Shown here piece after piece: positions 1-64,000 of a DNA stretch of 64,000 nt. Source of the DNA: Phycisphaerales bacterium. Lineage in GTDB: Bacteria; Planctomycetota; Phycisphaerae; Phycisphaerales; SM1A02. Location: positions 83,300-147,299 of the forward strand of contig JAJDDB010000006.1 in NCBI GenBank assembly GCA_029260575.1, written 5' to 3'. The notes beneath the pieces were generated by a model, which saw only the letters and a program-made list of their open reading frames with translations, did no database searches and was not told the DNA's origin. Position 1 is the first letter of the stretch; every line of letters begins with the position of its first letter. The position numbers and the translations under genes are program-made.

Positions 1-1479
1 GACGCGGGCGTAATCGCCGCTGCCGGACTGGCCGAGCAGGACCTGCAAGACTCTGCGGCATAAATACAACAGCGCGGATATGGCAGCCATGAAGATCAGT
101 GCATAGCTGAAGATGATCACGTTGGTGTGGATGTACAGCCAGACATCGTGCAGCACAGGCATCTTGTTGCTGATGTTGGCGTTGAGCGCCAACGGCATGT
201 AATGGGCGCACATGAGCGCAACCATTGACGCTGCGGCGCTGCCGAGCGCGAACAGCCCGGCCATGGGGCGCTTGCGCACAACTGCTTCCAAAAACAGCGC
301 GAACACTCCGCCGAACCACGCAGCTGTGGTGACAGCTTCGAACATGTTCGTGTTGGGCCAACGGGCTGCGACATACCAGCGGAGCATGATTGCGAACGTA
401 TGCATGCCGAACGCCAGCAGGAACATGAACATTCCCAGCCGCCGCGCGCCCCGCCAGCGAAAGACAACCGCCAGCAGCAGCGGGATCATCGTCAGGGCAT
501 AGAGCACCCAGATTCCGGTCAGGTTCGACCCGCCAAAATACCACGGCGCCCGGAAGTACCATGCTTCTGCAGCAAGGCGCTTGCGGCTGGGATACACCCC
601 GGGATTAATCGTCGGCACGAAAGCAGCGAGCTGCACCGCTGCGTCGTTGACGCCTTGTGCGTCTTCCTGCAACCAGGCAGTTGCGAACTGCTCCCACAGT
701 TGGTCGAGCGCGCGATGATGTGCTTCAGAGAATTCGCCCGCTGCGGTACCGATCGGCGCGGTCATGACTTCCAGCGGGTTGTACCATCGGCTGTGCGTAT
801 CGCCATGCGTCGGCGACACTATGCGCCAATTGCCCAGCAGGATCCGGCCCTCGCGGACAGCCAAGGCGTTGTCGATTTGCTCAGCCGGTTTGGCGGTGCG
901 AATCAGATCCTGGCTGAGCCGGGCCCGCAACGCGCGAATGGAATCGCGGTTCAGAAGCTGCGGAGAGATCAGCCCTGTGTCCATAAAGGCTTGAAGTTCC
1001 TGCTCGAACTGTTGCGTGTTCAGAGAGACGGAATCGCTGCGCAGCGCATCAATGATCTGCGCGCGGATTGGTTTTTTCTTCACGAATACGATTGGCGTGT
1101 CTTCGTATCTATGCGGACGAAAGATCAGGTCGAGATATGTGAAGATGCGCGACTGCTCGTCGATGAGCCGCGGGCCCGCAAGCATCTGCATCATCTGCGA
1201 CGCGTGGGATTCAAAGGACTTAATGCGCCCGTCGCTTTGCACTGCGAGTGTGCCAAGAATGTCGATGTCAACATCATCTGCGAATGTGTTAGACCAGGCG
1301 CGGAGTAATTGCTGTTCCGTTATCTCGGGAAGCGGCACTGCTCCGCCGATCGGTGGGTGGTTGCCCGGCATCGCAGTATCTTGTGCGAGCGGCTGCTGCG
1401 CGACGCTCGCGCCGTCACACCACGTCACCGCGACGATGAGAATGCAAGACAAGCGACAGAATGCTGTACGACAGTTCAC
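1..1479 (-). CDS. CcsA-like cytochrome c assembly protein, 3' end cut off
   Basis: Haem handling protein of System II cytochrome c maturation, paired with the ResB gene just upstream. The GTG start overlaps the ResB stop (GTGA), so the two are translationally coupled. The visible 493 residues begin with a signal-like segment, then about 290 residues of extracytoplasmic sequence containing a GRIKSFESHA stretch (similar to the GRxKPLDTxA region of CcsBA proteins). From about residue 322 the membrane part starts, with WPNTNMFEAV (the N-M-[YF]-E motif of CcsA) near 374 and MPVLHDVWLYIHTNV near 440. The WWD haem-binding motif would lie beyond the window. Family assignment is firm; the protein is longer at the N-terminus than standalone CcsA proteins of about 300 residues. 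Confidence 0.85.
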   Translation of the reverse strand, partial: MNCRTAFCRLSCILIVAVTWCDGASVAQQPLAQDTAMPGNHPPIGGAVPLPEITEQQLLRAWSNTFADDVDIDILGTLAVQSDGRIKSFESHASQMMQMLAGPRLIDEQSRIFTYLDLIFRPHRYEDTPIVFVKKKPIRAQIIDALRSDSVSLNTQQFEQELQAFMDTGLISPQLLNRDSIRALRARLSQDLIRTAKPAEQIDNALAVREGRILLGNWRIVSPTHGDTHSRWYNPLEVMTAPIGTAAGEFSEAHHRALDQLWEQFATAWLQEDAQGVNDAAVQLAAFVPTINPGVYPSRKRLAAEAWYFRAPWYFGGSNLTGIWVLYALTMIPLLLAVVFRWRGARRLGMFMFLLAFGMHTFAIMLRWYVAARWPNTNMFEAVTTAAWFGGVFALFLEAVVRKRPMAGLFALGSAAASMVALMCAHYMPLALNANISNKMPVLHDVWLYIHTNVIIFSYALIFMAAISALLYLCRRVLQVLLGQSGSGDYARV

Positions 1480-3992
1480 GATGCACGCTCCTTGTCGGCG
1501 GTCTGAACGGTTTCCAGCGTACGTGCGGGCAGAGCCTCGTCACCTGCTGGTTGACCATTCTGCGTTGCATGCGCTGCGCGCTGTGTAACGTGTTCGTGTA
1601 CTTTCATGATCTGTTTGCGCCGCAATGCCGGCTTAATGTAAAAGACAAAGATCATTCCAAGCACAGCAATGCAGCAACCTGCAAGCATGACATTGACGCC
1701 GTTGCGATTGCCGACGCCGAGCACGGTGAAGTTTCGCCCCATTGAATTGCCATCGGGCGCATCCCAACGCGACTGGAAGTACCAATACCCACCGGATTCA
1801 ATTGGCTCGTTCACGGACACTGCCAGCGGATCGGACCATGCGCGATGTCCTTGTGAATGATCTGCAAATCGCACCACGCTGGTCCAGTTGCGGATAGAAG
1901 CGTTGCCTGTGAATCCGCCGGTGTGCGTGGACAAAATGAAGTCATCCAGCACAACCGCAGCGGGCAACGGCTGGCGCTGCCGGGAGTACATCAACTCGAT
2001 AATGAGATCATCGTCCGGCTCGGGTGTCGCCTTGTCATCAAGCACAATCCGAGTTGGTTGGTATCGAAATCGGTAGGCAGTTGTCGGCTCGCTCTCAAAC
2101 GGAAACAGATGAAACGGAAGCCAGACGGAATCATTCCCGCCCGCCGTCGGCACAGTGACTCGGATCATTGAAAGTTGCGAGCCGACGTCTTTGTTGCGCT
2201 GCGACTGGGCAACTACCGCCGGCCTTGCATCGATGAACGTGCTTGATGCATAGCGTTTCACGGTAAGCGCCGCGCCGCCGAGATCAATCGACCCGCCAAT
2301 TTCGATCGGCTGGAACACCGGCCGCGCAGGGTTGACTGCATTAAGCACATGCAATTGACCCCGCTGCGGGCCGGCAATGACCGTCACCGCTGCGGGCCGC
2401 TCGCTCGGCTGATATGTCATTACGATCGACTCGTTCAGCGGGTGCGGCGCCTCGTGCTGCGTCAACTGCTGATCGGACGGAAAATCCATCGCAGTGTCTG
2501 TCGTCGTTCCGACCATTCGAAGAAATGATTCTCCGGCCGGCGTGCGCACCTGCACCATTGCCACCGACACCATTCGATTCGGATCTATGACGAGGTCGTC
2601 TTGCAGTTGGTCCACGCGATAGCTATACCCTGTGTCTCCGATGTCAATGAACTGCGCATCAGGTTGTCGCTGAAAAGTCGTCTGAATGTCGGCCTGTTCG
2701 CTATAGCCGGTGGCGGGGATTTCTATAGACAGACGCGGGCCGGGCGCGCTGCGCAGCGCCTGCAGCGCTTCGTCAGAATCCGCCCACACGAAGAGCAGTT
2801 CGCCGTTTTCTGCAGCTTGTTTTGCGGGATCGCGCGCCACCAACTCATACAGCGCCTTGCGACCATCGGGCGCAGCAAGTTCCAGCGTCACAACCGGATC
2901 AAGTGATTCCCCGCCGGGCATGCGGCGCTCGTCCATGATTGCGTAGCGCAGGTAATCCGTAACGGTCAACGAGGCATCTGCAAGCGGATCGTTTTCCGCC
3001 TGGGCGGGCACATCAACATTGAGGCTATCAATCGGCGGGGGTAACTCGCTGTGCGGCAGCCAGACCGAGTCATAATCGCTGATGTACTCGTGATACCGCG
3101 GCAGCTTGTCAATCGGGCGCTCGATCCAGTCGGATTTCGGAGTGCCGCTCGAATTCAACGCACGTAGATAAACCGCTGCACTGTCGATGAGGTATAGATG
3201 TTCTTCCGGTTGGTAGTCCAGGGATGCCGTCAGCGTCTTGTCCAGCAGCGGATCGCCTTCGGGATTGATTTTCTTGGCCCGCTGCATCGGCTGCGAATGG
3301 TTGTTTGTGCGAACGATGTCTTCTGTGTACTGCGGATAGTCCGCAATCAACTGCCGCATGAAGAACTGCTCGCCGGCTGCATCGCGGCGCTGAATATTCA
3401 ACATGACGGAATAGGTACGCTTGCCCTTGTCATCACCAGAAAGCAGTTCCCATTGTGGGTCAATGTTGGCTACCGCCACGGTGTATTGCAGTTCATCATT
3501 TGCGATCGATATTGCTTTGCCGGGTTGTGCTGCAAAGGACACCGGCTGAGCGCCGGGCAGCGACAACGTCACAAGCCGCCGACCAACAAGCGATTCGCCT
3601 TCAATTTTCGTTCCGAAATACCAGACGCTGCCGAGGCAGAGAATGATGATGCCGGAGTGAATCATCCACACACCGTAGTTGAGCAACTTGAACGGAATGC
3701 GCCGAAGTGTTGCAACAATGATGTTGATGCAGATCAGCGCGATGAGCAGGTCGAACGGCCAGTAATGGAACCATTCAAATTCGGTCATCTCGAAGATGCG
3801 TATTTGGCGGATCGGTGGAAGAGCGCTGCCGAGCGAACTGTACACGAACAGCAGCGACAGCAGCGTCACGCCGAGCCAGATGCTGCTGAACAGATCGAAC
3901 AGAAGACCAAGCGGGCTGCGCGATCGCCCAGTTGACGCGGGGCGGGCGTGGCCGGCAATCTCTGCTGTTATGGTTTTCTCAACCGGGTTCAT
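1476..3992 (-). CDS. ResB-like cytochrome c biogenesis protein
   Basis: Membrane partner of CcsA in System II cytochrome c maturation; it is thought to deliver reduced apocytochrome and help export haem. The 838-residue product has two to three N-terminal membrane segments (about 30-55 and 72-125, including WPFDLLIALICINII and WMIHSGIIILCLGS), a very large extracytoplasmic region, and a last membrane segment near 770-790 (VMLAGCCIAVLGMIFVFYI) followed by a basic cytoplasmic tail. This topology is that of ResB/Ccs1, although the soluble part is larger than usual. Its stop overlaps the GTG start of the CcsA-like gene, forming a two-gene operon. No clear ribosome binding site precedes the ATG. 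Confidence 0.85.
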   Translation of the reverse strand: MNPVEKTITAEIAGHARPASTGRSRSPLGLLFDLFSSIWLGVTLLSLLFVYSSLGSALPPIRQIRIFEMTEFEWFHYWPFDLLIALICINIIVATLRRIPFKLLNYGVWMIHSGIIILCLGSVWYFGTKIEGESLVGRRLVTLSLPGAQPVSFAAQPGKAISIANDELQYTVAVANIDPQWELLSGDDKGKRTYSVMLNIQRRDAAGEQFFMRQLIADYPQYTEDIVRTNNHSQPMQRAKKINPEGDPLLDKTLTASLDYQPEEHLYLIDSAAVYLRALNSSGTPKSDWIERPIDKLPRYHEYISDYDSVWLPHSELPPPIDSLNVDVPAQAENDPLADASLTVTDYLRYAIMDERRMPGGESLDPVVTLELAAPDGRKALYELVARDPAKQAAENGELLFVWADSDEALQALRSAPGPRLSIEIPATGYSEQADIQTTFQRQPDAQFIDIGDTGYSYRVDQLQDDLVIDPNRMVSVAMVQVRTPAGESFLRMVGTTTDTAMDFPSDQQLTQHEAPHPLNESIVMTYQPSERPAAVTVIAGPQRGQLHVLNAVNPARPVFQPIEIGGSIDLGGAALTVKRYASSTFIDARPAVVAQSQRNKDVGSQLSMIRVTVPTAGGNDSVWLPFHLFPFESEPTTAYRFRYQPTRIVLDDKATPEPDDDLIIELMYSRQRQPLPAAVVLDDFILSTHTGGFTGNASIRNWTSVVRFADHSQGHRAWSDPLAVSVNEPIESGGYWYFQSRWDAPDGNSMGRNFTVLGVGNRNGVNVMLAGCCIAVLGMIFVFYIKPALRRKQIMKVHEHVTQRAAHATQNGQPAGDEALPARTLETVQTADKERAS

Positions 3993-4133
3993 TGCGGAGT
4001 GAATTCGTGGCGGTACATCCCCATAGCGACGATGCCAATCCTATGCCCGATTCGCGAACACGCATCGAGTTTGTGAAAAATTTCCCAATCTGTCGTGCCG
4101 CTCTGCGCGGCGTAATGACCGCGGTGCATTGTG

Positions 4134-5516
4134 CTATCTGCTGCGGAATCGGCCGTTGAGCAGCACTTTGCCCCGGCTGGTCTGCCGCACGATCGAAAAT
4201 GCGACGACATCGCCCAAATCCACTGATTCCAGCAGCGTGCCGACGTCCTCGAGGCTTCTGATGTAGTGCCTGCCGATGGAGACCAGCACATCGCCGGGCT
4301 CCACGCCGATTTGATATGCAGGACTGCCGGTTTCCAGTTGTACGACGACCAGGCCGGTGTCGAGTTTCAGGAGCAATCGCTGTGCGAGCTGCTCGGGCAC
4401 CGGCTGCAGATCCATGCCGAGCTTTCTGCGAGCCAGGTCCATGCCGCTGGGGGCTGGTCGTTTGCCAATGGTCAGTGTTGTCTCGAACTCGCGCTCATCG
4501 CGCATGAACGCAAGGTGAATCTTTGATCCCGGCTTTCGGCCGATCAGACTGACGTTGTAATCGACGCTGCCGGCGATCGGCTTATCGTCAATCTGTGTGA
4601 TGATGTCTCCGCTTTGGATTCCCGCAACGTCTGCGGGTGATCCGCTGCGCACGTGGGCTACGCGCGGTGCGTCGAGGTTCTCAATCTGCATGCCGATTTC
4701 GATTCGATACCTGCGTTCCAGATCGAGTAGTTCCGGCAGCAGTTGCCGAAGTTGATCAACAGGAATGGCGAAGCCGATGTTCTGAGCATCAGTGCGCACC
4801 GCGGTGTTGATGCCGATCAACTCGCCGAGCACGTTCAACAGCGGCCCACCTGAATTACCCGGGTTCACCGACGCATCGGTCTGGACAAGGCCCGTAAAGA
4901 CTTTTTCAGGTCCGAACTCGAGATCGCGATCAACTGCGCTGACGACGCCGGATGTGATCGAGTGCTGATATCCGAGTGGGTTGCCGATTGCGATGGCCGT
5001 TTCGCCGATCATCAGATCACTGCTGCGGCCCAGCGGTAAGGCGTTCAGTGAATGCTGTGCGTTGATTTTCAGAATTGCCAGATCGCGTTCCACATCGATT
5101 GCAATCAGATCCGCCTCGTGTTCGCTTCCATCTGCGAAGGTGACCAGCCGTTGCATAGTTCGTGCGACGACATGGGCATTGGTGACGATGTAACCGTCCT
5201 CGTGCAGCACGAATCCGCTGCCGATGCTGGTTCTGCGGTATTCGCGCGTGCGCGGGCTGCGGGGCATATCAAATGGATCTTCGAACAGTTCATCGAAAAA
5301 CCAGTCGTTTCCGCCTCGATGACGTACCGTGACAACTTCGGTCGAAGAAATGTTCACGACAGAATCTCGCGCATGCTCGAAGACCTCGACGATCGGGGTG
5401 CGGCGCAGGGCCATCCGCTGCGCATCGGTCAGTTCGACCGTGTCAGCGCCCACAGACGCCGCAGGAGTGAAAATCAAGAGTGCAGCAAGAAACATGGAAC
5501 GAGGTTGAATCAACAT
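4134..5516 (-). CDS. HtrA/DegP-like periplasmic serine protease with two PDZ domains
   Basis: Envelope quality-control protease of family S1C. The start is fixed by an AGGAGG box 6 bases before ATG at 5516; upstream in-frame codons are ignored. The 460-residue product has a signal peptide (MFLAALLIFTPAASVGA), a trypsin-like domain with His115 (VTNAHVV), Asp145 (ERDLAILK) and Ser222 (NPGNSGGPL), and two PDZ domains at about 290-365 and 380-455. A D/E/F-rich loop at 70-85 (WFFDELFEDPF) matches the LA-loop region of DegP-type proteins. It lies about 100 bp downstream of an MscS channel gene on the same strand, which fits an envelope-stress pairing. Confidence 0.93.
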   Translation of the reverse strand: MLIQPRSMFLAALLIFTPAASVGADTVELTDAQRMALRRTPIVEVFEHARDSVVNISSTEVVTVRHRGGNDWFFDELFEDPFDMPRSPRTREYRRTSIGSGFVLHEDGYIVTNAHVVARTMQRLVTFADGSEHEADLIAIDVERDLAILKINAQHSLNALPLGRSSDLMIGETAIAIGNPLGYQHSITSGVVSAVDRDLEFGPEKVFTGLVQTDASVNPGNSGGPLLNVLGELIGINTAVRTDAQNIGFAIPVDQLRQLLPELLDLERRYRIEIGMQIENLDAPRVAHVRSGSPADVAGIQSGDIITQIDDKPIAGSVDYNVSLIGRKPGSKIHLAFMRDEREFETTLTIGKRPAPSGMDLARRKLGMDLQPVPEQLAQRLLLKLDTGLVVVQLETGSPAYQIGVEPGDVLVSIGRHYIRSLEDVGTLLESVDLGDVVAFSIVRQTSRGKVLLNGRFRSR

Positions 5517-5619
5517 GATGTCCTCCTGTACAAACTCGAATTCGGTTTCATCGCATTGCGCCGACGCAGCAATGCAACGCAACATCGTTTCAATCTTACG
5601 GCTCAAAGCTGTGTGAGGT

Positions 5620-6513
5620 TCAACCGGCTGCGCTTGCAGTTCCCTTGGGGAAATACACATCCATCTGCGGGTACGGGATGCCGATGTCCGCTGCATCGAG
5701 GCGATACTTGATTTCGCGCGTCAGCGCATCCTTCGTCGGCCAGAACTGGCTCGAAGGCACCCATACGCGTACGGACCAGTTGATCGAGCTTGCGCCCATT
5801 TCCTGCAGCAGCACAGCCGGAGCAGGGTCGTCGAGTTTATGCTCCATCGCATTACCTGCAGCCAACAGGATTTCGCGAGCCTGATCTAGATCAGCGTCGT
5901 AGGACGTGCCGACGGAAACATCCACGCGCCGCGTGGGATTGAAAGAGTAATTCTCAATGACATTTCCGAAGACGGAACTATTGGGAATGATGATGCGTTT
6001 GTTGTCGGGCGTGTTGAGCAGCGTGCTGAACAGGCCGATCTCGAAGACCGTTCCACTTTGGCCGGCTGCGGTGATGTAGTCGCCGACCTTGAACGGCCGA
6101 AAGATCAACAACATCGCGCCGGAGGAAAAACTCGACAGCGTTCCCTGAAACGCCAGGCCGATTGCAAAGCCGGCTGCTGCGATGACCGCAGCGAACGATG
6201 TCACGTTGACACCGAACATGCCGATACACGCAAGCAGCACGAGAACCAGAATGCCCCAGCGCACGAGCTTGCTGAGGAACCGGCAGAGTGTTTCATCGAC
6301 TCTGGCTTTGCGCAGCCCGCGGCCGGCGATCCGGCCGATGATCCCTGCAACGATCCAGCCGACAATGAGTAGAACAATCGCACCCAGTGCGGGCAGGCCG
6401 TACTGCTCGATGAGCCGTTGCCAGTCAATCCTGTTGAACCAGTCGGCTGGGTTTGTTGCGGTTTCTTCGGACGGCGTGGCTGCGCCCGCAGCCGTGGCGA
6501 TAAAGCTGAACAT
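5620..6513 (-). CDS. Small-conductance mechanosensitive channel (MscS family)
   Basis: Inner-membrane channel that releases solutes upon hypo-osmotic shock. The product is 297 residues, close to E. coli MscS. Three membrane segments are visible (about 42-66, 86-107 and 112-140). The pore helix has the Gly/Ala-rich pattern AAAGFAIGLAFQGTLSSFSSG, and it is followed by the beta domain FRPFKVGDYI and IIPNSSVFGNVIENYS. A GGAGG box 7 bases before the ATG supports the start. It is transcribed away from the methyltransferase gene on the other strand and towards the HtrA-like protease. Confidence 0.95.
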   Translation of the reverse strand: MFSFIATAAGAATPSEETATNPADWFNRIDWQRLIEQYGLPALGAIVLLIVGWIVAGIIGRIAGRGLRKARVDETLCRFLSKLVRWGILVLVLLACIGMFGVNVTSFAAVIAAAGFAIGLAFQGTLSSFSSGAMLLIFRPFKVGDYITAAGQSGTVFEIGLFSTLLNTPDNKRIIIPNSSVFGNVIENYSFNPTRRVDVSVGTSYDADLDQAREILLAAGNAMEHKLDDPAPAVLLQEMGASSINWSVRVWVPSSQFWPTKDALTREIKYRLDAADIGIPYPQMDVYFPKGTASAAG

Positions 6514-6732
6514 CGGCGATCCTCCAGAAAATTCGGGAGTGTCAGGATATCAGGTCCCGCCGATGTATCTTGTTGTCGACGCTCGACTGCGGGGTACGGA
6601 ACCATCCGGGCATACGAAAAATGCGGGTTGCGGTTCTGCAGTTGCCGGTCAAGAATGCATGGTGCGGCAGGTTTTTGCATCTGCATCACATACAGACCAC
6701 CGCAGCGACAACTGCGCTGCATCGAGAACTCC

Positions 6733-7590
6733 ATGCGCGAATCAAAAGCTCAGAAATCCCTGCGTCGTGTCGCCGAAACTGAAGAAGCGAAGGTCGTTGC
6801 GTACGACGAGAAGACTTTTTTTGATAGTCATTACGCAGCGACCGTTCGCGGAACACCCACGGATCGCATGACAATCGGCGCGGTCAGCGATATCGAATCG
6901 CGATTTCATTACAACAGTACAGAAAATTCCATCATTCGCGCGCTTTCGCATCTTGAGCCGCCGCCAACGGGTCCAACCGCAACCGCATGGAAGATGATGC
7001 GCCAACGACTCGGACTGCGCATGCTTGATGTCGGCTCGGGCACCGGGCACTGGATCGATTTCATGATGGATGTATACGACATCGCTGAGGCTGTTGCGGT
7101 GGAAATCACCGAGGCAATGGCGACGTTTCTCGAATCCAAGTACGACAAAGGCAATGTGCTCGTTCTGCGCGATGATATCGTCGATTCATCGTTCACCGCG
7201 CAGCACTGCGGTGGACCCGTGCAGTACATCACCGCGATCGGCGTAATGTTTCATATCGTTGATGACACGCGATGGGTAAAGGCTTTGCAGAATCTTGCGG
7301 ACGTTCTTGCAGATGATGGCGTGCTCATTGTCGGCGGCGACTTCGGCACGGAAACCCGCAATGTGCAGTTTCATAGTGTTGATGAATTCCAATCGTGGTC
7401 AGAACATGACAGGGCCGCATTGGAAAGCGGGTCGAATCGCGTCAATAAACGCATTCGCTCACTTGCGCACTGGACGCAGGCAGCCAGGAAAGTTGGGCTT
7501 GAAGTTGTAGATGTGGTGCGTAGTGATTTCGACCCCACTCTCACCACGCCTGAGAACGACATTCTGCTTCTTCGCCGCGCAGGAACTTGA
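6733..7590 (+). CDS. Class I SAM-dependent methyltransferase, substrate unknown
   Basis: The 285-residue product has the SAM-binding motif LDVGSGTGHW at about 98-107, an acidic residue after the second strand (AVEIT), a DD(I) segment near 145 and a helix region typical of Rossmann methyltransferases. The C-terminal half (WSEHDRAAL, RKVGLEVVDV) fits small-molecule enzymes of the type-11/type-12 families. The start at 6733 was chosen because the longer reading frame upstream would run into the divergent MscS promoter region and has no coding character. It lies 55 bp before ada, so both may be one transcript. The substrate cannot be read from sequence. Confidence 0.85.
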   Translation: MRESKAQKSLRRVAETEEAKVVAYDEKTFFDSHYAATVRGTPTDRMTIGAVSDIESRFHYNSTENSIIRALSHLEPPPTGPTATAWKMMRQRLGLRMLDVGSGTGHWIDFMMDVYDIAEAVAVEITEAMATFLESKYDKGNVLVLRDDIVDSSFTAQHCGGPVQYITAIGVMFHIVDDTRWVKALQNLADVLADDGVLIVGGDFGTETRNVQFHSVDEFQSWSEHDRAALESGSNRVNKRIRSLAHWTQAARKVGLEVVDVVRSDFDPTLTTPENDILLLRRAGT

Positions 7591-7645
7591 ATTCCGCGCT
7601 CAGAAATCGGTGGTCGCCGATGCTGAGGGGCGGTACGGTTTGGGC

Positions 7646-8704
7646 ATGATGATGCTGCCACCAGTTGATGAAATGTACGAAGCCCTGCTCGCCCGCGATC
7701 GGACGTATGACGGGCTGTTCGTCGTTGCTGTGAAGACGACTTCAATTTTCTGCCGGCCGACGTGTCCGGCCCGCAAGCCCAAGCAGGCTAATGTGGAGTT
7801 CTTTTCGACTGCACGTGACGCGCTGCATGCCGGCTACCGGGCGTGCAAACGGTGTCAGCCGATGGACGATGCAGGCGCGCCGCCGAGGTGGGTACAGTCG
7901 TTGTTTGATGCGATTGAGCAGGACCCGCAATCGCGCCGAACCGATGCGGATCTTCGCACGATGGACATAGACCCAGCCCGGGCCCGGCGATTCTTCAAGC
8001 AACGATACGGCATGACGTTCCAGGCATACCAACGAGCGCGACGCATGGGGCAGGCGCTGTCGGAGCTGCGCACCGGCGCACCGGTCACGCAAACGAGTTT
8101 GCGCAACGGTTATGAATCTGAGAGCGGCTTCCGCGAAGCATTCACGAGGTTGTTTGGTGACACTCCGATGCAAAGTAGTGCTCTGCACTGCATGCAGGCA
8201 CGCTGGATTGACACACCGCTTGGCGCGATGCTCGCCATCGCAAACAGCAACGGCGTGTGTCTGTTGGAATTCGTCGATCGCCGAATGATCGAACGGCAGA
8301 TTGCCATTCTTCGCCGGCGATTCAAATGCACAATCGTGCCCGGTCCCAATGCGCATCTGGAATCCATAAAAGCGGAGATGGATTCGTATTTCGCAGGTTC
8401 CTTGCAGCTCTTTCAGACACCGTTAGTGCTCGATGGCACACCGTTTCAGCAGAACGTCTGGGAGCGCCTGTTGCAGATTCCACACGGCGAGACGCTGTCG
8501 TATTCGCAGCTCGCGGACGATATCGGCCGGGCAGGTGCGCAGCGGGCGGTCGGTCGGGCGAATGGTGACAACCGCCTTGGCATTGTTGTGCCATGCCATC
8601 GAGTGGTGCGCAGCGATGGTACATTGTGCGGCTATGGTGGCGGTATGTGGCGCAAGAAGTGGTTGCTAGAGCATGAAACCAGTCATGCTGCAGCAGTTTC
8701 CTGA
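7646..8704 (+). CDS. ada: Bifunctional Ada: methylphosphotriester / O6-methylguanine-DNA methyltransferase and regulator
   Basis: Suicide repair protein and transcription activator of the adaptive response to alkylation. The 352-residue product has the N-terminal zinc site with Cys36, Cys40 (FCRPTCPAR), Cys67 and Cys70 (ACKRCQP), matching Ada Cys38/42/69/72. It then has an AraC-like helix-turn-helix (FFKQRYGMTFQAYQRARRM, then LRNGYESESGFREAF) and the C-terminal methyltransferase with the acceptor Cys in PCHRV (about 317). The domain order and length match E. coli Ada. Three consecutive ATG codons start at 7646; which is used is uncertain. Its 3' end overlaps the convergent membrane-protein gene by 22 bp. 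Confidence 0.95.
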   Translation: MMMLPPVDEMYEALLARDRTYDGLFVVAVKTTSIFCRPTCPARKPKQANVEFFSTARDALHAGYRACKRCQPMDDAGAPPRWVQSLFDAIEQDPQSRRTDADLRTMDIDPARARRFFKQRYGMTFQAYQRARRMGQALSELRTGAPVTQTSLRNGYESESGFREAFTRLFGDTPMQSSALHCMQARWIDTPLGAMLAIANSNGVCLLEFVDRRMIERQIAILRRRFKCTIVPGPNAHLESIKAEMDSYFAGSLQLFQTPLVLDGTPFQQNVWERLLQIPHGETLSYSQLADDIGRAGAQRAVGRANGDNRLGIVVPCHRVVRSDGTLCGYGGGMWRKKWLLEHETSHAAAVS

Positions 8705-9549
8705 CGGGATTCAGAACCCGAAGCGCCGATACGAAACGCGCTTGCGATTGCCAGGAATGCCCACAGTCCATCGAACAAGCTGAAGCTTTGCAGGAATCCG
8801 CTCATCGTGATGTCAGCTGTGTACAGCGGCTCATACAGCTCGCGCGCAGCATTCTCAGTGTCGATGATGTATTGGCGGAAGTCTTCCTGCTGGGCAGACG
8901 TCATCGTCGACCAGCGAGACTGCGCTTCGAACCAGATGTCGGCCGGGTAGTCTTCTTCATGCCATGCTTCGTCGTACGTCATGCCGACCGGCCATTGGAC
9001 CGACTGCCCTGCCTCTTCGCGTTCGGCGACAATCTCGTCAGCCAAGTACATGAGATGCAGGTCAGCGTTTGTGAGTGCGGGTACTTCGCGAATCTGTTGT
9101 TTCTCAGCTTCAGGCATCTGATGCCATTGCAGTCGCGCCTGCTGCCAGGCGCGCGACGGGTAGAATTCTTCAATGCTCTCGGCTGTGTCCTCATCAACAT
9201 ACGGCCGGGGAATCCGCTGACCAGTTTCTTTTTCCTGTCGATATATCAGTTCGTCTGCAACGGCAGCGATGTACAGGTCATCGCTGTTCATTACATCCTG
9301 CACATCAACATAGACTGCGCCGAACTTGCCGCCGACGACACCTGCAACAGCGAGTACGACCGCAAGCAACCCCAGAGCCACGCCGCCCGTCTGCCCGCTG
9401 CCGAGGTAGACCGCAATACCGACTACAGCGCCAACACCCCAGGCGATGATTCCTACTTCGTAGCCGGTGAAATGGCTGACAAGAATCCACACACCCGCGC
9501 CGACAAGAGCTGCGACGCCACCAGCAATCAATGCAATCAGAATTCTCAT
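8683..9549 (-). CDS. Uncharacterised membrane protein with acidic helical domain
   Basis: Not recognised. The 288-residue product has an N-terminal membrane block of about three Gly/Ala/Val-rich segments (residues 1-80), then a soluble Glu/Asp/Trp-rich helical region of about 170 residues. Two similar halves are visible there: DLYIAAVADELIYRQEKETG...YPSRAWQQARLQW and DLHLMYLADEIVAEREEAG...YPADIWFEAQSRW. This indicates an internal duplication of about 80 residues. A last hydrophobic segment (LFDGLWAFLAIASAFRIG) precedes the C-terminus. The start at 9549 is supported by a GGAGAGG box. The 3' end overlaps ada tail to tail by 22 bp. Confidence 0.75.
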   Translation of the reverse strand: MRILIALIAGGVAALVGAGVWILVSHFTGYEVGIIAWGVGAVVGIAVYLGSGQTGGVALGLLAVVLAVAGVVGGKFGAVYVDVQDVMNSDDLYIAAVADELIYRQEKETGQRIPRPYVDEDTAESIEEFYPSRAWQQARLQWHQMPEAEKQQIREVPALTNADLHLMYLADEIVAEREEAGQSVQWPVGMTYDEAWHEEDYPADIWFEAQSRWSTMTSAQQEDFRQYIIDTENAARELYEPLYTADITMSGFLQSFSLFDGLWAFLAIASAFRIGASGSESRQETAAA

Positions 9550-9650
9550 GATGTACCTCTCCCGGGGTTCCGCCTCGCTGCGTATGGCGCAGCATAACCG
9601 AGAAAAAGTACATTGCGATTCAAGAAACAATGAACGGAATCAGCTGCGGC

Positions 9651-10511
9651 TTATGGTGTGTATTCATACACTCCCCGGCCGGACTTGTTTCCGAGCCGGC
9701 CGGCCGTGACCAATTGCCGTAACATCGGGCACGGAAAATACTTCTGATCGCCAAGCTCGGTGTACAACACCATCATGATATCGTGGCAGACATCCAGGCC
9801 GATCAGATCAGCAAGGCGCAGTGGCCCCATCGGATGGGCCATGCCAAGCATCATGATCTCGTCAATGTGTTCAGGCTCGGCGACGCCTTCCATCCAGGCA
9901 TAAAACGCTTCGTTGATCATCGGCATCAACACACGATTGCTGACAAACCCCGCGCGATCATTGGCCGGCACTGCGGTCTTGCCAAGTTGCTGCGCCAGCG
10001 CAATCGTGCGCTGCACGGTTTCACCACTTGTCTGCAACCCGCGAATGACTTCGACGAGTTTCATCACGGGCACCGGGTTAAAGAAGTGCATTCCCACGAC
10101 GCGCTCGCTGTGGCTCGCAACAGCAGTCGCAATCTCGGTGATGGAAATCGATGATGTGTTGGTGGCAAAGACAACATCATTGCTGAACACATTGACCATC
10201 TGCTGGAAGATCTTCTTCTTGATTGCGATGTTTTCGCTTGCCGCTTCGACGACCCAATCCGCAGCTTTGGCATCGTTCATGTCCGTGACATATGAAATGC
10301 GCGCGATCGCAGCGTCAGCTTCTTCGCGCGTCATCCGCTGCTTGTCGACGTTTCGATTCAGCATTTTCTCGTGGTAGGCCCGGGCTCGGACAAGTTGTTC
10401 GTCACTTACGTCTATCTGCCAGGCCTGCAAACCGGCTGTGGCTGCTGTCAATGCGATGCCGCTGCCCATTGTGCCTGCGCCGATCACTGCAATACTTCGT
10501 GCCTCTGCCAT
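9651..10511 (-). CDS. hbd: 3-hydroxybutyryl-CoA dehydrogenase
   Basis: Oxidises (S)-3-hydroxybutyryl-CoA to acetoacetyl-CoA with NAD(P), in fatty-acid or butanoate metabolism. The 286 residues equal the family's usual length. The dinucleotide-binding motif is IGAGTMGSGI at 9-18. Catalytic-type residues are visible in NTSSISI (Ser), the HFFNPVPVMKLVEV block (His and Glu), and the Asn of FVSNRVLMPMINEA. A CAGGAGT box 5 bases before the ATG supports the start. Orthologues are also named paaH/fadB2; the exact physiological substrate is not determined. It is divergent from the unknown gene at 10658. Confidence 0.93.
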   Translation of the reverse strand: MAEARSIAVIGAGTMGSGIALTAATAGLQAWQIDVSDEQLVRARAYHEKMLNRNVDKQRMTREEADAAIARISYVTDMNDAKAADWVVEAASENIAIKKKIFQQMVNVFSNDVVFATNTSSISITEIATAVASHSERVVGMHFFNPVPVMKLVEVIRGLQTSGETVQRTIALAQQLGKTAVPANDRAGFVSNRVLMPMINEAFYAWMEGVAEPEHIDEIMMLGMAHPMGPLRLADLIGLDVCHDIMMVLYTELGDQKYFPCPMLRQLVTAGRLGNKSGRGVYEYTP

Positions 10512-10657
10512 GACTCACTCCTGCTGGTGATTCCTTGAAGGGCGGACATCGTACCGGCCGCATCAGTCTTATAGGACCCCGCGGGTCGTACAAAACCCTG
10601 CAAAGCGACGATTTCGTCATTGACGAAACGGCTGTATATGCGCACCGTGGAGGTGTG

Positions 10658-11221
10658 ATGTGGGAGGCTTTGTACGGGAACAACCGGCCGGTCGAGCTGG
10701 AATGCTTTGACCGCGTGATACACGAACTGCGGGATCGCTTCCCGAGCCTTTCGCTGCGCACACATCCATCCATCGCTCGGGCGATTCTTCCGAAGCAGCG
10801 AGGCCTCGATTTCGACATCCATATTGCGCTGACCAATCGTGATGAACTGCACGTGCGAGCTGCCGGGATGAAGTGTCGATGGGTTGCCTGCGGCGCGCCG
10901 GGTGTCAGCGACGAATTCGCAGATGCTGTCGCCGATCTCATCGCCGGCCGCAACCGCATTCTGCTCACGACATTCATGGGGAAAGTCGTTGCCTGTCGGC
11001 TTCAGAAACCAGTGGAACGGAACTGGCGCACCATCGCCCGCCAGGATCCGCAACACCCCAGCCTGCTGTGGCTGTGTCGGCGTCGGTCGATTCGCAACAC
11101 ATCAGCGCTGCGCGATACGCTTGCACAACCCAAATCGCGCGTCCGACCGAACGTGACAGTGCATACACGAACCCGGGCTGGTCGGCCGGTAGATTCGCGT
11201 CAAGCGGGTTCTGCGAGCTAG
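10658..11221 (+). CDS. Unknown protein
   Basis: Not recognised. The 187-residue frame has coding-like composition up to about residue 125 (alternating charged and hydrophobic segments, for example ELECFDRVIHELRDRFPSL and RGLDFDIHIAL), then becomes Arg/Ser/Thr-rich with little pattern, as if a frameshift or a late stop extends it. I chose ATG at 10658 because a GGAGG box lies 4 bases before it. A longer TTG-initiated version from 10535 is open but would abut the divergent hbd gene. Function is unknown. Confidence 0.5.
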   Translation: MWEALYGNNRPVELECFDRVIHELRDRFPSLSLRTHPSIARAILPKQRGLDFDIHIALTNRDELHVRAAGMKCRWVACGAPGVSDEFADAVADLIAGRNRILLTTFMGKVVACRLQKPVERNWRTIARQDPQHPSLLWLCRRRSIRNTSALRDTLAQPKSRVRPNVTVHTRTRAGRPVDSRQAGSAS

Positions 11222-11238
11222 TCCGCAAGAGACAACCG

Positions 11239-12063
11239 TCATTTGGTTTCTTTGGGATCGAACGGGTGGCTGAACATCCAGCCCGGTAATTCATCGTGTA
11301 CTGCAATATCGGTTAGCTTCGCCGGCCTTTCGCGCAATATGCCGCGATCACCGCTCAGCCAGATGTTGCCGTATTGCTTCCATTCCGCCCACACTGAAGT
11401 GAATGATGGTGCCCGCTGTTCGGACCGTTCGTAGTAATCCCACTGAACGACGAGATCGGATTCACGATCTACATAGACGTGATACTTGTTGTACGGCGTT
11501 CTGCCGATATCGTCTTCGAAAGTCAATTCAAGGGCTTTCGTGTTCGTACCATCTTCAAGTTTGCGCTCGCCGAGGTGGCGCAAATGTACGCCGGGATCGA
11601 GCAGTTTGTAGGGCATGACCAGCCAGTAACTGTCATTGATCCACGCTGAATGAGCTCGATCCATAAGCTTCACAAGTTCATCTGCATTCTCAATTGCAAC
11701 GTCATCGCGCCAGGCTGATCCTGTTTTCGTGTTCAGGTCAATCACAATAGTGTGCTGCACGCCATCGCCATCGGTGTACTGCATTCGATTGACCATGCGC
11801 CGCGTATCCCATGTATGAGACCGCGCGCCGAAGAATGTCCATTGAATGTAGTGTGTATTGTTCCACGCCTCTGTTCCGCCGAGGCGCTTCATGACGCGCT
11901 CAGCGACGGCGTCCGCTTTCGGGTCACGGTCACGCTGCACTTCTTCGGCCGCATCCGGCTGTGTGGCGGGTTGCGCTTCAGGCTGTGTCTGTTGCGCGGC
12001 AATGACGGGACATGCAACCATTGCCCCAAACACCAGCAACTTGCATACGAATCCGTTTTTCAT
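11239..12063 (-). CDS. Secreted protein of unknown function (possibly DUF6503-like)
   Basis: The 274-residue product starts with a signal peptide (MKNGFVCKLLVFGAMVACPVIAAQ) and a Gln/Pro/Ala-rich linker. A soluble domain follows, with AVAERVMKRLGGTEAWNNTHYIQWTF near 60 and a beta-rich body ending in HVYVDRESDLVVQWDYYE. The order (Leu-Gly-Gly, then Trp-x-N-N-T-x-Y) resembles DUF6503 and lipoprotein-carrier-like beta folds, but this is from memory of the pattern only. ATG at 12063 is preferred to 12075 because GAGG lies 6 bases before it. It is convergent with the unknown gene at 10658 and downstream of citrate synthase. Confidence 0.75.
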   Translation of the reverse strand: MKNGFVCKLLVFGAMVACPVIAAQQTQPEAQPATQPDAAEEVQRDRDPKADAVAERVMKRLGGTEAWNNTHYIQWTFFGARSHTWDTRRMVNRMQYTDGDGVQHTIVIDLNTKTGSAWRDDVAIENADELVKLMDRAHSAWINDSYWLVMPYKLLDPGVHLRHLGERKLEDGTNTKALELTFEDDIGRTPYNKYHVYVDRESDLVVQWDYYERSEQRAPSFTSVWAEWKQYGNIWLSGDRGILRERPAKLTDIAVHDELPGWMFSHPFDPKETK

Positions 12064-12099
12064 TGTTCGCCTCATGAATTGAAAACGCGTCGTTTGCGT

Positions 12100-13254
12100 T
12101 CATCCGTCCCAATTCCGAAGGCCCGGGCCGGTGTATTCAGCCAATGGGCGGATCAACTTGTTGTCGCGATGTTGTTCCATGATGTGCGCGCACCAGCCGG
12201 TGATGCGGCTGGCCACGAAGATCGGCGTGTACTGCGGTACGGGAATACCCATCACGAAATACGTCATGCCGCACGGAAAGTCGACGTTGGCGTGGATGTT
12301 CTTGTCTTCGAGCATGATCTTCTGGACCTGATCGCCCATGTCGAACCACTTGGTGGAGTTCGGCCCTTGTTCCTGTGCGACTTTGACCCCCCACTCTCGG
12401 AGGATGCCCGCGCGATGGTCGCCATTCTTGTACACACGGTGACCGAAGCCCATGAGCTTGCGCTTCTGAGCAAAGGCCTTGTTCATGAATTCGTTGACTG
12501 TGCCGCCTTTGCTGACGTACGCATCAATCTCCTTCATCATCTCCATGGCTTTTTCGTTTGCGCCGCCGTGCAATTCGCCTTTGAGCGCGCCGATGCCGCC
12601 GGCCACAGCTGAATGCATGTCTGAAAGTGTCGACGCAATGACTCGACAGGTAAACGTCGACGCGTTGAAATCGTGCTCGGCATACAGAATCAGCGAAACA
12701 TCCATGACCTTCGCTGCGAGTTCCGTCGGCTTGGTGCCGGTCATGCACCACAGCAGATTCGCAGCATGATCAAGCGAAGAATCAGGATCGACGGGTTGTT
12801 TACCATCGCGGACCATCTGCCCGTAGCCGATGATCGTTGGGATCTGCGCAAGCAAGCGTTTGGACTTGCGCAGTTCCGATTCCGGCGTATTGTCTTCGGT
12901 ATCCGAATCGAAATGCGAGAGATATGACAGACCGGTGCGGAGAATTCCCATTGGATGCGCATTCGGCGGATCGCCAGCGATATCACGCAGAACGGTTTTC
13001 AAACCGTCGGGAATCGCGCGCATCGTTTTCAGTTCATCGGAGAAGGTCTTCAATTCACTGGCGGACGGCTTGTGGCCGACCAACAGCAGGAATGCGACTT
13101 CCTCGAACGCAGCATTGGCTGCGAGATCAGCAATCTCGTAGCCGCGATACATCAGCTGCGTCTGATTCACAGCACAGATCTGCGTCGTGCCGATGGTCAC
13201 GCCGGCCAGGCCGGCAGCTGTGGACTTGGGTTGCTCGGTAGTTGTCGTAGACAT
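12100..13254 (-). CDS. prpC: Citrate / 2-methylcitrate synthase
   Basis: Condenses oxaloacetate with acetyl-CoA or propionyl-CoA. The 384-residue product is the short type-II form (GLAGV at 15-19, YRGYEIADLA near 36). Active-site residues are His229 (GELHGGANE), His272 (GFGHRVYK) and Asp325 (HANVDFPCG), with HDFNAS at 194-199. The methylisocitrate lyase gene 2.5 kb upstream on the same strand favours a role as 2-methylcitrate synthase, but plain citrate synthase is not excluded by sequence. The start at 13254 (MSTTTTEQ) was chosen over an in-frame ATG at 13431 that overlaps the neighbouring gene's leader; no clear ribosome binding site is seen. Confidence 0.88.
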   Translation of the reverse strand: MSTTTTEQPKSTAAGLAGVTIGTTQICAVNQTQLMYRGYEIADLAANAAFEEVAFLLLVGHKPSASELKTFSDELKTMRAIPDGLKTVLRDIAGDPPNAHPMGILRTGLSYLSHFDSDTEDNTPESELRKSKRLLAQIPTIIGYGQMVRDGKQPVDPDSSLDHAANLLWCMTGTKPTELAAKVMDVSLILYAEHDFNASTFTCRVIASTLSDMHSAVAGGIGALKGELHGGANEKAMEMMKEIDAYVSKGGTVNEFMNKAFAQKRKLMGFGHRVYKNGDHRAGILREWGVKVAQEQGPNSTKWFDMGDQVQKIMLEDKNIHANVDFPCGMTYFVMGIPVPQYTPIFVASRITGWCAHIMEQHRDNKLIRPLAEYTGPGLRNWDG

Positions 13255-13434
13255 CGAAAGTGGTTCCGGATCGAGGGTTGGCGGGGAATGAGGCGACCAG
13301 CCGAGGCCAGCCAAGTGCATCATCATATACGCAACCGGATCGCTGGAAGTATCGACGTTCAAGAGCAATGCCTCACTGGATTCGGACGTTGTACGGCTGC
13401 AAACGCACTTCGGTCTTTCTTGGAGGAGCATCCG

Positions 13435-14058
13435 ATGAATCGCGGTCCGTCTGTCCTCATCAGGACTGTCGCAATCGCCATTGTTACGATCGCCTCCGGT
13501 ACTGGATGTTCATCTAGACATTCCTATCAGCGAACACTGGACTCGTATCTCGCTGCCAAGCAGGCGGGCGACGCTAAACAGGCAGCAACGTATCTCGCGC
13601 CGGATGCGCGCATCTGGTTCGACGAGAAGACGGGGCCCGGCCGGCCGAAGTCACCCATCAGCGGGTGGGGGGCGTGGGACCTCGAATTGAACGCAGTCAA
13701 CACCTACTCAGACGTAGAGATTGTCGGCAATTCGCTGACCGCACTGTTTCACGAACAAAACGACTTCTCGCGGTTGATCGGATTTCCCGGCTGGCGTTCG
13801 CGCAGCACCTACTGGTTTGATGAACAGGGACGCATAGCTGAGCAGCTGTATGAGCCAATGGCACAACATCCACCGATGCAGGCGTATTTCGATGCGCCGC
13901 TGCGGTGGGCACGCACGCATCACGCTGATGAACTTGCTGCGATCTATCCCGAGGAGCAGTTTCGTCCAAACACGGATACAGCACGTCGGTGGCGCACGCT
14001 GCTACTTGCATGGCGGGCAGAAACCGGATTGCCGATCTCGCTCTTGGTGCAAGAGTAA
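13435..14058 (+). CDS. Lipoprotein, possibly NTF2/SnoaL-like
   Basis: The 207-residue product has a lipoprotein signal peptide ending in the lipobox ASGTGC (Cys about 25). The mature part begins YQRTLDSYLAAKQAGDAKQAATYLAPDARIWFDE, a helix followed by an Ala/Asp strand as in NTF2-like (SnoaL) cone folds. The fold is inferred from pattern only. GGAGGAGC 5 bases before ATG at 13435 fixes the start and excludes the longer upstream frame. The gene is divergent from prpC and convergent with a PEP-CTERM-like gene. Substrate or partner is unknown. Confidence 0.75.
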   Translation: MNRGPSVLIRTVAIAIVTIASGTGCSSRHSYQRTLDSYLAAKQAGDAKQAATYLAPDARIWFDEKTGPGRPKSPISGWGAWDLELNAVNTYSDVEIVGNSLTALFHEQNDFSRLIGFPGWRSRSTYWFDEQGRIAEQLYEPMAQHPPMQAYFDAPLRWARTHHADELAAIYPEEQFRPNTDTARRWRTLLLAWRAETGLPISLLVQE

Positions 14059-14090
14059 TCCGATCGGTTCGGTCACACTCTTGTTTGAAT

Positions 14091-14813
14091 TTAACGCCGC
14101 CTTCGCCGCGCTTGAGTAGTGAGCGCTCCAATGCCAAGTGTGATCAGCACGCCGGGACTCGGCACGCGCGTCGAAATCGTGCCGATTCGATAATCCGAAC
14201 CCGCTGATGCAACAAACTCGAACACGACACTCTCGACATCTGCCAGAGTGAAGACGCCCCGAGGAAACGGCGCGAGATCGGCGAAGTCGAGAAACACTTC
14301 ACCGGAACCGATATCTGCAACCATGACAGATGTCATTTGCGACTGGCCGTTGCTTGTCAGGAACGCGTTGATCTGCAATGGGCCGGCATCGGGAAAGTCA
14401 AAGCCGATGAAGTCCACGACGAGTCCACCCTGGCCGGAGAAATCGAACGGCGTATCGGGGTTGTACGCAAGCGTCAGCGTTGACGACCCAAAGAGCGTGC
14501 TGTTGTAATCCAGTACGCCGCCTTGCACGTTTGGAGCGATTGTCACTGATGCACGGTCCAGTGAAGACTGAAACGTACCGTTGGCCAGATTCGTTGATCG
14601 GTTTCCACCGAGCACGCCTGCGACACCTGCTTCATTGTTGCCGTCATTGTCATTGCCCAGCGAAATCTCAATCGGCCAGGTTGCGTTTGTGTCCGTGAAG
14701 TCATCGATAGTGATCAGACCCGCATGCGCACTTGTCGCTGTGACGCCGTATGCGAGCATCACCAACGTCACCATTCGCGTGAACCTGTTTCTTGCACTCC
14801 ATGCGATTGTCAT
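14091..14813 (-). CDS. Secreted PEP-CTERM-like surface protein (paralogue 1)
   Basis: Probable exosortase substrate anchored to or exported through the outer envelope. The roughly 240-residue product has a signal peptide ending ATSAHA, a beta-rich body starting GLITIDDFTDTNATWPIEI, and a C-terminal sorting-type tail: PSPG, a hydrophobic stretch (VLITLGIGALTT) and ARRRRR. It is paralogous to the next gene upstream: both start with L-I-x-I-D-D-F-[TS]-D, carry an AGV-[LI]-G motif and end in the same kind of tail. The start at 14813 is a choice among in-frame codons; a GAGAGG box lies about 12 bases upstream. Ligand and function are unknown. Confidence 0.8.
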   Translation of the reverse strand: MTIAWSARNRFTRMVTLVMLAYGVTATSAHAGLITIDDFTDTNATWPIEISLGNDNDGNNEAGVAGVLGGNRSTNLANGTFQSSLDRASVTIAPNVQGGVLDYNSTLFGSSTLTLAYNPDTPFDFSGQGGLVVDFIGFDFPDAGPLQINAFLTSNGQSQMTSVMVADIGSGEVFLDFADLAPFPRGVFTLADVESVVFEFVASAGSDYRIGTISTRVPSPGVLITLGIGALTTQARRRRR

Positions 14814-14869
14814 GCCCAGCAATCCTCTCTCTTCGCCCCTCACCCAACCCACCAACTGCGCGACGCAAT

Positions 14870-15607
14870 TCACCGACGTCGGCGGCGCCTTATCGTCATC
14901 ACTCCGATCCCAATTGCTACAAGAGCGCCGGGCGTCGGAACAGTTCGCGTGCGAATTTCTTCCACCCGGAAGTCCGTCGCAAGCGCGCCGTCAAAGAACA
15001 CGCTGATTCCTGCAATGTCAGTCATATCCACGCCATCACCGCCGCCGCGCGTGAAGTCGTTCAACTCGAAAACGAGTGTCTGCATGCCGGGAGCTGTCAA
15101 CGATCGTGTCAGCGAGATCGAATCTTCCTGCCCATCAAGCAGCGTGATCGTGACGGGAAGATCCTGTGCTCCGGAATGATCGAAAAGGAGGAACTCAATT
15201 TCGAACTGCGATTCGCCGGAGAGATCGATCGAGAAACCGTTGCCCGGCGCGCCGTCGTAGAACAACTCAAGCGAGCCTTCAGCGCCGACGGTGCTTGCGT
15301 AGTCGAGCTTGCCCAGCAGCGCAGCGACCGTGACGGTGACATCATCAAGGCCGGGCTCCGCAAGACTGTTCGCAAATATCGTTGTCTCGCGACTGCTGCC
15401 GATGACGCCCGCAAGCCCCACTTCGGAAATCGTGGTGCTTCCGACCGCAGTCAGAACGACCGGCCATTGGTTCGGCTCCTCTATGTCAGAGAAGTCATCG
15501 ATAATCAGGTCTGCTGCGACATGACTAGTCAGCAAAACCGGCGCAATGAATAGCGCTGCGTAAACACCGCGCGCAATCCGCGCACGGCAGAATTCTCGAA
15601 TGTCCAT
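14870..15607 (-). CDS. Secreted PEP-CTERM-like surface protein (paralogue 2)
   Basis: The 245-residue product has a signal peptide (about 1-32, ending SHVAA), then LIIDDFSDIEEPNQWPVVL, a beta-rich body and the tail VPTPGALVAIGIGVM followed by six Arg after TI. The tail has the PEP-CTERM layout (short Pro-x-Pro motif, hydrophobic helix, Arg cluster). It is paralogous to the gene directly downstream (56 bp spacing), suggesting a tandem duplication. A Gly/Asp-rich segment FTRGGGDGVDMTDIAG may bind metal, which is only a guess. No exosortase gene is in the window. Confidence 0.8.
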   Translation of the reverse strand: MDIREFCRARIARGVYAALFIAPVLLTSHVAADLIIDDFSDIEEPNQWPVVLTAVGSTTISEVGLAGVIGSSRETTIFANSLAEPGLDDVTVTVAALLGKLDYASTVGAEGSLELFYDGAPGNGFSIDLSGESQFEIEFLLFDHSGAQDLPVTITLLDGQEDSISLTRSLTAPGMQTLVFELNDFTRGGGDGVDMTDIAGISVFFDGALATDFRVEEIRTRTVPTPGALVAIGIGVMTIRRRRRR

Positions 15608-15818
15608 TGGGGTCTCTCTCGTTCTCTTTCTTCTCTAGCGTTTTTCGAACCGAATCTCTTCTCACATCAAGGCTTGCGTAGGGCCTGTGACGCTCACGTA
15701 CTCTACTGCCGGAATGCACCGATGCAAGATAAACTGGTGAATCTGGACAGTTCGGGCGGCCGTCTATACGCGCAACCAATTGGTGTTCAAAGAGTTGCGC
15801 GTGAGATTATGTTGCGTT

Positions 15819-16703
15819 TCAAGGTGTATGACGTGTTGATGGAAAATCCCATTGCTCGCCGGGTGTGTATCCCAACAAGTCATACAACTCCGCGCGCGTC
15901 TGCATCTCAGCAACGACACCCTGCACCGACCCGTTCGCCTTGAGATGTTCAAGACCGCGACGAACGTGACCCATCGCCAGCCGCATCATGCTCAGGGGGT
16001 AAATCACAAGGTCGTAACCCATTCGTTCAAAGCTCGTCAGCGGAATCATCGGCGTCTTTCCGAACTCTGTCATATTGGCCAAAAGCAATCCGGGACTCTT
16101 TGCTGCGAACTGCTCGAACTCCTCTTCGCTGTGCAGACCCTCTGGAAAAATCATGTCCGCGCCGGCATTGCGATATTGATTGGCACGATCGATTGCTTCA
16201 TCCATGCCATGCACTGACCGCGCATCCGTCCGAGCGATGATGATGAAGTCGTCGTTGCTGCGATGGGCGCAGGCAGCTTTGATCTTTTCGATCATGTCCT
16301 CAGTGGGGATCAGCGTCTTGCCACTGAGGTGGCCGCAGCGCTTCGGGAAGACTTGGTCTTCAATGTGCATGCCGGCTGCGCCGTGACGTTCGTATTCAAT
16401 GGTTGTCCGGATGACACATTCCACTTCGCCGTAGCCGGTGTCAGCGTCAACGATCGTCGGCAGGCCGGACGCCTGGGTGATCTCACGAATGCTGCGGCAC
16501 ATCTCCGCAAGGGTGATCAGTCCGATGTCGGGATATCCTGCGACATTGGCTGTGGCCCCGCCGGAGATATAGCACGCTTCAAAGCCGGCATCGGTTACAG
16601 CTCGTGCGACCAGGGCGTTGAATGCGCCCGGAGCCATGACGGACCCACGTGACATCGCATCGCGCAAAATTCGCCCGGGGGTTTGTTTCTGTGTGTTGCT
16701 CAT
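15819..16703 (-). CDS. prpB: 2-methylisocitrate lyase (isocitrate lyase / PEP mutase superfamily)
   Basis: Cleaves 2-methylisocitrate to pyruvate and succinate in the methylcitrate cycle. The 294-residue product matches PrpB length (E. coli 296). The signature KRCGH lies at 121-125 with the catalytic Cys at 123, as in E. coli PrpB. Metal-binding acidic residues are visible in VDADTGYG (85-92) and MHIEDQ (112-117). It lies upstream of prpC on the same strand with two PEP-CTERM genes and a divergent lipoprotein gene between them; prpD is not in the window. Oxaloacetate decarboxylases of the same superfamily are the main alternative. Confidence 0.88.
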   Translation of the reverse strand: MSNTQKQTPGRILRDAMSRGSVMAPGAFNALVARAVTDAGFEACYISGGATANVAGYPDIGLITLAEMCRSIREITQASGLPTIVDADTGYGEVECVIRTTIEYERHGAAGMHIEDQVFPKRCGHLSGKTLIPTEDMIEKIKAACAHRSNDDFIIIARTDARSVHGMDEAIDRANQYRNAGADMIFPEGLHSEEEFEQFAAKSPGLLLANMTEFGKTPMIPLTSFERMGYDLVIYPLSMMRLAMGHVRRGLEHLKANGSVQGVVAEMQTRAELYDLLGYTPGEQWDFPSTRHTP

Positions 16704-16905
16704 GACAGTCGATGATCATAGCCGACGGCGGCTCGCACGCCCCCCGGCCTGTATAACCGCGACACCCTGATCAGTGCGCCCTGTCGTCAAAGCAATTGCT
16801 CGTGCGGTCAATTCGGGCGATCAAATGTCCGATAGCAAACAGTGACAGGACTGTTGCTGGATTCAACTGCCAACAGCCGATTTGTGCCAGTCGCTGGATG
16901 CACAT

Positions 16906-17475
16906 ATGGCCGAACCGACAGCCCATCCCTTTGAATCATTGGAACGACCGCGAAAGCGGTCTCGTGCGTGGCTTGTGCTGCCACTGCTCGGTTTCGGGCT
17001 TCTCATTGCGTCGCTGATAGTGCTGTGGTGGGAACCGCCGCCACAACAATCAGTCTCTGAAGTCACCCGAGGTTTTCGCGACATTGCGCTGGCCAAAAGC
17101 CCCAAGCCCGGCCTGGACGACGGCGGCGCGATCGGGCCGTGGTGGATCACCGCCGGCGATGTCGACCCTGTAACCGGCTTGTATCACAACATGCATGTGC
17201 GAAGCGGCAACGTGCTGATTGCAGCAGAAGCCGCCCGGCTGGTTGTTGATCCCGCCACCGATACGTTTCAGTTCGAACTGCACAACGTTGTGTTCACGCG
17301 CGTCCCGGATCCGGATGATCCGGATGATTCGGAACTCGAACATCATGTTCTGGAACTGGAATTCCACACGCTTGGACCAGTGCCGTTCGGAATCGATATC
17401 GTGCCCGACCACAACGCTGCGGTGATTTCGTTAACCGGCCGCACAACCGGCCTGATTGACCTCACAAACAACTAG
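16906..17475 (+). CDS. Uncharacterised single-pass membrane protein
   Basis: Not recognised. The 189-residue product has a short basic N-terminus, one membrane segment (AWLVLPLLGFGLLIASLIVLWW, about 21-42) and a soluble extracytoplasmic domain with GPWWITAGDVDPVTGLYHNMHVRSG and a beta-rich C-terminal half. An Asp/Pro stretch (VPDPDDPDDSE) lies near 127. The start at ATG 16906 is preferred over a TTG at 16882. It faces the kinase gene tail to tail with 15 bp between stops. Confidence 0.7.
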   Translation: MAEPTAHPFESLERPRKRSRAWLVLPLLGFGLLIASLIVLWWEPPPQQSVSEVTRGFRDIALAKSPKPGLDDGGAIGPWWITAGDVDPVTGLYHNMHVRSGNVLIAAEAARLVVDPATDTFQFELHNVVFTRVPDPDDPDDSELEHHVLELEFHTLGPVPFGIDIVPDHNAAVISLTGRTTGLIDLTNN

Positions 17476-17490
17476 CGATTGTTTTCAGTT

Positions 17491-20472
17491 TCAGTCGCTC
17501 TTGACTGTCTGGGCAGTTTCGTCATTCACATGTTCGGCATCGACGATCAGACGTTCGACATCGATGCGCGCGCCGCCCGGTCGAGAAACGATCCGTACGA
17601 TTCCGCCGAGCCCGTGCGCTTGAAGTTCTGATTCAACCGCAGCCGACAACTCTTCGAGTTCTTCCATCGCACCGATCGGCAAGAGCCGCCGGACAAGCAC
17701 TTCGACATCGTCATCGATAACGATCTCGAAGCCGTTTTCCTTATATCGGTTGACGAGAATCTGAATTGCTGATTCAATTGACGGATCGGTCTTGCCCGGA
17801 TGATCATTGACCAGCAGCAACGGTTTGCTCGAAGTCGACTGCCACACGTGTGCATCATCTGACGACGCGTGTATAGAAACCGAAGGCGAAACTGCGTTGC
17901 GGTCCGGCAGGTAGAAAAGTTCATTGACGCGCATACCCGCTGTTCCAAACGACTGACCCTCGGTCATGTACAACACGCCGCTGTATCCGAGATCAAGCAA
18001 TTCTCGCGCAAGGTCATCCTCGACCGCATTCGCACCGTCCTGTTTCCACAATTCGAGATACGGGTGCAGCGTTGCTTCTGCGAGGACATCGCTGGCGACG
18101 AATTCGTAACCATCCAATCGTTTTTCGTGCAGTCGATTGTCAATCCAGAGATCGATGAGTTCTTCATCAGCGTCTGGATGATCGTTGATCAGGAGGATCG
18201 GATGCAGTTCAGGAACTGGTCGCCGACGTTCGGCTGCGCCATCTCGCGTGGAATACACATAGGAACCTTCGATGCCAAAGTTCCCGCGTCGATTCGAATC
18301 CTGCGAGATGTGCAGGATGCCGTAGTAGTTGTAAAGCTCGAGCGCATCCTCAATTGCGTCATCACTCGGCCCGTTCGGATCTGCCTTCCATTGGGCGTAC
18401 ATCTCGCTGATGATCGGCTGGGCAACGTCGTCACGAACCACCACATCAAATCCCTTGTCGCGATATTCCTGAATCACGTTGTCCGCTGCCTGCCGCAAAC
18501 CATCGTGACGGTCGTACTGCACAGCATCAATCACGATCACCGGCGGTCCCGGGTCGACTGGAACGGGAACGGTGCTGGCACGGGCGACGGATGCCTTTGA
18601 TCCGCCGGTGCTGCGCACGAGGCCTACCACGAGCAGCGCAAACAATCCGAGCACGACCAATGTCGTGAGGATGACCCACGGGCTTGGTTGGCGCTCTGCG
18701 ATCGCGCCGGTACGCCGACTGGCGGCTTTCTTGCGCATCTTCTGCGCGCGAGATCGTGCTTCGCGAACCTGTAACCGGGCAGCCCGCCGCGCCTGCTGTG
18801 TGCTGCTGCGAACCGTCTTGCGCGCGTGTTCGAACGCCTGCTTCGGGCTGGCCACACCCACCACGGCCGGTTCCGCCGAAGAAGCGAAGTCAACGGCATA
18901 TCGACCCGTCCACCAATTCGTAACGCGAAGCTTCGGCAGCGGCGCAGTCGGTTTTTCCACCGGGTTCAGATCGTCATCCAGATCAACTTTGCCAGCCTTG
19001 GCGAAGGGACCTTTGGACCCCAGCCCAGCAGCAAAAACGTACGCCTTCGGCCAGGGGTCATCCGTGCTGGACTCATTCTTCGGCTGCGGGGAGCAGGCAC
19101 CAACGACGTCTTCAACCGCAGCTGCGTCATCATCGAATTCCGCAGCATCCTGCGTGTATTGCGCTGCGGCACCGCCCATTGACGGCAAATCGACCGGTCG
19201 CACTGTAAACGGATCGCGCGCTGCAAGCACAATGTTCAGATCCGCAAGTAGGATATCAGCCGTTTCATAGCGCTTGTTGTAGTCCGCCATTGCTCTGCGC
19301 ACGATCCAGCGTAGCGCTTCAGGGCTTCGACGTGAGAACCGGCTCAATCCGCCGTGTGCCGGGAATGTGTTTTCAAGAACAAAGTACAACACAGCACCAA
19401 TTGCGAAGATGTCGAACTTCGCGCCGTCGACCTGATGTACCTTCACACCGCGCAGCGCGAGACGCACCATTTCCGGATCACGGAAGTATTCCGTGCCGTG
19501 CGTTGTCAACGTCATCGCGGATCGCAGCGGCGTCACCAGGCCAAGATCGACAAGCCGTGCGCCGTTCTCGTTGATGATGATGTTTTCCGGCTTGATGTCT
19601 TTGTGCCACAGTCCGCCGCGGTGATACGTCGACACGGTTTCGAGCAGATCACGCAGATACCCCATTGCTTTGGGCAGTTGTTTCCCTGTCAAGCCGCGAT
19701 CGCTTGATTCTGCGTGCAATTGCCGCGTCACCACACCGAGGTTGTCACCGGTGTGGTATGGCATGACGTACCAGAACCGGTGCTCATCCATACTGTGATC
19801 GAGCACAAGGCCGAGCTTGCGGGCTGCTTCCAGCGCGCGAGATTCGCGAATGATCTGCGGCAATGATGAACCGTCAGTCAGCGCAAAGCTCTTGATGACG
19901 ACACGATCGGGTAGGTTGAGGCGTGCTGTGCGACCTGCACCGCTTGGCTGGGCAATATAAAGTTTGCCGCCAGATCCACCGCCACGCAATGAACCAACAA
20001 TCGTGTACCCCTCGAATGTACCGGTGCGTCGACTGGGTTTGTCGGATGTCGGTGCGCCAGCCATAGCTTCGGGTACGCGATCTTCGAGCCCTTCAAGCAA
20101 ACCGTGCAGCAGAACCAGACGCAGCGGTCGTTGCAACGCGACTCGATACACACACAAGATGAGTACTTTGCATTCACGTTTTATTGATTCCGCAAAATGA
20201 CCCGCAGCAGACCATCTGCCGATGATGACATTCAACGGCACCATCGGCGCAAGCACGATCATCGCCAGCACGGAGCCGACGGCGCGGATTGTGTCGCCGA
20301 TCATCCCGAAGATGAACGAGAAGATGTGCTGGATCACCCAACCGATGCCCTTGAACAGGTTGCTGATCAGCCAGACAACGCCCTTGATGACCGGGACGAT
20401 GACAAAAATCAGCACCAGAACGCAGACCGCAATGGCAAGGGCAAACAGAATGACGCCTATTAGACCTGACAT
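17491..20472 (-). CDS. Membrane-bound Ser/Thr protein kinase with three C-terminal repeats
   Basis: Hanks-type kinase, 993 residues. The N-terminus carries several hydrophobic segments (1-35, about 43-58, 64-86). The kinase domain is about 152-420: a Gly-rich loop (SLRGGGSGG), Lys194 in VVIK, HKDIKPEN at 290-297 with catalytic Asp292, and DLG (309-311) in place of DFG. The catalytic residues look intact. A basic/Ala-rich stretch (545-595) leads to a membrane segment (598-619), placing the C-terminal 370 residues outside. There, three degenerate repeats of 100-125 residues begin near 645, 759 and 885 (V-I-V-I-D, L-L-I-N-D-H-P, L-L-V-N-D-H-P). It lies 78 bp downstream of a sigma-factor gene on the same strand. 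Confidence 0.9.
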   Translation of the reverse strand: MSGLIGVILFALAIAVCVLVLIFVIVPVIKGVVWLISNLFKGIGWVIQHIFSFIFGMIGDTIRAVGSVLAMIVLAPMVPLNVIIGRWSAAGHFAESIKRECKVLILCVYRVALQRPLRLVLLHGLLEGLEDRVPEAMAGAPTSDKPSRRTGTFEGYTIVGSLRGGGSGGKLYIAQPSGAGRTARLNLPDRVVIKSFALTDGSSLPQIIRESRALEAARKLGLVLDHSMDEHRFWYVMPYHTGDNLGVVTRQLHAESSDRGLTGKQLPKAMGYLRDLLETVSTYHRGGLWHKDIKPENIIINENGARLVDLGLVTPLRSAMTLTTHGTEYFRDPEMVRLALRGVKVHQVDGAKFDIFAIGAVLYFVLENTFPAHGGLSRFSRRSPEALRWIVRRAMADYNKRYETADILLADLNIVLAARDPFTVRPVDLPSMGGAAAQYTQDAAEFDDDAAAVEDVVGACSPQPKNESSTDDPWPKAYVFAAGLGSKGPFAKAGKVDLDDDLNPVEKPTAPLPKLRVTNWWTGRYAVDFASSAEPAVVGVASPKQAFEHARKTVRSSTQQARRAARLQVREARSRAQKMRKKAASRRTGAIAERQPSPWVILTTLVVLGLFALLVVGLVRSTGGSKASVARASTVPVPVDPGPPVIVIDAVQYDRHDGLRQAADNVIQEYRDKGFDVVVRDDVAQPIISEMYAQWKADPNGPSDDAIEDALELYNYYGILHISQDSNRRGNFGIEGSYVYSTRDGAAERRRPVPELHPILLINDHPDADEELIDLWIDNRLHEKRLDGYEFVASDVLAEATLHPYLELWKQDGANAVEDDLARELLDLGYSGVLYMTEGQSFGTAGMRVNELFYLPDRNAVSPSVSIHASSDDAHVWQSTSSKPLLLVNDHPGKTDPSIESAIQILVNRYKENGFEIVIDDDVEVLVRRLLPIGAMEELEELSAAVESELQAHGLGGIVRIVSRPGGARIDVERLIVDAEHVNDETAQTVKSD

Positions 20473-20534
20473 AGCTCACGTCTCCCGCTGGTGCGGGTTC
20501 AATTTGTGACCGGCCGGAGTAACACCGGACGCAG

Positions 20535-20555
20535 TCTGAGGCGACCCGCCTCAGA
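20535..20555 (-). other. Perfect hairpin spanning the sigma-factor stop codon
   Basis: TCTGAGGCG and CGCCTCAGA form a 9-bp perfect stem with a 3-base loop. The stem includes the TGA stop of the sigma-factor gene, just before the 78-bp gap to the kinase gene. No T-run follows on the minus strand, so it is not a standard terminator; a role in mRNA processing or partial attenuation between the two genes is possible. Confidence 0.5.
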
Positions 20556-21333
20556 ATTCTTCCGAAGCGAGGGCTTCATCTTCCAGGATTAATCGCGCCT
20601 GCTGGTGATAAATATCCGCAAGGGCATCATCGAACATGCCGTCGTCGCCACCCAGGCCCGCCTTGTCGACTTCCGCCATTTCTTCTGCGGTGAAACTGTA
20701 GGTCGAAACCACTTCTGTCAGCCGGGTTCGAAGCAGCACCCGAATCTTCTGCAGGTATCTGCTGACGGTCGGTTCGCTGACGCCGAGCTGTTCCGCCACA
20801 TTTTTGCCGGCCTTCATCTCAAAAATCCGCATTTGGTAGACCTGAAATGGCAGAAATTCCGCATCCGATTCGACCCTGCGAATCGCTGCGTACACCTTGG
20901 CCTGAAAGACGTTCTGTTCATAGATCCCGTCTGCCTGGATGCCGTCTGCCTGGCCCATATAGCGTTCATCAAGCTCGGACGGACGTTTGCCGCCGCCGCG
21001 TTTGAGAGCCATGCGACGGTCAATTTCATCGCCGAGTGCATGCTTTGCGATCGATAGCAGCCAGGTGCTGAAGCGCGCGCCACGGTTGGGGTCATAGCGA
21101 TGTATGGAATCTGAAAGGGCAGCAAGCGTTTCCTGCGTGAGGTCGCGCACGGTTTCCACGCCGATGCGTCCTCGTCCCCACTTGGTGAGCTGATTGCGCA
21201 GGACGGGTCCGAAGATTTCCCACAGCTCGAACCACGCGGATTCATCGCGATCGCGCAGCCGCTTGACGAACGAAGTGGTCAGTGTGTTCAGCACCGTCCG
21301 CTTTGTTCCGCTTGAGCGGGTGGATTCTTTCAT
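20551..21333 (-). CDS. RNA polymerase sigma factor, sigma-70 / ECF-like
   Basis: The 260-residue product has region 2 (ELWEIFGPVLRNQLTKW, ETVRDLTQETLAALSDSIHRYDP, GARFSTWLLSIAKHALGDEIDRR; about 38-107) and region 4 (EFLPFQVYQMRIFEMKAGKNVAEQLGVSEPTVSRYLQKIRVLLR; about 158-202) with a helix-turn-helix GVSEPTVSRYL. There is no region 3, as in ECF factors. An acidic C-terminal extension of about 55 residues follows. The start at 21333 (MKESTRSS) was chosen because the open frame upstream has no coding character. It directly precedes the membrane kinase gene, so phosphorylation control of this sigma factor is plausible but not shown. Confidence 0.88.
   Translation of the reverse strand: MKESTRSSGTKRTVLNTLTTSFVKRLRDRDESAWFELWEIFGPVLRNQLTKWGRGRIGVETVRDLTQETLAALSDSIHRYDPNRGARFSTWLLSIAKHALGDEIDRRMALKRGGGKRPSELDERYMGQADGIQADGIYEQNVFQAKVYAAIRRVESDAEFLPFQVYQMRIFEMKAGKNVAEQLGVSEPTVSRYLQKIRVLLRTRLTEVVSTYSFTAEEMAEVDKAGLGGDDGMFDDALADIYHQQARLILEDEALASEEF
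20923..20952 (-). repeat. 15-bp tandem duplication inside the sigma-factor gene
   Basis: Two adjacent 15-base units (20923-20937 and 20938-20952) differ at one base. They encode Q-A-D-G-I twice in the linker between regions 2 and 4. This looks like a recent in-frame slippage duplication. Confidence 0.75.
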
Positions 21334-21651
21334 GAAAGCTGCCCCCAACCCGGATTCTTTGTTCCGGCGTGCCGAGTTTCGCCACGGCACCGTCCTGAAG
21401 TGTAGTGCGGGTTTTTGGCCGGGCCTGTCTTGATTCGGCCGTTTCCGGACGTTTGAGTCGGTCCGGACCGCCTGTTTTACCCCGATCCACGCAATCCATG
21501 GCCGGTTGCGCATCACGGGGCCGGTTTTTGCAATACATCTGAAAACGCCGGCTGAGTGCTCCCAATAAGTCTGCTGGAACGCGTCAGTGGTTGACGCGGC
21601 TTTCAAGGCAAATCCCTCTCCCCGAGAGGCATGCATCTGAAAGGATTGAAC
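21334..21651. other. Divergent intergenic region, sigma factor / coiled-coil gene
   Basis: No gene seen. The 318 bases must hold the promoters of both divergent genes. Visible symmetry includes the 12-base palindrome CGGTCCGGACCG at 21459-21470 and a GCGTCA/TGACGC hairpin at 21581-21597. A CCGG-TTTTTG motif occurs near 21525 and a GCGGGTTTTTGGCC-type stretch near 21407. No confident -35/-10 pair was found. Confidence 0.4.
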
Positions 21652-22599
21652 ATGAGCTGCTTAACACGCTGCGTTTTCAGGTGGGGCCTCGTCGGCGGAC
21701 TGGCTCTTGGCGGATTGACACTCCTGGTCGGACCCGACCGCGTCGCCGCTGGAATTTCTCAGGTCCGCGCGAAGGCACAATCGGTCGTTGATTCCTGTGT
21801 GGATGATCCCGTGGCGCTGCGTCGGCAACTTGCTGACCTCGCTGATGAATACCCCCATCGAATCGCTGAAGTGCAGGCGGAAATCGCTGAAGTGAATCAC
21901 CAGATTGCGGAAATCGACCGCGATACGGAGATCGCCAAGCGCGTCGTCGCACTCTCCACCGATGACCTGATGGACCTCAAGACTCGCGTCGCCCGAGCTG
22001 AACAAGCTCAGAGCGACAACCCCGGCCGGCTGATTGCCATCCGGCACGAAGGCGTCCGCTTCAATATCGAAGAGGCGTACACCGAAGCGCAGCGCATCAA
22101 TAATGTTCGCGAAGCCTATCGCGATCGCGCTGCCCAGAACGAAATGCAGCTTCAGTTCCTCACTGAACAAAAGTCGCGTCTGACAGACATCTTCACCAGC
22201 CTCGAGGATGAATTTACCACCTTCGAAACACAACTCATTCAGCTTGATCGTCAGATCGACGCCATCGAGCGCAATGAACGCCTGATCGAACTGACCGAAC
22301 AGCAACAAGCGACGCTGGAAAGCTACGACCGCATGGGCAAGGTCGGCAACCTCAAACAACTCGAAGGCAAGCTCGCAGAGCTTCGCGCCTATCAGCAGGC
22401 ACAGCTCGACACGCTGGCCAAGAAAGGCGTCCGTCGTGACTACGAACGCCAGGCTGAACTCGAACTGAGCGAAGGTACTGACAGCAACCGGCTGTTTGAT
22501 GCCATCATCGAAATCGATCTTGACGATGACGATTCATCCGAAGCAGATGAAGATGATGATCGCACAATGGCGTGGAACGGCACGCTGATCATCGAGTAA
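21652..22599 (+). CDS. Exported coiled-coil protein of unknown function
   Basis: The 315-residue product has an N-terminal hydrophobic segment (WGLVGGLALGGLTLLVG) that is a signal peptide or anchor, then a long helical coiled coil of about 40-270 rich in Glu, Gln, Asp and Arg, with several heptad stretches (IAEVQAEIAEVNHQIAEID, LIQLDRQIDAIERNERLIELTEQQQ). It ends in a very acidic segment (IDLDDDDSSEADEDDD). AAGGA 6 bases before ATG at 21652 supports this start over 21631. It is divergent from the sigma factor/kinase pair and ends in a strong terminator; a shared regulatory role is possible. Confidence 0.8.
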   Translation: MSCLTRCVFRWGLVGGLALGGLTLLVGPDRVAAGISQVRAKAQSVVDSCVDDPVALRRQLADLADEYPHRIAEVQAEIAEVNHQIAEIDRDTEIAKRVVALSTDDLMDLKTRVARAEQAQSDNPGRLIAIRHEGVRFNIEEAYTEAQRINNVREAYRDRAAQNEMQLQFLTEQKSRLTDIFTSLEDEFTTFETQLIQLDRQIDAIERNERLIELTEQQQATLESYDRMGKVGNLKQLEGKLAELRAYQQAQLDTLAKKGVRRDYERQAELELSEGTDSNRLFDAIIEIDLDDDDSSEADEDDDRTMAWNGTLIIE

Positions 22600-22638
22600 G
22601 CAATCAGTCCAGAACTTCTGTTCCTGTTTTCGAACAAG

Positions 22639-22665
22639 ACCCGCGACATTAGTCGCGGGTTTTTT
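22639..22665 (+). terminator. Rho-independent terminator of the coiled-coil gene
   Basis: A perfect 9-bp stem ACCCGCGAC / GTCGCGGGT with loop ATTA is followed by six T. It starts 39 bases after the stop of the coiled-coil gene. Confidence 0.93.
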
Positions 22666-22730
22666 CATGCGCGATGAAGGACTCGCCACTGCGAGCCGGA
22701 GCTTCCCCGATTCGATTGGTGCACGATCAG

Positions 22731-23501
22731 TCAATTGCGTTCGTTCGTCAGTTTAGAGCGCCCCCAGCCACACTCCGAACACCCAGTTGAGGCGCCGCCG
22801 TGCAGTTGATACCCGCAGCGTGAACAGCGCCCGCGCAGCCGGTGAACGCCTCGCCGCAGACGACTGATACTGAAGAACAGCGCAAACCAAAGCAGCGCGT
22901 AAAACAATGTATTGAAGAAGAAGCCGTGCCAGATAGGCAAATACGGCAATGTTGGAATTCTTCCAGGTGCAGTGTCCTTCTTCAACGGGAAACCGCCATA
23001 CGTCTCATCGATCCCGAGTCGAAGTGCTGTTCGCTCCGGAGGTGCGCACCACAGCGAGAGAACCGGCCAACCTCGCGCATCTACACTTCGAACATCAGCA
23101 TCTTCGCCGTTGTCTTCACTGAGCCACAACAACAAATAATCGTCACACCAAATCGGTAGCGACTCTATAACGGAAGAATCGGCCTCGAGACCATGACCGT
23201 CTGCGCCGTGTTGAAAATCCCCAATGAATAAGTTAATGAAGAGCGAACCCTGCTTGTACCACGGTACGACGATCACAACGCCATGCCTGTCAATGCCCTC
23301 GTCTTGAAGATGTCGCCACCGAGTAGCTGTTTCATCATCGACATCGGGTGAATCCCAAATGCTTCCACCTGTCGGCTCCCTTTCCGACCCAACAAAAAAT
23401 ACAAGGCCCCACGCGACGGCGATTGTGGTCAACGCACCTGCAAGGCAGTAAACAACCCCCAGCAACAACACGCGTCGCAGACTCAACCGACGATGATTCA
23501 A
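22731..23501 (-). CDS. Membrane protein with C-terminal zinc ribbon
   Basis: The 256-residue product has an N-terminal membrane segment (about 9-37, VLLLGVVYCLAGALTTIAVAWGLVFFV), an extracytoplasmic region with several Trp, a second membrane segment (about 195-213, FFFNTLFYALLWFALFFSI), then RGRCSRCGYQLHGG and GCSECGWGR, a four-Cys zinc ribbon. Proteins with this layout are common and often duplicated in Phycisphaerae; their function is unknown. The start is a TTG, supported by an AAGGTGG box 6 bases upstream. Confidence 0.75.
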   Translation of the reverse strand: MNHRRLSLRRVLLLGVVYCLAGALTTIAVAWGLVFFVGSEREPTGGSIWDSPDVDDETATRWRHLQDEGIDRHGVVIVVPWYKQGSLFINLFIGDFQHGADGHGLEADSSVIESLPIWCDDYLLLWLSEDNGEDADVRSVDARGWPVLSLWCAPPERTALRLGIDETYGGFPLKKDTAPGRIPTLPYLPIWHGFFFNTLFYALLWFALFFSISRLRRGVHRLRGRCSRCGYQLHGGASTGCSECGWGRSKLTNERN

Positions 23502-23622
23502 TCCAATGCCACCTTGACCTCTGCGACTTTGTGGTGAAACCTCTTATGAATTCTCCCGACGTTTGCGCAGACAAGTTCGTACATCAATCCGGGCGGGGAC
23601 GCCCCGGCTCGCGCCAGTTTGC

Positions 23623-24918
23623 TCACTTCACCTCGATGCGGAATGTGAACGCATCAGGTTCATCTTCATCACGCACCCATCGCACCGAGATTTCGTGCGG
23701 CTGCAGATGCTGCGTTTGAATCCCGCACGGAAACGGATGCTGCTCCGCCAGCTTGCGCTCGCGGAAAGTCGCTCTGCGTAAATCAATCGCCCCGACTGCA
23801 AACACCGGCTGCTGATCGGAGAGATCATCTTCGAATATCACAAACAGCGAATCATCATCCGCATTGAGCACTGTTTCCACGCCGTGCGCCCCAAGTGTGT
23901 ACGTAAAACCCACCGCACGCAGCTTGGCTTTCAACTCTTCAAGCGTTTCCGGCACGATTTTCTGCTCGCGCAAATGCAGCGCCCCCGCAGCAAGAAATTC
24001 CATGCGCTCCATCGCCGTCACAAACGCGCTCGGCTGCATCTGCAGCACGAATTCCTTCCACTGTTTCTCGAACGCTTCGATATCCGGTGAACCAAACGCG
24101 CGAATAAAACTCTGCTCGCTCGTGTATCCTGCATTGATCATCTTCAGGTAGTTTTCGAATGCCTGCACATACCTGCCGCCATCGCCATACACGAGAAACT
24201 GCACCATCGACCACGCCTGGTGGTATTGCAGCGCCGCATCGCCCCGGCGAACCTGCGCGCCCCATAGCTGGCCGTCCATTGTCAGCATCCGCCGAAGCGG
24301 AATGTGCTCATTGAGTTCGATTGCATCGCGAATGCGCTTGATGACGCGAGGTGTTGTCTGACCGATGACTAGTTTGCGATTGACCAACACCGCCTCGCCG
24401 AAGAATTCTGCAAGACCTTCATTGGCCCACGGCGGCAGCTCCGCTCCGAATCGGCTGAACGCAAACTGATGAAACCCTTCGTGCTGCAGAACATGTTCAA
24501 TTCTGCGCCGCGGCAGGTTCTCGATCCAGAATGCAAGCGCTGTGCCGGAGGGGTTGGCAAAGAACATCCCGCCGGAGCCCGTGCCATCAACGCCGAATTT
24601 TGTGCGCAGCACGAATTGATACTCGAGATGCTCGGCAAAGATCATGACGTTGAGCTTTTCCGGCTCGCGCGATGGCAAAGACGCTAGCCGCTGCGCGTAC
24701 TGCTCGTACATCAGATTGAGATGTCGCGCGAGACTGTTTGCAAGCTCCGGTTCGACATCGGTCTTGATCCAATAATGGCCGATCTTCTTTTCTTCAGCCC
24801 GCTCCCACCACGGCAGGCGGGCCTGGCGCTGGAGAATATCCTGCGCGTGCGCGGCACTTGGACCGAAGAACGTAACTACAAACAGCGCTGTCAAGCACAT
24901 TGACAGCAACCGCGACAT
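23623..24918 (-). CDS. Secreted DUF1570-like putative metalloprotease
   Basis: The 431-residue product has a signal peptide (MSRLLSMCLTALFVVTFFGPSAAHA). A zincin motif HEGFH lies at 146-150, followed by ANEGLAEFF (165-173) where Glu167 or Glu171 could be the third zinc ligand, as in gluzincin-type DUF1570 proteins of planctomycetes. Later helices (QYHQAWSMVQFLVYGDGGRYVQAFENYL) fit the same family. The start is uncertain: ATG 24945 or longer frames are also open, but 24918 gives the cleanest signal peptide. Confidence 0.8.
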   Translation of the reverse strand: MSRLLSMCLTALFVVTFFGPSAAHAQDILQRQARLPWWERAEEKKIGHYWIKTDVEPELANSLARHLNLMYEQYAQRLASLPSREPEKLNVMIFAEHLEYQFVLRTKFGVDGTGSGGMFFANPSGTALAFWIENLPRRRIEHVLQHEGFHQFAFSRFGAELPPWANEGLAEFFGEAVLVNRKLVIGQTTPRVIKRIRDAIELNEHIPLRRMLTMDGQLWGAQVRRGDAALQYHQAWSMVQFLVYGDGGRYVQAFENYLKMINAGYTSEQSFIRAFGSPDIEAFEKQWKEFVLQMQPSAFVTAMERMEFLAAGALHLREQKIVPETLEELKAKLRAVGFTYTLGAHGVETVLNADDDSLFVIFEDDLSDQQPVFAVGAIDLRRATFRERKLAEQHPFPCGIQTQHLQPHEISVRWVRDEDEPDAFTFRIEVK

Positions 24919-25293
24919 ACGCGTGATCAGCACATCAGCACCCATAGCCGGCTGATTGTACGACTGAATATGGCAAGACTGCATTGAATGACTGTTCGCT
25001 GGCATTTGGGCAACCGATCCGAAAAACCGGCCAGTCCGTTCACGTCCGCGCAAAAGAAAGCCCGAGCTAGAATGCTCCGCTCGGGCCCTCTCAGGGGAGG
25101 AGGAAGATGAGGTCATTGTTGTGGACGCCTTGTGTTGACGTCACATATAGAACGCATTCCGAGGGTGGTTTGTTCCGTATCCCAACTCAACATTCCAAAA
25201 AAACATGGCTGAATAGCCCGGACGGATCGATCAACCGCGTTCCCAAACAGCCATGCTCGCTTAACCGAACTACTATCAGGCAGGATAAGTTGC
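24919..25293. other. Intergenic region with hairpin, no gene seen
   Basis: These 375 bases separate the divergent DUF1570-like gene and the Gln-rich membrane-protein gene. No convincing gene was found; short open frames here lack a ribosome binding site or coding pattern. A strong hairpin lies at 25060-25086, and an AGGA-type ribosome binding site precedes the gene at 25294. Confidence 0.4.
25060..25086 (-). terminator. Possible terminator or attenuator on the minus strand
   Basis: GCCCGAGC (25060-25067) and GCTCGGGC (25079-25086) form an 8-bp perfect stem with an 11-base loop. On the minus strand it is followed by TTTCTTTTG, like an intrinsic terminator. It lies upstream of the DUF1570-like gene, so it would act as a leader attenuator or end an unrecognised short transcript. 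Confidence 0.45.
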
Positions 25294-27969
25294 ATGTCGG
25301 TACTGGATCACATCCTGAAGCAGGCTGCCGGGCGTATGACGCTGAACCGCGCGCTACGGCTGGGCGGGCTTGGCCTGCTGATCGGCGCGGGGGTGAGCAT
25401 CATCGCGCTTCTGATCGATCGACTGGGAGTCATCGCGCTGCCGTGGTGGGTGTTCGCAGGTTTGTGCGCAGCCGGATTGTGCAGCGGCGTTGCGATTGCA
25501 ATGTCGCGCCGGCCAGATTCCCTTGCAGTGGCAACGTTTCTTGATCATGAGCTGCGGCTGCGCGATCGGCTCGGTAGCGCAGTTGCAGTACAGCGTGGCC
25601 TTGTGCAGACGCCGCACGAAGCCCAGCAGGCGTTTGCAGCCTGGACTGTGCATGATGCGCAGCAATACGCGTCCCGTGTCAGCGTACGCAGTGCTGTGCC
25701 GATACGAATGACGAGTATCTGGAATGTGTCGCTGGTGCTTTCGATCGTGCTTACCCTGGGTGTACTGTTGCTGCCGCGCGCCACCTGGGGCGATTCACCC
25801 GAGCAAATCGCTCACAACACACAGCAGTTGCAGCAGCTTGAAGCGCGGCGCGATGCATTGCGGCAGTCGATCCAGTCAACCGTCGACGAACTCGAATCAG
25901 ATGCGGTTGACGATCCGCGTGTTGCTGAGCAGCTTGATGCGCTGCGCGAACTGGAGCAACAGCTTGCATCCGAGCCGCCGCAGCCGAAGGCGCTTGATCA
26001 ATCTCGCGATGAGTCTGCTGCACGGTTTCATGAAGTTGCTGAACGTCTGGAAGAACAGGCCAAGCGCGACCGCCTGGCGACGGACAAGCTGGTTGACGAA
26101 TTCGAAAAGCTCGTACCCGCAGACGCGCCGCCAACCACGAAGGAATTGATCGAACAACTGCGAGAGGGCAATCTCAATAACGTCGCAGATGAATTGCAGA
26201 GACTTCTCGATGAATCGCAACAACTTGATGAACCGACCAGGCAGGCTGCTGCTGAATCACTGCGCTCTGCCAGTGATGCACTTGATTCGCAACCGCAAGA
26301 TCAGGAGGAAGATGATTCCCGGCGCAAGCAATTGGAACAGGTGTTGCGTGAACAGGGACTTGATGAACAAACCATTGACGACCTGACGAATCCGCCCGAC
26401 GCGCCGACCCAACGCGACATTACAGACGACCTTGCGGCGCAGGGTGTGGATGAATCAGCCGCCCGAACACTTGCTGAGGAATTGAACGATCTCGATCGAC
26501 AGCGCGATGCGGCGCAGCGAGCCGAGCAAGACCGCGAAACTGTGCGCGATGCTCTGAAAGATGCGGCTGACACACTCGACCCGCCAGTGGAGCAGCCGGG
26601 CGATCCGCTGCAGATGGAGAACGCGCCGCAACAATCAGCCAACCAACCGGCTGCAACCGATGCGGATCAGCAGCAACAACCGCAGTCCAACCCGCAACAA
26701 CCCGCGAATGAATCAAATGCTGGTGATTCGCAACAACAGCCTGCTGCACAACCTGATGGCGCACAGCAAGAGCAATCAGAATCGCAAACAGGCAAGCAGC
26801 GTCAAACGCAAGGCAACCCGCAACAGCCCGGCCAGCACGAGCAGTCTGTTCCAGACGAATCAGATCCGCAGAATGCAGAAAAATCCGATACACCAAGCAC
26901 AAAGGAGCAACCCGATGGTGCTGCAGATCAGGCAGCACAAGGTGAGCAAAACGGCGAGTCAAAGACAGAACCCGCCCCCGACAAACAACAATCACCGCAA
27001 CAGCAGCCAGATTCATCTGCAGCCGAATCCAAAGAAACCGAGGGCACACAGGATCGCCGGCCCGAGAAGTCAGATGATGCTGAGGAGAACGCTGCTCCGA
27101 ACCCCGGCCAGCAGGATCAGCCGGGTGAACAGCTTCAATCCGACCAACACACACAAAGCGGTGATACAGAGACGTCCCCTGCCAAACCTTCGGATGATCC
27201 GAATGCGCCGCCGGCAGCACGTGAGCAGAAGGATCCTCGCAAGAATCAAGAAGGTGCAGACGCGCGTCAGGATGATGCATCGCAAACTCCGCCCAAGCAG
27301 CAGCAACCAGCCGAGCGTGGTGGATCACAGCCCGGCAGCGAACAGCAACCGCAGCAGGATCAACGCGACATGAGCCCTGCTGAGAAAATTCGCGAACTGC
27401 AGAAGCGCAAGGATCTTGCAGAGCGGCTGCGCAACCTCAGTGATGAAACAAAGCAGCGGGCCCGCGAGATGGCTGAGCAGATGAGCGATGAAGAAAAGCA
27501 ACGCTGGGCTCGCGAGATGCAGCGCCAACTTGGTGATGAACAACTGGAGGAGTTGCTGAGCGAAGAAAATCTCAACAGCGGCGGCGATGATCCGGACAAA
27601 CAAAACAACACCGGCGGTACTACTTCCGGGAACGGTCCGCCTGACGATGCGCCGCAGCAGAAAACGAAGCCCTTCGCGCCGCTGGATACCGAACCCGTCG
27701 ATGCCCGCGGTGAGAACACCAATGCGGATCAGATCCTCTCCGAATGGCTCAGCGACACAGCCGGCCCCGTCAAGCCGGGTGCAACCGGTTCAACCGGTGA
27801 GGTGGCCCCAGTGCGCCGCGCACAGGACTTTGCCCGGCGGGCTGTCAATGAAACCGCTGTACCCCGACGATATCACCAGCTCATAGATCGATACTTCGGC
27901 CGACTGTCACGAACAGTCGAACAGGCCACGAACGCAGACTCATCCGATTCACTAAGTGAGAATCCGTGA
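25294..27969 (+). CDS. Large membrane protein with Gln-rich region (DUF4175-like)
   Basis: The 891-residue product has two N-terminal membrane segments (about 24-45 and 48-70), a third at about 145-165 (VSLVLSIVLTLGVLLLP), a coiled-coil region of about 170-420 and a long low-complexity Gln/Pro/Asp/Glu/Ser-rich stretch (about 430-690). A charged helical region (PAEKIRELQKRKDLAERLRN) and a C-terminal block ending VPRRYHQLIDRYFGRLS follow. This layout matches DUF4175/TIGR02302-like proteins found beside VWA membrane proteins in bacterial Bat-type loci. The stop overlaps the GTG start of the VWA gene (GTGA), so the two genes are coupled. No MoxR ATPase gene is next to them. Confidence 0.75.
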   Translation: MSVLDHILKQAAGRMTLNRALRLGGLGLLIGAGVSIIALLIDRLGVIALPWWVFAGLCAAGLCSGVAIAMSRRPDSLAVATFLDHELRLRDRLGSAVAVQRGLVQTPHEAQQAFAAWTVHDAQQYASRVSVRSAVPIRMTSIWNVSLVLSIVLTLGVLLLPRATWGDSPEQIAHNTQQLQQLEARRDALRQSIQSTVDELESDAVDDPRVAEQLDALRELEQQLASEPPQPKALDQSRDESAARFHEVAERLEEQAKRDRLATDKLVDEFEKLVPADAPPTTKELIEQLREGNLNNVADELQRLLDESQQLDEPTRQAAAESLRSASDALDSQPQDQEEDDSRRKQLEQVLREQGLDEQTIDDLTNPPDAPTQRDITDDLAAQGVDESAARTLAEELNDLDRQRDAAQRAEQDRETVRDALKDAADTLDPPVEQPGDPLQMENAPQQSANQPAATDADQQQQPQSNPQQPANESNAGDSQQQPAAQPDGAQQEQSESQTGKQRQTQGNPQQPGQHEQSVPDESDPQNAEKSDTPSTKEQPDGAADQAAQGEQNGESKTEPAPDKQQSPQQQPDSSAAESKETEGTQDRRPEKSDDAEENAAPNPGQQDQPGEQLQSDQHTQSGDTETSPAKPSDDPNAPPAAREQKDPRKNQEGADARQDDASQTPPKQQQPAERGGSQPGSEQQPQQDQRDMSPAEKIRELQKRKDLAERLRNLSDETKQRAREMAEQMSDEEKQRWAREMQRQLGDEQLEELLSEENLNSGGDDPDKQNNTGGTTSGNGPPDDAPQQKTKPFAPLDTEPVDARGENTNADQILSEWLSDTAGPVKPGATGSTGEVAPVRRAQDFARRAVNETAVPRRYHQLIDRYFGRLSRTVEQATNADSSDSLSENP

Positions 27970-30900
27970 GCATCTACTTCGATCATCCAATCCTGCTGCT
28001 GCTCGCTGTGGCAGCAATCCCGCTGATCATCATCGGATGGCGATCAATGTCCGGGCTTGATGTTACGCGCAGAGTCGCAGCCCTCGGGTTTAGAGCATTG
28101 TTGGTCATTCTCCTTGCGGTACTGCTGGCAGCGCCACACACCACAAGGCAGCATCATCAACTGACTGTCATCGGATTACTCGACATAAGTACATCCGTGC
28201 GCCGGTTTGCGCAGTTGCCAACATCCAGCGATCTCTCTGATCGCTCGAACCTGGAATACCTGCGCCAGTGGTTTCGCAATGCAACCGACATGAAGGAGCC
28301 GGATGATCGCTTTGCGCTGATCGTTTTTGATGGCAGAGCTGCTGCGATCACAACGCCCAGCACAGAGAGCGCAATCGACGATGCATTCTCGATCACGACT
28401 GTGGAGGGAACCAATATCGCCGATGCAATTCAGCTCGGCCTTGCAATGTTTCCCGGCGACACCGCGCGCAGACTCGTGCTGGTCAGCGATGGAAACCAGA
28501 CCGCAGGCGACGCTCTGGAAGCCGTGCGCCGGGCGACAGGCACACTCGATGAGAATACGCAAGTCGTTGACGCCGACGATCAACAGTTGACCATTCCCAT
28601 CGATGTGCTGCCGATCGCCTACAACATCAGCAATGATGTGCAGATTGTTCGCGTGGAAGCGCCGCCACAGGCCCAGGCCGGCCAGACAGTAACCGTGCGT
28701 GTTGTTCTGGAAGCGACACAACCGACGACCGGCCGGCTCACTCTTCGACACGAGAGCGCCTACCTTGATCTCAACGGAGACGAGCCCGGCAATCAAATGC
28801 GGGTCGATGTACCGCGCGGTCAATCCGTCCAGCGCGTGCAGGTGCGCCTGCGGGATTCCAAAGTCAATCGATTCGAAGCGATCTTCGAACCCGACGACCC
28901 GACAGCTGATGCGCTTGCGGACAACAACGCAGCCCAGGCGTTTACCGCGACGCCTGCTGAGGGCAAGGTGCTTATTGTCGATGACGGCGCCGGGCGGCGC
29001 GACAATCCGCTGGCGCAGCTGCTCATTGAAGGTGATTTCAAGGTTGAACTGCAGACACCGATCGATTTTCCAAATGATCTGCTATCCATGCAGCGATATG
29101 ACCTGGTCATCCTCGACAACATTCCGTCGTATGCACTGACGCTTGACCAGCAGGAACTGCTCGGACGGTATGTCAACGACCTCGGCGGCGGCCTAATGAT
29201 GCTCGGCGGGGAACGGAGTTTCGGCGCCGGAGGGTGGAACGGCTCAACCGTTGAAGAGATTCTGCCTTTGGAACTCGACCCGCCACGCGAATTGCGGCTG
29301 GCGACCGCAGCGCTGGTACTCGTGCTGGATCGCAGCGGATCGATGAACCGACCAGTCGCAGGCGCCCGCGCATCACAACAGGAAGTCGCCAACGAAGGCG
29401 CAGCTCTTGCAGTCGAATCCCTGCGAGAAACAAGTTACGTCGGCGTGGTGACGTTTGACTTGTTCGCGCATGAACACGTTCCCCTGCAACGAAATGACGA
29501 CCCGCAGGCTATAGCAGCGCGCATTCGCGCGATTCGTGCCGACGGCGGAACGAACCTGCTGCCAGCACTTCAGATGGCCCACCGCATGCTCCGCAACGTT
29601 GATGTCGAAAAGAAACGCGTCGTGTGCCTGAGTGACGGGCAATCTCCGACGGACGGCCTCGCAGAGCGCGTACAGCGCATGAGCGCGGATGGCATTCAGG
29701 TCACCACGATTGCAGTTGGAGATGATGCGGATTTTGCGACGCTGGCCAATCTTGCGGACATCGGCGGCGGCGCGTTCTATGAAGTGCGCAATCCGCGGGT
29801 CCTTCCCTCCGTGCTGATTGATTCTGTGCAGGTTCTCAATAAGCCGCTGCTCAAGGAAGGCGCGTTTACGCCGATCGTGCAGCCGGGTGCGACGTCACTG
29901 GCCGCAGGAATGGACGCCGCTCCGCCGCTGCAGGGTCTTGTTATCACCGCGCCCAAGGATGCGCCTGCAATCACGATTGATCTTGCACATCCCGATGGTG
30001 AGCCGCTCCTGGCCCAGTGGCAGGCCGGGCTTGGCCGAGTGGCTGCATTCACCAGCAGCATTCATGCGCCGTGGGGCGACAGTTGGCAGGGCTGGCCGAC
30101 CGCTGCGACGTTCTGGACCCAGCTTGCCCGCCGCACCAGCCGCCCGAGCATGGACCAAGACACCGAACTGCGCACGCAGATCGAAGACGATCACATGTTG
30201 GTGCAGCTCAATGTGCGCTCGGCACGCACTGATGAATCTGTAAATGAATCGACGCGCTCCGCTTCGACGTTGAACTTTCTCCAGGTGGATGGCGTTGTGT
30301 ATCGACCGGACGGCTCCAGCGAGCGCATTCGACTGCGGCAGACCGGCCCCGATCAATACAGCACATCCGTTCCCGCCGATGCTGCGGGCAACTACATCGT
30401 CGCGCTGACCCCCAGACAGGCCGGGCAGCCGCTTGCGCCGGTCATCGGCGGAGCCAGTCGAACGGGCAGTGCGGAGCTGCGGCGCTATCAATCGGATATA
30501 GACCTGCTGCGCGAGATTGCGGTCTTGACAGGCGGGAGGATTCTCGAGATCAACGATCCGCTGGCTGTGGACATGTTCGACCGAAGCGACCTTCCCAAGA
30601 CACGCTCGATTCTTCCAGTATGGCGGACGGTTCTGCTTGCGACGTTGGGCCTGCTGCTGCTGGACATTGCCAATCGTCGTGTGTCGTGGAGTACAGCCGG
30701 ACTTGTTGCTGCCGGGCGGCGCGCGCTTCGAAGAAACCGTTCTGAGCGCATACGGGCACGAGAAATCGTTACATCCGTCGGATCGCTGCGCGAGACCGGC
30801 CGATTCATCAGACCCGCACAATCTGAACAGCGAGAGCATCAACTTGGCAGCACTGCCGATCGATTGCCGCCCGAAGTTACGTTCAGCATCGACCGTACAG

Positions 30901-31157
30901 CCGTTCAACCACAGTCAGAGCCAGAGCACAGGGAAAAGGCGAAGACAGCTGAGAAACAACCGCCGGATCGCAAAGCTGTCGAAGCGGCGCTGGACCAACT
31001 GCTCGGTCGCAGCAGCACCCAAACGTCCGATGCCGACACGCCAACTGGCGACTCGAATGCAGTAGACGCGGCACCTGATGATGCCGCAGCGCGCACCAAC
31101 AGCCTGCTCGAAGCCAAGCGTCGTGCGCAACAACGGCTTCGTGAACAGGACAACTGA
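27966..31157 (+). CDS. VWA-domain membrane protein with glutamine amidotransferase-like domain
   Basis: The 1063-residue product starts with GTG overlapping the upstream stop. Two N-terminal membrane segments (HPILLLLAVAAIPLIIIGW and ALGFRALLVILLAVLLAAP) resemble BatA-type proteins. A first von Willebrand A domain starts at LLDISTSVR (DxSxS metal site, about 60-70). An amidotransferase-like fold follows at about 335-440 (VLIVDDGAG, then YDLVILDNIPS, GLMMLGGERSFGAGG; no catalytic Cys seen), then a second VWA domain (LVLDRSGSMNRP, about 450). A C-terminal membrane segment (TVLLATLGLLLLDIANRR, near 890) leads to a charged tail. Likely works with the preceding gene in envelope or metal/stress functions; the exact role is unknown. 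Confidence 0.85.
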   Translation: MSIYFDHPILLLLAVAAIPLIIIGWRSMSGLDVTRRVAALGFRALLVILLAVLLAAPHTTRQHHQLTVIGLLDISTSVRRFAQLPTSSDLSDRSNLEYLRQWFRNATDMKEPDDRFALIVFDGRAAAITTPSTESAIDDAFSITTVEGTNIADAIQLGLAMFPGDTARRLVLVSDGNQTAGDALEAVRRATGTLDENTQVVDADDQQLTIPIDVLPIAYNISNDVQIVRVEAPPQAQAGQTVTVRVVLEATQPTTGRLTLRHESAYLDLNGDEPGNQMRVDVPRGQSVQRVQVRLRDSKVNRFEAIFEPDDPTADALADNNAAQAFTATPAEGKVLIVDDGAGRRDNPLAQLLIEGDFKVELQTPIDFPNDLLSMQRYDLVILDNIPSYALTLDQQELLGRYVNDLGGGLMMLGGERSFGAGGWNGSTVEEILPLELDPPRELRLATAALVLVLDRSGSMNRPVAGARASQQEVANEGAALAVESLRETSYVGVVTFDLFAHEHVPLQRNDDPQAIAARIRAIRADGGTNLLPALQMAHRMLRNVDVEKKRVVCLSDGQSPTDGLAERVQRMSADGIQVTTIAVGDDADFATLANLADIGGGAFYEVRNPRVLPSVLIDSVQVLNKPLLKEGAFTPIVQPGATSLAAGMDAAPPLQGLVITAPKDAPAITIDLAHPDGEPLLAQWQAGLGRVAAFTSSIHAPWGDSWQGWPTAATFWTQLARRTSRPSMDQDTELRTQIEDDHMLVQLNVRSARTDESVNESTRSASTLNFLQVDGVVYRPDGSSERIRLRQTGPDQYSTSVPADAAGNYIVALTPRQAGQPLAPVIGGASRTGSAELRRYQSDIDLLREIAVLTGGRILEINDPLAVDMFDRSDLPKTRSILPVWRTVLLATLGLLLLDIANRRVSWSTAGLVAAGRRALRRNRSERIRAREIVTSVGSLRETGRFIRPAQSEQREHQLGSTADRLPPEVTFSIDRTAVQPQSEPEHREKAKTAEKQPPDRKAVEAALDQLLGRSSTQTSDADTPTGDSNAVDAAPDDAAARTNSLLEAKRRAQQRLREQDN

Positions 31158-31191
31158 CCACGAACGCAACCGGCGTTTTCAGATTTCCAAA

Positions 31192-31698
31192 TCAGCCGAA
31201 CGCGGGTTCCATGTCAAACGCCCGTCGCAGTGTTGACAACTGCCCGCAATGAAACCCTTCGTGCCACGTGAGAAAGTACGTCGTATCACCAATCGTCGGC
31301 GCATACTTGTGCCACTTTTCATCGGTCGGCTGAGCGAGCTCGGCCGGTGACATGGATTGAATCCACTGCACGAACACAGCCCGGCGGGCCGCCATTGCGT
31401 CGAGTAGTTTTTCAAGCGGGGGGTATTTCGACGTGTCGCTGACCGGCTTGGAACCCATGCCAAACAATTCCTGCCACGCCTTCGGTTGTACAGGCGCTAT
31501 TCCTGCGAATTCACCGAGGAAGTAATCGTCAGTTCCCGCAAGGTGGCCGGCTATCCACAGCACGTGATTGCAATCGGCAATCGGCTGAGCGCACAGATTC
31601 TCCGTGGCAATATCCTTGAATAACCGTAACGTGGCTCCGCGCACGAACTGAAGGTGATGCAATTGGCTGGCCGCTGCGTGTGGGGACTGCGTTTTCAT
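31192..31698 (-). CDS. DinB-like metal-dependent hydrolase-fold protein
   Basis: The 168-residue product is a four-helix-bundle DinB/YfiT-type protein, usual length 150-180. The metal-binding His triad is probably His45 or His52 (CNHVLWIAGHLAG) with His146 and His150 (WHEGFHCGQL). Substrates of this superfamily include thiol conjugates (bacillithiol, mycothiol) but this cannot be told here. A GGAG box 6 bases before ATG at 31698 fixes the start. It is convergent with the VWA gene and downstream of the SpoIID-like gene. Confidence 0.85.
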   Translation of the reverse strand: MKTQSPHAAASQLHHLQFVRGATLRLFKDIATENLCAQPIADCNHVLWIAGHLAGTDDYFLGEFAGIAPVQPKAWQELFGMGSKPVSDTSKYPPLEKLLDAMAARRAVFVQWIQSMSPAELAQPTDEKWHKYAPTIGDTTYFLTWHEGFHCGQLSTLRRAFDMEPAFG

Positions 31699-31738
31699 GA
31701 GATACTCCGGTGACGTGCTGAACTTCTTCTGAGATGTT

Positions 31739-33178
31739 TCAACCAAGAATTGATCGCCGATTCACGACCGAATCATAGGCTTTCACAATCGACACGCCGG
31801 GGTAATACCAGCGAAGAATGTCGAGATACCCCCTGCCGTCCTTCGCCAGAGCTTGAGCGCCGTACTGGCATAATCCCACGCCATGACCAAAACCCCTGCC
31901 TTGAAACGTCGCGACACCACTCTTGATAGTGACATCTACATGTGACGACGGAAGGGAGCGCCCGTAGTCATCCAGGTCAGTAGCGCGGTGATTCGCAGCA
32001 TAGCGCAGCCGCTGCGCGGAGAGCGCAACCGTGAGTTCGTTCGTGTCTGTGAGCGTGTATTGCGTCGGCCGACCTGTTGGACCTGTCCCTGAAGGTTGTA
32101 TCGAACGCAGTGTGTGCAATTTTGCAACCGTCTGAATGTGTTGTGATTCGCCGAACGCTGCGATGCGCCGACTCAACACCGAAAGGTCTCGCTCGATCGT
32201 CCATCGATACACCGGCGACTCGGTGCACACATCAGTGCCGATGCGCCCCGCCAGGGGTGGCAACGCATTAGCGGGGTTGGAACCCATGACGAGGTTTGCC
32301 GATGCGGCCGTGCCGCCACAGCAACTGCTGTAGTACCCCGGAACGAGCAGCTTTTCAGCTCCAAGTACTAATCCCGCGGTGTCGCGCACCGCGCGTCGTG
32401 CTGCTTCGAGATTCACTGCTCCGACATATGCCTGCGAATGCACAGTGTCAGTAACATCGTAATGCCTGCGTTCTCTGTTGTGCAGGTGTTCGTAACAGGC
32501 GAAGCTGCGTGCTGCGACAGCTTGTGCTGCAAACGTGGCCTGTTCCCAGTGGCTGAACAGTTCCCGCGCCAACACGCCGGGGAGATATTGCTCCATCGGC
32601 AATTCGTTGATGATGTCGAACGCGTGTTCGTCAAGGTCGGACCGATCCGCCAGGCGCAAAAGGCCGCTGTACTGCCGTTGGTTGAGCGCAACGGTGTTCT
32701 CTTCAATACCCAGCGGCTGAATCAGAAGCATCCGCGCACCGAAGACGCGCTGGGTGCCGGTTGATTCATCGCTCACGCGCCATTGATCGCCATGCCGGGT
32801 GGCGCGAATGACGCCGCGCATCACAAGCCCCCTGCCGGTGGCATCGTCAAAAGTCACGCGCATCCACTGATCTGCGAGGCCAAGTTGCACTGCAGCATCT
32901 GCGCCGCGGACTCGCTGCAAACGCACTCGAATTGTCGGCTCAGAGTCAGGCGGGGCGAACAGTGAATCGTCGGTTTTCACTTCAGGAGGCGTCGGCCTTG
33001 CTGCGTGCTCTTGGTCGCTGTCTTCACGACTGCAACGACATGCGGGCACGAGAACTCCAGCGGCAGCGCACGCAAGGGTCGCGCCGAGAAACCGCCTGCG
33101 CGATGTCTGCACGTTGCCTATATGATCAAAATGTGAATCACGATGTCCGATATGCGCATTATCGCCAGCCGAGCGCAT
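31739..33178 (-). CDS. SpoIID/LytB-domain protein with Tat signal
   Basis: The 479-residue product starts with a twin-arginine signal (SRRRFLGATLACAAAGVLVPAC), which also carries a lipobox-like PAC. The SpoIID domain covers about 150-470: INELPMEQYLPGVLARELFSHW, AQAVAARSFACYEH, YYSSCCGGTAA and the C-terminal GRGFGHGVGLCQYGAQALAKDGRGYLDIL. SpoIID is a lytic transglycosylase for peptidoglycan; the LPMEQYLPGVLARE block includes the conserved Glu. A start further downstream at the Tat signal is possible; no ribosome binding site was seen. It lies 40 bp upstream of the DinB-like gene on the same strand. Confidence 0.9.
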   Translation of the reverse strand: MRSAGDNAHIGHRDSHFDHIGNVQTSRRRFLGATLACAAAGVLVPACRCSREDSDQEHAARPTPPEVKTDDSLFAPPDSEPTIRVRLQRVRGADAAVQLGLADQWMRVTFDDATGRGLVMRGVIRATRHGDQWRVSDESTGTQRVFGARMLLIQPLGIEENTVALNQRQYSGLLRLADRSDLDEHAFDIINELPMEQYLPGVLARELFSHWEQATFAAQAVAARSFACYEHLHNRERRHYDVTDTVHSQAYVGAVNLEAARRAVRDTAGLVLGAEKLLVPGYYSSCCGGTAASANLVMGSNPANALPPLAGRIGTDVCTESPVYRWTIERDLSVLSRRIAAFGESQHIQTVAKLHTLRSIQPSGTGPTGRPTQYTLTDTNELTVALSAQRLRYAANHRATDLDDYGRSLPSSHVDVTIKSGVATFQGRGFGHGVGLCQYGAQALAKDGRGYLDILRWYYPGVSIVKAYDSVVNRRSILG

Positions 33179-33227
33179 TTTCGTGCACAGTTGACTGGTG
33201 ACACACGTCTGCGGCCATGTTGCAGAA

Positions 33228-34157
33228 TCAGTCGAGCGTACGGAGCGTCAGGTTGTAGTTCGTCATCTTTTCCCTGATCTCGACCAGGCTGGTGGCACCA
33301 AAATTCTTCACGCCCATGAGCTCTGCTTCCGTTCGCATCGCCAGATCGCCTAGCGTCTGAATATTCAGCAGCTGCAGCGCCTTTCGAGCACGAACAGAAA
33401 GATCGAGAACGGAGATCGGCTTGTTCAGCACCGACTCGGGCGCCTGCGCCTTCAGCTGATCGTAGATGTCGCTGCGCACGCGGTTGTACTGACCTTCAAC
33501 ACCCTGGCCAAGCCGTAAACCCTTCTGGGCCAGCATGCTCTTGATTTCAATTAAGGATGTCTCGCCGAAGTTCTTGTAGCTGAGCAACTCCGCTTCTGTG
33601 ACCTTCAGGAGATCGCCGAGCGTACGAATCTGCATCTTCTTCAGGCAGTTTCGCGCGCGGACTGAAAGCTCGAAGTCCGTCACCGGCGTGTCCATAAGCG
33701 CATTGCGCTTTGCCATATCGCGTGCGTGCTCTTCGTCGTAGTACATGTCCCGCGATGCCTGGACGTCCTTCATGAACAGCCGCGCTCTGGCGTTGTTCGG
33801 GTTGGTGTCCAGCACCTGACGCAGACACTTTTCTGCCTGGGCAACATCGCCGCGATCTTCGTACATCACCGCAAGATTCAGAAGCACGTTGACATGCGGT
33901 TGTTCCTGCCGGGCAAGATGTTCGTAAATTGCCAGCGATTCACTTTCCTCGCCGCCGAGATCCAATTCGTATGCAAGCCGAAACTGGTATTTCGGATCGT
34001 TGTCGAATTGTGCGGCCTTGCGCAATTCATCGATTGCGACATCACGCTGGCCGTCTCCGACAGCCTGCAGCGCTGTCTGAAAATGAATCTTTGCTGCTGC
34101 GGGATCAGCTGCCTGACTTGACGAGCCGATCATGGTGTCCAGAACATCGTGCGCCAC
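33228..34157 (-). CDS. TPR protein with two RNA polymerase alpha C-terminal domains
   Basis: The 309-residue product starts at a GTG with GGAG 8 bases upstream. Residues about 18-135 form three to four TPR-like helical repeats (AIDELRKAAQFDND, LAIYEHLARQEQPHVNVLLNLAVMY, AEKCLRQVLDTNPNNARARL). Two alphaCTD modules follow: about 155-218 (FELSVRARNCLKKMQIRTLGDLL, YKNFGETSLIEIK) and about 246-305 (LDLSVRARKALQLLNIQTLGDLA, VKNFGATSLVEIR). Both keep the Arg of the DNA-contacting VRxxN helix; the Lys pair before the Ser in E. coli alpha (GKKS) is GETS and GATS here. It is not RpoA itself, since the N-terminal domain is absent. A role bridging promoters and another partner is inferred. Confidence 0.85.
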   Translation of the reverse strand: MAHDVLDTMIGSSSQAADPAAAKIHFQTALQAVGDGQRDVAIDELRKAAQFDNDPKYQFRLAYELDLGGEESESLAIYEHLARQEQPHVNVLLNLAVMYEDRGDVAQAEKCLRQVLDTNPNNARARLFMKDVQASRDMYYDEEHARDMAKRNALMDTPVTDFELSVRARNCLKKMQIRTLGDLLKVTEAELLSYKNFGETSLIEIKSMLAQKGLRLGQGVEGQYNRVRSDIYDQLKAQAPESVLNKPISVLDLSVRARKALQLLNIQTLGDLAMRTEAELMGVKNFGATSLVEIREKMTNYNLTLRTLD

Positions 34158-34282
34158 GTGCGAATCTCCGTTGCCGTCAATTGTGAATTTGTGCCCCTGC
34201 CTGCTGGAGCGAACGGGTCATCGTACCGCTCCACCATCGTTCGGACAACAACGGCGGTCACCCGCTCGGCTGGCCGAACCGG

Positions 34283-35875
34283 TCAATCAATGTTGGAATG
34301 CCTCGTAGCGGGCTTGGAAATACAGGCAGAATCGCTTGTGGCACGTGAAGAAGCAGCATTGTCCGCTTCCTCAGCAGGCACTTCGGTGGCGAATGACTCG
34401 GCCCGACGTCTGATGCCCGTGAGCATTCCGTTGAACGCCAGGCCGTGCAATGGTACGACCATGTACCAGTACACGAGCCCCAGCAGGCCAAGTGGCTTGA
34501 AACGCGCGGTCTGCGTTAGCACGCTGTTGCCGGGGGTTTGCTGATCGTGCTGTATGTCGAAGGAAAGCGTCGCCACCCCGGGGAGTCTCATCTCTGCCCG
34601 AAGTTCCAGAAGCTGATCCTGTCGTACATCCGTCACCCGCCAGAAGTCGAGTGCATCTCCATAGGAGAGCTGATCCGGATCACGTCTACCACGCCGAAGT
34701 CCTGGGCCGCCAATGACACGGTCCATGATCCCGCGGAGCCACCACAACCAGTCTGAGGCGTAATAGCCGTTGGCTCCGCCGAGCCTGCACACGGCACAAA
34801 ACACGCTTTTTAGGTCAGCGTGGATCGTGATGGTTCGCGCATCGACAAAAACTTTGCCGCCCGCCCAGTCCGGGTCGCCAGGCATCACGCCGGCATCAGA
34901 CCACTTGGTTTCGATGTTGTTGCTCTGGGCACGCCCTATTGCTGATTCGATAGCCTGTGCGATTGTCAGCAACCGCTGCGGCATGAGCTGCTGGGTTTCG
35001 TTGTTGCGGCAGACGACTTTGTTGCGGAGCCCCTCCGTAAGCGGCCGGGCGATGCGCGAACTCAACGGAGTGACGAGGTGAATCCACAGTGAACTGAGCC
35101 TCGGCGTGAGCACCGGCACCGGAATGATTAGCCGCCGTGGCAGTTTCAGGGCTTGGGCCATCTCACGAATCATCTTTTTGTATGTCACGACCTGCGGCCC
35201 ACCAATGTCAAGCGTTCGACCAGCAGTTTCGGAAACGTCCAGGCAATCCACCAGATACGTCAGCACGTTTCGAATCGCGATCGGCTGCACTTCGGTTTGC
35301 ACCCATCGCGGGGTGATCATGACCGGAAGGCGTTCGACGAGATACCGGAGAATCTCGAATGAAGCGGAACCGGAGCCGATGATCATTGCGGCTCGAAGCA
35401 CCGTAACTGCTGAAGAACCCGATTGCAGGCAGCTCTCGACTTCTCTGCGCGATAGCAGGTGTGCGCTCAGATCGTCGCCGGTCTCACCGAGCCCGCCGAG
35501 GTAGATGATGCGCGAACACTCAGCTCGGTCTGCTGCGTACGCAGCATCGCGGGCAAGTTTGCGATCGCGCCGAGTGTAGTCATCGCCTGCGACCAACATC
35601 GAATGCACGAGGTAGTACATCGCCTCGCAGCCGCGCAACAGCTCTGCTGTACGATCGACCTCCTCGACATTGCCCTCGTGCAACTCGACGCAGGAGTGAC
35701 CCGACCATGGCCGTGATTGCAACTTGCGAACGTCGCGACCAATGCAACGAACGCGAAACCCTCGTTCCAGCAATTGGGGGACGAGACGCCCGCCGACGTA
35801 CCCGGTCGCGCCGGTAACGAGAACAGTGCGCTGGATCGTGTTGGCGTGCTGCTGGGCGATTCTCGACATGATCAT
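34283..35875 (-). CDS. SDR-type NAD(P)-binding protein with DUF2867 domain
   Basis: The 530-residue product has an atypical extended short-chain dehydrogenase fold at 15-300 with VLVTGATGYVGGRLV (Rossmann Gly motif), YYLVHSM and IIYLGGLGE, and a C-terminal DUF2867-type domain (about 330-500, WWLRGIMDRVIGGPGLRRGRRDPDQL, YWYMVVPLHGLAFNGML). This two-domain protein is often found in light- or oxidative-stress-induced clusters of other bacteria; that is family knowledge, not read here. It is the last gene of the apparent fasciclin-DUF378-SDR operon. Start uncertain between 35875 and 35869. Confidence 0.88.
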   Translation of the reverse strand: MIMSRIAQQHANTIQRTVLVTGATGYVGGRLVPQLLERGFRVRCIGRDVRKLQSRPWSGHSCVELHEGNVEEVDRTAELLRGCEAMYYLVHSMLVAGDDYTRRDRKLARDAAYAADRAECSRIIYLGGLGETGDDLSAHLLSRREVESCLQSGSSAVTVLRAAMIIGSGSASFEILRYLVERLPVMITPRWVQTEVQPIAIRNVLTYLVDCLDVSETAGRTLDIGGPQVVTYKKMIREMAQALKLPRRLIIPVPVLTPRLSSLWIHLVTPLSSRIARPLTEGLRNKVVCRNNETQQLMPQRLLTIAQAIESAIGRAQSNNIETKWSDAGVMPGDPDWAGGKVFVDARTITIHADLKSVFCAVCRLGGANGYYASDWLWWLRGIMDRVIGGPGLRRGRRDPDQLSYGDALDFWRVTDVRQDQLLELRAEMRLPGVATLSFDIQHDQQTPGNSVLTQTARFKPLGLLGLVYWYMVVPLHGLAFNGMLTGIRRRAESFATEVPAEEADNAASSRATSDSACISKPATRHSNID

Positions 35876-35957
35876 TCAATGACTAGCGAATTGAAAGGGA
35901 GCACGCGCCACAACGCAGCGCATGCTCCTGACAGGGGAATCGGGACGGGATGATTAC

Positions 35958-36185
35958 TCAGGCCAGAGCAGGCTTGGTACTGAACCATCGGCTCTGGATG
36001 GCCTTTACGGACAATGCCTGATATACAGCGGAGAGGCCGACGAGCACGTACACCATCCGAGCGAGGATTGCGGTTTCTCCACCGAAGATCGTTGCGACCA
36101 GATCAAACTGGAATGCTCCGACGAGTCCCCAGTTCAGGCCGCCAACGACTAGAAGTACTGCTGCGAGAATATCTAAGACTTTCAT
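35958..36185 (-). CDS. DUF378 small membrane protein
   Basis: The 75-residue product has two membrane segments (DILAAVLLVVGGLNWGLVGAF and MVYVLVGLSAVYQAL) with the characteristic GGLNWGLVG motif of the DUF378 family. Function of the family is unknown. AGGAGT 6 bases before ATG at 36185 sets the start. It lies between the fasciclin gene and the SDR gene, on the same strand. Confidence 0.92.
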   Translation of the reverse strand: MKVLDILAAVLLVVGGLNWGLVGAFQFDLVATIFGGETAILARMVYVLVGLSAVYQALSVKAIQSRWFSTKPALA

Positions 36186-36277
36186 TGCGAACTCCTTTGC
36201 GGCAGTGTGCCGCTTCATGTCACATTCGAGAGAACCGGAAGGGCTCGACGGGCCTAGAAAAGGAGGCCAGGGACAGA

Positions 36278-37246
36278 TTACGGAAAAAGCACGGTGTCAA
36301 TGACATGCACAACACCGTTGGAAGCATTGATGTCGGTGCTCATCACCTTGGCACCATTGACGTTTAGGCGACCGTTGCGAATATCGAAGAACAGCGCGTT
36401 GCCCTGCAGCGAGTCAACGGAGCCAGCTTTGATCGCATCATCTGCAAATGCACGACCGGGAATCACGTGATACTTCAACACAGCGACGAGCTTGTGGCGA
36501 TTCTCCGGCTTGAGCAGTGATTCCACAGTGCCAGCAGGCAGCTTGTTGAATGCAGCATCGGTCGGAGCCAGCACTGTCAGCGGCTTGTCGCCGGTGAGCG
36601 CGGGAACGAGACCTGCAGCCTTAGCAGCTGCGATCAACGTGTTGAACTGACCGGCGCTCTTCGCAACGTCAACGATGTTGTTCGATGATGGCAGGAGGAC
36701 ACTATCAATGACGTGGATGACGCCGTTGCTGGCTTCGATGTTCGCCTTGGCAACCGTAGCGCCATCGATCATGACATTGGAGCCGTTTGTTTCGAACGTG
36801 ATCCGCTGACCGTTGAGTGTCTTGATTCCGCCCAGGCGGGTGACTTCGTCAGCAGTCCATTCGCCAGCCACGACGTGGTACTTCAGGATCGCTGCCAGTG
36901 TGTCGCGATTCTCCGGCTTGAGCAATGTTTCGAGCGTGCCCTTGGGCAGCTTTGCGAATGCCGCATCGGTCGGCGCGAAGACTGTAAACGGCCCGTCGCC
37001 GGACAACGCCTTATCAAGGCCGGTTTTCTGCAACGCGGTGGCAAGCGTCTTGAACGAGCCAGCGTTGACCGCTGTCTCCACAATGTTCATGTCCTTGTTG
37101 TACGAGGCAAGCTGTGCGGGGCGGGGCGAGTCGGCCTGGTTAGAGGTTTCGCACTGTGCATCAGCGGGGCCGGCCAGGATGGCGGATGTGCCAACTGTGA
37201 CAGCAATGACTGCCAGACGATTTGCGTGTCGGTGGGATCGGAACAT
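36278..37246 (-). CDS. Secreted protein with two fasciclin (FAS1) domains
   Basis: The 322-residue product has a signal peptide (about 1-30, ending GPADA) and two FAS1 domains of about 130 residues each. Both carry FAPTDAAFAKLP / LAPTDAAFNKLP, LLKPENR and the YHV(V/I)x(G) motif, and each ends in G-V-[IV]-H-V-I-D-[ST]-V-L. The halves are clear internal duplicates. FAS1 proteins mediate adhesion or bind surfaces. AAGGAGA 6 bases before the ATG fixes the start. The promoter must lie in the divergent gap shared with the CarH-like regulator. Confidence 0.95.
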   Translation of the reverse strand: MFRSHRHANRLAVIAVTVGTSAILAGPADAQCETSNQADSPRPAQLASYNKDMNIVETAVNAGSFKTLATALQKTGLDKALSGDGPFTVFAPTDAAFAKLPKGTLETLLKPENRDTLAAILKYHVVAGEWTADEVTRLGGIKTLNGQRITFETNGSNVMIDGATVAKANIEASNGVIHVIDSVLLPSSNNIVDVAKSAGQFNTLIAAAKAAGLVPALTGDKPLTVLAPTDAAFNKLPAGTVESLLKPENRHKLVAVLKYHVIPGRAFADDAIKAGSVDSLQGNALFFDIRNGRLNVNGAKVMSTDINASNGVVHVIDTVLFP

Positions 37247-37320
37247 GAGAGCTCTCCTTGGAATCGTTTCGGGGCGAGGCTTGCCCCTGTCATGAACGCC
37301 TCGGGGGATATGGACGATTT

Positions 37321-37347
37321 ATCGTTCAAATCATCCAACTCGTTCAT
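37321..37347. promoter_or_regulatory. Array of three 9-bp direct repeats (candidate operator)
   Basis: ATCGTTCAA, ATCATCCAA and CTCGTTCAT are contiguous 9-base units at 37321-37329, 37330-37338 and 37339-37347, in the gap between the fasciclin operon and the divergent MerR-type regulator. A single extra CGTTCA lies at 37380-37385. Binding by that regulator is inferred. Confidence 0.55.
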
Positions 37348-37460
37348 TATGCCAAGGAGATTGTATTGGTCAAGCAAAACGTTCAAAATATTTAGCTGTA
37401 ATGGACAAAGTTGCTCTCGGGCTTGCAAACTGGCTTGTCTCATCAAAATTTGGGGTTATG

Positions 37461-37478
37461 ATCGTTCAAATCGTTCAA
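37461..37478. promoter_or_regulatory. Two perfect 9-bp direct repeats at the regulator start (candidate operator)
   Basis: ATCGTTCAA occurs twice in direct contact (37461-37469 and 37470-37478), ending at the ribosome binding site AGGAG of the regulator gene, whose GTG is at 37488. The unit is identical to the first repeat of the array at 37321. This would suit autoregulation by the gene product. Confidence 0.55.
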
Positions 37479-37487
37479 GGAGATGTC

Positions 37488-38399
37488 GTGAAACGAGCGT
37501 TTTCACCCCGGGACCTCGCTAAAGCTATTGGAGTCAGCGAGTCCTCTTTGAAGCGATGGGTCGACGATGGGCTCATCCACGCAAGCCGCACAGCCGGCGG
37601 GCATCGCAGAATCACCCTCACCGAAGCTGTCCGATTCGTTCGTGCATCGTCGACGCCGCTGGCCCACCCGGAAATCCTTGGTCTGCCTGACCTTGATGCT
37701 CTGGATGAGCCCTTGCCTGCGCGAGAAGAACAGGCTGATCGCATGTTCGAGTTGCTTCGAGATGGCCAAGCCGAGCAAGCCCGAAGCCTTGCCATGCTGA
37801 TGTACCTCGATGGCCAGTCCATCGCAGAGATCTGCGACGGTCCGATCAGTTCTTCCATGCACGAACTTGGCAAACTCTGGCTGAAAAGTGACAGCGGCAT
37901 CCACATCGAGCACCGTGCGATGGACCTATGCGCTGGCGTCATGAATCAACTTCGGATTTTGATCGATGTGGACACAAATGCTCCGATTGCCATCGGCGGC
38001 GCCCCCACCGGCGACCCGTATCTGCTTCCATCGCTAATGGCTGCAGCAACACTCGAAGACATCGGATTCCGTGCGATCAATCTCGGGCCAGAATCGCCGG
38101 CCGTTGCGCTGCTACGCGCTGCTGTTGATTGGGGTGCATCACTCGTCTGGTTGTCCATCAGCGTTGCACAGGATCGAAAATCAATAGGTGAATCAATAGC
38201 AACATTGATAGAGTCGCTGGACAGAGCGGGCATCTCGCTGATCATCGGCGGCAGAGCCCGAACTGTGCTGACGCTCCCGAACGTATCGCACCTGCATATC
38301 GGAAACTCCATGGCAGAATTGAGCGCGTTTGCGCGCGGATTACAAATTGCCGCAGGCCCAACGACATCGCAGCAGCAGCAATCTCCGACGATGAATTAA
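37488..38399 (+). CDS. MerR-family CarH-like regulator lacking the cobalamin axial His
   Basis: The 303-residue product begins with a MerR-type helix-turn-helix (FSPRDLAKAIGVSESSLKRWVDDGLI, then GGHRRI, 5-45), then a helical bundle and a B12-binding-type Rossmann domain (about 165-290). The W-x9-EH motif of light-sensing CarH/LitR proteins is intact (Trp131, Glu141, His142, the same numbering as in Thermus CarH). But the ExHxxG-type loop reads GDPYLLPSL (175-183), so the cobalt-ligating His is replaced by Tyr178. GTG 37488 with AGGAG upstream is chosen. It may sense a different ligand or act without one. Confidence 0.85.
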   Translation: MKRAFSPRDLAKAIGVSESSLKRWVDDGLIHASRTAGGHRRITLTEAVRFVRASSTPLAHPEILGLPDLDALDEPLPAREEQADRMFELLRDGQAEQARSLAMLMYLDGQSIAEICDGPISSSMHELGKLWLKSDSGIHIEHRAMDLCAGVMNQLRILIDVDTNAPIAIGGAPTGDPYLLPSLMAAATLEDIGFRAINLGPESPAVALLRAAVDWGASLVWLSISVAQDRKSIGESIATLIESLDRAGISLIIGGRARTVLTLPNVSHLHIGNSMAELSAFARGLQIAAGPTTSQQQQSPTMN

Positions 38400-40006
38400 A
38401 TCCGATCAGATTGGACGACAACTTCATCCTCAAGCGACTCAGCAATATCTTCACAGAGATCGCGCACCGATCCCTCTGATGTACCAGCAGGTGGGGCCGG
38501 GCCGAGCGGCGCATGTTTCGCAGCATCGCGCGCTTCGCCGCCGAGCAGGTCGATGCGCCGCCACTTGCCGGACTCGAAACGCCAGCCCATCGTCAGGCCG
38601 AAGATAATCACGTAAAACGCAGCCGCGATCCACGGTCCGACGGATTCGAGCTGGGGAAAGAATTCAATCATGGCCCACCCGCCGACGACCACGAACAGCC
38701 AACTGTAGATCATAGTCACAATGCCGGGGAAGACCGTGTCGCCCGCACCGCGCAGCGCGCCGGTGTATACGATGCCGATCGCATCGACAGTTTGAAACAG
38801 CGCAGCACACACCATCAGCTTCACGCCGACGTCAATAATGTGCGCTGCCTGCTCGGGCGATGCATCACCACCGACAAACAACGCAACAAGCGGCTCGCGG
38901 AGGAAGAAGAACAACGCCGCGCATGTTGTCATGTATGCAAGCGCAACGCCAAGGCCGATTCGCGCTCTGTGCTGGGCAACATCGGGCTGACCGGCTCCGA
39001 TGTATTTGCCCACCAGCGATGTCACAGCAACCGAAAACCCTACCGCAGGCATGAAACTCAGGTGCATGTACGTCAGCGCGATCCACCCAGCAGTCATGTG
39101 ATCTTCGCCGAACACGCCCACGAGAACGCTCATGAAGATCGACCAGCAGACGAGCTCATTGCCGTACTGCACAGCTGCCGGCCAACCTATGCGAAAAAGA
39201 TCTTTCATCGGCTTTACTTGCGGCCGCCATTGTGCGCGTGAGTTGAACTCCGCGTTCATCTTCGGCCCAAGAAACACCGCGAGCGGAATCGACACTTCCA
39301 CTGCCGATCCGATGACTGTGCCCAGCGCAGCGCCGTAGATTCCCAGCGCAGGTGTGCCGGGTACGCCGGGAATACCCCAGCCGGGAATACCCGCTTCGCC
39401 GAAGATCAGAATGTAATTGGCTGTAATGTTGGTGAGGTTGCCTGCAATGGCGCTGACGGTTGCGACCTTCGGCCGATGCAGGCCGAAGAAATAATGATGC
39501 AGCCCACGGCTCGATAACGTAAACACCGCACCGAGCAGAAGAATCTGCCCGTAGTGTGTTTCCATTGTTGTCAGGCGAGCTACGTCAGCAACCGAATCGG
39601 TACTGTGGAGAATGCTGAACACGAACGGCAGCAGCAGCGCCACCGGCAACAGCACCGCCAGCCATGTGCCGATCGTCAGCCACAGCGCCGCCCAAGCGTA
39701 CTTCGGGCCATTTTCCGGTTTGCCCGCACCGAGATTCTGCGAGACAAATGTGTTGACAACAGTGAGAAAACCCATTGCCACGCCGATGGGCACGAACGCC
39801 CAGATGCCGCCGTTGCCTTGAGCGGCAACTTCCAATGGGCCGACCTGCCCCATCATCAGCTTGTCGACAAACTGCATGACCGTGTAACTGGTCATCGTCG
39901 CGACCGTCGGCCAGGCAATGGCCCACACTTCGCGCAGCGCGCACGACAACGACACCGTTTCCGCGGGGGAAGCCCCGGCTGGTCTCGTCGCGCTTCGATC
40001 ATTCAT
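38396..40006 (-). CDS. MATE-family multidrug/toxin exporter
   Basis: Inner-membrane antiporter of 536 residues with about twelve membrane segments, in two similar halves. MATE signatures include VDKLMMGQVGPLEVAAQG near 45, VNTFVSQNLGAGKPEN near 82 and, in the second half, TSLVGKYIGAGQPD. A loop at about 195-225 is Gly/Pro-rich (EAGIPGWGIPGVPGTPALGIYGAALG). A charged C-terminal tail of about 60 residues is longer than usual. Its stop overlaps the regulator's stop by 4 bp, tail to tail. The start at 40006 was chosen over a longer frame upstream. Confidence 0.93.
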   Translation of the reverse strand: MNDRSATRPAGASPAETVSLSCALREVWAIAWPTVATMTSYTVMQFVDKLMMGQVGPLEVAAQGNGGIWAFVPIGVAMGFLTVVNTFVSQNLGAGKPENGPKYAWAALWLTIGTWLAVLLPVALLLPFVFSILHSTDSVADVARLTTMETHYGQILLLGAVFTLSSRGLHHYFFGLHRPKVATVSAIAGNLTNITANYILIFGEAGIPGWGIPGVPGTPALGIYGAALGTVIGSAVEVSIPLAVFLGPKMNAEFNSRAQWRPQVKPMKDLFRIGWPAAVQYGNELVCWSIFMSVLVGVFGEDHMTAGWIALTYMHLSFMPAVGFSVAVTSLVGKYIGAGQPDVAQHRARIGLGVALAYMTTCAALFFFLREPLVALFVGGDASPEQAAHIIDVGVKLMVCAALFQTVDAIGIVYTGALRGAGDTVFPGIVTMIYSWLFVVVGGWAMIEFFPQLESVGPWIAAAFYVIIFGLTMGWRFESGKWRRIDLLGGEARDAAKHAPLGPAPPAGTSEGSVRDLCEDIAESLEDEVVVQSDRI

Positions 40007-40207
40007 CAGATGGCCAACCCCTGATCTGCAGCGAACTGCAGGAGATACAGCAGCGATCGTAGGCCGATGCGAGCAAAGAGCCCAATTCGCAGGAATACTC
40101 GGATTGAGCCTGCTATCCGCGAACCGGGAACAGATACCTTGCCCCGACCACACGCATCGCCCATACTGATCACAACACCCGCGGGGATGGGAAAGGTGTA
40201 AAACACA

Positions 40208-41425
40208 ATGAATTTAGTCAAACGTCCGCCCGTGATGTCGACAGTCGGCTGCTTCCTTGTGATAGCAGCAGTCCTTACTGCATTCTCGAGTGCATCACCT
40301 GCCCAGCATTCGCCTGCCGTCGGCGACGACCGACAATCGCAACAGGATGCAACTGCGAACAATGAAGAGTTTCCGGCGCAGTGGCTCGATCGCCTGCCCA
40401 AGCAGGACCGCACTTTGCTCGATGAAAACATCGGTTATGCACCGCCGCAGCAGACAGATGATCTGCAATGGATCGGCAGCGAACCCATACCGTGGGATAA
40501 TCTGCGTGGCAAGGTTGTCGTGATTCAATCGTGGAGCAGCCGCAACACTTCAGGCCGAACAATCCCGCAGCGTTTGCAGGATGTCGCAACTGAAATCAAC
40601 AACGACGATCTGCAACTTCTTGCGTTGCATACGCCGGATGGCGCAGACACGGTAGAGAAGTTTCTCGGCCAGAGAGCTGCGCCAATGCCGGTCGTTGTCG
40701 ACACGAGCGGTGCATTTTGTGATGCATTGGGTGTGTATCGCAGGCCGGTCAATATCGTAATCGACCGCATCGGCAATGTTCGATACGCCGGCCTGCGGTT
40801 TGCAGCGCTCGTGCCCGCTGTGCAGCACTTGCTGGATGAGCCCTTCGACGCACGCACACAGCCGACGTCCCGGCCGAAGCCGACGACTGCAGGACCGACC
40901 GACTTTCCCGCGTTCACCGGCGCAGTCAGTCACGCAACGGATCTGCGCGGCCGAAAGGCTCCGGAGTTTCATGTCGCAGAATGGGTCACTGCACAACCCA
41001 ACGCAACCGACAAGGTTGTCGTCATTGACTTCTGGGCGACGTGGTGCGGGCCGTGCATCGCAGCGATTCCACACATGAACGAACTTGCCGGCCAGTTCGC
41101 GGACGATGTTGTGTGCATCGGCATCAGCAGTGAATCGCGCAGCAAATACAACGCAGGCATGAATAAACTTGCCGCGCGAAACGTCACGCCACAGTCTTTT
41201 CATTACCCGATTGCTCTGGATTCCAAGCGCACGATGCAGCAAGCAGCGAAAATCACCGGCATACCGCATGTGCTGGTCATGAGCAGCGACTGGATCGTGC
41301 GCTGGCAAGGTCATCCATCACAGCTCACGACGCAGGCACTCGGCCAGATCGTTGCTGCAAATCGAACACTCGTCGGCAACAACGACGATCTGCATCGCTA
41401 CCGCTGGACACGTGGACGCAGTTGA
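40208..41425 (+). CDS. Exported double thioredoxin-fold protein, first domain without CxxC
   Basis: The 405-residue product has a signal peptide (about 1-32). The first TlpA/redoxin-like domain (about 85-220) has VVVIQSWSSRNTSGR where a CxxC would be expected: no cysteines, so it is redox-inactive. A linker of Pro/Thr (about 225-245) leads to a second TlpA domain (about 255-395) with FWATWCGPCIAAI and cis-Pro in TGIPHVLV, an active thiol-disulfide oxidoreductase. Periplasmic thiol-redox role, possibly for cytochrome c or other Cys proteins, is family knowledge. Start with AAGGTG 9 bases upstream. Confidence 0.88.
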   Translation: MNLVKRPPVMSTVGCFLVIAAVLTAFSSASPAQHSPAVGDDRQSQQDATANNEEFPAQWLDRLPKQDRTLLDENIGYAPPQQTDDLQWIGSEPIPWDNLRGKVVVIQSWSSRNTSGRTIPQRLQDVATEINNDDLQLLALHTPDGADTVEKFLGQRAAPMPVVVDTSGAFCDALGVYRRPVNIVIDRIGNVRYAGLRFAALVPAVQHLLDEPFDARTQPTSRPKPTTAGPTDFPAFTGAVSHATDLRGRKAPEFHVAEWVTAQPNATDKVVVIDFWATWCGPCIAAIPHMNELAGQFADDVVCIGISSESRSKYNAGMNKLAARNVTPQSFHYPIALDSKRTMQQAAKITGIPHVLVMSSDWIVRWQGHPSQLTTQALGQIVAANRTLVGNNDDLHRYRWTRGRS

Positions 41426-41482
41426 ATTCGTCGCCCCGCAGCTTCCCCCGACTCTGGTCCGTACATACATTGCAATATGAAA

Positions 41483-41514
41483 ACGCCCGCGGAAGTTCTT
41501 TTTCCGCAGGGCGT
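41483..41514 (-). terminator. Hairpin between convergent genes, likely bidirectional terminator
   Basis: ACGCCCGCGGAA (41483-41494) pairs with TTCCGC-A-GGGCGT (41502-41514) with one bulged A. On the minus strand it is followed by TTT. It separates the thioredoxin-fold gene and the M14 peptidase gene that converge here. Confidence 0.65.
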
Positions 41515-41554
41515 GATTGTACGGTGCAACCGGGCGCTCACTCGATCGCTGTCG

Positions 41555-43873
41555 TTACGAACTCCAGTTGTTCAGTAACTCCAACAGATCAAACACATCA
41601 ACAATATTGATCGGCGGGGCGATTGCAGCGCCCGTGCCGCCGGTGTTCCAGTTGCTGAGCAACAGGAGCAAGTCGAAAATGTCCACGGTGCCGAATGGCT
41701 TTTCGATATCGCCTGGAATGTCCGCGCCGTTGCAGCCTACCTGTGAAACCTTAAACGCATCAAGGCCACCTTCGACAATGGACTGTGTGCCGCTGTCGTT
41801 CACGGTGAATCGAAACTGCATAGTGCTAGTCAGTGTCACGCCCGCTGTCACCAGAGCTGCTTCGTCAATGACATTTGTGTTCCAGTCGGTGCTGCTGAGA
41901 TCATGAAAATCAATCTGCACCCAATTCGGCACGCCGATGTCGTTGTTGGCTTCAACAAGCATCCGGTCGTCTCCGTTGCTGTTGGTTAGACGCAGGTAGT
42001 AGTCATATTGAACGATCCACGAGACTTCGCCGAATCCGCCGGTCATATCAAGGGCCGGTGAGGTCAAACGAACAGCACCGTTGTCTACATCGGTATTGCC
42101 ATTGACGTTCTCTGTAAGCCAGCACTGCCCGGAGCCGTCCGAGTCGCTCGCTGGGTCATAATCCCAGCTTGGATCGTTGACCGGCACACCGCGTTGCCAG
42201 AAACCGTTGGTTGCACCGTTCAACACCTCGGTCGTCCAACCCATATTGATTTCAAAATCATCGTCAATAACTGCAAATGCTTCGATCACATCAACAGTAA
42301 GCAGGGCTGATGGTGCAGTACGCGGTTCCGAGAACGTCTCTGCAACATCGTTGTCAATCTGGATATAAAACTCCAGTGTTTCGCCGCATGCTGTTGCGGG
42401 AAGCGTCGCTTGGTAACTTGACCCGCCAAGATGGGCGAGTGCGGATTCGGTAAACGTGCCCCGCGCTGCTGTTTGAGTAAACAGCCTTGCTGTGCCCGGT
42501 ACCAGCACATCACCAAACAACGGATCGATATCCACAGCCAGTACCGTCGTCTGATCCGGCGCGATTGCGGTCGGCAAACCACTCGGATAAGTCACGTTGA
42601 TGCGGGTCGCTGCCCAGTCCAGCATCTCTTTAGCCGCCTGGAAGTTCTCGAGCGCTGCGGGCAAAATGGTCGCCGGCGGCGGATCAAAACCACCGCCGGA
42701 AGGCGGCAATTCGATTGTGTACCCAACCATACCGTAGTTGTCGCTTGTCCAGTCGGGGAAGATGCCGCTGGCCAGACCGACGCCGCCCGCTCCGGATGCA
42801 TGTGGGTATGTCGAACCATTCACCGGGAAGATCGCATCTGCCATGCGCGCACCCAGCGCATCAACCACTGCAAAGTTCGCAGGCAGCGTGTTGGTGTATC
42901 CCCACGGTTGAAGAATCTCCTGCGCTGCGGAGTGAAAGTCTATGTGTGCGACAAGATTCGGCCGCCCAGCAACATAGGCGTCCATGATCACCGACTCCGG
43001 CTCAGAGATCGCAGACGGGCCCCTGTACGTTTCCGAACTTGGTGAGCCGGATGAAAACGGCCCGCCAAAATCGGTCGGCCAGTTGCGATTCAAATCCACA
43101 CCAAAGATGCCGCCGCCGTTGTCACGACGATTCTTGCGCCAGAACCGTTGGGGTCCCCATGTATACACATAGCCGTCCGGATTCACGACGGGCACGATGT
43201 ACACTTCGACCGCATCGATCAGTTCCTGCACGACTGGATCTGTCGCATACAGCGTGACGAGCTGTTCAGCGATATACGTCACAACCATCGGACTGATCCA
43301 TTCGCGTGCGTGCTGCGTGCCGTTGAACAGAACTGCCTGTTTGTCGCCGCCGCCAGCCCCGGTGATCTTGATCGCATATACCGGTCTACCCTCGAGCGAA
43401 TTGCCGACGAATTCCTTGCTGGCAATGGTCGGATCAATCGCAACGATCGTGTCGATGCGCGTGTTGACGTCGTCCATGTCCTTGAAGTCGGCATACCAAC
43501 TCACACCACGGGCAGCGCGGTTGCGTTCTATGCGGTCCTTCGTAGTCCGGATCATTGCATCGGCGTCAGCCACTTCGACGACAATCTCGAAATCCTGCTT
43601 TTGCAATTGCTCAAGCTCTTCAGCTTCAGCATGAACGTGCTGCCACCCCACGCCGTGTCTGCATGCAAGCGGTGTCGCGCCGGTCGCTTCTATTGCTGCA
43701 AAATCAGACAGGTCGTCAATAAGCACGCGAATGATTGAGCTCGGCTGCTTCGCCGGCTGCTGCGCAGCAGCATCGTTGAGCGTTACACCAAACACGATCA
43801 CTGCCATCGCTGTGCAGAGTACTGTGAACTTCACGCATGATCGTGCATAGCGTGACTGACTTGTGCGAAACAT
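41555..43873 (-). CDS. Secreted M14 zinc carboxypeptidase with C-terminal dockerin-like repeats (1)
   Basis: The 772-residue product has a signal peptide (about 1-37), a propeptide-like region, and an M14 domain with zinc ligands His188/Glu191 (HAREW) and His314 (HIDFHS). Substrate-binding residues are NPDGY and VDLNRNW, and the catalytic Glu389 is in YTIELPP. A beta-sandwich region follows (about 440-700). The C-terminus has two dockerin-like segments (GDIEKPFGTVDIFDLLLLLSNW and INIVDVFDLLELLNNWSS). A GGAGAC box 5 bases before ATG at 43873 fixes the start. It is a tandem paralogue of the next gene upstream. Confidence 0.93.
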   Translation of the reverse strand: MFRTSQSRYARSCVKFTVLCTAMAVIVFGVTLNDAAAQQPAKQPSSIIRVLIDDLSDFAAIEATGATPLACRHGVGWQHVHAEAEELEQLQKQDFEIVVEVADADAMIRTTKDRIERNRAARGVSWYADFKDMDDVNTRIDTIVAIDPTIASKEFVGNSLEGRPVYAIKITGAGGGDKQAVLFNGTQHAREWISPMVVTYIAEQLVTLYATDPVVQELIDAVEVYIVPVVNPDGYVYTWGPQRFWRKNRRDNGGGIFGVDLNRNWPTDFGGPFSSGSPSSETYRGPSAISEPESVIMDAYVAGRPNLVAHIDFHSAAQEILQPWGYTNTLPANFAVVDALGARMADAIFPVNGSTYPHASGAGGVGLASGIFPDWTSDNYGMVGYTIELPPSGGGFDPPPATILPAALENFQAAKEMLDWAATRINVTYPSGLPTAIAPDQTTVLAVDIDPLFGDVLVPGTARLFTQTAARGTFTESALAHLGGSSYQATLPATACGETLEFYIQIDNDVAETFSEPRTAPSALLTVDVIEAFAVIDDDFEINMGWTTEVLNGATNGFWQRGVPVNDPSWDYDPASDSDGSGQCWLTENVNGNTDVDNGAVRLTSPALDMTGGFGEVSWIVQYDYYLRLTNSNGDDRMLVEANNDIGVPNWVQIDFHDLSSTDWNTNVIDEAALVTAGVTLTSTMQFRFTVNDSGTQSIVEGGLDAFKVSQVGCNGADIPGDIEKPFGTVDIFDLLLLLSNWNTGGTGAAIAPPINIVDVFDLLELLNNWSS

Positions 43874-43956
43874 AAAACGTCTCCTCAACGTGCGCTGCAG
43901 CACCAATCCCCACATTCAGTTCTCCCACCACCAAACCATATCGCGGACCTGCGAAT

Positions 43957-46281
43957 TCAACCCCAATTCGCGAGTAACTCAAGCAGGTCGAAGACGTCGA
44001 CTGCGTCAAGCGGTACAGCAATGTCTGCACCCGGGCCGTTCGTTCCCCAGTTGTTGAGCAATTCCAACAGGTCAAAGACATCGACCGAACCAAACGGTGC
44101 GACAATGTCGCCCGGGATGATCGGCTCGTCACACCCAGCACGATTGGACGCAAAGCCATCAACGCCCGCCTCCACGATGGATGGCGGATTGTCATCACTT
44201 GCTGTGAATCGGAATCGCATCGTGCTTGTCAATGTTGCGCCGGCAGCGACAACATCTGTCCCGGTGAATGAAGTCGCATTCCAGCTTGATCCACCGTGTG
44301 TGTCGTGCCGGATAACTTCAAACCACGGCCCGGCTGTGTCATTGCTGCTGACTTCAACAAACATCGCATCGGTGCTGCTCGTGTCGCTGAGATACAGGTA
44401 ATAGTCGTAACGAACCTGCCAGTCATCAGCACTCGCCCCGCCGGTCATGTCAATGCTTGGCGAAGTCAGGCGCACAGCGCCGCCGTCAATGTCTGTGTTG
44501 CCGAGTTCGTTCTGTGTCAACCAGCATTGGCCCGAACCGTCTGCATCTGACGCGGGATCGTATGACCAGTTCGGATCGTCCACCGGCACACCGCGCTGCC
44601 ATTGGCCGGAAGACGCACCGAGCACTTCTGTCGTCCACCCAAGATCAATCTCAAAGTCGTCATCAAGCGCAAAGAACTGATCGAGTGCGTCGGCTGTGAA
44701 GAATTCTGTCGGCGCGGCTACGGGTTCGGTTAACGGCTGACCGCCATCCGTGTCAATGCGAACGTAGTAGTCAAGGCTGCTTCCACAGGCGATTGCGGGC
44801 AGCGTCGCTTCGAACAAAGACCCACCGAGCGGCGTCATCGCAACCTCTGTAAACGTGCCGCGTGCAGATGATCTGTACAGCAATGTTGCGGTCGCACTGT
44901 CAAGTGTTTCGCCATGCCTGGATGTGATATCCACCTGGAATGTTGCGGGTTGATTCGGTGTAATTAAGTCCGGCTTTCCGTTGGGGAACAACACGCCAAG
45001 CGGAGTGGCAGCCCAGTCAGCCATGACGAGCGCAGCCTGAAAGAGTTCCTGAGCAGTCGGAATGATCTCGACCGCAGGCAGTTCAAATGTGCAACATGTC
45101 GGGCGCAATTCAATCGTGTAACCGAACAATCCTTGTGAATACGTCCAGTCCGAGCATGTCCCGCTTGCGAGATAAATCAGTTCGCCGCCGCCGGCATGCG
45201 GGTAGTCGTATCCGTTGACCGTAAGAATTGCATCGCGCATGTCAGCGCCTAGAGCGTCCACCGCTGCCTGGTCAGCAGGTGGTGTTTCGGTATAGCCCCA
45301 TGCCTGCAGAATAATCTGGCCGTACGCATGAAAGTCGATGTGGGCCACGATGTTCGGCCGAGCCTGCACAAAATCGCGAAGCGATGCGGTCTCCGGTTCG
45401 GAGAACGCAGACGGGCCGACGTAGAGGTCGTTATTCGGATCGTTGCTCGTACTCTCCGGACCATTCCAGTCGATATCCCAGTTGCGATTCAGATCGACGC
45501 CGTACACACCACCGCCGTTGTCGCGCCGATTCTTGCGCCACAGTCGATACGTACTCCATGAGTGGAGATACCCATCCGGATTGACGACCGGAATAATGAA
45601 AAACTCAATTGAATCTACCGCGTTCTGGATTGCTGCGTCGCTGTCGTAGCGCTCCACCAGTTCAGTGGCAATCCACATGTTCGTCATCGGGCTGATCCAC
45701 TCGCGCGCGTGTTGCGTGCCACTAAACAGCACTGCGGGTTTGGTGGATGCTGAGCCACTGATGCGCATACCGAAGATCGTATTGCCCTCGTGACTCGTAC
45801 CAACCGTAAGCTTCGTAACCAGATCGGGACGCAGGGTGACCAACTCATCGATCTTGGTGTTGATCTGCGCGCGTGTCTTGTAGTCGTCGAACCAGCTTGC
45901 ACCACGATTGTTGTTGGTCGCATTGATTCGATCGCGCTCGGCCTTAAACATCGCTTCAGCGTTCTCGACGTCAATGACGTACGCAGTGCCCGCCTTGCTG
46001 ATGCGTTCGAGTTGTTCCACAGAGGCGTGGAATGGTTGACTGCCCGGGCCCGGCCGACAGGAAAGCGGATTCAGACCAATTTCGCTCATCAACCAATTCA
46101 GTTGCTGCTGATCGACAACTTCGATGGTGACGATCTTGGTCGGATGGGCTGTGTTCAAGACAAGATGGCTGTGGCCATCCGCCAGAACCGGGTTCTCAAG
46201 TTGCAGGATGCACCCGACAGTGAACGCGCTCACGACTGCCATGGAACGACAGACAGACAACAACTGACGACGACGAATCAT
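43957..46281 (-). CDS. Secreted M14 zinc carboxypeptidase with C-terminal dockerin-like repeats (2)
   Basis: The 774-residue product is organised like its tandem neighbour: signal peptide (about 1-35), propeptide-like region, M14 domain with His191/Glu194 (HAREW), His318 (HIDFHA), NPDGY, VDLNRNW and Glu391 (YTIELRP), a beta-sandwich region and a dockerin-like end (GDIVAPFGSVDVFDLLELLNNW and LDAVDVFDLLELLANWG). GAGGAGT before ATG at 46281 supports the start. The two genes are 83 bp apart on the same strand and probably arose by tandem duplication. They likely digest extracellular peptides. Confidence 0.93.
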   Translation of the reverse strand: MIRRRQLLSVCRSMAVVSAFTVGCILQLENPVLADGHSHLVLNTAHPTKIVTIEVVDQQQLNWLMSEIGLNPLSCRPGPGSQPFHASVEQLERISKAGTAYVIDVENAEAMFKAERDRINATNNNRGASWFDDYKTRAQINTKIDELVTLRPDLVTKLTVGTSHEGNTIFGMRISGSASTKPAVLFSGTQHAREWISPMTNMWIATELVERYDSDAAIQNAVDSIEFFIIPVVNPDGYLHSWSTYRLWRKNRRDNGGGVYGVDLNRNWDIDWNGPESTSNDPNNDLYVGPSAFSEPETASLRDFVQARPNIVAHIDFHAYGQIILQAWGYTETPPADQAAVDALGADMRDAILTVNGYDYPHAGGGELIYLASGTCSDWTYSQGLFGYTIELRPTCCTFELPAVEIIPTAQELFQAALVMADWAATPLGVLFPNGKPDLITPNQPATFQVDITSRHGETLDSATATLLYRSSARGTFTEVAMTPLGGSLFEATLPAIACGSSLDYYVRIDTDGGQPLTEPVAAPTEFFTADALDQFFALDDDFEIDLGWTTEVLGASSGQWQRGVPVDDPNWSYDPASDADGSGQCWLTQNELGNTDIDGGAVRLTSPSIDMTGGASADDWQVRYDYYLYLSDTSSTDAMFVEVSSNDTAGPWFEVIRHDTHGGSSWNATSFTGTDVVAAGATLTSTMRFRFTASDDNPPSIVEAGVDGFASNRAGCDEPIIPGDIVAPFGSVDVFDLLELLNNWGTNGPGADIAVPLDAVDVFDLLELLANWG

Positions 46282-46457
46282 CGTGACTCCTCTGTTCTGG
46301 ACTGACCCCGCCCTGTTGTGATTCCGGCCGCAGCAGCAGCCAACCCGATCATTATGGCCCACAAAACCGCTCACGTCATGGGCAAAGCCCCAACCTCTCT
46401 CTACAACTCGCACGAAAGACCGTTGACCGGAGTCGCGATGGCCCTCATGCTGGTGCC

Positions 46458-47570
46458 ATGACGACTTACAGGACGCCTATCACGGTATTCACACTCCTTT
46501 TTGTTCAGGTTCTGGCTGGGGGGTGCTCATCAACAGCCTATTTTGACAGCAAACCCGATCTTCGAGGCCCAACCGCGATCTCAACCATTAGTAGTGGTGA
46601 ACTGGTCCGCCTGCGACCGATTTTCAGCGCCACTGGCCAGCCTCTCGGATGGCAGGATGTAGTAGACGCCTGTACATGGGCAGAGGTCATTGTCCTCGGC
46701 GAATTGCACGATGACGCGGTCGGTCATGCAATCCAACTGGCGATCGTGTGCGATGTCACCGCACTTGAATGCAGCTGCACAGCACTGGCGATGGAGATGC
46801 TCGAGCGCGATGAGCAGCAACTCGTTGCGGACTATTACGATGACATCATTGATAAAAATCAATTCGCGAGACTGACGTTCTCCAGCAAGTGGGCCGGCGA
46901 AGGAAGCTGGGACGCGTGGTATCAGCCGATCATCGACGCTGCCCGCAGGGCGGGCTCGCCAACGATCGCGGCCAATGCGCCGCGCCGATACGTGCGCCTT
47001 GCTCGAGCAGATGGCTACAGCGCGCTGGGCAACATTCCCGAACCGAGACGGTCGCTGTTTGATCTGCCCGTGTCGCAGAAAACCGGTGCATACCGTCGGC
47101 GATTCCTGGAGCTGATGCAGGGCATGGGCAGACATGACGATCCGGATGATGATGCGCAACATTCGATTCCAACGGGACAGATTGAAGGAATGTATCGCTC
47201 GCAATTGGTCTGGGATGCCACGATGGCGATGTCGGTCGTCAATGCGCTGCGCGATGATGCCGATCGTGTCATCATGTTGGTCGGCCAGTTCCACAGCGAC
47301 TTTAACGGCGGCACCGTGCAGGAGATCCGCAGACGTTCGCCGACATCCAACGTGCTGACAATCAGCATGCAGCAGCGCGATGAGCGCGAGTTCAACAATG
47401 AAGATCGGGATCGCGCAGACATCATCATCTACACAGGCGCTCGGCCGCCTGAAGACGAGGATGCTGAAGTAGAACAAGCCGATTCTGCCGATGAAGCCGA
47501 CACAGACCCTGATGCTGTCGCCGCATCGCAGCCTGCGCAGCCGCCTGCTACACAACCCGAAGCTGAATGA
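46458..47570 (+). CDS. ChaN-like putative haem-binding lipoprotein
   Basis: The 370-residue product has a lipoprotein signal peptide with lipobox LAGGC. The body matches the ChaN/Cofac_haem_bdg fold: VIVLGELHDDAVGH near 77, ALAMEMLERDEQQLVADY near 108 and a conserved late motif MLVGQFHSDFNGG near 283. An acidic C-terminal tail (EDEDAEVEQADSADEADTDPD) extends the usual length. ChaN family members bind haem and are iron regulated in other bacteria; no regulator site is seen here. It ends 3 bp from the convergent Sua5 gene. Confidence 0.85.
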   Translation: MTTYRTPITVFTLLFVQVLAGGCSSTAYFDSKPDLRGPTAISTISSGELVRLRPIFSATGQPLGWQDVVDACTWAEVIVLGELHDDAVGHAIQLAIVCDVTALECSCTALAMEMLERDEQQLVADYYDDIIDKNQFARLTFSSKWAGEGSWDAWYQPIIDAARRAGSPTIAANAPRRYVRLARADGYSALGNIPEPRRSLFDLPVSQKTGAYRRRFLELMQGMGRHDDPDDDAQHSIPTGQIEGMYRSQLVWDATMAMSVVNALRDDADRVIMLVGQFHSDFNGGTVQEIRRRSPTSNVLTISMQQRDEREFNNEDRDRADIIIYTGARPPEDEDAEVEQADSADEADTDPDAVAASQPAQPPATQPEAE

Positions 47571-47573
47571 TTC

Positions 47574-48542
47574 TCACGTGGCAGCGCGGTGCAATCTGTC
47601 GAGTATTGCCCGCCAGTCTGGATCGTCCATCGGCGGCTTCTCAATGATGATCCGATCAGCGCCGCATTCATCTGCTTCGCGCAGCGCGCCATACAGTCGG
47701 GAGGCATAGCCTGCCGCATTGCCAGACATTTCAATCACATACTGTGGCGGCACATCACTTATCTCACTGAAGCAAAGCACTACTGTCGCTACAGTACTCT
47801 TGGCAAGAACACGCTGCAGATCACAAGTGGGCACGAGAATGGTCGGCGTGTTCGGTGCGTAGTGCGCAGCGGCAGTACCCGGGCTTGCGCCCTGCGAATC
47901 AATGATCGGCATATCGACATCGCCCAGAATCGCACGAAGTTGTTCAACTGTCACCGAGCCCGGCCGAAGGATGCGTGGCACCCTGCTGGTCACGTCCAGC
48001 ACGGTTGATTCAATGCCGAGCACACACGGGCCGCCGTCGAGAATCAACAACGCTTCACACCCAGCGAAATCATCGGCGACGTGTTGCGCTGTTGTCGGCG
48101 ACACATGCCCGGAACGATTTGCTGACGGTGCTGACACCGCTGAACCAAACGCAGCCAGCAGGCGAAGCGCTATGTGATGATCAGGACAGCGCACGGCAAT
48201 TGTGTCTAACCCACCTGTTGCTTCAGGCGGCACATCGTCAGCCTTCGGCAACACAAGTGTCAACGGCCCCGGCCAAAATGCCTCGGCAAGCGCTCCGCAA
48301 CGTTCGTCCCATTGCCGAACAACGCGCTGCGCAGCAGCCACGTCATGCACATGCGCAATCAGCGGGTTGTTCGCCGGCCGACCCTTCATCTCATACACCC
48401 GGCGAAGCGCAGCCGCGTTCAACGTGTCCGCACCGAGCCCGTACACAGTTTCCGTCGGCATCGCAACAACGCCGCCGGCGCGAAGCTTGGCCGCTGCGTC
48501 TTTGATAACAGAATCATCAGGTTGCACGATCATCGGCGACAT
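47574..48542 (-). CDS. L-threonylcarbamoyladenylate synthase (Sua5/TsaC, YrdC domain plus Sua5 domain)
   Basis: Makes threonylcarbamoyl-AMP for the t6A37 modification of ANN-decoding tRNAs. The 322-residue length and two-domain layout are those of Sua5 rather than short TsaC. The YrdC domain shows PTETVYGLGAD near 29, KGRPANNPLI near 52, the Ser/Pro-rich SAPSANRSGHVSPT near 137 and ESTVLD near 178. The C-terminal Sua5 domain follows a linker with SPGTAAAHYAP. The start overlaps the TolC-like gene's stop (TAATG), so the pair is coupled. Confidence 0.93.
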   Translation of the reverse strand: MSPMIVQPDDSVIKDAAAKLRAGGVVAMPTETVYGLGADTLNAAALRRVYEMKGRPANNPLIAHVHDVAAAQRVVRQWDERCGALAEAFWPGPLTLVLPKADDVPPEATGGLDTIAVRCPDHHIALRLLAAFGSAVSAPSANRSGHVSPTTAQHVADDFAGCEALLILDGGPCVLGIESTVLDVTSRVPRILRPGSVTVEQLRAILGDVDMPIIDSQGASPGTAAAHYAPNTPTILVPTCDLQRVLAKSTVATVVLCFSEISDVPPQYVIEMSGNAAGYASRLYGALREADECGADRIIIEKPPMDDPDWRAILDRLHRAAT

Positions 48543-50359
48543 TACTCGCCTGTTGGTGAGCCGTTTTCATCGACAATCTCAATGTCAATGCGGTTCATCG
48601 AAAGCCCGATGCCGAGCGCCCGATACAGCGTCGCCACCGATTGATCGTATTGCACCAACGCAAGCAGTTCCTGCTGGCGGGCGTTGGCAAGACCTTCCTG
48701 CCTGCGGAGCTTGAGATCGAGAAACTCCGGCGTCAGACCGGCCATGGTTTCTTCTTCAGCCAGCAGTGCCCGCAGGTTCTCCGCCTGCGCGACTCGAAAT
48801 GACCGGGTTGCCTGAATTAATTCGAAGTTTGTAATCACATCACGCAATGCGGCTTTGACATCGAGCACGATGTTCTGCACAGCCTGGCGATAGCCGATCA
48901 CTGTTGACGACCGGCGCAGTCGCGCTGCACGATATTCCGCTTCCGCTGCACGGTTGCCGATCGGCATCTCGAAACTCAGGCCGATTGCATAGTCCACGAA
49001 ATCGCCATCATTCAGATTGCTGTACGACCCGCTTGATGAATCATCCAGGCCGAAATACGCAAGTTCTGCGGAGAGATTCAGAATCGGCAGACGCGAATTA
49101 TCAGCCAGCAATTGCCGCACGGACGCATCATCAATTGCAAGGACTGCCTGTCGAACCTCCGGCCGATTCGAAATCGCCGTCGTCAATGCATCACGAAGGT
49201 TGTACGAGATTGGAGCTGCGACCATTGCATCGACCGGTCGAAGCAGCACTTCCGAACCTACTGTCAATTCCGGATCGTTGATCAAGGCTTTGAGTTGGTC
49301 TGACCGCAGACGCAGTTCCCTTCGGGCTCGAATGACGTTGGCCTTGCGCTGCTCGACTGTCGCAACAGCATCTGCAAACTGTGCCAGGCGGGTGTCAAAC
49401 TCCTGCCTCGCTTCCAGCACATCGCGCACGCCCGTTCCCTGATCAACAAGCCATTGCAGGATGGCTAGATCATGCCAGGCAAAGACGAGCGACCAATATG
49501 CGGATTCGACGTTGTTGACGAGGTTCAGCAGATCACTGCGCAACTGTTCGACAGAACGGCGATTCTCTGTGCGGGCCAGCCGAATCGATGCGGTATTTAC
49601 ATCGGAGCCGAAACCGCGCAGCAGCGGTTGGCTTAGTGACAGTCGCACCGCCGAGCTGTAGGCGGGATCAGGCGCCAATCCCAACCCCGGGGTGCGGTTC
49701 TCGGATCGGGTCAGGTCGGTCGAGATCGAAAGCTCGCCGCCGCTGCGCAGCGGCTGGCGAATGCCGGTTTCGTAGCGCTGGGTTTCGCGTCCGGTGACCG
49801 GCGTACCCACGGGTATACCCATGATGATCGGCGTAGTCTGCGGCTGGTCCGTTCGGCTGAATCGGCCGCTGGCAAAAAAGATCGCATCGAAAGCCGCTTC
49901 GGCTACGACGACCTGGGCTTCGGTGATGGCAGGCTCGAGCCGAGCCCGCTGGACGGGAAGGTTGGACACCACAGATGATCGAATGGCCGATTCGAGATTG
50001 ATTGCAAGTTCCTGCTGATCTGCGCCCGTCAGATCCACGCCGAGGTCATACCGATCGCGCTGCGTGCGGCTATACGGCCCGAGGGCATCGAGTTCTTGGC
50101 GCCGTTGCTCAAGCGCGTGTTCGGTTTCGCTCGGTTGCTGAGTGGTTTCCAGACGTGTGTTGGCTTCGGGTAATGAAGCCAATTCGCGCTGCACTGTGTT
50201 TTCGACAGACTGTCGAAGCATCTCGTTTGGTTCGCGCGGTCCGAGCGGCGACTGGCAGCCAACAACGACCAGAACGAACGCAAGCACCCCAACGCTGTAA
50301 CACGCGACGCCTTTTCGCTGATCAGCAGGACTCCCGGGTCCTGAGGTGCAGTGGTTCAT
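48542..50359 (-). CDS. TolC-family outer membrane efflux lipoprotein
   Basis: The 605-residue product has a lipoprotein signal (GVLAFVLVVVGC) and is an outer membrane factor of tripartite export systems. Long helices with TolC-like heptads cover about 130-585 (LNLVNNVESAYWSLVFAWHDLAILQWL, AVQNIVLDVKAALRDVITNFELIQATRSFRVAQAEN). No inner-membrane pump or adaptor gene is adjacent; the MATE gene nearby does not need one. Start at 50359 preferred over 50383. It is translationally linked to sua5 downstream. Confidence 0.85.
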   Translation of the reverse strand: MNHCTSGPGSPADQRKGVACYSVGVLAFVLVVVGCQSPLGPREPNEMLRQSVENTVQRELASLPEANTRLETTQQPSETEHALEQRRQELDALGPYSRTQRDRYDLGVDLTGADQQELAINLESAIRSSVVSNLPVQRARLEPAITEAQVVVAEAAFDAIFFASGRFSRTDQPQTTPIIMGIPVGTPVTGRETQRYETGIRQPLRSGGELSISTDLTRSENRTPGLGLAPDPAYSSAVRLSLSQPLLRGFGSDVNTASIRLARTENRRSVEQLRSDLLNLVNNVESAYWSLVFAWHDLAILQWLVDQGTGVRDVLEARQEFDTRLAQFADAVATVEQRKANVIRARRELRLRSDQLKALINDPELTVGSEVLLRPVDAMVAAPISYNLRDALTTAISNRPEVRQAVLAIDDASVRQLLADNSRLPILNLSAELAYFGLDDSSSGSYSNLNDGDFVDYAIGLSFEMPIGNRAAEAEYRAARLRRSSTVIGYRQAVQNIVLDVKAALRDVITNFELIQATRSFRVAQAENLRALLAEEETMAGLTPEFLDLKLRRQEGLANARQQELLALVQYDQSVATLYRALGIGLSMNRIDIEIVDENGSPTGE

Positions 50360-50538
50360 AGTCGCAAAGCCTAGCAGGGCCACAGATTCGGGCCAACTCA
50401 GAAGTGGCCGTCAATTGTTGACCGCCTGCCGGTTGATTGTCGATGGGGCGCTTGGGGCGTGTTCTATGCGTGCGATCATGTTGCGGTGCGCGCCGACGGG
50501 CTTCGCCGGCACACATCGCTCAGACCTGGAGATGACCG

Positions 50539-52140
50539 ATGAATGCCAAGAATCCGGCTCGACATCGTGGTTTCGCTGCCCTGTTCACCCTTCTGGCCGG
50601 CGTCGTGGTTACATCGACCGCCGCTGCACAAGGCACCCGCGCACCGGCTGTCGAAGACGATGCCGCAATTTCTGTACTCACAGCAGACAAGGTGTACATC
50701 CGATCCGGCGCTGCAAATTCGTACTACCCCTTCGGCATGTTGCGTGAAGGCGCGATGGTCAAAGTCCTCGAAGAGAAATACAACTGGGCTCGAGTTGCAA
50801 CAATGGGACCCGCGTTTGAAGATCTCTTCGGCTACATAAAGCAGATGAATACGGACAATCAACTGCTGCGCCTCAACGCGGATGGCACGCGCGGCGTGAC
50901 ATTGGGCAGAGTCAATCTGGTCGCAGCCAATCTCGAAACCGGCAACTCACCGCAGCACAGCTGGAAGCCGATCGCCCATCTTGATCCGGATCGTGAAGTT
51001 ACCGTGCTTCGAACGATCGAATCAGACAGCCAGACGATCTATGCTGTTTCGCTTCCGGGCGACGCAAGCGGCTGGGTGTCGATGGCCCACTTGCGCGATG
51101 CGGATGACGCTGAACTGCGAAAGTGGAAACAGCTGACCGAAGAACCGAAACCGGCCCCAAAGACCGCAGGCGACGGGAAGCTGGCACCACAGCAGCCGCA
51201 GCCTGCTTCGGCTGATGTCACGCCTGTGCAGGACACGGTTCTGGCTCGACAGGAACCGATCGAAACACCGCACATCTCCGCGCCTCAGATTCAGCGCGAT
51301 GATGCGGCGCGCCCTGTGGCGAAACCGCAAGAGCAAACGGAATCTGTTCCGTCGGACGCCAAGAGTACATCACCAGATATGCGACAAAACTCGCAGCCGG
51401 TCACGAGTGATGCCGCCAACGACCCGGCAATGTTGACCGCGCCAACGCACACCCCGGATTCGAACGCGATCGAAGCGCCTGCAGTCGAGCAGTCGCCTGT
51501 GGCAGAAGATCGGGGCGATCGCACAAACGAACTACAGCGAAAGACTGAACCCAAAGCCGCAAACCCGCGAACCCCAACCGAACGGCTAAACGCACTGGAA
51601 GGCGCATTCATTCGTCTGCGCGAGGAACCGATCGAAACTGCTGAAGTCAATGTGCTACGCGAGCTGTTTGTGGAACTTTCAACTGATCCCAAAGCTGAAC
51701 GACAGGTCGAGATGTACTCTCGATCCCGGGCGGAGCAACTTCGTATCTGGAGCGAACTTCAAGTCAAGCGGCGCGAACTGAAGCTGCTTCGGTCGCAACT
51801 GGAAGTGGCTGGCGAAGATGTACAAGCAGTGAAATATTCGTTGCAAACCTCCGGCAGTTACACGGCTGTTGGTCGAATCGCTGCGTCAACCGTGTACGAC
51901 GGCACACAGCTTCCCCGGCTGTACCGCATTCAGGATCCTGCAACCGGCCGAACCATTGCGTACATTCGCCCGCAGAAGAAACTCGATCTGACCGGAATGC
52001 TGGATCAGCTCGTCGGCGTGATCGGCGAAAAGGCCTACGACGGTTCGCTTCGATTGAACATCATTGATCCAGAGCGGATCGACCTGCTTGCGCCCCAACC
52101 GGAGCAAGCTGCTGGCGCCAATGCCGCGTCCGGCGGCTAA
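50539..52140 (+). CDS. Exported SH3-like domain protein of unknown function
   Basis: The 533-residue product has a signal peptide (about 1-31, ending STAAAQ), an SH3b-like domain at about 40-100 (LTADKVYIRSGAANSYYPFGMLREGAMVKVLEEKYNWARV), a second beta-rich segment to about 195, then a long Pro/Glu/Thr-rich linker (about 200-350). A charged helical region follows (LNALEGAFIRLREEPIETAEVNVLRELFVEL), with a C-terminal globular part (SGSYTAVGRIAASTVYDG). SH3b domains often bind cell-wall material. GGAG 7 bases before the ATG supports the start. Target unknown. Confidence 0.8.
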   Translation: MNAKNPARHRGFAALFTLLAGVVVTSTAAAQGTRAPAVEDDAAISVLTADKVYIRSGAANSYYPFGMLREGAMVKVLEEKYNWARVATMGPAFEDLFGYIKQMNTDNQLLRLNADGTRGVTLGRVNLVAANLETGNSPQHSWKPIAHLDPDREVTVLRTIESDSQTIYAVSLPGDASGWVSMAHLRDADDAELRKWKQLTEEPKPAPKTAGDGKLAPQQPQPASADVTPVQDTVLARQEPIETPHISAPQIQRDDAARPVAKPQEQTESVPSDAKSTSPDMRQNSQPVTSDAANDPAMLTAPTHTPDSNAIEAPAVEQSPVAEDRGDRTNELQRKTEPKAANPRTPTERLNALEGAFIRLREEPIETAEVNVLRELFVELSTDPKAERQVEMYSRSRAEQLRIWSELQVKRRELKLLRSQLEVAGEDVQAVKYSLQTSGSYTAVGRIAASTVYDGTQLPRLYRIQDPATGRTIAYIRPQKKLDLTGMLDQLVGVIGEKAYDGSLRLNIIDPERIDLLAPQPEQAAGANAASGG

Positions 52141-52214
52141 GCCGTCGACAAGTCCGTGCATAGCGCTGCCGGGAATACTGGTCGTAGCCCTCTTCGCCGC
52201 TAGAATGTCCGCTT

Positions 52215-52287
52215 GGGGCGTTAGCTCAATTGGGAGAGCACTGCCTTTGCAAGGCAGGGGTTGTCGGTTCGAGTCCGATACGCTCCA
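52215..52287 (+). tRNA. tRNA-Ala (anticodon TGC)
   Basis: A complete cloverleaf is present: acceptor GGGGCGT/ACGCTCC with one G-T pair, D-arm GCTC/GAGC, anticodon stem CTGCC/GGCAG with loop TTTGCAA (anticodon TGC at 52248-52250), T-arm GTCGG/CCGAT with loop TTCGAGT, and discriminator A. Length is 73 nt; CCA is not encoded. A TAGAAT box at 52201-52206 may be its -10 element. Confidence 0.97.
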
Positions 52288-52299
52288 CTTCAGAATCGT

Positions 52300-53871
52300 T
52301 CAGGCGCATTTTTGCATTTCCCTGGACGGCGCAATCACGCTGAACAGGCGCTGCGTCACGTGACGAATCTGCCACTGGCCGAGCTGCTCAATCATCAGTG
52401 GTTTGATTCCCAACTGCGCGTGCAATCCGCGATATTCTTCATCCCAACTCTGCAGCCGGGCAGCCCAGTTCTCCAGTTCTATTGTCTCGCCAAGCAGCAC
52501 AATCGAAACGCCATCGGCACACTCAAACTGCACATCGTGCGGGTGGCAGATTGAGGCTGCGAACGACTTCAATTTGTCAATATCTGGTGACGATAGGTTG
52601 CGACTGAGGCGCAGCGCCCCAAGCGAATCGGAATCGCCACGCTCCGCCACGCGCTTCAAGTACGCTTGAAGTATCGATTCAACATCATCGTTTGGGATGG
52701 TAAAGGAGAATGTGCTGCCATTGCCAAGTTCGCTGGAAACAGATAACGAGCCAAGATTGAGTGCGACGAGTTCTTTGACAATGTTGAGCCCGAGGCCGAA
52801 GCCCTTGCAACTGACACGAGACGCCTCACCGAACTGGCGAAAACGCTCGAACAAATGCGCCACTTCTTCTTCGGCGATACCCGGCCCGTGGTCGATCACA
52901 GCAATCTCCACATATCCCGATTCCACAGCATGAACGGTAATCTGCACCGTCGTTCCGGTGCTGGAGAATTTGATCGCGTTTACCGCAAGGTTGATAAGCG
53001 AACGACGGATCTTGTCCGCATCACCAAACACGCGTGGCACGTCATTCGGAATATCCCACTCGATTTGTATCTGTTTCGCGGCAGCGCGGGTTTCAATGAT
53101 TGATTTCGCCTGATGCAACAAAGTCCCCAGATCCTGTGATCGACGATCAATGCGCAATGTATGTGCTTTGAGCTTGCTGCTGTCGAGAAAGTCGTCGACA
53201 AGTTGTGCCAGGTCGCGCGACGCATCAGAGATGAAATTAAGGTATTCCGCCTGCTGTTGTGACACCTCGCCGCCAAGACCATCGGTCATTATCGATGCGA
53301 ATTCCTTGATGACCGTTAACGGCGTACGGAATTCGTGCGCGACATCATCTACGAATCGATGTGCTGTATCTGTCAGCGTTGACAGCGTGTCATTCTTGCG
53401 GCGCAATTCTGTATTTGCGCGTTTCAACTGACTCGACAGTTCTCTATTTGTCTGCTGCATCCGGAATCGGCGAAGCGATTCTGTAACTATTGCGATAAGC
53501 CGCGTTGGGTCTTCGAACACAACACCCTTCCGCACATAATCGGCAGCACCCCGGCGAAACGCTTCCACGGCAATCTGTTCGTTGCCCGACGATGTGGCAA
53601 TGATGCACGGACCGACATTTGCTCGCACGAAATCAGCCAGCCAGGTCACACCCGTGGCGCCGGCCAGGCGGTAGTCACAAAAGATAACAATTGTGCGATC
53701 TACGGGAAGTTCCGCCAATGCGCACTCGGCTTCAGTGTACGCCAGAATCTCGTGTACGCGAAAACTATCTGATTCGATTGATTCAAGCGACTCTCGAAAC
53801 AGAGCCAGGTGTCCCTCATCGTCGTCAATCACCACGCACGTGATGTCGTCTATAGTTCCAGTCGTAGTCAT
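52300..53871 (-). CDS. Receiver-histidine kinase hybrid sensor protein
   Basis: Cytoplasmic two-component protein of 523 residues. An N-terminal receiver domain (about 8-130) has VVIDDDEGH, phospho-Asp in FCDYRLAG and Lys in RKGVVFED. A coiled linker (LKRANTELRRKNDTLSTLTDT) leads to HisKA with phospho-His in DVAHEFRTPL and the HATPase domain (NLAVNAIKFSS, DHGPGIAEEEV, GFGLGLNIV; about 310-410). A roughly 100-residue C-terminal extension has no recognisable domain. No transmembrane segment is present. It is divergent from the CHASE kinase and receiver cluster. Confidence 0.92.
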   Translation of the reverse strand: MTTTGTIDDITCVVIDDDEGHLALFRESLESIESDSFRVHEILAYTEAECALAELPVDRTIVIFCDYRLAGATGVTWLADFVRANVGPCIIATSSGNEQIAVEAFRRGAADYVRKGVVFEDPTRLIAIVTESLRRFRMQQTNRELSSQLKRANTELRRKNDTLSTLTDTAHRFVDDVAHEFRTPLTVIKEFASIMTDGLGGEVSQQQAEYLNFISDASRDLAQLVDDFLDSSKLKAHTLRIDRRSQDLGTLLHQAKSIIETRAAAKQIQIEWDIPNDVPRVFGDADKIRRSLINLAVNAIKFSSTGTTVQITVHAVESGYVEIAVIDHGPGIAEEEVAHLFERFRQFGEASRVSCKGFGLGLNIVKELVALNLGSLSVSSELGNGSTFSFTIPNDDVESILQAYLKRVAERGDSDSLGALRLSRNLSSPDIDKLKSFAASICHPHDVQFECADGVSIVLLGETIELENWAARLQSWDEEYRGLHAQLGIKPLMIEQLGQWQIRHVTQRLFSVIAPSREMQKCA

Positions 53872-54130
53872 GGCGATCCTCGTCTGTACTTGTGGAGCGC
53901 ATGCATATTGCTCTCGATGCAATAATCGACTGGACCAATTGTGCAATCCTGCTTTGAGTTCGGAATTCTGCTCAGCAACAGCGTCTTTTCACTTATCAAA
54001 CACTCGTCTACGCAAAACGGCTAGGAAGTGACACCTAGAACTGCGCAATCAGCAATATATTCCACACACACAAACGCGAGTCGTAGCAGAATCAGGCCGA
54101 CCTTGAAAGTCTGCCAAATGGAGTTCTGCC

Positions 54131-55960
54131 ATGTCGCCCGATGCATCAGGGAATAAACACAATGAGCGATCACGTCTTGAGCGTGCCGGTGCGCTGCGTT
54201 GGTTCCATTGGTTGATCGTGGCGCTCTCGCTTTGCCTGACACTCTTTGCATGGTACTACTCGAAGAGCCAGAACGAGGAAAAAGTTGCAGTCAAATTTGA
54301 TCGAGAAGCCGATCAGGTAATTGAACTTGTTCAAGAGCGCATGCAGAAATACGAAGACGCGCTCTGGGCCGGTGTTGCATTCATCGAAACATCCGGCGGC
54401 GATGTCGAATTCGAAACATGGCGAACGTACGCGCAGGATATTCGCATTTCTGAAAAGTATCCGGGTATAAACGGCCTCGGTGTAATACATTCAATAACTG
54501 CTGACGGACTGCCTGCATATCTCCAGCGACAGCGTGAAAGTCGGCCTGACTTCGACATTTACACTGAACACGGCAGTGATGAGTTCTGGCCCATCAGTTA
54601 CATAATTCCGGTCAAGGAGAACTACAAGGCCGTCGGCCTCGATATGGCACACGAAGAAAATCGATTCACCGCTGCCAAACGAGCACGGGACACGGGTATG
54701 TCTCAAATCACAGGGCCGATCGAACTTGTACAATATGAACAGCGGTCCCCGGGATTCCTGTTCTTTGCACCGTTCTACACGCGAGAAAACCTCACGACGA
54801 CAGCTGAACGGCGCGATGCATTTGCCGGATTGGTGTATGCACCATTTGTTGTGCGCAAACTCAAAGAGGGTACACTCGACAGCAAGAATCGCGATGTCGG
54901 CGTCAGTATTGTTGACGGCACGTTAACCCTGTATACCGAACACGTTGATTCCGAACCGGATTTCGATCCGGAACCGCTGTTCACCCGAGCCAGAGCGATT
55001 GAAGTGTTCGGCAGAACATGGGAGTTTGATATTCGCAGCACGCGAGACTTCCGTTCCGCTGCTACATCTCGTGAACCGCTCACAATTCTCCTCGGCGGAT
55101 TAGTCGTTAATGCGATGTTGTTGGTGCTGCTTGTGCTGCTCACCCGCGCATCAAGAAGCGCGCTCCGCTACGCCGACGCAATGCAGAGGATGACGGAGAA
55201 GACTGAATTGCAGGCACTGGAAGTGCGCGAGGCAAACAACGCATTGTCGCAATCCAATGCCGAAATGGAACAGTTCGTTTACGCAGCATCGCACGACCTG
55301 AAGTCACCGATGGTGTCCGTACTCGGATCATTGGAATTCTTAAAGCGGGCGATTCAGCAGAAACAGCCGGAACACAAGATCACAGAGCACGCTGACCGAA
55401 TTAAGCACGCGGTCAAACGGATGCGATCAAATGTAGACGATCTGCTCAAATTGAGTCATGTCGGGCGCAGTATTGACTGTCTGGAAATTGTTGATTCCCG
55501 GCTCATGGCAGGCGAACTGGTCGCTGAAATGCGCGATCAGATAGCTGCGGCCGATGCCGCCGTCCACATCCAATCGGACATGCCTTCCATAGCTGCGGAG
55601 CGGGTGCGGCTGAATCAAGTGCTTCAGAATTTTCTCAGCAATGCGCTACGGTACGGACGACCCGAGCAAGGGGATTTCCAGATCACAATCGGTGGCGAGC
55701 GGCGCGACCACGACGTCCGCCTCTTCGTTTCCGATAACGGACCGGGAATCGATGAGCCCTATCGCGAGGACGCGTTCGCACTCTTTACACGTCTGTCCCA
55801 CGATTCCGAAGGCACCGGCGTGGGTCTAGCGATCGTCAAGCGCGTCGCCGAAGTCCACGGTGGGAACGTCTGGATTGAAACTACGCCCGGAGGTGGTGCA
55901 ACGTTCATCATCTCACTGCCGATCAAATCAATGGCAGGAAATATAGCAGAAGCCGCCTAA
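54131..55960 (+). CDS. CHASE-domain membrane sensor histidine kinase
   Basis: The 609-residue product has an N-terminal membrane segment (about 25-43), an extracytoplasmic CHASE-type sensor domain (about 70-290, with FETWRTYAQDIRISEKYPGINGLGVI and FFAPFYTRE), a second membrane segment (about 318-337), a coiled linker, HisKA with phospho-His in YAASHDLKSPMVSVLGSLEFL (near 385), and an HATPase domain (LQNFLSNALRYG, DNGPGIDEPYRE, GTGVGLAIVKRV). The ligand of the CHASE domain is not known. GGAG 7 bases before the ATG supports the start. It heads a string of four receivers. Confidence 0.93.
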   Translation: MSPDASGNKHNERSRLERAGALRWFHWLIVALSLCLTLFAWYYSKSQNEEKVAVKFDREADQVIELVQERMQKYEDALWAGVAFIETSGGDVEFETWRTYAQDIRISEKYPGINGLGVIHSITADGLPAYLQRQRESRPDFDIYTEHGSDEFWPISYIIPVKENYKAVGLDMAHEENRFTAAKRARDTGMSQITGPIELVQYEQRSPGFLFFAPFYTRENLTTTAERRDAFAGLVYAPFVVRKLKEGTLDSKNRDVGVSIVDGTLTLYTEHVDSEPDFDPEPLFTRARAIEVFGRTWEFDIRSTRDFRSAATSREPLTILLGGLVVNAMLLVLLVLLTRASRSALRYADAMQRMTEKTELQALEVREANNALSQSNAEMEQFVYAASHDLKSPMVSVLGSLEFLKRAIQQKQPEHKITEHADRIKHAVKRMRSNVDDLLKLSHVGRSIDCLEIVDSRLMAGELVAEMRDQIAAADAAVHIQSDMPSIAAERVRLNQVLQNFLSNALRYGRPEQGDFQITIGGERRDHDVRLFVSDNGPGIDEPYREDAFALFTRLSHDSEGTGVGLAIVKRVAEVHGGNVWIETTPGGGATFIISLPIKSMAGNIAEAA

Positions 55961-55978
55961 TAACTGAGAGGCCATCAA

Positions 55979-56452
55979 ATGCCCCCACAAAGTGAGAAGT
56001 ACAACTTGCTGCTCATCGAAGATGATCCGGTTCATGCTGATCTGGTACGTCTGTCTATCGAAGAGTGTGGCTCCGGCCGCACAATTGTCAGCCATGTCAG
56101 CGACGGCCTCGAAGCGTGGGAATACCTTCAGAAGTGCGTTGAATTAAGAGAATTTGCGTGCCCATCGATCATCGTGCTCGATGTTCGCATGCCCCGGATG
56201 GACGGCATCGAATTCCTGAAACGGGTCAAATCGCACGAGGCGCTCAGAATGATCCCTGCCATTGTCCTGACGACCTCCAGCAACGATGCCGATCGGGATC
56301 GAGCGTATTCCAACCACGCGAATAGCTTCCTCACGAAACCCGTTGATTTCGAACAGTTTCAAAGCCTCGTTCAGGAATTGGAACACTACTGGACGAGGTC
56401 CAACCAACCGCCGCCGATGGTTGAAGAGCACCGCTTTACGAGGGCTGTATGA
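55979..56452 (+). CDS. Single-domain response regulator (Rcp1-like)
   Basis: The 157-residue product is a receiver of the Rcp1/CheY-like group with LLIEDDPVHADLVRLSIEE, phospho-Asp in IVLDVRMPRMDG, Thr in VLTTSSN and Lys in FLTKPVDFEQF. A short tail follows the receiver; no output domain is present. It starts 18 bp after the CHASE kinase stop, with an AGG-type box upstream, so it is likely the kinase's direct partner. Confidence 0.92.
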   Translation: MPPQSEKYNLLLIEDDPVHADLVRLSIEECGSGRTIVSHVSDGLEAWEYLQKCVELREFACPSIIVLDVRMPRMDGIEFLKRVKSHEALRMIPAIVLTTSSNDADRDRAYSNHANSFLTKPVDFEQFQSLVQELEHYWTRSNQPPPMVEEHRFTRAV

Positions 56453-56658
56453 CATCCTTACTTCGCTACATGGTCTTCGGTAGTGCGTGGGCTGTCACAC
56501 GTCGACTGCCGATAACCAACTGTCACCGCTGCGACGTCTTCGCTCAATGGCACAACGCAACACTTCCGTCATCCGCTTTCGTTGGCAACACATATGGAAT
56601 CAGCGTGTCTGCAATTCTTGCCGATGCCGTTTCAAGTCTCACATAAAAGGGGGCGATT

Positions 56659-57045
56659 GTGCCGAACAAAATTCTCATTGTTGATGACGAGCCGGGCATT
56701 ACCGCTGCATTGATGGTTCGATTGCAGGCACACGGATTTGAAGTCTGTCATGCAATTAACGGCATCGCCGGGCTTGAAGCTGCTCGAGCCGAACAACCGG
56801 ATGTCATCATTCTCGATATTCGCATGCCCGATATCGATGGCACAGAAGTCAACCGCCGACTGAAGGAAGATCCGAAGTTGGCGGACATACCGGTGATTTA
56901 TCTCTCAGCAAACGTCCCGCCGGACGTCAAAGAACGCGGTTTTGATCTTGGTGGAAGCTTCTTCCTCTCCAAGCCGTATGAAGCTGAAGATGTCATCCGA
57001 GCAATCAGACTGGTCCTGGCAACTCCCGCCCCATCTGAATGCTGA
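56659..57045 (+). CDS. Single-domain response regulator
   Basis: The 128-residue receiver starts at a GTG. Conserved sites are ILIVDDEP, phospho-Asp in ILDIRMPDIDG, Ser in IYLSANVP and Lys in FLSKPYEAED. No output domain. A 206-bp gap with no recognised gene separates it from the first receiver. Its stop is 18 bp from the start of the next receiver, so both are probably co-transcribed. Confidence 0.9.
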   Translation: MPNKILIVDDEPGITAALMVRLQAHGFEVCHAINGIAGLEAARAEQPDVIILDIRMPDIDGTEVNRRLKEDPKLADIPVIYLSANVPPDVKERGFDLGGSFFLSKPYEAEDVIRAIRLVLATPAPSEC

Positions 57046-57062
57046 GTCAAAGGAGCCGATAC

Positions 57063-57449
57063 ATGCTCGACGCACCTCGAATCTTGATTATCGATAATGA
57101 TGAAGGCGTCGTACAGGCGCTTGCAATACGACTGCGAAGTAATGGATATGAATGCGCAACTGCAACAACAGGTGCGCAAGGCTTGTCTGCGTTTGAATCC
57201 GAACCGTCAGACCTGATCATCAGCGACCTCAACATGCCCGCAGGCGATGGGATAGTCCTGGCATCATCCATCCGCAAGCACAGTGATGTACCGATCATCT
57301 TTGTGACCGGTTTCCAGGATGACTTTCGCCGTCGACTTCGCAACATTCAGAATGTAACGGTGTTTCGCAAGCCATTTGACATGAACGATCTGCTCGAAAT
57401 CATTGAGGCAGAGCTCGCACTGCGCGACATTGCGACACCTCAATTGTGA
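57063..57449 (+). CDS. Single-domain response regulator
   Basis: The 128-residue receiver has ILIIDNDEG (an Asn between the acidic residues), phospho-Asp in IISDLNMPAGDG, Thr in FVTGFQDD and Lys in VFRKPFDMNDL. AGGAGC 6 bases before ATG at 57063 selects this start over an overlapping upstream ATG at 57039. No output domain. It is similar to the next receiver in its acidic patch and LNMPAGDG motif. Confidence 0.9.
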   Translation: MLDAPRILIIDNDEGVVQALAIRLRSNGYECATATTGAQGLSAFESEPSDLIISDLNMPAGDGIVLASSIRKHSDVPIIFVTGFQDDFRRRLRNIQNVTVFRKPFDMNDLLEIIEAELALRDIATPQL

Positions 57450-57480
57450 TGTGCTGTCGTGATTCGCATGGAGCTTCAAC

Positions 57481-57894
57481 ATGAATGACCTTCCCACAAT
57501 TCTGATTGCCGATGACGATCGCGGGTTGGTCGAAGCAATTGCTGTGCGATTCCGTGCAGAAGGGTTTCGGGTCATCTTTGCCTACGACGGGTATCAGGCG
57601 GTGCATCTTGCCCGCACCGAACAGCCGGATGTACTGCTGATTGATGTCAACATGCCCGCCGGCGACGGGATGGACACGCTTGATCGAATCGAACGTCTCG
57701 AGAATCTGCCGAACTGCCGGCTGATTTTCCTCACCGGTGAACATTCGGATCGCGTCCACAAAGGTGCCAGGCGTCATCAGGCATTTGCGATTGTATACAA
57801 ACCGTTCGAGTCCTCGGTGCTTGTCGAAACTGTCCGTCGAGCAATGGATTCGTCACGGACAGTTCCGCATGTGAGCTGTTCCGAAGCTTCGTGA
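57481..57894 (+). CDS. Single-domain response regulator
   Basis: The 137-residue receiver has ILIADDDRG, phospho-Asp in LLIDVNMPAGDG, Thr in FLTGEHSD and Lys in IVYKPFESS. No output domain. It lies 31 bp after the preceding receiver, with GGAG before the ATG. Its last 118 bp overlap the 3' end of the convergent membrane-protein gene, an unusually long antisense overlap. Confidence 0.9.
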   Translation: MNDLPTILIADDDRGLVEAIAVRFRAEGFRVIFAYDGYQAVHLARTEQPDVLLIDVNMPAGDGMDTLDRIERLENLPNCRLIFLTGEHSDRVHKGARRHQAFAIVYKPFESSVLVETVRRAMDSSRTVPHVSCSEAS

Positions 57895-58478
57895 ACACCT
57901 CGACATCGCATGGTATGAACAGCCCCGATGAAGAGCACTGCAAGTGCTGTACATTCAAGGCCTCTGCCAAGTGACAAACCAAACACATCCACGCCTAGCA
58001 CCACATCAACGTGGTGCTGTGAAAGACTTCGTACAGCTGTTAACCCGAGCAGTGCAACCACTGCGGTAATCATGCACTGATCGCGCCGATACCATTCGCC
58101 GCGCTGCTGCCATGCTTTGATAATGACGACAATCACCAGGCCGATCAGCAATGCTGCAATGGGGCCCTGCACCCACCATCGATAGGGATACCAGCCGTCG
58201 GTGAATGCGAGTCTGCGAAACAGTTCTGAAGTTACATCGATCCAGCCGAGTTGCACAGCGCCCGCAAGTATTGCCAGCAACCCCCCCGCACCCAGCCAGA
58301 ATCTCCGCCGCCGAATGTACCCGATTGATGGAACGTCGTGGAGTGATCGACGATAGCACGCGCGAACGTGCAGCGACGTCCACCCGCACACGCACGCCAC
58401 CAGCAGATACACAAGTAGGACCACCCCGCCATGCACTGGCTCAACTCTGTCAATGCACTGGTGAATCCCGTTCAACAT
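57777..58478 (-). CDS. Four-helix integral membrane protein of unknown function
   Basis: The 233-residue product has four membrane segments (about 18-35, 62-82, 106-124, 135-150, and a weaker one at 168-188). Conserved-looking residues include RRRRFWLGAGGLLAILAG and GWYPYRWWVQGPIAALLIGL, a pattern seen in uncharacterised membrane proteins near polysaccharide or other clusters. It is divergent from the NusG-like gene, and its C-terminal 39 codons overlap the last receiver gene tail to tail. A shorter true 3' end cannot be excluded. Confidence 0.7.
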   Translation of the reverse strand: MLNGIHQCIDRVEPVHGGVVLLVYLLVACVCGWTSLHVRACYRRSLHDVPSIGYIRRRRFWLGAGGLLAILAGAVQLGWIDVTSELFRRLAFTDGWYPYRWWVQGPIAALLIGLVIVVIIKAWQQRGEWYRRDQCMITAVVALLGLTAVRSLSQHHVDVVLGVDVFGLSLGRGLECTALAVLFIGAVHTMRCRGVHEASEQLTCGTVRDESIARRTVSTSTEDSNGLYTIANA

Positions 58479-58859
58479 GCAGTACCCGCTTCGTTCTTCA
58501 GGTGTATCTGACGACGCTTGTCTTGACCATAGAACTGTTACACCACATTGTCCCGAAGCAAGCTGTTCATCGATGAGGATCGATCAATGAGCGCTCAACA
58601 TGCGCCATGGCGCAGTTGGCGCGGTATTGCGCCACGTTATTCGGACGTTTCGTGTGCGGCACCAAGCAAGTGCAGCCTGTTCATGATGATCCGGCCCGCC
58701 GGCTGTATGCGCCGCAGATGTTGCCCCACCGTAAGAATCCGCAACTGCCTCGCAACCTGAATAATCCGCACCGATGATCGGACCGATGGCAATGCACAGA
58801 CCGGCAGACCTGTGGTGGTCCCACCTGTGAATGAGGCGTTTGCGCCTCGGAGTGCTTCC
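58479..58859 (+). promoter_or_regulatory. Structured leader upstream of the NusG-like gene
   Basis: No gene seen in these 381 bases. A possible promoter is TTGACC (58523-58528) with 17-bp spacing to a weak CATTGT. Downstream are a 14-base palindrome TGCGCCATGGCGCA (58601-58614), a hairpin TGGCGC/GCGCCA (58617-58634), a small CCGGC/GCCGG hairpin (58691-58702) and a GAGGCG/CGCCTC hairpin (58833-58848) directly before the GGAG box of the gene at 58860. Such a leader would fit transcription antitermination or attenuation of the exopolysaccharide operon. Confidence 0.45.
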
Positions 58860-59459
58860 ATGGCCTTGAAGCAGGATAAACCAGTGATACGAGACTGCGC
58901 ACATATTGCGCGAGTTCTTGAGATTGATGCAAACGCACCATCACACCTTCGCCGCTCGGCAGGCACGATCGACGAAACGCGATGGTTCGTTCTGCACACA
59001 AAACCGCGACAGGAAAAAGCCCTTGCTGCCATGCTCGACTCCCGGGAGATCGCCACATTCCTGCCGCTGCAACGCACCGTGCGATACTACGGGCACCGCA
59101 AACGTGTTGTGCATCAGCCTCTTTTTCCGGGATATGTATTCCTGCAGTCTTGCATTGAAGCAACCTGGGAAGCGCTGAACACCGGCAGAGTGGTGAACCT
59201 CATTCATGCTGCGGATCAGGAACTGCTCGGGCACGAAATCGAACAACTCCGCCTCGCGCTGGCATGTGGCGCCACTCTCGCGCCGCATGCGCGCCTTGTG
59301 CGCGGCTGTCATGTACGTGTAACTGCTGGACCGTTTGCGGGTCTTGAAGGGCTCGTTGAACAACGAATTCGTCCGGATCGCCTTGTCCTGCAGATCGACA
59401 CGCTCGGCCGGGCTGCGTGCCTGGAAATCGATGCCGATCTGCTGGAACGTGTGGACTGA
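58860..59459 (+). CDS. NusG-family specialised antiterminator (RfaH/LoaP/UpxY-like)
   Basis: The 199-residue product has a NusG N-terminal domain with RWFVLHTKPRQEKALAAML (41-59), TFLPL and QPLFPGYVFLQ (86-96), and a C-terminal KOW domain with VRGCHVRVTAGPFAGLEGLVEQ (148-168). It starts the exopolysaccharide cluster, as RfaH, LoaP and UpxY paralogues do for long surface-polysaccharide operons. GGAG 7 bases before ATG at 58860 fixes the start. It is a specialised paralogue, not the housekeeping NusG, judging by its location and divergence. Confidence 0.9.
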   Translation: MALKQDKPVIRDCAHIARVLEIDANAPSHLRRSAGTIDETRWFVLHTKPRQEKALAAMLDSREIATFLPLQRTVRYYGHRKRVVHQPLFPGYVFLQSCIEATWEALNTGRVVNLIHAADQELLGHEIEQLRLALACGATLAPHARLVRGCHVRVTAGPFAGLEGLVEQRIRPDRLVLQIDTLGRAACLEIDADLLERVD

Positions 59460-59605
59460 CTGAATCGCGCAGCACACCGCAGCGCACGGTCCACGACAAC
59501 CGTCTTCCTCTGGCTCATCCGAGCACAATTTTGTGCGCGCGACGGAGGCGAAGCCCGCCTGCACCGTTCGCTCCGCAGCTCAAGCACTCCGGCACGACCG
59601 AACAG

Positions 59606-60304
59606 ATGAACGTCCTTCGAAAACTTGCCAACGGCTACGACATGCACTCATTCGCCAACCGAATGCGTGATCAGCGCTTTCAGTTGTTCGAACAACTTTG
59701 CGCGCGATTGCCTCGGCCGCTGCGGATCATTGACGTTGGTGGTACAGCAGAATTCTGGCAGATGCGCGGTTGGGCTGATTGTGACGATGTGCGCATCGTC
59801 ACCGTTAACATGATCGAACAGCCACAGGCAGCTGACAACATCATTCCCAAGCTTGGCGACGCGACGGACCTGCACCAGTTTCCCGCAGGCAGCTTCGACA
59901 TTGCGTTCAGCAACTCAGTCATTGAGCACCTGTTCACGCTTGACGCCCAGCAGGCTATGGCTCGGGAAATGATGCGTGTTGGAAACGCAGTTTGGTTACA
60001 GACACCAAATTATTGGTTTCCGATGGAACCACACTTTCTCATGCCCGGCTGGCAATGGCTGCCCCGACGAATGCGCATTGCAATCCTGCAGCGCATGCGC
60101 TGCGGTTGGCGCGGACCTGCGCCGCGGTTCGATGATGCAGCACGTCTGGTCGATGAAGTGCGCCTGCTCACCAGGCGCGAATTGCAGTGGCTTTTTCCGG
60201 AAGCAGTCCTCAAACCCGAAATGTTTGCCGGCCTTGTCAAGTCATGGACTGTTCACACCGGATTCACTGCCCGAACCGAACTCCCGCTGCGCCTGGCAGC
60301 ATAG
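59606..60304 (+). CDS. Class I methyltransferase in the exopolysaccharide cluster
   Basis: The 232-residue product has RIIDVGGTAEFW near 40 (SAM motif I), a second-strand acidic region (VTVNMIEQ), GDATDLHQFPAGSFDIAFSNSVIEHL near 92 (motif II/III) and a Trp/Pro-rich C-terminal part (LQTPNYWFPMEPHFLMPGWQW) as in type-11 methyltransferases of polysaccharide clusters. It would methylate a sugar or lipid intermediate. The start at 59606 was chosen; the frame upstream is open to 59417 but lacks coding character. Confidence 0.85.
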   Translation: MNVLRKLANGYDMHSFANRMRDQRFQLFEQLCARLPRPLRIIDVGGTAEFWQMRGWADCDDVRIVTVNMIEQPQAADNIIPKLGDATDLHQFPAGSFDIAFSNSVIEHLFTLDAQQAMAREMMRVGNAVWLQTPNYWFPMEPHFLMPGWQWLPRRMRIAILQRMRCGWRGPAPRFDDAARLVDEVRLLTRRELQWLFPEAVLKPEMFAGLVKSWTVHTGFTARTELPLRLAA

Positions 60305-60321
60305 GTGTTCTGAGTACTGTT

Positions 60322-61548
60322 ATGAATGAACATACGTTTGAATTCAAACCGCAGACCTCCAGCACACCCCGCGACAGATTCCTGGTTTTCGGCGCGCCCC
60401 AGATTGAACAGACTGACATTGATGAAGTCGTCGACAGCCTCAAAAGCGGATGGCTCGGCACCGGCCCGAAAGTTGCTCATTTCGAGCAGGATTTCTCCCG
60501 GTACAAGGGCGCTTCAAATGTTGTCGCGGTCAATTCCTGTACGGCTGCCCTGCATTTAAGCTTGCTCGCAGCAGACCTCCAGCCGGGTGATGAGGTCATC
60601 ACGACCGCGCTGACGTTTTGTTCGACGATCAATGCAATCATCCATGCCGGGGCGACGCCGGTGCTTGCAGATGTCGATTCGGTGACGATGAATATTGATC
60701 CCGAGGATGTGCGGCGCAGGATCACTCCGCGCACCCGTGCAATCCTGCCGGTGCACTTTGCCGGTCGGCCGTGTGATCTGCACGAACTGCTCGACATCTG
60801 TGATGAACACGAATTGTTGCTCATCGAAGACTGCGCGCACGCAATTGAAGCACAGTACGACGGCCGGCCAACCGGAACCTTCGGCGACTTCGGCTGCTTC
60901 AGCTTCTACGTCACCAAGAATCTCTGCACCGGTGAAGGCGGCATGATCATTACCCGGCGTGAACACGATGCTACACGGATCAAAACGCTCGCGCTGCACG
61001 GCATGACCAAAGATGCGTGGAAACGCTTCAGCGATGATGGCTACAAGCACTACCAGGTCGTCGAAGCCGGTTTCAAATATAACATGATGGACATCCAGGC
61101 AGCCCTTGGTATTCATCAACTCGCCAGACTCGAACGCAACTGGCAACGGCGACGAGACATCTGGCAAACCTATCAAGATGCATTTGCTGACATCTCTGTA
61201 CAGAGACCCGCTGAACCAGCACCAGGAACTCGGCACTCGTATCACCTGTACACACTGTTGGTTGACGAACAACAAACCGGCGTCAGTCGCGATTCGTTTC
61301 TTGCATCAATGACCGGCGCAAAGATCGGCGTCGGCGTGCACTACCTCAGCATTGCGGAACATCCGTACTACCAGCACCGCTTCGGCTGGCGGGCGGAACA
61401 GTGGCCGAATGCCCTGTCCATAGGCAGACGCACTGCCAGCCTGCCATTGACTGCAGCGCTCACTGATGCAGATGTACAGGATGTCATCAACGCCACGATG
61501 TCAATCATCGGCCTCGCCAACTACACGCGACGGAGACGTGCTGCATGA
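60322..61548 (+). CDS. DegT/DnrJ/EryC1/StrS-family sugar aminotransferase
   Basis: PLP-dependent enzyme that transfers an amino group to a nucleotide keto-sugar. The 408-residue product has LKSGWLGTGPKVAHFEQDF near 40, VNSCTAALHLSLLA near 71, TFCSTINAIIHAGATPV, EDCAHAIEAQYDG near 176 and the PLP-binding Lys in FYVTKNLCTGEGG near 198. A late motif (HSYHLYTLLVD) matches the family. It is adjacent to methyltransferase genes on both sides. The sugar substrate cannot be told. Confidence 0.95.
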   Translation: MNEHTFEFKPQTSSTPRDRFLVFGAPQIEQTDIDEVVDSLKSGWLGTGPKVAHFEQDFSRYKGASNVVAVNSCTAALHLSLLAADLQPGDEVITTALTFCSTINAIIHAGATPVLADVDSVTMNIDPEDVRRRITPRTRAILPVHFAGRPCDLHELLDICDEHELLLIEDCAHAIEAQYDGRPTGTFGDFGCFSFYVTKNLCTGEGGMIITRREHDATRIKTLALHGMTKDAWKRFSDDGYKHYQVVEAGFKYNMMDIQAALGIHQLARLERNWQRRRDIWQTYQDAFADISVQRPAEPAPGTRHSYHLYTLLVDEQQTGVSRDSFLASMTGAKIGVGVHYLSIAEHPYYQHRFGWRAEQWPNALSIGRRTASLPLTAALTDADVQDVINATMSIIGLANYTRRRRAA

Positions 61549-62264
61549 ATTCCACTACGCAAGAGATTCGGAATTTCTGGAACGATCGCGCTGATACTTT
61601 CGGCAGCAATTCCAAAGCCACGCTCGGCGACACCGCGCTGCGCCAACTGGAAATCAGCGCGATGCTTCGTGAATTGCGCACGCGACGGCCGGCAGATGTA
61701 CTCGATGTCGGTTGCGGCAACGGCTTCTCCACACGCCATGCTGCTCATGCACTGCCTCGGTGCAAATTCATCGGCGTCGACTATAGCCCCGCCATGATCC
61801 ACAACGCATCGACGGAGTCGCTCACCAACGTGCACTTCGATGTCGCAGATGTACTTGACGCCGCAACGTTGCCCACCGGCCCGTTCGATGTCATCTATAC
61901 GCAGCGGTGTATTCAGAATCTGCCACAATGGCCCCAGCAAATCGAAGCAATCAACAATCTTCGCGCCAGACTTCGGCCCGATGGTTCGCTGCTGCTCATG
62001 GAGTGTTCGCGCGATGGAGTGGAACAACTCAATCGTTGTCGAAGACGATTCGCACGACAACCGATCGAGAACATCGAACCGTGGCACAACAATTTTCTCT
62101 GTGATCAGCACATGGTCGATACATTCGACGCAACTGTGACATGTTTCAGTTCGACCTATATGTTCCTGACCAAAATTCTGCACCCGCGGCTGTCGCGTAT
62201 TGCCTGGCGTTTACCAGCAATCGGTCGATTCGGCTACGACCGCCTGTACACCATCGGCACATGA
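61545..62264 (+). CDS. Class I SAM-dependent methyltransferase
   Basis: The 239-residue product starts with ATG overlapping the aminotransferase stop (ATGA), so it is coupled. Motif I is VLDVGCGNGFSTRHAA near 52. VDYSPAMI near 79 is the acidic loop, and FDVIYTQRCIQNLPQWPQQI near 114 and LRPDGSLLLMECSRDG follow as in type-11 methyltransferases. It probably modifies a sugar or lipid intermediate of the cluster. GGAG 9 bases before the ATG supports the start. Confidence 0.9.
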   Translation: MNSTTQEIRNFWNDRADTFGSNSKATLGDTALRQLEISAMLRELRTRRPADVLDVGCGNGFSTRHAAHALPRCKFIGVDYSPAMIHNASTESLTNVHFDVADVLDAATLPTGPFDVIYTQRCIQNLPQWPQQIEAINNLRARLRPDGSLLLMECSRDGVEQLNRCRRRFARQPIENIEPWHNNFLCDQHMVDTFDATVTCFSSTYMFLTKILHPRLSRIAWRLPAIGRFGYDRLYTIGT

Positions 62265-62285
62265 GCGGCGCACGATCCTGACTGA

Positions 62286-63746
62286 ATGTCTGAACTTCTT
62301 CGCCAACAAGCTACCAATAGTTTTCGCTGGACAGCCGGCGCGCACGGCATACGTCAGGTCGTGCAGCTTGCCACCCTTGCCGGACTCGCGCGCCTGCTTG
62401 ACCCAAGCGATTTCGGCCTCATGGCGATGGCGATGGTTTTCATCGGGTTCGCACAACTGTTTCATGATCTCGGCACCGGCAGCGCAATTATCCAGCGTGC
62501 TGAAGTCTCTCAGCGGCTGCTCGTCAGCATGTTCTGGGTCAACATAGCCTGCGGTATCGGCGCGTTCATCATCACTCTTGCGAGCGCGCCGCTGGTAGCA
62601 TCGTTCTTCGGCGAACCACGGCTCCACGGTCTGCTTCAGTTCGTCGCGCTGACATTTCTCGTTTCCAGCCCCGGCGTTGTACCCAAGGCGCTGCTTCGGC
62701 GCGAGTTGAAATTCAAGACACTTGCACGTGTCGACACGGCAGCCATGATGATCGGCGCGAGCGCAGCGCTTCTTGCTGCATGGCGCGGCGCAGGTGTATA
62801 TGCGCTTGGTGCGCAAGCGCTTGCTGGGGCAACCTCGCTTACCGCATTGATGTTGATCTCCGCCCGGTTCGTGCCGAAACTCCAGTTCTGCCTGCATGAA
62901 GTGCGGCAAGTCGCAGGGTTTAGTTTCAATCTCACCGCATTCAATATCTGCAACCACGTGACCAGACAAGCGGATTACTTGATCATTGGCAAGCTTGCCG
63001 GCGCTGAAGCGCTTGGGTTTTACACCATTGCGTACCAACTCATTCTCTATCCGCTTCGCCATGTCTCCGGCGTCATCAACCGCGTTGCCTATCCCGTATA
63101 CGCTCGGTTGCAGCATGATCCACGCAGACTTCGCCGGGCGTTTTGTCGAAGCTCCGCCAACGTTGCGACGATTACGCTTCCGATCCTTGCGGGTATGGCC
63201 GTTGCCGCGCTTCCGATCACGCGGGCGATCTTCGGCGAACGCTGGGATCCCTCGGCAACGCTGCTGACATTGCTCGTGCCTGTCGGTTGTCTACAGGCGC
63301 TGGTCACGACATTCGGCTCGATTTACCACGTCACAAATCGCAACGGCTTGCTGCTGGTGTGGTCGGCGATCATCGGCATCGTGATTCTTGTTGCTCTCAT
63401 CATCGGCGCACAATGGGGCGCTGTCGGCGTCGCAGCCGCGTATTCGATCGCCACGCTGGCAGTGCTGTATCCATGCATGCGTGTGCCGTTCGGATTGATA
63501 GATCTACGCATCGCAGAATTTGCTAGAGAACTGTGGCGGCCGGCGCTGTGCGCAGTACTCATGGCGGCGGCTGTACTCATTGCGCGCATCGCTGTTTCCC
63601 AATTGCTTGAACCTGCTGCGATGCTTGCACTACTTGTTGTGGTGGGCGGGGCGGTCTATGCCGTGTTGACATGGTCGCTGAACCGCCAACGGCTATTCGA
63701 ACTATTTGAAGTTGCTTTTCCACCTGCCCGACTCGGGCTCGGATGA
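62286..63746 (+). CDS. Polysaccharide flippase (MOP superfamily, Wzx/lipopolysaccharide exporter type)
   Basis: The 486-residue integral membrane protein has twelve to fourteen hydrophobic segments and typical landmarks: ARLLDPSDFGLMAMAMVFIGFAQLFHDLGTGSAII near 35-70, a mid segment QADYLIIGKLAGAEALGFYTIAYQL near 228-252 and NRVAYPVYARLQ. It flips lipid-linked sugar units across the inner membrane. It fits in the cluster after the sugar-modifying genes and before the partial glycosyltransferase. The stop is at 63744-63746. Confidence 0.93.
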   Translation: MSELLRQQATNSFRWTAGAHGIRQVVQLATLAGLARLLDPSDFGLMAMAMVFIGFAQLFHDLGTGSAIIQRAEVSQRLLVSMFWVNIACGIGAFIITLASAPLVASFFGEPRLHGLLQFVALTFLVSSPGVVPKALLRRELKFKTLARVDTAAMMIGASAALLAAWRGAGVYALGAQALAGATSLTALMLISARFVPKLQFCLHEVRQVAGFSFNLTAFNICNHVTRQADYLIIGKLAGAEALGFYTIAYQLILYPLRHVSGVINRVAYPVYARLQHDPRRLRRAFCRSSANVATITLPILAGMAVAALPITRAIFGERWDPSATLLTLLVPVGCLQALVTTFGSIYHVTNRNGLLLVWSAIIGIVILVALIIGAQWGAVGVAAAYSIATLAVLYPCMRVPFGLIDLRIAEFARELWRPALCAVLMAAAVLIARIAVSQLLEPAAMLALLVVVGGAVYAVLTWSLNRQRLFELFEVAFPPARLGLG

Positions 63747-63753
63747 CATCAAC

Positions 63754-64000
63754 ATGACACATCAACTGCGAACTGCTGTTCCACAAGTACGAGTCGTACA
63801 CAGCGTGCCCGGCGCCTGGCTGCCGATCACGCAGAACTGGTTGTACAACCAGGTGTTTCATCTGCCCAACGAGATTGAATCGCATGTGGTTTGTCAACGA
63901 CTCGCCAATGCCGACGTCTTCCCAACTTACAACGTGCGTGCGGTTGATGATCAATCCATGGCGACGCGATTGCGAGACACGATATCGAAATCGCTGCGCC
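63754..64000 (+). CDS. Probable glycosyltransferase, N-terminal fragment at the window end
   Basis: The first 82 codons are visible. The start ATG at 63754 lies 7 bases after the flippase stop. The sequence runs VRVVHSVPGAWLPITQNWLYNQ, then VFHLPNEIESHVVCQRLANADVF. This opening (a strand, a Ser-Pro-Gly loop, then an NQ-containing helix) is common in family-4 glycosyltransferases. Too little is seen to be certain; the location behind a flippase supports it. Confidence 0.5.
   Translation, partial: MTHQLRTAVPQVRVVHSVPGAWLPITQNWLYNQVFHLPNEIESHVVCQRLANADVFPTYNVRAVDDQSMATRLRDTISKSLR

Follow-up and report, generated by a model that had tools for sequence, protein, structure and literature searches.

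A near-universal planctomycete protein joining TPRs to two RNA polymerase alphaCTDs is a putative trans-acting transcription factor

What are two C-terminal domains of the RNA polymerase alpha subunit (alphaCTDs), which on the polymerase bind DNA and activators, doing on a protein that is not alpha? The question is raised by an open reading frame of 309 aa (33228..34157, minus strand, stop codon included), which we aligned with its relatives, in a 64,000-nt stretch of Phycisphaerales DNA, hereafter the window. The frame begins with GTG, and a GGAG lying 8 nt before it (34166..34169, minus strand) reads as a probable Shine-Dalgarno element. A first-pass annotation had proposed that the product consists of N-terminal TPR-like repeats and two alphaCTDs and lacks the alpha N-terminal domain (alphaNTD). 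Pfam, structure prediction and a domain tree agree on the TPR and alphaCTD parts. RNA_pol_A_CTD (PF03118) matches twice (whole-protein E 4.8e-40; 135.6 bits against a gathering cut-off of 23.8), TPR_14, TPR_2 and TPR_19 all exceed their cut-offs and indicate about three TPRs, and phmmer finds a solved E. coli alphaCTD at 5.5e-14. A weak HHH_5 match in the second alphaCTD stays below its cut-off at 16.9 bits.

All parts of the protein lie on the minus strand. Pfam, the structural model and the alignment together place three TPRs and a capping helix at residues 19-136 (33750..34103). A linker (residues 131-156; 33690..33767) follows, in which D131, S135, M138, D141 and E142 are conserved, with a mean conservation of only 0.59 over residues 131-150. 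The first alphaCTD, D1, spans residues 158-217 (33507..33686) and keeps the equivalents of E. coli R265, N268, C269, G296, S299, E302, D259 and E261. After a poorly conserved linker (residues 219-245; 33423..33503; mean 0.30) comes D2, at residues 246-306 (33240..33422), which keeps R265, G296, S299 and E302 and has lysine for N268 and alanine for C269. No alphaNTD, the domain of alpha for dimerisation and core assembly, was found in the product, where the rpoA profile TIGR02027 matches only through its positions 214-297 and 224-296. A complete, normal rpoA lies on another contig of the same genome (TIGR02027 positions 2-297, 355.6 bits), and each of 30 rpoA loci encodes a single alphaCTD, which rules out a split or degenerate rpoA. 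We conclude that the protein is a TPR array with two genuine alphaCTDs and without an alphaNTD, as first proposed.

The whole protein was modelled with AF2 on a 62-row alignment (pLDDT 82.7). In the model, TPR-type helices at residues 19-136 lead by way of a linker helix to D1, which a loose linker joins to D2; since its pTM is 0.44, it does not fix how the domains lie relative to one another. Residues 15-140 superpose on TPR domains (VIA-align; Z 16.7, rmsd 1.9 over 126 residues), and TPR chains top the Foldseek listing for the whole model, with alphaCTD chains next. Among the latter are the Caulobacter alphaCTD-DNA entry 9zum and the E. coli alphaCTD 8y5t_A2 (rmsd 0.7 Å, TMt 0.95, 50% identity); the 8y5t_A2 match is presumably to D1, because D2 alone shows 37% identity to this chain. 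Folded alone, D2 reaches a pLDDT of 88.4, and all 50 rows listed for it by Foldseek are RNA polymerase or alphaCTD entries. The best alphaCTD rows superpose at 0.7-1.1 Å, some others at 2-3 Å or more, and identity to solved alphaCTDs is 48-50% in the isolated alphaCTD rows of the whole-protein model and 30-42% for D2. The comparison with E. coli alphaCTD thus returned solved alphaCTDs, with the whole model and with D2 alone, and rules out the doubt voiced with the original proposal, that the modules might be generic helix-hairpin-helix (HhH) folds and nothing more.

The annotation was made from one stretch of DNA and could not see how widespread this architecture is. It proved near-universal among the 392 Planctomycetota genomes surveyed. 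A match at 1e-5 turns up in 388, the weak ones being for the most part the CTD of RpoA itself or other proteins with TPRs, and 368 have a strong relative (E 3.2e-36 or better; table counted by eye). A profile search of the 24 others, with eight places fetched, recovered fragments truncated where a contig ends in four (G143, G176, G223 and G091, whose copy is divided between two contigs) and left 19 of the 392 genomes with no trace of the gene. In the remaining genome, G008, a D2-like alphaCTD occupies an 89-aa frame near a contig end, preceded by an in-frame stop (L202, G008:C93); it may be a truncated or damaged copy, or else a short alphaCTD that stands by itself. Within a quality subset of 217 genomes (at least 90% complete, at most 5% contaminated), 214 carry a strong match; the other three are G143, with its cut copy, and G031 and G301, in which the profile search found none and rpoA is present. 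A profile run on 59 genomes matched 55 at 3.8e-63 or better, and judging by coordinates these are apparently the same draw as the rpoA sample, so that the run is not independent evidence.

The two-alphaCTD layout is equally constant. Among 130 family proteins (a set of all loci, with the window's own protein in it and with some genomes contributing by two routes), 129 show exactly two alphaCTDs, and the exception, L086, runs off a contig end. The 20 genomes sampled from families outside the window's own order carry longer forms, whose length counted from the earliest potential start is 401-584 aa, and in the three scanned by Pfam the TPR matches span a longer stretch. A contig scan with patterns from the window protein, whose reach is close relatives rather than wider phyla, kept 80 loci, by title 74 from Planctomycetota, one from Limnohabitans, one from Bacteroidia and four without a phylum. 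The metagenome-assembled genomes titled Limnohabitans and Bacteroidia (L075, L096) carry planctomycete-type copies; the title of L096 looks wrong, because its genome appears inside the window's phylum, and the L075 genome may be mislabelled or contaminated.

Presence throughout the phylum rules out a recent or chance fusion. An origin in phages or plasmids was likewise rejected: searches of 72,556 plasmid and 50,697 phage records gave no place covering 80% of the query, and none of 28 pattern matches in viral contigs was confirmed. We also discarded a role in defence: in PADLOC the alphaCTD part drew two PglW models and the protein one marginal match to PrimPol, and PHROGs gave nothing.

Do the two modules retain the surface with which alphaCTD contacts DNA? 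We counted residues, in E. coli alpha numbering, over distinct domains (30 RpoA, 109 D1 and 114 D2), the 30 rpoA loci (the genome's own, L116, and L139-L167) being the best-scoring ones of the 59 genomes. For the grouping of determinants around 261, 265, 273 and 287, and for the full list of alphaCTD contacts, we relied on what we take to be the accepted scheme. In one study, R265 and N268 make minor-groove and backbone contacts, and UP-element activation is lost in N268A/W (PMC11434276). R265 is invariant in all three sets (30/30, 109/109 and 114/114). N268 is asparagine in 28 RpoAs and in 103 D1 domains (threonine in six), whereas D2 has none among 114 (98 K, 14 R, 1 H, 1 S); C269 is kept in all 30 RpoAs and 99 D1 domains, whereas D2 has 99 alanines and 13 cysteines. 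G296, S299 and E302 are kept in 109, 102 and 109 of the D1 domains and in 112, 111 and 113 of the D2 domains. D1 thus keeps each of the six residues in 91-100% of its 109 domains, and D2 departs from the set at N268 and, mostly, at C269. D1 also retains the sigma-type pair, D259 (106/109) and E261 (100/109).

These counts divide what the annotation had said of the contact residues. Its claim that they are altered is borne out for D2 at N268 and C269 and is mostly wrong for D1. Its statement that both modules retain a VRxR helix start holds for V264-R265, whereas the second arginine, at 267, is a mark of the family and not of RpoA (107/109 D1, 112/114 D2, only 3/30 RpoA). The replacement of GKKS by GETS and GATS mixes a trait of the phylum with one of the family. 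Position 298 is threonine in all 30 planctomycete RpoAs (K298 in E. coli), in 79 D1 domains (14 Q, 8 S) and in 109 D2 domains; only position 297 departs from the phylum's own RpoA (25 K, 3 R, 2 E), being acidic in all 109 D1 domains (94 E, 15 D) and mostly alanine (54) or glutamine (32) in D2, with other residues in the rest. An acidic 297 should weaken the affinity of D1 for DNA, and T298 in every planctomycete RpoA sampled implies that the UP-element contact surface of the phylum's polymerase may itself be changed. Position 273 is methionine in 108/109 D1 and leucine in 110 D2, and RpoA usually has E, A or Q there; because M273 is unlike RpoA, this side of D1 is remodelled. At the K291 position, D1 has S, A, G or Q.

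Conservation of whole faces was measured on 29 diverse full-length rows for D1 and D2 and 25 for the RpoA CTD, with permutation p values. The DNA-contact (265) face scores 0.98 in D1 against 0.79 for the rest of the domain (p 0.0009), and 0.87 against 0.66 in D2 (p 0.0015), the pattern also seen in the RpoA CTD (0.94 against 0.69); N294 and G296, which are counted in this face, may be kept for the fold. When the four faces of D1 are compared, the DNA-contact face is the highest at 0.97 (sigma-type 261 face 0.84, 287 face 0.70, 273 face 0.65). Mean net charge is +2.3 for D1, +0.8 for D2 and +0.1 for the RpoA CTD, a measure that does not decide DNA binding, since the DNA-binding CTD of E. coli has a charge of -1.

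In a tree of 89 alphaCTDs over 62 columns (30 RpoA, 29 D1 and 29 D2 domains falling on their own sides), RpoA, D1 and D2 form three separate groups, and D1 and D2 do not group with the RpoA domains; with the bootstrap not yet settled, support is 100/97 for D1 and D2 together, 98/96 for D1 and 99/73 for D2. The simplest reading would be that a TPR protein acquired one alphaCTD, whose duplication preceded the divergence of the sampled lineages. D1 is strongly conserved. Across the 25 genomes that have both genes, pairwise identity averages 64.8% for D1, 55.7% for the RpoA NTD, 53.9% for the RpoA CTD, 49.1% for D2 and 38.5% for the TPR part. Of 300 genome pairs, 259 show higher identity in D1 than in the RpoA CTD and 270 higher identity in D1 than in the RpoA NTD, whereas D2 exceeds the RpoA CTD in only 89; because of their shared ancestry, the pairs are not independent tests. 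D2 is strongly degraded, with D1 intact, in some deep lineages (L200, L201) and sits on long branches in others (L129, L132); lineages with a degraded D2 offer a natural contrast for telling the roles of D1 and D2 apart.

With groove positions assigned by what we take to be standard TPR numbering, the groove of the last repeat, TPR3, is nearly invariant (N94 29/29, E100 29/29, D101 28/29) and scores 0.80 against 0.51 for other non-structural positions (p 0.003). TPR2 follows the same trend (0.61 against 0.43, p 0.019), and the TPR1 groove shows no excess conservation (0.39 against 0.44, p 0.75). This pattern in TPR3 and TPR2 suggests one conserved partner.

We asked what the neighbouring genes say. 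In the window, the next gene 49 nt downstream encodes a SpoIID-like protein with a Tat-type signal match below cut-off (31739..33178, minus strand, from Pfam and the ORF list). Upstream on the same strand, window positions 35958-37246 encode a protein with DUF378 and another with tandem fasciclin domains. A gene-order survey entered 38 loci, of which nine lost the anchor gene in ORF picking and 29 were counted, with neighbour clusters named from their scanned members. Same-strand downstream neighbours were SpoIID-like in 17, Tgt in eight, RuvA in seven, YajC in six and SecD in six, and SpoIID, Tgt or RuvA lies downstream in 25 of the 29. RuvA is at position +1, or at +2 in L132. The row of L129 reads TPR-alphaCTD, ruvA, ruvB, queH, spoIID, tgt, yajC, secD. 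What recurs beside the gene are genes for repair, tRNA modification and secretion, with no transcription genes among them; they mark an old housekeeping locus and name no function for the TPR-alphaCTD gene.

How does the protein compare with known systems? It shares with the polymerase alphaCTD (PF03118; solved in E. coli, Caulobacter and B. subtilis) the fold and, in D1, the 265-type DNA contacts, but here two modules stand in tandem on a TPR protein with no alphaNTD attached, positions 267, 273 and 297 are changed, and D2 lacks N268 and mostly C269. An alphaCTD module outside alpha is also found in three family models, each matched by our protein far below cut-off: BREX PglW (1391-position profile; 44 bits against 990, in the alphaCTD part only), PRK07758 (a short 'hypothetical protein' model; 42.5 against 115 bits) and PRK14906 (a beta' model with an alphaCTD-like end, presumably a beta'-alphaCTD fusion; 19.8 against 1437 bits), the best stretch of the last two being in the alphaCTD part. 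As far as these matches show, none has the TPR-D1-D2 layout. Within the phylum, alphaCTDs also occur on other non-alpha proteins, each examined in one genome. Large proteins in two separate planctomycete genomes combine Sigma70_r4 and a weaker HARE-HTH match with three alphaCTDs (L194:3174-5558, plus strand) or two (L195:3083-5140, plus strand), and a YhcG/DUF1016 PDDEXK nuclease ends in an alphaCTD (L197:2016-3353, minus strand). Unlike the TPR-D1-D2 protein, these three have no TPR match and, by eye, do not keep the D1-type contact residues. In a 113-aa protein (L196:2945-3283, minus strand), one alphaCTD is the sole Pfam match at E <= 0.001.

In Salmonella, the TPR chaperone SicA is reported to work together with InvF and with alpha (PMC10761746, PMC10977090); compared by description, this is a TPR protein working with an activator and polymerase alpha, but there TPR and alpha are separate proteins. 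Our literature search found no description of the TPR-D1-D2 protein: the main text of PMC10632474, as searched, has no match for TPR or tetratricopeptide, and the passages matched in PMC3444138 and PMC8567305 do not mention it. Those matched in PMC2613000 concern UP elements only, and the part seen of PMC8321222 has none on alphaCTD contact residues. AlphaCTDs on non-alpha proteins are already known from family models; of the TPR-D1-D2 protein as a core protein of the phylum, the search gave no account.

We favour, at roughly even odds (about 0.5), the reading that the protein is a core, usually single-copy, phylum-wide factor supplying alphaCTDs in trans. D1 would use R265, N268 and C269 to bind the minor groove of A/T-rich or promoter-upstream DNA, as RpoA's alphaCTD does, and its D259 and E261 equivalents may contact sigma region 4; D2 would make an altered contact with DNA or protein; and the TPR groove would hold a conserved partner, be it RNA polymerase itself, a sigma factor or some regulator. 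The protein might thereby tether its groove-bound partner to promoters, or compete with RpoA's CTDs for their sites. We count in favour the two alphaCTDs in 129 of 130 proteins, the D1 contacts, the conservation of the DNA face and the TPR3 groove, the constraint on D1 above that on the RpoA CTD, and the models. Against it we count the acidic 297, the remodelled 273, the changed K291 position, T298 in only 79 of 109 D1 domains, the losses and degradation of D2, the non-transcription neighbours and the TPR1 groove.

Several of these points would fit other roles. The alphaCTDs might dock NusA, sigma region 4 or activators instead of DNA, with the TPRs gathering further partners, so that the protein would be a protein-protein adaptor of the transcription machinery. 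D1 keeps D259 and E261 while 297 has become E/D and 273 methionine, D2 lacks N268 in all 114 domains and C269 in 101, the TPR3 groove is nearly invariant, and the Foldseek rows include alphaCTDs from NusA-containing and transcription-translation coupling entries; but it is the DNA-contact face that is the most conserved of D1's four, and we consider this role rather unlikely. The proximity of ruvA in seven of the 29 loci, with ruvB next in L129, evokes instead a factor of DNA metabolism or a general nucleic-acid binder, with the alphaCTDs serving as HhH-like DNA binders alongside RuvAB, or on RNA, outside transcription. RuvA itself has an HhH domain, and the sub-cut-off HHH_5 match in D2 would agree. 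However, queH, tgt, yajC and secD share the L129 cluster, so the linkage is not functionally specific, and the alphaCTD match is far better (135.6 against 16.9 bits), which makes such a role improbable in our view.

Contact surfaces kept without attachment to the polymerase could also suit a decoy or antagonist, which would limit alphaCTD-dependent activation by occupying UP elements, activators or sigma region 4, for example under a signal bound by the TPRs. Near-universal retention and conservation of D1 above RpoA's suggest more than an optional brake, and although no sequence feature separates a decoy from the trans-acting factor that we favour, we regard it as a long shot.

Transcription in Planctomycetota has, to our knowledge, hardly been studied. 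The near-universality of the TPR-D1-D2 protein and a constraint on D1 tighter than on the polymerase's own alphaCTD point to a transcription factor, basal or global, that serves the whole phylum and has gone unrecognised. For P. limnophila, a saturated transposon library and genetic tools are reported (PMC10632474), and they make the transcription-factor reading directly testable. More speculatively, and with considerable doubt on our part, the protein could be an auxiliary, near-stoichiometric component of the transcription machinery that defines the phylum, docked by its TPR groove and adding two alphaCTDs in trans to RNA polymerase. If that were true, promoter-upstream recognition in planctomycetes would be unlike the E. 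coli model and would depend on a protein outside the enzyme.
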